Positions 1 to 20,023 of a stretch of DNA of 20,023 nucleotides are shown piece after piece. A model generated the notes under the pieces. The model was not told the DNA's origin, made no database searches, and worked only from the letters and a program-made list of their open reading frames with translations. Location: positions 1-20,023 of the IMG/VR virus record IMGVR_UViG_3300046454_000232; one strand, 5' to 3'. Numbering within the stretch: the stretch's first letter is position 1; the number at the start of each line of letters is the position of its first letter. The DNA comes from a virus. The position numbers were made by a program, and so were the translations under genes.

Positions 1-27
1 TGGTTAAATTTGTAATGAGTATCAATA

Positions 28-450
28 ATGCCTATAAACAGAGGGCGTAAGTCCGCAGAGGAAATCGCGATTGAACAAATCGCAGATGTTGTTCGTCCTG
101 AGCCGCCAAAGAATTTAGATGATGATGAAGCGAAGGTGTGGCGTGAAGTTGTAGACCGTATGCCGCCAAATTGGTTTCCTCGAGAGACGCACGGATTGTT
201 AGCGCAGTATTGTAAGCATGAAGCGGCGGTAGTTTTCATCGATAAGATTATGACGAAGATTAAACGCGCGGCGGTGCCTGATCTGAAGCTGTGGAATAAG
301 ATGTCGCGTGAAAGACGATTAGAGTCTAAAATGATCATGCTGCTGGCAACGAAGATGCGGCTATCGCAGCAATCGAGTTATAACAAGGGTACTGCTGGTA
401 CTGCTAAGGTCCGGGCAACAGAAAATAAATCTCGGACTATGTGGGAGTGA
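28..450 (+). CDS. terS: Phage terminase small subunit (P27-like)
   Basis: This 140-residue protein directly precedes the large terminase gene, the standard place for the DNA-recognition subunit that brings the viral genome to the packaging motor. The N-terminal part, with an R-P-E-P-P-K-N-L-D-D-D-E-A segment, a W-R-E-V-V helix and a P-x-x-W-F motif around residues 24-52, resembles P27-type small terminases. The rest is helical and basic, with K/R-rich segments around residues 75-115, consistent with DNA binding. The ATG at 28 has no obvious Shine-Dalgarno sequence; TAA and TGA just upstream (13-18) may end a preceding gene and allow coupled translation. The family is inferred from pattern and position; the role is fairly secure, the exact family less so. 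Confidence 0.75.
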   Translation: MPINRGRKSAEEIAIEQIADVVRPEPPKNLDDDEAKVWREVVDRMPPNWFPRETHGLLAQYCKHEAAVVFIDKIMTKIKRAAVPDLKLWNKMSRERRLESKMIMLLATKMRLSQQSSYNKGTAGTAKVRATENKSRTMWE

Positions 451-459
451 TTAACGTTA

Positions 460-2013
460 ATGCCGAAGCTTGAGCGAGAGGTTAAAGTTGATCCGCCACC
501 GAAGAAAGTCACTGGCGAGAGGGTAATCAGGTTTATTGAAACGTACTGCCGTATTCCTGAGGGGAAGAAAGTCGGACAGGTTGTCAAGCTCGAGACCTGG
601 CAGAAGAAAGAAATCTGTCGCATTTATGACAACAAGCATGGTACCCGCCGTGCTATCTTAAGTTTCCCTCGCAAGAATGCTAAGACTAGCCTATCCGCGT
701 TCCTGCTGCTGAACCATTTGTGCGGACCGAGCCATCAGCGCAATTCGCAACTCTATTCCGCTGCGCAATCGCGTGACCAAGCCGGTGTGATCTTTTCGCT
801 GGCGTCGAAGATCGTGCGGTTGTCGCCAGAACTACGAGACGTGGTTACCATTAGAGACACCGCCAAGGAATTACTTTTTGTCGAACATGGTACCAAGTAT
901 CGAGCGTTGTCGGCGGAAGCCTCCACCGCGTTTGGTCTCTCGCCAAGTTTTATTGTACATGACGAGTTGGGGCAAGTGCGTGGTCCTCGATCTTCGTTAT
1001 ACGAAGCCTTGGAAACTGCCACAGGTGCTCAAGAAGATCCCCTCAGCATCATCATTTCCACACAGGCACCTTCGGACAATGATTTGTTATCTATCTTGAT
1101 CGACGATGCGCTTGCTGGCCACGATCCGCGAACGATCGTAAGTTTGTATACTGCTCCTAAGGATGCTGACCCGTTCGACGAAAAGACGATTAAGAAAGCC
1201 AATCCTGCGTTTGGGTCGTTTTTAAATAAGACTGAAGTGCTTTCGATGGCGGAAGATGCGCGGCGGATGCCTGCGCGGGAAGCCGAGTACCGAAACCTGG
1301 TGCTCAATCAACGTGTCGAGATTAACAACCCTTTCGTTACTCAATCGGTTTGGCAAACTTGCGGTGCGTCTCCTCAACCTTTGGATGGACTTGTTGTTTA
1401 CGGCGGTTTAGATCTCTCTTCCGTCGCAGACTTGACCGCTCTTGTACTCATCGGCAAGAAAGATCGGGTCTGGCAAGTCCATCCAACTTTTTGGTTGCCA
1501 GAATTTGGACTACGGGAAAAGTCTCAGAAGGATCGAGTGCCGTACGATAAGTGGCAGCAGGAAGGCTTCTTGCAGACTACTGCAGGCAACACAGTGTCGT
1601 ACGAGTACGTTGCGCAATATCTTTTTGATATCTTCGGTCGATATCAAATTCACAAGCTCGGTTTCGATCGTTGGAATATGAAGCACTTTACTCCATGGTT
1701 GATTAAAGCTGGTTTCAGTGAGCAAAAAATCGAGGAAGTATTTTTCGAATTTGGTCAAGGTACTGAGTCTATGTCACCTGCGCTCCACGATCTAGAGGGA
1801 GCGATCAAGGAAAAGCAATTGGCCCATGGCAATCATCCTGTTCTGGCTATGTGTGCTGCTTGTGCTATTGTTGACTCGAAGGATGATGCGAACCGTAAAC
1901 TTTCTAAGAATAAATCGACCGGACGAATAGACGGTTTAGTGGCGTTGACGATGGCATTAGGAGTGGCAGGACAGTACGCCGAGAACGTAGACGCGAGCAC
2001 CTTGATCTTCTGA
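460..2013 (+). CDS. terL: Phage terminase large subunit (Terminase_1 type)
   Basis: ATPase-nuclease motor that cuts concatemeric phage DNA and pumps it through the portal. The 517 residues show both domains. In the ATPase part there is a Walker A-like loop S-F-P-R-K-N-A-K-T-S (68-77), a Walker B strand F-I-V-H-D-E-L (164-170, with D168 and E169), and an I-I-I-S-T-Q-A-P coupling segment (197-204). The nuclease part carries candidate metal-binding aspartates at G-G-L-D-L-S (D318), G-F-D-R-W-N (D403) and R-I-D-G (D491), spaced as in RNase H-fold terminase nucleases. Length is normal for the family and all motifs are intact, so it should be functional. It begins 9 bases after the small subunit; the weak ribosome site GGGAG lies at 443-447. 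Confidence 0.96.
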   Translation: MPKLEREVKVDPPPKKVTGERVIRFIETYCRIPEGKKVGQVVKLETWQKKEICRIYDNKHGTRRAILSFPRKNAKTSLSAFLLLNHLCGPSHQRNSQLYSAAQSRDQAGVIFSLASKIVRLSPELRDVVTIRDTAKELLFVEHGTKYRALSAEASTAFGLSPSFIVHDELGQVRGPRSSLYEALETATGAQEDPLSIIISTQAPSDNDLLSILIDDALAGHDPRTIVSLYTAPKDADPFDEKTIKKANPAFGSFLNKTEVLSMAEDARRMPAREAEYRNLVLNQRVEINNPFVTQSVWQTCGASPQPLDGLVVYGGLDLSSVADLTALVLIGKKDRVWQVHPTFWLPEFGLREKSQKDRVPYDKWQQEGFLQTTAGNTVSYEYVAQYLFDIFGRYQIHKLGFDRWNMKHFTPWLIKAGFSEQKIEEVFFEFGQGTESMSPALHDLEGAIKEKQLAHGNHPVLAMCAACAIVDSKDDANRKLSKNKSTGRIDGLVALTMALGVAGQYAENVDASTLIF

Positions 2014-2022
2014 GGACCCCAT

Positions 2023-2238
2023 ATGGAATGGGTTGTCACTTACAAGATTATAGAGCAGGATTACGACAATTGGGGTGTCGCTGAATTCTTTCGCGGCAGT
2101 GAACAAGAGTGCAAGCGTATCGGACAACACTTCGCTGGTGGTGAACACGATCTTGTTAAGACTATTCCTTGGACGGTGGTAGTCGGTCCTGCTGCAGACT
2201 GGGATCGATTTTTATCTGATGCGGAGGATATCGCATGA
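2023..2238 (+). CDS. Small phage protein of unknown function
   Basis: A 71-residue protein not recognised as any family. It is acidic and aromatic-rich, alternating short charged and hydrophobic stretches (for example M-E-W-V-V-T-Y-K-I-I and W-T-V-V-V-G-P), suggesting a small alpha/beta fold with no signal peptide or membrane helix. A good GAGGA site at 2012-2016 sits 6 bases before the ATG, and the stop overlaps the next start as ATGA (2235-2238). Both support it as a real, translationally coupled gene between terminase and membrane protein. Function unknown. Confidence 0.7.
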   Translation: MEWVVTYKIIEQDYDNWGVAEFFRGSEQECKRIGQHFAGGEHDLVKTIPWTVVVGPAADWDRFLSDAEDIA

Positions 2239-2465
2239 TGTCGCTCGGCGGAATACTGTTAGGAATTATCAATATCGCAATCACTGTTGCGATCTTGGTG
2301 CTGGTTGGATTGGTTATTATGTGGCTGATGGGCTGGTTAGGTTTCCCTATTCCGGCCAACATCCAGAAGGTGTTCATGATTATTGTTGCGCTCATAGCTC
2401 TTGCCATGCTGGTGGCGCTGCTGCTAGGCGCACCGCTTCCCTTTCACGTCGTCGGTACGAGATGA
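2235..2465 (+). CDS. Small membrane protein with two transmembrane helices
   Basis: A 76-residue, very hydrophobic protein with two membrane-spanning segments, roughly residues 7-34 and 47-66, joined by a short F-P-I-P-A-N turn. It has no catalytic motif. The size and topology would fit a small holin-like or superinfection-related inner-membrane protein, but nothing beyond topology supports either role. Start is the first ATG of ATGATG, overlapping the previous stop; GGAG at 2223-2226 is a plausible ribosome site. The frame ends at TGA 2463-2465, soon after the second helix, yet the +1 frame continues with a charged, protein-like tail to a TGA at 2521-2523 that forms an ATGA overlap with the next gene. 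The annotated C-terminus may therefore be shifted or frameshifted. Confidence 0.75.
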   Translation: MMSLGGILLGIINIAITVAILVLVGLVIMWLMGWLGFPIPANIQKVFMIIVALIALAMLVALLLGAPLPFHVVGTR

Positions 2466-2523
2466 AGACTACGACTTAGAACTTAAACCAACGCCAGATA
2501 TCATAGTGCCAGAACGCCGATGA
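2440..2523 (+). other. Possible +1-frame C-terminal extension of the membrane protein
   Basis: Reading in the +1 frame from the CCC-T at 2439-2442 gives 26 further residues rich in D, E, P and R (including D-E-D-Y-D-L-E-L-K-P-T-P-D) and ending R-R before TGA 2521-2523. That stop overlaps the ATG of the next gene (2520-2522) in the same ATGA arrangement used at 2235, 2882 and 3220. Without the extension, 2466-2519 would be a non-coding gap in a tightly packed operon. Either a one-base indel truncated the protein or a +1 slip at CCC-T makes a 95-residue form. No in-frame ATG could start this piece independently; only a GTG at 2506 exists. Confidence 0.45.
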
Positions 2524-2885
2524 CGCCAGATCCAATTGTCCTCGTTGCAGGATTGAACCAGAATTGTGAATTAATTCGTGCTGAGGATAAAGTCATCTCT
2601 GTCGATATGACGGGATATGACTTAGCAGCGGCAACGAGCCTCCGCTGGTGGTTGGCTACCTCGCCTTACGCAGTCAATTCGCTTATCGATAAGGACTTGA
2701 CTGCCGGTATCGCTGTGAGTGGCGTAAAGGCAGACATAACGATCGCTGGTACGGATACCGCAGCGATCGCCCCAGAGATCTACTACCAAGAATTACGGAT
2801 CGTGCTGGCTGACGGTTCTACCAAGGTTGCCATGTCCGGCAACATCGTCGTTCGGATGTCACTTAACGTGGAGGTTACCCCATGA
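2520..2885 (+). CDS. Small beta-rich phage protein (BppU N-terminal-like pattern)
   Basis: A 121-residue protein dominated by beta-strand patterning. The order of motifs resembles Ig-like N-terminal domains of phage structural proteins of the BppU type: a V-D-M-T-G-Y-D-L segment, an R-W-W-L strand, A-G-T-D-T, then Y-Y-Q-E-L-R-I-V-L-A-D-G-S and a final S-G-N-I-V-V-R strand. This suggests a virion or virion-attached beta-sandwich, but the likeness is only a pattern seen by eye and the role is unassigned. The ATG at 2520 has no strong ribosome site and probably depends on coupling to upstream translation. The stop overlaps the next start as ATGA (2882-2885). Its position between terminase and capsid genes fits a head accessory protein. 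Confidence 0.65.
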   Translation: MTPDPIVLVAGLNQNCELIRAEDKVISVDMTGYDLAAATSLRWWLATSPYAVNSLIDKDLTAGIAVSGVKADITIAGTDTAAIAPEIYYQELRIVLADGSTKVAMSGNIVVRMSLNVEVTP

Positions 2886-3223
2886 CGCTTTCGATCGTTG
2901 ACGGACCAACCATCTTGGCAGGTGAGTCGCTTTCCGATGGTGCGGATTGCTCCGGCGGCAACCTGCTGCGTATCACAGTGCCGCAGGAGTATACCAAAGG
3001 CAATATGACGTTTCAGGTATCGGCGGATGGCAATGGGTATAACGATCTCTACGATGTGGACGGTGATGAGATCACTATCTCTGCCAGCCCTGATACTACC
3101 ATCGTGGTCCGAGAGGAATGGACCAAGTCATTCAATTTCATAAAGCTGCGATCTGGCACTCGGCAGCATCCGGTGCAGCAGGAGGTCGATTGCAAGTTTG
3201 CTCTTGCAGTTGAAATCGCATGA
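2882..3223 (+). CDS. Small beta-rich phage head-region protein, unknown function
   Basis: A 113-residue acidic, beta-rich protein without a recognised enzyme motif. It has a W-T-K-S-F-N-F-I-K-L-R-S-G-T segment near residues 80-93, a pattern I associate with small phage virion proteins that sit beside capsid genes. It overlaps its neighbours by ATGA at both ends (2882-2885 and 3220-3223), with GGAGG at 2871-2875 supporting the ATG start. Together with the preceding beta-rich gene it forms a pair just upstream of the protease::capsid fusion, so a head decoration or assembly role is possible. This is inference from position. Confidence 0.65.
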   Translation: MTLSIVDGPTILAGESLSDGADCSGGNLLRITVPQEYTKGNMTFQVSADGNGYNDLYDVDGDEITISASPDTTIVVREEWTKSFNFIKLRSGTRQHPVQQEVDCKFALAVEIA

Positions 3224-5328
3224 AGGTTCGTACCGTCTTAGAACCAGAAGACGACGAGTCCTACGAGGACTTCATGGATCGTTGCGGCGATGAGCTCGAT
3301 GACGATGCTTGCCAAATTCTCTGGGATGATCGAGCCGCTAAAGGTGTAGTTCATCGTACCCATGCCGCTGAAGTGCAAGGCATGGAATTCGTGATGTCCG
3401 ATGAAACCCAGGATCGCATGCAAGATGTCATCATGTCGGATGGCTGGGATCTGGCAAACTTCAAGCGCAATCCTATTGCGTTGTTCGGTCACCGCAGTGA
3501 CTTCCCGATTGGTAAGTGGAGTAATCTGCGGGTTGAGAATAAGCAACTCAAGGGTCACCTGGAGTTGGCACCAGAAGGTACTTCAGATCGCATTGACGAG
3601 ATCCGGCGATTGATTGCAGCCGGAATTCTTAAGGCAGTGTCGGTAGGTTTCCGCCCGACCGAGAAGAAGCTTCTTGATGAGGATGCCGATAAGTACTGGG
3701 GTCCATTCCGGTTCCTTAAACAGGAGCTCGTGGAGACTTCACTGGTGTCGGTGCCTGCCAATCCTAATGCCTTGGCGGTTGCCAAGTCGCTCAGAATTTC
3801 CCCCGCAACACTGGACATGGTCTTTGCCAAGCAAGGCAATAAAGATCCTGTTGAGCGTCGCAGGTTCATCGGCAAGCAAGCCGTTATGAGTAATGCTAGA
3901 CAGGGAGTAGTGACTATGTCACTCTCGCAACGTGTTCAAGACGCTGAGAAGCGCCTGACGGAGTGCAAAGATGCACTCAATGCACTGTTAGAGAAGGTCG
4001 ATGACAGCAATGTCAGTGATGACCAACTCGAGCAAATCACTAAGTTGAATGCCGATATTGCCAAGGAGGAACGCAGCCTAGGCGTGCTGCGTGAGTCTGA
4101 GCGGCATCTGGCTGCGACTGCTGAGGCTCCGGGGCGTGCGATCGTTCCGGCAGCAGCGGTGCTGCCGACGGCAAAGGGGAGCACTGCCTTCACGCAACAG
4201 CCTCGGCCATTTGGCATGGCTCCGAAGAAACTTGCTCCACTCGACTTGTTAGTGCGTGCGGGTACCGTGCAATTGTTCTCGCATCTCCACAAAAAGCCGG
4301 TGGATGAAATTCGTCGTACCATCTATGGCGACGATGAGCAAACTCGTGTGGTTACTGAATGGGCGGTGCGAGCCGCTTCTGCACCAGCTATGACTACGGT
4401 AGTTGGCTGGGCGGCGGAGCTCGTTCAACAGATCGTTGTTGCGTTCATGGAAACGCTGATGCCGAAGTCAGTATTTCCGCGACTGTCAGCAGCCGGTTTG
4501 TCATTGACGTTCGGAACGAATGGCAAGATCATCATTCCGACTCGTGCACGTACCCCAACGATTGCCGGCTCGTTTGTTGGTGAAGGGTTGCCTATTCCGG
4601 TTCGTCAGGGTTTGTTCACTTCGCAGACCTTGACGCCAAAGAAGATGGCAGTCATCACGACCTGGACGCGGGAAATCAGTGAACATTCCGTTCCTGCTAT
4701 CGAGGGACTGTTGCGGAATGCCATTGGTGAAGATACTGCCGTCTCGCTCGACGCAGTGTTACTTGATGCTAATCCGGCAACGCTCGTTCGTCCTGCTGGT
4801 ATTCTCAACGGTGTTGCTGGACTCACGCCAACGGCTGGCGGTGGTTTCAACGCTCTCGTTGGTGACATCAAGCAAATCAGCGGTGCGCTGCTCACTGGCA
4901 CTGCTGGTAACGTACGCAATCCAGTTTGGCTGATGAACCCGCAACAGTTGAATAGTGCGGGTTTGATTGCCATGCCGGGTGTTGGGGTTTTCCCGTTCCG
5001 TGACGAAATCAGTTCTGGCCGTCTTGGCGGCTGGCCGATTATCGATGCGGGTACGGTGCCGATGGGTACCGTCATTGCCATGGATGCTGCGGACTATGTC
5101 AGCGTCTCTGGTGATGCCCCGCGATTTGAGGTCAGCGATCAGGCAACCCTTCACATGGAGGACACTTCGCCGACTGATCTCACCACAGCGGGTACTCCAG
5201 CCGTTGCGGCGTTCCCGATGAAGTCTATGTTCCAGACTGACTCGTTGGCGCTGCGGTTGATCCTGCCGGTTAACTGGACCATTCGTCGTACAGGAACTGT
5301 TGCATGGGTGGCCGGAGTTACCTGGTAG
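3220..5328 (+). CDS. HK97-type prohead protease fused to major capsid protein
   Basis: One 702-residue protein joins two genes that are usually separate. Residues ~50-190 are an HK97-type prohead (S78/U35) protease: F-G-H-R-S-D with candidate catalytic H91, A-G-I-L-K-A-V-S-V-G-F with candidate S141, and the E-L-V-E-T-S-L-V-S-V-P-A-N-P-N-A block (169-184) that closes these domains. Residues ~233-300 form a charged helical, probably coiled-coil, delta (scaffold-like) region. Residues ~335-702 are the HK97-fold capsid protein, with segments such as P-K-S-V-F-P-R-L-S, a K-K-M-A-V-I-T-T-W-T-R-E stretch and a W-x-x-N-P segment near 570. Self-cleavage should release the domains. M233 (ATG 3916) has an excellent ribosome site, so capsid may also be made separately. 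Protease and capsid parts both appear intact. Confidence 0.93.
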   Translation: MKVRTVLEPEDDESYEDFMDRCGDELDDDACQILWDDRAAKGVVHRTHAAEVQGMEFVMSDETQDRMQDVIMSDGWDLANFKRNPIALFGHRSDFPIGKWSNLRVENKQLKGHLELAPEGTSDRIDEIRRLIAAGILKAVSVGFRPTEKKLLDEDADKYWGPFRFLKQELVETSLVSVPANPNALAVAKSLRISPATLDMVFAKQGNKDPVERRRFIGKQAVMSNARQGVVTMSLSQRVQDAEKRLTECKDALNALLEKVDDSNVSDDQLEQITKLNADIAKEERSLGVLRESERHLAATAEAPGRAIVPAAAVLPTAKGSTAFTQQPRPFGMAPKKLAPLDLLVRAGTVQLFSHLHKKPVDEIRRTIYGDDEQTRVVTEWAVRAASAPAMTTVVGWAAELVQQIVVAFMETLMPKSVFPRLSAAGLSLTFGTNGKIIIPTRARTPTIAGSFVGEGLPIPVRQGLFTSQTLTPKKMAVITTWTREISEHSVPAIEGLLRNAIGEDTAVSLDAVLLDANPATLVRPAGILNGVAGLTPTAGGGFNALVGDIKQISGALLTGTAGNVRNPVWLMNPQQLNSAGLIAMPGVGVFPFRDEISSGRLGGWPIIDAGTVPMGTVIAMDAADYVSVSGDAPRFEVSDQATLHMEDTSPTDLTTAGTPAVAAFPMKSMFQTDSLALRLILPVNWTIRRTGTVAWVAGVTW
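3902..3918 (+). promoter_or_regulatory. Internal ribosome site and start for scaffold-capsid product
   Basis: AGGGAG at 3902-3907 lies 8 bases before an in-frame ATG at 3916 (M233 of the fusion; M-S-L-S-Q-R-V). The site falls exactly at the junction between protease and delta/capsid regions. This is one of the better Shine-Dalgarno/ATG pairs in the window, stronger than several gene starts. Initiation here would give a 470-residue protein lacking the protease and raise the capsid to protease ratio. Seen directly: motif, spacing and frame. Use of the start is inferred. Confidence 0.55.
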
Positions 5329-5363
5329 CCTGGGTACTTTCCATTGTTGGTAATATAGTGCAT

Positions 5364-5393
5364 GGTGCTCTCCTTAGAAAATAGGAGAGCACC
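5364..5393 (+). promoter_or_regulatory. Perfect hairpin sequestering the HNH gene ribosome site
   Basis: The arms GGTGCTCTCCT (5364-5374) and AGGAGAGCACC (5383-5393) are exact reverse complements, giving an 11-bp stem with an 8-base loop (TAGAAAAT). The right arm begins with AGGAGA, the Shine-Dalgarno sequence for the ATG at 5395. When the transcript folds, the ribosome site is fully paired and the start codon abuts the stem. There is no U-run after it, so it is not a terminator. Known parallel: T4 I-TevI is kept silent on early transcripts by a hairpin over its ribosome site. A TATAGT hexamer at 5354-5359 might be a -10 element, but no convincing -35 is visible. Confidence 0.8.
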
Positions 5394-5394
5394 T

Positions 5395-6072
5395 ATGTCA
5401 CAGTCACTAGTCGGCCAACGTTTTGGAAAGTTGATAGCCCTGAAAGAGGTTTTGCGTATTAAGAATCGACGAGCTTTTAAATTTCAATGCGATTGTGGAA
5501 TAAAGTGTGTCAAGCATTTGAGTGCAGTTGTTGCAGGACGTACACGATCGTGTGGATGTTTGAAACGTGAAAATATTGGAGATAGAACGCGAACGCATGG
5601 TATGTCAACGACACCAACTTATAAAACCTGGTGTGGGATGCGTAAGCGATGCTATAGCCAAAATAGTAAGTCCTACGCTGATTACGGTGGACGTGGTATT
5701 AGGGTTTGTAAGCGGTGGCAGAAGTTTGTAAACTTTCTTGCGGATATGGGAGAGCGTCCGACACTGGAGCATGAAATTTCGCGTATCAATAACAATAAAG
5801 GGTATCAACCCGGTAATTGTGAGTGGACGATTGATGGTGTTGCGCAGACTAGAAATAGACGAAAACAGAAATATCATTCAAACCGTGGGAAGGCAACTAG
5901 CCGATTTCGTGGTGTTGACTTGTGGGCAGGTAAACTCTGGCGAGCTCGCATTGCATTAAGAGGGAAAGTTAAGTACCTTGGTACTTTTAGAAAAGAAACG
6001 GAAGCTGCTCGAACTTACGACAAGGTTGCGCGTTTACACCGGGGATTCATTTTGAATTTCCCAGAACTGTAG
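5395..6072 (+). CDS. HNH homing endonuclease with C-terminal AP2 domain
   Basis: A 225-residue, free-standing selfish endonuclease of the phage HNH/AP2 type. Residues 32-55 hold cysteines in a C-D-C-G ... S-C-G-C arrangement (C32, C34, C53, C55), a likely zinc ribbon. The nuclease core includes H-E-I-S-R-I-N-N-N at 126-134 and the hallmark G-Y-Q-P-G-N-C-E-W at 136-144. Residues ~169-223 match an AP2 DNA-binding domain: S-R-F-R-G-V, W-R-A-R-I, Y-L-G-T-F, E-A-A-R-T-Y-D and terminal N-F. I chose ATG 5395 because AGGAGA at 5383-5388 precedes it and the conserved fold begins there; an in-frame ATG at 5362 lacks a ribosome site. The gene looks more A+T-rich than its neighbours, fitting horizontal insertion between capsid and the next structural gene. 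Its TAG (6070-6072) merges with the AGGAG site of the following gene. Confidence 0.92.
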   Translation: MSQSLVGQRFGKLIALKEVLRIKNRRAFKFQCDCGIKCVKHLSAVVAGRTRSCGCLKRENIGDRTRTHGMSTTPTYKTWCGMRKRCYSQNSKSYADYGGRGIRVCKRWQKFVNFLADMGERPTLEHEISRINNNKGYQPGNCEWTIDGVAQTRNRRKQKYHSNRGKATSRFRGVDLWAGKLWRARIALRGKVKYLGTFRKETEAARTYDKVARLHRGFILNFPEL

Positions 6073-6083
6073 GAGCTAGTGTT

Positions 6084-6425
6084 ATGACTGATGCAGATCA
6101 GGCTGCCAAGGCGCAGCAAGACGCAGAGAAGAAGCGTGCTGACGAGGTCAGGAAGAAACTGACTGAGGAACGTTCGGCACGTGAGAAGGCACGGACCGAG
6201 ATGGCTCAATCGCAAACCACTGTGAAGCCGACACCAACGCAGGAAGAAAATGATCTTGCGGCGTCAGGTGTGCACCTTTCGGAGCACGAGCCGGATGGTT
6301 CGCCGGATCAGGTGTTAGGTCTCGATCCGAGGTCCATTGAAGAAAAGAAGCAGGCAGAAGCTAACAAGCCTACTTCGAAGGGTAGCTACCAGAATCGTGC
6401 TGCTACCACAACTGAGCGAGTGTAG
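6084..6425 (+). CDS. Small charged phage protein, coiled-coil N-terminus, unknown function
   Basis: A 113-residue, highly charged protein with no recognised domain. Residues ~5-42 are an alanine/lysine/glutamate-rich helix likely to form a coiled coil. The remainder is low in hydrophobic residues and probably disordered, with a P-T-P-T-Q-E-E-N-D-L-A segment (49-59) that looks conserved in style. AGGAG at 6071-6075 lies 8 bases before the ATG and overlaps the stop of the HNH gene, so expression may depend on where the selfish gene was inserted. Sitting between capsid and portal, it could be a head assembly or minor virion protein; that is inference only. Confidence 0.7.
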   Translation: MTDADQAAKAQQDAEKKRADEVRKKLTEERSAREKARTEMAQSQTTVKPTPTQEENDLAASGVHLSEHEPDGSPDQVLGLDPRSIEEKKQAEANKPTSKGSYQNRAATTTERV

Positions 6426-6573
6426 TTGTTCGATTAGCGGTACGTTCCTCGTCTTCCCCGGCGTATCCGTACTGCTGGTTTGAACAATGGACGTGGTCGA
6501 GTAGTTAAGGATTGCAATTGCTTCCTCCTGTTGTCCTGAACGTGCTCGATCACGTTTTCATTAGGAATGGACT
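6426..6573 (+). other. 148-bp intergenic leader before portal with competing hairpins
   Basis: This is the longest gap in the window and no convincing gene lies in it. ACGTGGTCGAG (6491-6501) can pair with CTCGATCACGT (6545-6555), giving an 11-bp stem with one G-U pair and a 43-base loop. The downstream arm can instead form a local stem AACGTG/CACGTT (6539-6544 with 6551-6556). CCTCCT at 6524-6529 resembles an anti-Shine-Dalgarno sequence. The portal ribosome site is AGGA at 6563-6566. The short T-run after the local stem is too weak to call a terminator. A regulatory role is possible but unproven. Confidence 0.35.
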
Positions 6574-7974
6574 ATGACGCTTAGAAGTACCGTTGCGAGT
6601 ATTATTCGACCGATACTACGAGCGGTCGAAGGCGATTACCGTCCCGGTCCTTATTATCTGCCAGTGAGTGGTGGCACGTTACCAGCAGGTAGTCCGATTA
6701 CCTGGTGGCAGAATGGCGGCAGTATTCAACGTGGTGCTCCCTCCGCAATGGTAGACGCCTGCATTAATGCCTACAGTCAAACCACTGCAATGTGTCCAGG
6801 TGATCACTGGCTAAGTGATGACGAAGGTGGTCGAGACCGTGTGATGACTTCAGACTTGTCGCGCATTCTCCGTGCGCCGAATGAATACCAATCCATCAGT
6901 GATTTTATGTTGAATGCAGTGCGTTCGCTTTACGCAGATGGCAATTGCTATGCGCTAGCGTTGCGCAACAGCCGTTTTGAGATTGCGTCATTGCATCTCA
7001 TGCACCCAGGCAATAGCATGCCGTATGTTGCTGAGAATGGGGAGATCTTTTTCTCATTGGGTGGCAATCCTGTTATCGATCGCGTAATACCAGAAATGGA
7101 TTTGGTGCCTGCGCGAGATGTGCTGCATATCAAGATGAACACCACAGCTTTTGATCTACGTGGTGTCAGTCCGCTGGTTGCGCTGGTTCGAGATATGGCA
7201 GTCAGTGACGCGATCGGTAATCAACAATTGAATTTTTACATGAACCAGGCGCGACCGAGTATTGTGCTTTCTACAGATCTGCGGTTGGATCGAGAAACTA
7301 CCGACATGCTGCGGCAGAAGTGGGATGAGCATTCACGCGGTGTCGGGATCGGCGGTACGCCTATTCTGTCATCTGGCTTAAAACCTTATCCGATGCAGAT
7401 AAATTCTGTGGACGCGCAACTTGCAGACGTGATGAAGATTTCTGACTCGCGTGTTGCAATGGCATATCGTATCCCGCTGCAGATGTTTGGGTTAGGGAGT
7501 GGTCCGGTTGGCTCTACCGAGGCACTAATGCAAATGTGGATTTCTACGGGATTGGGCTTTTGCTTAAACCACGTAGAAGAAGCCATGGGAAACTTCTTTA
7601 AGCTCAATGGCGTCCCAGAAGAATATCTCGAATTTGATACGTCTGCGCTCTTGCGATCTGCTTTCAAGGATCGTGTGGAGGCTTACGCACGATCGGTGCA
7701 AGGAGGAATTCATGCACCGAATGAGGCGCGTGCTGCATTCGATATGGAACAAGTAGCTTACGGTGACGAACCGCGCGTACAGCAGCAGGTCGTTCCATTG
7801 AGTGCAGCGGGAAAAATCCCAGCGAGCCCAGCACCGGGTGCGCCACCGCCAGCACCGGCAGCGGCGGAGGTTAAACCACCGCAGCCTAGTGAACCAAAAG
7901 GCATTACCGATGCTGACAGATCAATCCTCCTCAGTCGCTTCAGATCATCGCATGCCCGTAGCATCTCCGTTTGA
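6574..7974 (+). CDS. HK97-family portal protein
   Basis: Dodecameric ring at the capsid vertex through which DNA enters and leaves, and the nucleus of head assembly. The 466 residues follow the HK97 portal pattern: a W-W-Q-N-G segment, early helices with C-I-N-A-Y-S-Q-T-T-A, the G-N-C-Y-A-L-A-L wing strand, I-K-M-N-T-T-A-F-D-L-R-G-V-S-P-L and Y-M-N-Q-A-R-P-S-I-V-L-S blocks, then R-I-P-L-Q-M-F-G and a C-terminal F-K-D-R-V-E-A-Y (from F364) ... P-N-E-A-R segment. Residues ~415-443 are a proline/alanine-rich, probably disordered tail. Family members usually precede protease and capsid; here the gene follows the capsid, separated by the HNH gene and a small ORF. Its 3' end overlaps the collagen-like gene by 65 bases. 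Confidence 0.93.
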   Translation: MTLRSTVASIIRPILRAVEGDYRPGPYYLPVSGGTLPAGSPITWWQNGGSIQRGAPSAMVDACINAYSQTTAMCPGDHWLSDDEGGRDRVMTSDLSRILRAPNEYQSISDFMLNAVRSLYADGNCYALALRNSRFEIASLHLMHPGNSMPYVAENGEIFFSLGGNPVIDRVIPEMDLVPARDVLHIKMNTTAFDLRGVSPLVALVRDMAVSDAIGNQQLNFYMNQARPSIVLSTDLRLDRETTDMLRQKWDEHSRGVGIGGTPILSSGLKPYPMQINSVDAQLADVMKISDSRVAMAYRIPLQMFGLGSGPVGSTEALMQMWISTGLGFCLNHVEEAMGNFFKLNGVPEEYLEFDTSALLRSAFKDRVEAYARSVQGGIHAPNEARAAFDMEQVAYGDEPRVQQQVVPLSAAGKIPASPAPGAPPPAPAAAEVKPPQPSEPKGITDADRSILLSRFRSSHARSISV

Positions 7975-8920
7975 GTTGCTTGCGGAGGAATTAGGTGCCG
8001 TCGCAGGACGGATAGAACGGGAGTCAGCTTCTAAGATTGCTGCGCTCGTTGCAGATGTGGGTCGCCGGTTTGCAGAACATGAATTGCAAATTGAGCGGCT
8101 GCAGAAGGCACTTGAAGGTGCGATAGCACAACGTATTAATGTTTGGGATCAACTGATCAATGACAAACTGTCATCACTGTGTGATGGTGAGGATGGCCTT
8201 CCGGGCAAAGATGGCATCGATGGCGAGGACGGTGCGCCTGGTAAGGACGGCATTGACGGGAAGGACGGTCTCCAGGGAGTACCAGGAAAGGATGGCGCGG
8301 CAGGTGCAGCAGGACAAGATGGCGCGGCAGGCAGTGCGGGAGTTGATGGCAAAGACGGTAAGGACGGCAGTAACGGCAAAGACGGTGTCGCAGGAAAATT
8401 ACCCAAAGTAAGAGTTTGGAAGGAAGGGGTTTGGTACGACGGTGATGTGGTGCGCCATGTTGGCGGCACGTACCAAGCTGAACGCGATACCGCAGCCACT
8501 CCTGGTTCGAGCGTTGATTGGATTTGTCTTGCTGCTGCTGGGTTGGATGGCGAGGACGGCAAAGATGGAGCAGACGGTAAGTCATTAACGATCCGAGAGA
8601 CGTTTGATCCAACACATAAGTATAGTGCACTAGATGTTGTGACGCTCGATCACAAGTGGTTTGTTGCTAAGGTTGATGATCCAGGGATGTGTCCGGGTCC
8701 TGGCTGGAAGGCGGGTCCTGGGATCGGCCGCACCGGCAAGCCGGGAGAGCCTGGACCGAGGGGGGAGCAAGGTCCAGCCGGTGCGATGATTACGGAATGG
8801 GAAATTCAAGCTAAGACGTTTGAAGCCATTCCTATTATGAGTGATGGCACTGCTGGTTCACCGTTGCAGCTTCGGGAATTGTTTGAGCAGTTTCAAATGG
8901 AGGGCGGCGATGCATTCTAG
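7910..8920 (+). CDS. Collagen-like phage fibre/decoration protein with binding modules
   Basis: A 336-residue modular protein. Residues ~20-75 are a helical, probably coiled-coil trimerisation stretch. Residues 93-162 are 24 unbroken Gly-X-Y triplets, many G-K-D or G-x-D, as in bacterial and phage collagens. Residues ~165-207 have a W-x-x-G-V-W-Y-x-G-D-V-V pattern with G-x-Y-Q-A and a terminal W, like CBM5/12-type carbohydrate-binding modules. A short collagen stretch follows (211-223), then a second similar but diverged module (~228-268), and a third run of triplets (273-291). A trimeric head fibre or decoration binding sugars is the likely role. I use ATG 7910, preceded by AAAGG at 7897-7901; an open frame further upstream lies in the portal gene and is low-complexity basic sequence. 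ATG 7952 is an alternative. Confidence 0.85.
   Translation: MLTDQSSSVASDHRMPVASPFELLAEELGAVAGRIERESASKIAALVADVGRRFAEHELQIERLQKALEGAIAQRINVWDQLINDKLSSLCDGEDGLPGKDGIDGEDGAPGKDGIDGKDGLQGVPGKDGAAGAAGQDGAAGSAGVDGKDGKDGSNGKDGVAGKLPKVRVWKEGVWYDGDVVRHVGGTYQAERDTAATPGSSVDWICLAAAGLDGEDGKDGADGKSLTIRETFDPTHKYSALDVVTLDHKWFVAKVDDPGMCPGPGWKAGPGIGRTGKPGEPGPRGEQGPAGAMITEWEIQAKTFEAIPIMSDGTAGSPLQLRELFEQFQMEGGDAF
8186..8395 (+). repeat. Collagen Gly-X-Y coding repeat, 24 triplets
   Basis: A degenerate 9-base unit (GGN-NNN-NNN) recurs without interruption, with many copies close to GGC AAA GAC. It encodes the main collagen-like segment of the fibre gene. Such tracts often change length by slippage or recombination, so copy number may differ between related phages. 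Shorter tracts of the same kind lie at about 8540-8580 and 8726-8785. Confidence 0.85.
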
Positions 8921-9554
8921 CATTACTGTCACCAAGCCTGCTCCAGATAAAGCGTTAGTAACGCTTTACGAAGCCAAGGTGTCGCTGAAGATACCAACCT
9001 CGAGTACCGACAGCGACGAGATGCTGCGGTTCATTATTCTTCGCGCATCGGATGAAGTGCAGACGTTATGCAGTCGGGTGTTTCCCAAGGAAGAAGTGAT
9101 CGAGACGTTTCGGGAGATCGCCAATCCTATTACGCGGTTGCCGCTTTCCCGTTATCCAGTGAAGCCACAGGATATTATTTCTGTTGCGGTGGATGGGGGT
9201 CCGGTGGATTTCGATATCGATCAGGAGTCAGGCATCCTGACGTTATATGGTGGGAGCTTTTGGTCCGAGAGCGTGATTGCTACGTACGCGGGCGGGTATG
9301 AAATTCCACAGGAAGTGCCACCGGCATTGCGGCAGGCAGTGTTATTGTTCGCACGAGAGACTTACTTTTCATCGCAGCATGGAGATACCTCGGTACGGCA
9401 AATTACTCACAAGGAAAGCCGCATTACGTACTTCGATCCTAGTGCAATGGTAAAGGCAATGAATAGTGGTGGCGGTGGGGGCAGCGGTGGCGGTTCAGCA
9501 GCGCAGAATGCAGCCAAGAGTTTGTTGCAGCGGTACACGAGGTTGACAGCGTGA
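8910..9554 (+). CDS. gp6-like head-tail connector (adaptor) protein
   Basis: A 214-residue protein resembling the HK97 gp6/SPP1 gp15 adaptor group that docks under the portal ring. The N-terminal third has the typical L-Y-E-A-K-V-S-L-K-I-P ... D-E-M-L-R-F-I-I-L-R-A-S-D-E-V pattern, a helix pair, followed by beta strands and a Y-A-G-G-Y-x-x-P-x-x-V-P-P-A-L-R-Q-A-V helix segment near residues 140-160, also characteristic. A glycine-rich linker (G-G-G-G-G-S-G-G-G-S) precedes a short basic C-terminal helix. I chose ATG 8910 because GGAGGG at 8899-8904 precedes it by 5 bases; an in-frame ATG further upstream at 8841 lies deep in the fibre gene. It overlaps the fibre gene by 11 bases. Confidence 0.82.
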   Translation: MHSSITVTKPAPDKALVTLYEAKVSLKIPTSSTDSDEMLRFIILRASDEVQTLCSRVFPKEEVIETFREIANPITRLPLSRYPVKPQDIISVAVDGGPVDFDIDQESGILTLYGGSFWSESVIATYAGGYEIPQEVPPALRQAVLLFARETYFSSQHGDTSVRQITHKESRITYFDPSAMVKAMNSGGGGGSGGGSAAQNAAKSLLQRYTRLTA

Positions 9555-10139
9555 ATGGCCGTTGGCCAGATAGCCAAGCTTGTTGCGGCACTCATAAGCG
9601 GTGAGGGGAATTTAGTTGATAAGTTGTTAGAGACTAAGTTAGAAAAGCTTGGTGAGGATTTTTTAAGAAAACAATTAAGTGGTAGTTTCGGTGTCTTGTC
9701 AGGGATGCCGAAGTTTGGTACCAGTGGCGAGTTTAATAAATTACGTGATGCGTGGTTTAAACAAGGCCATGGTGGTTTTGGCGAGCATGGTGACTTTATT
9801 GAAAAACTTTTCAGCACCATGGAGCATGCGGGGGATAGCAAGGCTCCTGGCGGACGTAGTGGCAATCGTAGGGCGCAAGCTCGCTGGGCTAGGACGGATT
9901 GGGCGCGATCGCGTGCTGACTGGCTGGACAATAAGTGGAAGCATGATTGGCGCACGCAACCGCGTAGCTCGGTTACCGGACAGTGGTTGCCGGGACGGCT
10001 CGATAACATCGCGGCGACACTTCGGTATCAGGGCAGTAAGGCGGGACGTAGAACCTTGCGGCGACGTAAGCAGCGTAGGAAGGCAAGGTTGAGTGGACGT
10101 AGGGCAGCTAGGAAGTTGTTTAAAGGGTTGAAGCGATAA
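9555..10139 (+). CDS. Highly basic phage neck-region protein, unknown function
   Basis: A 194-residue protein I do not recognise. The N-terminus (residues ~5-45) is helical and amphipathic; the middle is Gly/Phe/His-rich; residues ~104-150 are strikingly rich in W, R and D (W-A-R-T-D-W-A-R-S-R-A-D-W); the last ~35 residues are an R/K cluster suited to binding nucleic acid or acidic protein surfaces. It starts immediately after the connector stop (TGA-ATG), so translation is probably coupled, and the start has no separate strong ribosome site. Its place between connector and head-closure genes is where neck proteins often lie, so a neck or DNA-contacting role is a reasonable inference but unproven. 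Confidence 0.65.
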   Translation: MAVGQIAKLVAALISGEGNLVDKLLETKLEKLGEDFLRKQLSGSFGVLSGMPKFGTSGEFNKLRDAWFKQGHGGFGEHGDFIEKLFSTMEHAGDSKAPGGRSGNRRAQARWARTDWARSRADWLDNKWKHDWRTQPRSSVTGQWLPGRLDNIAATLRYQGSKAGRRTLRRRKQRRKARLSGRRAARKLFKGLKR

Positions 10140-10140
10140 C

Positions 10141-10503
10141 ATGGCAATCAATTTTTCTCAGCAACTTTATATACATGCGCAGGATACTTACAGTCGTGCT
10201 GTGGTGTTTACGCCGAAGGCAAGCCAACCGAATGGTCCAGCTTATACCGCGCGTGGTATCCTAGAGCAGGAAGCGATCGACGTTGCCGGGTTAGACAATT
10301 CTATCATTTCTGAAATGCGTATCATTCTCGATATCCGAGATGCAGAGTTTGCGGTACAGCCATTGCAGGGTGACCTGGTAGACATCCCTGCTGACAGCAG
10401 CGGGTTACCTTTAGAGGGACAGTTTGAAGTGATTGACTCGGATCAGAATGGTGGCGGTGAGACAACATTGACGCTGCGGCGAATGGTGCAGGCTAAGCCA
10501 TGA
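10141..10503 (+). CDS. Probable head-closure (head-tail joining) protein
   Basis: A 120-residue, beta-rich protein with the size, pattern and gene position of phage head-closure or head-tail joining proteins. It has a T-A-R-G-I-L strand near residue 37, a central L-Q-G-D-L-V-D-I-P strand, and a C-terminal F-E-V-I-D-S-D-Q-N-G-G-G-E-T-T-L-T-L-R-R hairpin typical of this small-barrel group. It would seal the capsid under the connector and offer a surface to the tail. The ATG is 1 base after the preceding stop and the TGA overlaps the next gene's start as ATGA (10500-10503). The assignment rests on pattern and order. Confidence 0.6.
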   Translation: MAINFSQQLYIHAQDTYSRAVVFTPKASQPNGPAYTARGILEQEAIDVAGLDNSIISEMRIILDIRDAEFAVQPLQGDLVDIPADSSGLPLEGQFEVIDSDQNGGGETTLTLRRMVQAKP

Positions 10504-11129
10504 CGGCTAGTAGTTATGCCATGATTGTGCGGGATGAGATCTTGGCTCGAGCTAAGTCGATGCCGTTTTTTGCTACGTTTAAGTTTGGCACTAACAAGGC
10601 AGAGCAGGTGCAGCCAGAGAAAATTCCATTTTGCGGTGTTTATTTTATTAGCGAAGATTTAACTCCAGATGGTGATGCCGATGTAGGGGAGCCACGTTTT
10701 CGTTCTTCAGTACTTTATGGTGTTTCGATCGTAGTGCAAAATAATGATGCAGCGGCAGCTGAGAATAAATTGGATGAAGCATGGGTGCTGGTCGCTGATC
10801 GTATATTCAGAGATCCGTCATTGTACATGAACCCAGCAGCGCAGATCCAGGCATATGTGCGAGGTAATCGAACTCATCAGTTTGGTTCTGTTGGTGCTGA
10901 TAATTCTATTCCCGTTGCGGAGTGCCGCTTCACATTGACATGTGATCTTGGCACCATTGACTTTCCGCCGGTTATTGATGATGATTTCAATACGCTGCAT
11001 GTCACGACTCAATGGCCGTCTGGTGGCACACCGGCAGAAATTGCAGAGGTTCAGCAAGTGCAAGCTGAGTATGATCTTCCTCAGAATAAGGAGAAGGAAA
11101 ATGGTAAAGGTAGTTCCGAAAAACGATAG
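10500..11129 (+). CDS. Probable tail terminator/completion protein
   Basis: A 209-residue protein placed between head closure and the sheath genes, where the tail terminator that caps the tube and joins it to the head is normally encoded. The N-terminal helix (Y-A-M-I-V-R-D-E-I-L-A-R), the I-P-F-C-G-V-Y-F strand, the Y-G-V-S-I-V-V-Q-N-N-D strand and an A-E-C-R-F-T-L-T-C strand alternate in the alpha/beta order of tail terminators. The last ~45 residues are polar and probably flexible. The gene overlaps the following DUF2635 gene by 29 bases. The function is inferred from order and fold pattern rather than a diagnostic motif. Confidence 0.6.
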   Translation: MTASSYAMIVRDEILARAKSMPFFATFKFGTNKAEQVQPEKIPFCGVYFISEDLTPDGDADVGEPRFRSSVLYGVSIVVQNNDAAAAENKLDEAWVLVADRIFRDPSLYMNPAAQIQAYVRGNRTHQFGSVGADNSIPVAECRFTLTCDLGTIDFPPVIDDDFNTLHVTTQWPSGGTPAEIAEVQQVQAEYDLPQNKEKENGKGSSEKR

Positions 11130-11343
11130 CATTCGTAAGTTGCTCAAGCATCCTACTGCGGGACCGTTCCGCACAGAAGGCTCGTCGGATTGGCCGGATG
11201 ATTCGTTTACTGCTCGTCGTATGGCTGACGGAGATGTGATACTCGAGCAGCACGCTGAGAAGAAGGTAGAGCAGCACGAAGAAGACAAGCCTAACGCTGA
11301 TAAGGCTGCTGAGAAGGCTAAGTCAGCTAAGGCTCGCGAGTAG
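11101..11343 (+). CDS. DUF2635-like small Mu-type tail-region protein
   Basis: An 80-residue protein of the DUF2635 kind that in Mu-like phages lies just upstream of the sheath gene (Mu gp38 position). The N-terminal V-K-V-V-P-K, the central T-E-G-S-S-D-W-P-D-D-S-F-T-A-R-R and the M-A-D-G-D-V segment match that family's pattern of a short beta-rich core ending in R-R-x-x-D-G-D-V. The final third is a lysine/glutamate/alanine helix. I set the start at ATG 11101 because AAGGAG at 11088-11093 lies 7 bases upstream; the open frame runs further back, but only inside the preceding gene. The family's function is unknown. Confidence 0.8.
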   Translation: MVKVVPKNDSIRKLLKHPTAGPFRTEGSSDWPDDSFTARRMADGDVILEQHAEKKVEQHEEDKPNADKAAEKAKSAKARE

Positions 11344-11371
11344 TTTAACAGACCACACAAAGGAGGGCAGC

Positions 11372-12901
11372 ATGCCCATCTCTTTTAGTCAGATACCGGC
11401 AAATTGGCGCATGCCATTGTACTGGGTCGAGTTGGATCCATCGAAAGCCGGACTTGGTACTTTTGCTGGGCGTTCATTGCTTGTTGGAATTATGAACACC
11501 ACAGCGGGAGCCGGTAAAGGAACAGCAATACCGGACGTTCCGATTGCCGTTGCATCACAGGCGCAGGCTGATGCGTTGTTCGGTCAAGGCTCAATGCTCT
11601 CTGGAATGTTCAAGGCTTTCTACGCCAACAATTGGGCGAACGAAGTCTGGGCTTTGCCGGTCTCTGAGCCGACTGGTGCTGCTGCTGCCGGTGCAATTGT
11701 AGTAGCGACGGGACCGACAGCCGCTGGAATAATTGATCTTTATATCGCTGGCCGCAACGTTCCGGTCTACGTTGGTGCAACTGATACCGTTACACAAATT
11801 GGTACGTCAATCGCCGCAGCCATTACCGCAGATCCTAATCTGCCGGTGACTGCTATTGCCACGGCGGGTTCGGTTGCGGTGACTGCTAAGTTCAAGGGTA
11901 CTCCTGGCAATGATATCAAACTGAGCGATAGTTATTACGGCACTGTCGGAGGCGAACAGCTTCCGCAGGGTGTGACGATGACTTATACACAGCCGACTGG
12001 TGGTGTCGGTGATCCGCTCTTTACGACTGCCATTAGTAACCTTGGCGAAACAGAAGTAGATTACGTCTGCATGCCGTTCACTGACTCCACGTCAATGCTG
12101 GCGTGGGAAACAGAATTCGGTTTTGGTGATACCGGACGTTGGGGATTTATCCGGCAGCACTATGGGCAGATCTTTAATGCCAAGCGAGGCATCTACTCCG
12201 ACCTGTTGGCGTTTGGCGACACGCGCAACAGTGCCCAGATGTCTGTGATGGGTATTGAGGTTGGCAGTCCAACGCCAACTTATGAATGGGCGGCAGCTTA
12301 CACTGCGAAAGCTGCACGTGCATTGCTCAACGATCCTGCTCGTCCATTGCAGACGTTGTCGTTGGAAAGTTGTCTGCCTGCGCAAAGTCATTATCGGTTC
12401 TTGTTGTCGGAATTGAATGCGCTGGCCTACAGCGGCATCGCGACCCAGCGCACGATGACTACGGTGCCGGTGATCATGCGGGAAACTACCACCTACACCA
12501 AGAATCTTTATGGCAATACCGACGATGCATATGAATTGGTGACAACTCCAGCAACACTGACCAAGCTGTTGCGCAATCAGCGACAGGCGATCACCAGCAA
12601 ATTCCCGCGTCACAAACTTGCTGATGATGGCACCAGGTTCGGTGCCGGGCAGGCGATCGTAACTCCTAAGATCATCAAGGCGGAGCTCGTTGCGGAATAC
12701 CGTATTGATGAGTTCAATGGGTTGGTGGAGAACGGTAAGGCATTCAAGGCCAACTTGATTGTCGAACGTGACCCCAACGATCCAAACCGCGTTAACGTTC
12801 TCTATCCGCCTGACCTGATTAATCAGTTGCGGGTGTTCGCGGTACTTGCTCAGTTCAGGCTGCAGTATGATCGCGGTCTGGATACTGTCATCGCAGCGTA
12901 A
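11372..12901 (+). CDS. Contractile tail sheath protein (Mu gpL-like)
   Basis: Subunit of the contractile sheath that surrounds the tail tube and drives it through the host envelope. The 509 residues match the Mu gpL-type sheath in order and style: N-terminal I-S-F-S-Q-I-P-A-N-W-R-M-P-L-Y, a G-R-S-L-L-V-G strand, A-F-Y-A-N-N-W-A-N-E-V-W-A-L-P, the variable domain with repeated V-A-T/V-T-A strands, and then D-Y-V-C-M-P-F-T-D with G-R-W-G-F-I-R-Q-H-Y-G. A long C-terminal region ends in strands that normally link neighbouring subunits (F-N-G-L-V-E-N through F-K-A-N-L-I-V-E-R-D). Its ribosome site AAGGAGGG (11360-11367) is the strongest in the window, in keeping with a protein needed in many copies. 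The length is normal. Confidence 0.93.
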   Translation: MPISFSQIPANWRMPLYWVELDPSKAGLGTFAGRSLLVGIMNTTAGAGKGTAIPDVPIAVASQAQADALFGQGSMLSGMFKAFYANNWANEVWALPVSEPTGAAAAGAIVVATGPTAAGIIDLYIAGRNVPVYVGATDTVTQIGTSIAAAITADPNLPVTAIATAGSVAVTAKFKGTPGNDIKLSDSYYGTVGGEQLPQGVTMTYTQPTGGVGDPLFTTAISNLGETEVDYVCMPFTDSTSMLAWETEFGFGDTGRWGFIRQHYGQIFNAKRGIYSDLLAFGDTRNSAQMSVMGIEVGSPTPTYEWAAAYTAKAARALLNDPARPLQTLSLESCLPAQSHYRFLLSELNALAYSGIATQRTMTTVPVIMRETTTYTKNLYGNTDDAYELVTTPATLTKLLRNQRQAITSKFPRHKLADDGTRFGAGQAIVTPKIIKAELVAEYRIDEFNGLVENGKAFKANLIVERDPNDPNRVNVLYPPDLINQLRVFAVLAQFRLQYDRGLDTVIAA

Positions 12902-12932
12902 TTAGGTTCGGCCATAGGAAAGGGTTTAACAC

Positions 12933-13295
12933 ATGGCTCAGAGAATAGCAGGGATTGCCTATCTCAAGGTTGATGGCAATCAGTACCCGTTGCGTGGTAA
13001 CTTTACTATCACGCCATCGGTAATCGAGCGTGCTGGCCTTGCTGGCCAGGATTACATTCATGGCTACAGTGAACTGCCGAGGGTGCCTTCGATTGAAGGC
13101 GATGTCTCGACAGTGCCGGGTCTCTCGATCGAAGATTTCGAGGCTCAGGTTAATGTGACTGTGACTGCAGAGTTGGCTAATAATGCCACGTACGTGTTGC
13201 GTGAGGGTTGGTGCGTATCGGCCCTTGCTATCAATGCCCGTGACGGCTTAGTCCGGGTGAAGTGGGAAGGTGTTAGCTGCGATGAGATCCAATAG
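12933..13295 (+). CDS. Tail tube protein (Mu gpM-like)
   Basis: A 120-residue tube subunit, stacked as rings inside the sheath to form the DNA channel. The sequence follows the Mu gpM/Tail_tube family: A-Y-L-K-V-D-G strand, R-G-N-F-T-I-T-P, E-R-A-G-L-A-G-Q-D-Y-I-H-G-Y, P-S-I-E-G-D-V-S-T, and a C-terminal G-L-V-R-V-K-W-E-G strand. AGGAAAGGG at about 12917-12925 supports the ATG. It ends at a single TAG (13293-13295) in the same reading frame as the downstream chaperone, and that frame is open and protein-like from the next codon onward, which is unusual and is discussed as a finding. Confidence 0.9.
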   Translation: MAQRIAGIAYLKVDGNQYPLRGNFTITPSVIERAGLAGQDYIHGYSELPRVPSIEGDVSTVPGLSIEDFEAQVNVTVTAELANNATYVLREGWCVSALAINARDGLVRVKWEGVSCDEIQ

Positions 13296-13340
13296 ACAGA
13301 CCCTAAAAAAGTCAATGGTACAGAAGTCTCTACTGACTTA

Positions 13341-13622
13341 GTGATACCGCTGCGCAAGAAGGTCATTGCGCATGGTGAAGAAATTCAGGAGTTGAAGTTT
13401 CGTGAACCAACTGCTGGGGATATTGAAATCTGTGGCACGCCAGTTATGATTGATTTTATGTCTGGTGAGCAGCCGAAGATGACATTCGAGACCAAAGCGA
13501 TGTTTGCTATGATGTCTCGGTTGGCTGGAGTGCCGCCGTCTACGATCAAATCATTGCATCCAAAGGACTGGGGATACGCAGCCCTTGCTCTCGCTCATCG
13601 TTTTTTTATTCCAGAGATGTAG
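13341..13622 (+). CDS. Tail assembly chaperone, 0-frame product (Mu gp41-like)
   Basis: Short form of the tail assembly chaperone that coats the tape-measure protein during tube assembly. From the GTG at 13341 it is 93 residues. The E-L-K-F-R-E-P-T-A-G-D-I-E motif (residues 17-29) and the later M-M-S-R-L-A-G-V-P-P-S-T-I and D-W-G-Y-A-A-L-A-L helices are typical of Mu gp41-type chaperones. It ends at TAG 13620-13622, just after a run of seven Ts. The start is uncertain: the frame is open back to codon 13296 with sequence that reads like the true N-terminus (T-D-P-K-K-V-N-G-T-E-V), but it contains no ATG, and the GTG has only a weak ribosome site. Confidence 0.82.
   Translation: MIPLRKKVIAHGEEIQELKFREPTAGDIEICGTPVMIDFMSGEQPKMTFETKAMFAMMSRLAGVPPSTIKSLHPKDWGYAALALAHRFFIPEM
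13601..13607 (+). promoter_or_regulatory. Programmed -1 ribosomal frameshift site (T TTT TTT)
   Basis: Seven Ts are set as T TTT TTT relative to the chaperone frame (codons TTT 13602-13604 and 13605-13607), which exactly fits the X XXY YYZ slippery rule. Slipping back one base places the ribosome in the frame that stays open to 13780, as in other tape-measure chaperone pairs. GAGGGAGG at 13622-13629 lies 14 bases downstream; I see no clear stimulatory hairpin. Confidence 0.85.
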
Positions 13623-13780
13623 AGGGAGGTTTTATTCTGGATTGTTATCGGCTGGCAAAATACTATGGGCGCAACCCGCGTGAGTTTCTTGATATGCCGT
13701 TCTCAGAAATAGAGCGGCATATTAACTGGACAACCAAGCTAGAAGAGATACTTCGGCCGGTGGACCCTAGCGATGGCTGA
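13607..13780 (+). CDS. -1 frameshift extension of the tail assembly chaperone
   Basis: After slippage at the T7 run, 57 further residues are read to TGA 13778-13780, giving a fusion of about 146 residues from GTG 13341. The extension contains D-C-Y-R-L-A-K-Y-Y-G-R-N-P-R-E-F-L-D-M-P (from ~13640), a motif typical of the second half of Mu gp41-type chaperones, then I-N-W-T-T-K-L-E-E-I-L-R-P. In known phages the long form is made at low level and binds the tape measure through this part. No ATG or GTG in this frame could start the conserved block alone, which argues for frameshifting. It overlaps the first tape-measure start by 8 bases. Confidence 0.85.
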   Translation, partial: YSRDVEGGFILDCYRLAKYYGRNPREFLDMPFSEIERHINWTTKLEEILRPVDPSDG

Positions 13781-15776
13781 TAATGATTTTGATTCTGATG
13801 CGATGCTGGCCTTTTTTGGTCAGATGGGGAAAGGTATTGATGAGTTAAAGACCAAGGTCACCAACCTAAATCAGGCTGGTGATGCTATGAAGAAGATGAC
13901 GCATGAGACCGAGCGTTTCGGTCAAGCCGTCAACCGGCAAGTCACCGGCTCTCTTCGTGGCATGGAGACTTCTTTTGTTGGCGTGATTGGTGGTGTTAGC
14001 AGCATTGCGTTAGGAATGTTTGGTGTTGCTAAAGCCCTAGACAGTTTTGCCATCAGCCAATTGCGTTCTAGAAATTTTGGGATAGACACCGGGTTCACTC
14101 ATGGTGTTAAAAATTTGCGGATCCAATTGTCAGCAGCAGGAATTGCAGCAGACGAGGCGTCACAGGGTATAGCTAATATTGGCGGCAAGCTTCAGGAGGT
14201 GTTAGCTCTTCAAGAGACCTCACCTTTCTATAAAGCATTGCAAGCTAGCAATCCGTTGATGGCGGAGAATGTTCGTCATCTGGTAAATGCGGGCAAGCAG
14301 CAAGAGGCTTTGAATTATCTCCAAGAGATGTTCAATAAAGGTGGCGAGCGGTTCAAGGCTTGGCTCCCAACTGTTACGGGTATGTCCAGGTCTATGTGGG
14401 AAGCGCAAGCGAATGGAATGAAAGGATTGATTGAGGGGTGGCATTTTAGTAAGGATGAAGCTTTAGCATATCAAAAGTCAATGGTTAATCTCGGTACGAT
14501 TTTTGATGGCGTCTGGACATCAATGACATATACGATGCTTGGCGGTATTAATAAAATAATTTTAGGCGAAGGTAGTATGGATGATTTAAATAAAAAAGCC
14601 GAGAAGCTCACTGTTGATTTTAAGAAATTCTTCGATACGAATGTCATACCAACTCTGAAGACCACTCTTCAGGAAGCCAAGGCTATTTTTAATTTTATAG
14701 AAAGCATGGCTCCAGATGCACCTGAGCAACCAGGAGATAAGGAACGGACTGAGAGTGCGAATGAGTGGTATGACTGGTTATTTGGAACTGGTCCTGGTGC
14801 TGGAAGAGAAAAAGGTAATCTCGCTGCTGACGCTGGACTTAATGATATCGGTAGCAATCCAATTGAATTGAGCAAGGATGCCAATAGCTCAATTCGTGAT
14901 ATGCGGGATATTCTGAAAAAGTGGGAGCTTGATCAAGGTGGCTTTGGTGGAGGCAAGGTTAATCTTGGTGGTGGAATAGCTGCAGCGAACGGTGGCGGCA
15001 CTGGCGCAGGTCAGGGTGGTTGGAGTGCTGGTGGTAGTCCCGAAGCCAATCAAGGCGGTCCAGTCGGATTAAGTGATCAGTCAGGACGTAAGATTGATCC
15101 GGAGACGATGCGGCAGGCGGAAATCCTTGGACGTGCCGGAAATGTGTTAGGGTTGGAGAAATTATTTAGTCAAAAAGGTTATCGCATGAGTGGGCCAGCT
15201 TGCGGGATGGTCGCCACTCAGTACGTTAAATCTGCTGGTTTCCAGCCGCCAACGGGTTCAGCGATTGCTACGTCATGGCATAAATGGGGTGAGAAGATGG
15301 ACCCCAATGCTATTAACGATCCTGAGCATCCATTTGGTAGTATGGTTGGTACTTATTGGCATCGTCGTTATGGGGGTAACAGGGGAGAGATACTGAAGCC
15401 AGGTCAGACTGGCGGGCATGTTATGACTATCGTTCCTGGCTCTTATAATCCAAAAACAGGAACGGTTGACGTTGTTGATCAGTATGGATACTCGCATGGC
15501 AAGCGTGATATTAAAGATCTGGATTTACGATATGCTGGAGCCGCTGCAGTAGCTGCCGCCAAGGCTCGAGCCGCTGGCGGAACAACAGATAGAGGTCCGC
15601 TTGATAAAGCTATTGCTACGCCAGTTGCACCAAAGGCAATTTCTGATTTGCTTATCAATTTTAAGAACGTGCCGGAAGGTGTGAAGACCGATGCTTCTGC
15701 GACCGGCAACGCTTTCAGCGGTGTTAAGATGAGCAGAGAAAATCAATACAAGTTCGGTGAAGCCGATGCCCGGTGA
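13773..15776 (+). CDS. Tape-measure protein 1 with C-terminal papain-like (Cys/His) domain
   Basis: A 667-residue protein directly after the frameshifted chaperone, where the tape measure that sets tail length is encoded. Residues 1-300 are mostly helical with a hydrophobic G/V/I-rich stretch (~66-90). Residues ~390-440 are a Gly/Ser/Ala-rich linker. Residues ~468-590 look like a papain-fold (NlpC/P60- or CHAP-like) hydrolase: S-G-P-A-C-G-M-V-A-T-Q-Y with candidate C477, T-G-G-H-V-M-T-I-V with H549, and V-D-V-V-D-Q-Y-G with D569. This would cut peptidoglycan peptides or amide bonds during injection. The last ~45 residues repeat a strand pattern (I-N-F-K-N-V-P-E-G-V) common at tape-measure ends. 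The first 300 residues are closely related to the next gene. The hydrolase family is inferred from motif order. Confidence 0.85.
   Translation: MADNDFDSDAMLAFFGQMGKGIDELKTKVTNLNQAGDAMKKMTHETERFGQAVNRQVTGSLRGMETSFVGVIGGVSSIALGMFGVAKALDSFAISQLRSRNFGIDTGFTHGVKNLRIQLSAAGIAADEASQGIANIGGKLQEVLALQETSPFYKALQASNPLMAENVRHLVNAGKQQEALNYLQEMFNKGGERFKAWLPTVTGMSRSMWEAQANGMKGLIEGWHFSKDEALAYQKSMVNLGTIFDGVWTSMTYTMLGGINKIILGEGSMDDLNKKAEKLTVDFKKFFDTNVIPTLKTTLQEAKAIFNFIESMAPDAPEQPGDKERTESANEWYDWLFGTGPGAGREKGNLAADAGLNDIGSNPIELSKDANSSIRDMRDILKKWELDQGGFGGGKVNLGGGIAAANGGGTGAGQGGWSAGGSPEANQGGPVGLSDQSGRKIDPETMRQAEILGRAGNVLGLEKLFSQKGYRMSGPACGMVATQYVKSAGFQPPTGSAIATSWHKWGEKMDPNAINDPEHPFGSMVGTYWHRRYGGNRGEILKPGQTGGHVMTIVPGSYNPKTGTVDVVDQYGYSHGKRDIKDLDLRYAGAAAVAAAKARAAGGTTDRGPLDKAIATPVAPKAISDLLINFKNVPEGVKTDASATGNAFSGVKMSRENQYKFGEADAR
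13785..14669 (+). repeat. Paralogous tape-measure N-terminal region, copy 1
   Basis: Residues 5-299 of tape measure 1 align along their whole length with residues 4-301 of tape measure 2. Shared blocks include D-F-D-S-D-A-M-L-A-F, Q-E-V/D-V-L-A-L-Q-E-T-S, N-A-G-K-Q-Q-E-A-L-N, G-G-E-R-F-K-A-W-L-P-T-V-T and D-G-V-W-T-S-M-T-Y-T-M. DNA identity is patchy, strongest at the very start and in the middle, which points to an old duplication. Confidence 0.85.
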
Positions 15777-18012
15777 TTTTGACTCTGATGCCATGCTGGC
15801 CTTCATCGGCCAGATGGGTAAAGAGGTTGATAATTTAAAAACCAAGATCGCTGGTCTCAATGAGGCTGGCGGTAAAGGCATGGGCAACCTTGCCAACGAG
15901 ACCGAGCGGTTCGGCAAGGTCATTCAGCGTTATACCGCAGGTCCTGTCAAGGCGATGGATGCGGCGGTTGCTGGATTAACCAAGACCTTAGTCGGTGCTG
16001 GTGGACTGGCTCTTGGTCTGGCGGGTGTAGCTAAGGCTTTTGATACCTTTGCTGTTGGTGAATTGAAGATAAAGAATTTTGCCACCAATACAGGATTTTC
16101 CGTAGACAGTATTAAAAATCTTAGGGTGCAATTGGCTGCGGCTGGCATTGATGCGGGTGCAGCATCACAGGGCATAGCGGGTATCGGTGCTAAGCTCCAA
16201 GATGTTTTGGCGCTGCAAGAGACATCCTCATTTTATAAATCGCTGCAGGCAAGCAGCCCAGCACTGGCTGAACAAATCCGGCATCTTATGAATGCTGGTA
16301 AGCAACAAGAAGCATTGAATGTTTTGCAAGAGGCTTATAACCATGGAGGCGAAAGATTTAAGGCTTGGTTGCCAACTGTTACTACTTATTCCAGGGCTGC
16401 TTTTGAAGCAGGCATAGTTGGAATTAAAGGTTTGATTGAGCCGTGGAAATTTAATGACGAGGAAGCCAGAAATTATCATAAGACGATGACTAATTTAGGA
16501 ACTGTTACGGATGGTGTTTGGACCAGTATGACGTACACTATGATCGCAAGTATTAATAAGATGATCGGCGCTGAAGGGATGGAGAAGCTTAATCAAAAGG
16601 CGCATGATTTTGCGGATGGATTTAAGGGATTTTTCGCTACTTACGTATCACCAACGCTTTCGACGACTAAGGAAGAATTTGGTTGGGTAGTAGATGCGCT
16701 TGCAAAGGTTGACGAATACATTACAAAATTAACTGGTGGCGATACCAAAGAAGGTGAAACACCAAGCGGTGATTCAACAGGTCGTCTTGCGAAATTTTTA
16801 AGAGAAGATATTTGGAAGCGTAGGCCAGCAGACGCTCCACCGCCACCGAGTATTGGTGATGATATTAGCGGTGCTTGGAATTGGTTGAAGAAGAATATGA
16901 GCTTCACTTCAGAAGCGCATGCTGATACGCTTCCCCTTGGTACTATGCCGATGGCAGGTACCGCAAAGGATGTTGCCGAGGTTGATAAGGACTCCAACAA
17001 ATTACTAGGCGACATGCGCGACACGCTGCAGAAATGGGATCAGTTGCGGGAGGGTGTTACGGCGGGCGGCGGTGGTACTCAAATGGCTAGCCTTGGTCCC
17101 GGTGGTGGTGCATTGGGTGCAACGGGTGACAATCCCGCTGGCGGTGGCGGACGTGGCGCTAGTCGCGGCGGTAATACTAGTACGGGCGGTCCGCCAGGAG
17201 CCGAGGGTCCAGTCTCAACTGAAGATCCAGGAGCAGGCTTGCAAGGTTCGGATTATCTAGCGGCGCGACGCGCTTCGCAGATGAAGGAGATTGAAAACAA
17301 TCCGCAATTGAAGTTGGCAATTGCGGCGATGGTAACAAAGGAGCATGAGAGCGATCCTGTTGCTGTCATGGAAAGCTTGGCTAATCGTACTGACTACGTT
17401 AATTCAGAACGGGCCAAGCAGGGACTTCCTCCGGTATCGTTGCAGCAGATGTTGATGGGTAAACCCGGTGGCAAAAGTTTCTATGGGCCAATTAGGAGTG
17501 GTCAGTTGCCTGGAGCAATGGCTGCTCTGCAAAATGATCCAAAGCGATTACAGAGAATTTATGACGCGATGGGTCAGGTTTATGCAGGTAGCAACGTACT
17601 TCAGGGTGCGACAGATCAGGGCAGTGGTAACGATCCTAACGTGGCTTGGGGAGGCGGCAAGGTTGTACGTCATGGTGAGACCTACAATGACTTTGGTGGT
17701 GGTCCTGGTGGTCATGAAGGTGCGCGACGTTATCGTGAAGCGTTGCAAAAAGGTGTTCGTGAAGGTAAGGGCTTTCCTATTGCTGGGCAGCCAAATCGAG
17801 GCGCAGCGATTGATGCAGCTTTGCGTAATTATTATGGTGCCGGTGGGGCTACTGGCACTGCACGAGTAGATGTGGATTTCGGTGATCAAGCAGCGAAGAA
17901 GCCCTTGATGAGTGGTGCCTCACCATTTATTCCAACCCATGTTCATCGTGCACCACAGGCTCCACTCGCTGGCGGCAGTGCCTCTTCTTATACGCAATAT
18001 GCTTTTGAATAG
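15766..18012 (+). CDS. Tape-measure protein 2 with a different C-terminal hydrolase-like domain
   Basis: A second tape-measure-type protein (748 residues from ATG 15766) overlapping the first by 11 bases. Residues 4-301 are homologous to tape measure 1. A proline-rich stretch (~353-362) and a Gly-rich linker (~434-480) follow. Residues ~510-655 form a domain unlike that of copy 1: A-I-A-A-M-V-T-K-E-H-E-S-D (candidate catalytic E526 or E528), V-M-E-S-L-A-N-R, S-L-Q-Q-M-L, then F-Y-G-P-I-R-S-G and H-G-E-T-Y-N-D-F-G-G-G-P-G-G-H. The E-x-x-x-A-N-R order recalls SleB-like or lytic transglycosylase-like wall hydrolases acting on glycan strands. The ATG at 15766 lines up with the start of copy 1 (M-x-x-D-F-D-S-D-A-M); a GTG at 15757 is a weaker alternative. 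Confidence 0.82.
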   Translation: MPGDFDSDAMLAFIGQMGKEVDNLKTKIAGLNEAGGKGMGNLANETERFGKVIQRYTAGPVKAMDAAVAGLTKTLVGAGGLALGLAGVAKAFDTFAVGELKIKNFATNTGFSVDSIKNLRVQLAAAGIDAGAASQGIAGIGAKLQDVLALQETSSFYKSLQASSPALAEQIRHLMNAGKQQEALNVLQEAYNHGGERFKAWLPTVTTYSRAAFEAGIVGIKGLIEPWKFNDEEARNYHKTMTNLGTVTDGVWTSMTYTMIASINKMIGAEGMEKLNQKAHDFADGFKGFFATYVSPTLSTTKEEFGWVVDALAKVDEYITKLTGGDTKEGETPSGDSTGRLAKFLREDIWKRRPADAPPPPSIGDDISGAWNWLKKNMSFTSEAHADTLPLGTMPMAGTAKDVAEVDKDSNKLLGDMRDTLQKWDQLREGVTAGGGGTQMASLGPGGGALGATGDNPAGGGGRGASRGGNTSTGGPPGAEGPVSTEDPGAGLQGSDYLAARRASQMKEIENNPQLKLAIAAMVTKEHESDPVAVMESLANRTDYVNSERAKQGLPPVSLQQMLMGKPGGKSFYGPIRSGQLPGAMAALQNDPKRLQRIYDAMGQVYAGSNVLQGATDQGSGNDPNVAWGGGKVVRHGETYNDFGGGPGGHEGARRYREALQKGVREGKGFPIAGQPNRGAAIDAALRNYYGAGGATGTARVDVDFGDQAAKKPLMSGASPFIPTHVHRAPQAPLAGGSASSYTQYAFE
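15775..16668 (+). repeat. Paralogous tape-measure N-terminal region, copy 2
   Basis: Counterpart of 13785-14669. The boundary of similarity falls just after a conserved S/T-P-T-L-x-T-T segment (residues ~295-301); beyond it the linkers and enzyme domains are unrelated. Both copies later share a short helix before the Gly-rich linker (D-M-R-D-x-L-x-K-W-x; residues 376-385 of copy 1 and 416-425 of copy 2). Confidence 0.85.
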
Positions 18013-18014
18013 TC

Positions 18015-19097
18015 ATGGCGAAGATAACAGAGACTGCAGTCTTAACTGTTAAAGGTAGGGACTATAATGATTGGGAGAGCGTTTCAGTCAAGCATCAGTT
18101 GCGGGAAATGCCTGCGATGTCTTGCCGGTTTACTTGCAGCGAAGGTTCGCCTTTAGCTAAATTGCTCTCTATGATGCAGATCATGCCTGGTGATCCTTGT
18201 ACGGTTACGCTTGCGGGAATTCTGGCTTTTACTGGTAAGGTGACTACGCGGCAGGTCGTAGTAGATGCGCGAAGGCATCACATTGAAATCCAATGCGCTA
18301 ACAATGTTCCATTGGCAACATCGAGTGTTATTTCAAAGACTGGAGAATGGAAAGACAAAACACCAGAGCAGATTATTCGTGATGTGTTGAAGCCGCTTAA
18401 GATAAATTTGAAGATCGAGGGAGGCTCGTTACCCAACTTTAAGATACCACGTTATTCTGCTACTCCAGGTGAGTCGGTACACGATTTCATTGATACGTTG
18501 ACGCGGCATCTTGGTAAGGCTGGCAGCAAGATTGGTATTGCACATGCTGGTAATCCGCAAGGTGATTTTTGTATTCTTGTTGATGGACTTGGCGGTGGTG
18601 ATACGCTGACCGAAGGCAAGAATATGCTGGAGGGTCGTGAAGTTATTTACGATCCTAATCAAGCGGGCGGAGTGCCGTCACCTAATCAAGGTCCTGGTGA
18701 TAATCAGAATTGGGGTGCAAAGGTATCGCATACTCCGTTTGAAAATAAAGGCTTCTTAACATATGGTGCCAAGATCATTCCTGGTGTTGTCGTTCCTGAA
18801 ATTCCTTTCATGGGCAAGGAGCTTCATGAGGGACGCGCTACATCGGAAAGCAATTGGATGATGGAAGCTTACGTTACGGTCTATGGGACGGTGCATGGCT
18901 GGCTGAAACCGTCAGGTGGATTGTGGGAACGTGGGAAGGAAGTAACGGTGAATTCTCCGATGCTGGTGATGAATGGTATTCCGTTAATTCTAAAGAGTGT
19001 CACTTTCAGCCAGGATAATTCAACTGGTACTCGTAGTGTGCTTGAATTAGTGAACACCAAGGCTCTAGGGGAGGGCGTGCCAACGCCAAGCCAATGA
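18015..19097 (+). CDS. Baseplate hub protein (Mu gp44/gpP-like)
   Basis: A 360-residue protein matching the Mu gp44 (gpP) hub, which forms a ring at the tube end and anchors the spike; relatives include P2 gpD and T4 gp27. Visible features are an N-terminal W-E-S-V-S-V-K-H-Q-L-R-E strand pair, M-P-G-D-P-C-T-V-T-L followed by G-K-V-T-T-R-Q-V-V-V-D-A-R-R-H, the P-E-Q-I-I-R-D-V-L helix near 116-124, an E-S-V-H-D-F-I-D-T-L segment (154-163), and the C-terminal W-x-x-G-K-E-V-T-V-N-S-P-M hub strand. It begins 2 bases after the second tape measure. Its stop overlaps the spike start as ATGA (19094-19097). Length is normal. Confidence 0.88.
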   Translation: MAKITETAVLTVKGRDYNDWESVSVKHQLREMPAMSCRFTCSEGSPLAKLLSMMQIMPGDPCTVTLAGILAFTGKVTTRQVVVDARRHHIEIQCANNVPLATSSVISKTGEWKDKTPEQIIRDVLKPLKINLKIEGGSLPNFKIPRYSATPGESVHDFIDTLTRHLGKAGSKIGIAHAGNPQGDFCILVDGLGGGDTLTEGKNMLEGREVIYDPNQAGGVPSPNQGPGDNQNWGAKVSHTPFENKGFLTYGAKIIPGVVVPEIPFMGKELHEGRATSESNWMMEAYVTVYGTVHGWLKPSGGLWERGKEVTVNSPMLVMNGIPLILKSVTFSQDNSTGTRSVLELVNTKALGEGVPTPSQ

Positions 19098-20023
19098 CAA
19101 TACGCACCACCTTGACAGATACAACTCGCAAGGCTCGCATGGGCACTGCGCGTGCCACTATTCGTGAATTTGATGACGACCACCTGATGCAGCAGGTGAA
19201 GAAGGCGGATGTTTATCACAGTGAAACGCCATCTGATTTTGAACGCTGGCAACCTGTAGGTATGACAGCCTTCCCGATTAAGCAGCAAGAAGACGAAGAG
19301 AAAAAAGGTAAGAACACGCCGAAGTCAAATCCATCAGAAGATGGTGACTGGAACCATGATCAACCAACAGGTCCAGCGGCTGAAGCCATCATGATGTACA
19401 TTGGTGGCTCACGTTCCCATCCTGTCGCTATGGTAGACGACAGACGTGTGCGACCATACGGCATGAGTGAAGGTGAAGGCGCGCACTATGCTCCGGATGG
19501 CAGTGAGCAGATGTTGTTGTTCAAAGAGAACGGGACGTATATTGTTGGATTAGATGGCAAGTCTGTCAAGGATCCAAAAGGTAATACCACCCGCATGGTC
19601 AGTCTGCGTCATGTATCAAAAAAGATGCAGACCCACAAGATTGATAAGAAGCAGGACAGCGGCAGCGGTGGAGCGAGCAACGGTGGCGGTGGCCCGTCAG
19701 CGCAGCAACAGGCGGCAGACAGTGGCGGCAGCGCCAGCGGCGGTGGCCAGTCGCAGGAAAAATATAAGCACGAGGGCGATAGCGTCAACACTGAAATCCG
19801 TTGCACCAAAGACAGAATAGAGTTCAGGGCTGGTGATACGGTGTTCGGATACTTTGAGGCTTCATCGCAGACTTGGTATTTTAAGGGCAAGATTGCGCAG
19901 ATGGAATTCACCGACAAAATAAGCGAGAAGGTTGGCGCAAGCGAGGTTGAGATCAAGCCAGCGATTGTCAACGTTGATGCCAGCGATGTGAATATTAGTA
20001 AGGCGACGTGGATTGGCCAAGAT
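19094..20023 (+). CDS. Baseplate spike protein (Mu gp45-like), 3' end outside window
   Basis: An open frame of 310 codons from ATG 19094 to the window edge with no stop, so the C-terminus is missing. It follows the hub gene as gp45 does in Mu-type tails and shows that family's order: an N-terminal region with W-Q-P-V-G-M-T-A-F-P (52-61), A-E-A-I-M-M-Y-I-G-G-S-R-S-H-P-V (96-111), D-D-R-R-V-R-P-Y-G-M-S-E-G-E (115-128), then L-L-F-K-E-N-G-T-Y-I-V (141-151). gp45 trimers form the membrane-piercing tip. Two inserts are notable: a charged D/E/K/N stretch (~65-90) and a Gly/Ser/Gln linker (~188-221). After the linker come beta strands with alternating I/V (R-I-E-F-R-A-G-D; V-E-I-K; V-N-V-D-A; V-N-I-S), consistent with a beta-helical spike shaft. 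Confidence 0.88.
   Translation, partial: MTIRTTLTDTTRKARMGTARATIREFDDDHLMQQVKKADVYHSETPSDFERWQPVGMTAFPIKQQEDEEKKGKNTPKSNPSEDGDWNHDQPTGPAAEAIMMYIGGSRSHPVAMVDDRRVRPYGMSEGEGAHYAPDGSEQMLLFKENGTYIVGLDGKSVKDPKGNTTRMVSLRHVSKKMQTHKIDKKQDSGSGGASNGGGGPSAQQQAADSGGSASGGGQSQEKYKHEGDSVNTEIRCTKDRIEFRAGDTVFGYFEASSQTWYFKGKIAQMEFTDKISEKVGASEVEIKPAIVNVDASDVNISKATWIGQD

Follow-up and report, generated by a model that had tools for sequence, protein, structure and literature searches.

The standing picture of the phage tail is that of one tape measure gene per tail, whose product forms a homo-oligomer. Tape measure proteins (TMPs) can also carry a wall enzyme, as in mycobacteriophage TM4. Along the same lines, the tape measure of phiCbK carries a CHAP domain (PMC3556154) and that of phiIPLA35 a muramidase, according to work cited in PMC6116005. 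These three phages share with the locus described here the placement of an enzyme on the TMP, but they have a single TMP with a single enzyme. The tail protein CwlP (YomI) of SP-beta combines lysozyme and endopeptidase domains (PMC5380687) and thereby joins glycan- and peptide-cutting enzymes on one chain, whereas our phage has two paralogous TMPs for which these activities are predicted. On the structural side, the trimeric TMP gp42 of phage Mu meets hub and spike via its last residues, 674-690 (PMC11915804), and the TMP of JBD30 is a trimer too (PMC11445458).

The stretch of DNA analyzed here, referred to as the window, comprises 20,023 bases; Pfam and PHROG matches identify it as part of a phage with a contractile tail, whose tail module resembles those of SfV and Mu. 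Its tail genes are arranged in the order sheath, tube, chaperone, two long TMP genes, and a gpP/gp44-type hub (Table 1). The contractile tail is common to SfV (TMP orf14) and Mu (TMP gp42), and in SfV the genes likewise run from sheath over tube and chaperone to the TMP. SfV and Mu, however, have one TMP gene. Where SfV encodes a DNA-circularisation protein between TMP and hub, the window has its second TMP; a DNA_circ_N gene is kept elsewhere in five related records, four in or near the lineage of the window plus the more distant contig L084.

Table 1. Features of the tail module, in window positions.
Feature	Position	Strand	Evidence or remark
Contractile tail sheath	11372..12901	+	PF17482, PF04984, phrog_165 E 3e-162
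Tail tube protein	12933..13295	+	PF10618 E 1e-31
Tail assembly chaperone of G/E type (TAC), one gene ahead of the two TMPs	13341..13622	+	PF10109 E 1.8e-9
Slippery site TTTTTTTA, -1 frameshift	13601..13608	+	Same site in L016 and L041
TMP1, papain-type tape measure, 667 aa, ATG start	13773..15776	+	
N-terminal tape-measure region of TMP1, common with TMP2 (59% identity)	13785..14675	+	Alignment, tree
Papain-like (possibly NlpC/P60-type) module of TMP1, Cys477/His549/Asp569/Gln570	15099..15542	+	Alignment, invariance, VIA-align
C-terminal F-N-x-P-x-G element of TMP1, without long tail	15648..15740	+	
TMP2, putative glycan-type tape measure, 751 aa from GTG, 748 aa from ATG 15766	15757..18012	+	phrog_2276
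N-terminal tape-measure region of TMP2	15775..16677	+	Alignment
Exchangeable putative glycan-cutting module of TMP2, invariant Glu539 and Asn543 (GTG numbering)	17269..17736	+	Alignment
Conserved C-terminal tail RAPQAPLAGGSASSYTQYAFE of TMP2, without F-N-x-P-x-G element	17947..18009	+	
Baseplate hub (gpP/gp44-like), next after the TMP pair	18015..19097	+	PF21683, PF22255, phrog_177

Both TMP genes follow the tube and the frameshifting chaperone and precede the hub, a position that fits tape measures. They overlap by 20 nt if TMP2 starts at its GTG, or by 11 nt from the ATG. An earlier note on this DNA had described adjacent, overlapping genes with a common N-terminal half of about 300 residues followed by unrelated modules, and this description holds: 178 of 302 aligned residues are identical (59%, E 1e-102), the similarity ends near residue 305, and the enzyme regions are wholly different. 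Homology reappears briefly in the linker (KDxN...DMRD..KW) and at the C-terminus. At the DNA level the N-terminal parts are only 67-73% identical, and this in pieces, so that the two genes represent a diverged duplication and not a collapsed repeat. Profile matches place both genes with tape measures, directly or through close relatives. TMP2 matches phrog_2276 (tail length tape measure, E 6.7e-7); TMP1 of the window has no direct tape-measure PHROG match and is linked to the family through its identity with TMP2.

How widespread is this arrangement? Searches with a family profile yielded 50 loci and with a papain-module profile 52, all on uncultured viral contigs. A papain-type TMP followed directly by a glycan-type TMP occurs in 27 IMG/VR contigs besides the window, with no exception where TMP1 is complete and enough DNA follows. 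A second, divergent lineage of nine contigs carries the same two kinds of TMP in reversed order, and three contigs (L005, L026, L036) have a single glycan-type TMP only. The more distant contigs L079, L082 and L084 possess their own paralogous TMP pairs with other modules, including a TIGR02594-like domain on the first TMP of L079; the N-termini within these pairs are 58%, 28% and 52% identical over the parts aligned by BLAST, respectively. A further contig, L080, whose start is cut off, resembles L084. Other phages with adjacent tape measures that share an N-terminus, which the note had proposed to look for, occur among these uncultured contigs. Among named phages tblastn returned no relative of the TMPs, the sole match being the glucosaminidase of L079; relatives of the TMP family or the papain module were also absent from genome contigs, and our literature searches found no paper on paired paralogous tape measures. 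Judged by sequence, the conserved pair is real; neither the papers searched nor the named phages yielded a counterpart. Its carriers are uncultured bacterial viruses from soil that make up a family.

An assembly artefact was rejected, since a near-identical record (L004, IMGVR 3300046718_000052; one mismatch over 6,730 bases) contains the same two genes and the 27 further contigs show the same order. A decaying copy was rejected because dN/dS is low in both genes. It is true that, upstream of the pair, 31 bases present in the near twin are missing from the window, which would suit an artefact or a decaying duplicate. Many metagenomes, however, have contributed dozens of contigs in which the frames are open, the junctions conserved and dN/dS values low, and we regard such an origin as extremely improbable. 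The gap itself concerns the chaperone. In L004, 31 extra bases at window position 13294 supply an ATG that overlaps the stop of the tube gene (TAATG). The window lacks these bases, and with them the true start of the chaperone, either because they were lost from the phage genome or because the assembly is faulty.

The frameshifted, extended chaperone (GT/E') runs to a stop at 13778-13780, and L016 and L041 have comparable extensions. The TMP1 stop overlaps the TMP2 start, as TAATG or TGATG, in the majority of the window's lineage. Values of dN/dS are about 0-0.17 for the N-terminal part and the module of both genes, rising to 0.30 where the TMP2 module belongs to a different subtype. Both TMP genes are under strong purifying selection. 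Together with the overlapping stop and start and the one chaperone with its conserved slippery site, this selection suggests that both TMPs are made and used. But are both of them rulers? One could argue that only one is, probably TMP2 with its hub-side tail, while the other would be an ejected enzyme carrier, residing in the tail lumen or bound to the hub with its TMP-like part as an anchor. The missing tail of TMP1 speaks for this, as does the fact that TMP2 alone matches a tape-measure PHROG in the window. Yet the shared part is equally strongly constrained in both copies, and a papain-type relative from the reversed lineage (protein B of L041) matches the tape-measure family phrog_9570 (E 6e-4). 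We consider a single ruler rather unlikely.

For the enzyme region of TMP1, the predicted papain-like triad Cys477/His549/Asp569 is found at just these positions and is invariant in 33 of 33 complete distinct copies; Gln570 is likewise invariant in every complete distinct copy. The module has no sequence match in Pfam, PHROG or the PDB, and Foldseek returned nothing at E below 0.001. With a structural model of low confidence (pLDDT 52), the top ten VIA-align matches are Tse1/Tae1 amidases (PA1844/Tse1 itself included), Spr, or NlpC/P60 proteins at Z 6.2-7.1. The weak model of the TMP1 module is closest to NlpC/P60-type wall amidases and peptidases; the module has the Cys-His-Asp order in common with Tse1/Tae1, Spr (MepS) and NlpC/P60 peptidases, albeit in the absence of a sequence match. 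Related papain modules are found on the same chain as other enzymes: a PF00959 (GH24) lysozyme in L081 and in the second TMP of L082, a PF01832 glucosaminidase in the second TMP of L079, and TMP2-type modules in the first TMPs of L084 and L080.

The TMP2 module is harder to place. A SleB- or transglycosylase-like domain centred on Glu526/Glu528 had been suggested, but these residues vary across relatives; the invariant residues are Glu536 (539 counted from the GTG) and an Asn four positions on. Neither SleB/Hydrolase_2 (PF07486) nor a transglycosylase profile matches any of 16 members of the module or the window's record, and direct SleB membership was rejected. More generally, no match was obtained in Pfam, NCBIfam, PHROG, the PDB or by fold: for a weak model (pLDDT 56) there was no PDB match, with nothing from Foldseek at E below 0.001 and nothing from VIA-align. 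The broader idea of a glycan enzyme has indirect support. The module is probably glycan-cutting, a view based chiefly on the partnership of papain modules with GH24 and glucosaminidase domains in cis, and the proposed pairing of a peptide- with a glycan-cutting enzyme on TMP1 and TMP2 is supported as a prediction.

Can we reconstruct how the pair came about? In a tree of the N-terminal parts, the TMP1s of the window's lineage form one clade and the TMP2s another, together excluding the reversed lineage, whose two copies group with each other. Either each lineage therefore acquired its duplication independently, or the pair is old and its members were homogenised afterwards in one lineage as in the other. 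A topology uniting the window-lineage TMP1s with the papain-type TMPs of the reversed lineage was rejected (p-AU 0.0003), as was one in which the papain modules follow the N-terminal tree. In the papain-module tree neither the TMP1 copies (p 0.019) nor the reversed-lineage copies (p 0.003) form one clade. This departure from the N-terminal tree, and the contrast between L008 and L016 with near-identical N-termini and very different TMP2 modules, shows that enzyme modules were exchanged by recombination. The scenario of duplication followed by domain exchange is thereby borne out, with diverged paralogous N-termini, unrelated modules and module recombination across relatives.

A further pattern emerges at the C-termini. 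In single TMPs of the same family, an F-N-x-P-x-G element comes first and a tail of about 17 residues, RSPQAPAAGGAVTTFNEWAFE, closes the chain, both being present in 3/3; the lone TMP of SfV ends with a V-x-F-x-N-x-P-P-G element like that of TMP1. In paired phages of both the window-order and the reversed lineage, these features are divided: papain copies have the element without the tail (the pattern finds 22 of 23; the remaining one, MNNVPPGV, was recognised by eye) and glycan copies the tail without the element (15/15). As the patterns were written after the sequences had been seen, these counts serve as a description of the split, not as a test. Neither a named phage nor any paper that came up shows such a division. 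Since gp42 of Mu has its final residues inside hub and spike, the split falls at the expected contact with the tail tip. By analogy, the C-terminus is more likely to contact the hub than the shared N-terminus, which had been proposed as a hub-binding site; the copies differ, in complementary fashion, precisely at the end that reaches hub and spike in Mu. The split resembles subfunctionalisation, that is, duplication followed by complementary loss, at least in its sequence pattern, but a transfer of whole C-terminal halves could yield the same pattern.

What does this imply for the tail? The note had left a choice between a mixed bundle and two tail-length classes. A reading close to the latter is that there are two kinds of virion with one TMP per tail, which would deliver either a peptidase or a glycan enzyme as a form of bet-hedging on hosts, perhaps with two tail lengths. 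The homotrimeric TMPs of Mu and JBD30 and the different total lengths of TMP1 and TMP2 agree with such an arrangement. On the other hand, the shared region has only six gaps over 302 residues, the extra length lying in linkers and modules, so that length classes are not favored. Moreover, in related phages a single polypeptide carries the two types of enzyme, an indication that one tail needs both, and the hub-side elements are split such that neither copy alone has the set of a single TMP. Two kinds of virion thus appear distinctly unlikely. The mixed bundle stands as a possible state and is favored over two tail classes because the C-termini are complementary. Against it, a homotrimer as in Mu would leave no obvious place for a second kind of TMP, and the division of the C-termini might reflect nothing more than their being carried along with the modules in recombination, with no shared complex involved.

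We propose the following course of events. The TMP gene of a Mu/SfV-like contractile-tailed phage was duplicated, as the sequences indicate, and both copies retained the N-terminal part, which would span the tube. On TMP1, the F-N-x-P-x-G element accompanies a papain-like, putative peptidase module; on TMP2, the C-terminal tail goes with a module that is exchangeable and probably cuts glycan. One frameshifting chaperone would serve both proteins, and their overlapping genes are presumably translated together. Most likely both then enter the same tail as a mixed bundle whose C-termini jointly touch hub and spike; we infer this mainly from how the C-terminal elements are divided and from the enzyme combinations in cis. 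Upon contraction both would be released, and peptidoglycan would be cut in its peptide by one and in its glycan by the other, an end that phages with both enzyme types on one TMP may reach in cis. Taken as a whole, this reading of duplicated TMPs, a mixed bundle in one tail and two wall enzymes has a somewhat better than even chance of being correct. The stronger version, an obligately heteromeric tape measure in which paralogues with partial C-termini co-assemble and which arose or was re-assembled several times with opposite gene order, falls slightly short of even. If true, the two wall enzymes would come as a constant set in every virion. With a pair that is conserved and whose ends complement each other, several questions become testable: can the ruler be heteromeric, how is copy number set, and which of the C-terminal parts bind hub and spike? 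The pair also shows how enzyme modules, in cis or in trans, are exchanged while the tail backbone stays conserved.

Some minor observations complete the picture. The second TMPs of L084 (9242-11677) and L080 (1720-4524) have, by eye, a C-terminal H-x-x-x-A-x-D / H-L-H stretch similar to D-Ala-D-Ala peptidases, a putative third enzyme type on paired tape measures. TMPs of L076 and L082 (first copy) end in a stretch that by eye resembles RlpA/3D-type lytic transglycosylases; a Pfam scan covering the L082 protein gave no match. In the head region of the window, a free-standing ORF of 236 aa between the capsid and portal genes (5362-6072) has the look of an HNH/AP2 homing-type endonuclease by eye, without a Pfam match; L090 has a comparable ORF in the corresponding position (11693-12160). 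One 702-residue gene (3220-5328) combines a PF04586 prohead protease with a PF05065 major capsid protein, and a collagen-like repeat protein (PF01391) is encoded between the portal and head-tail genes (7802-8920).
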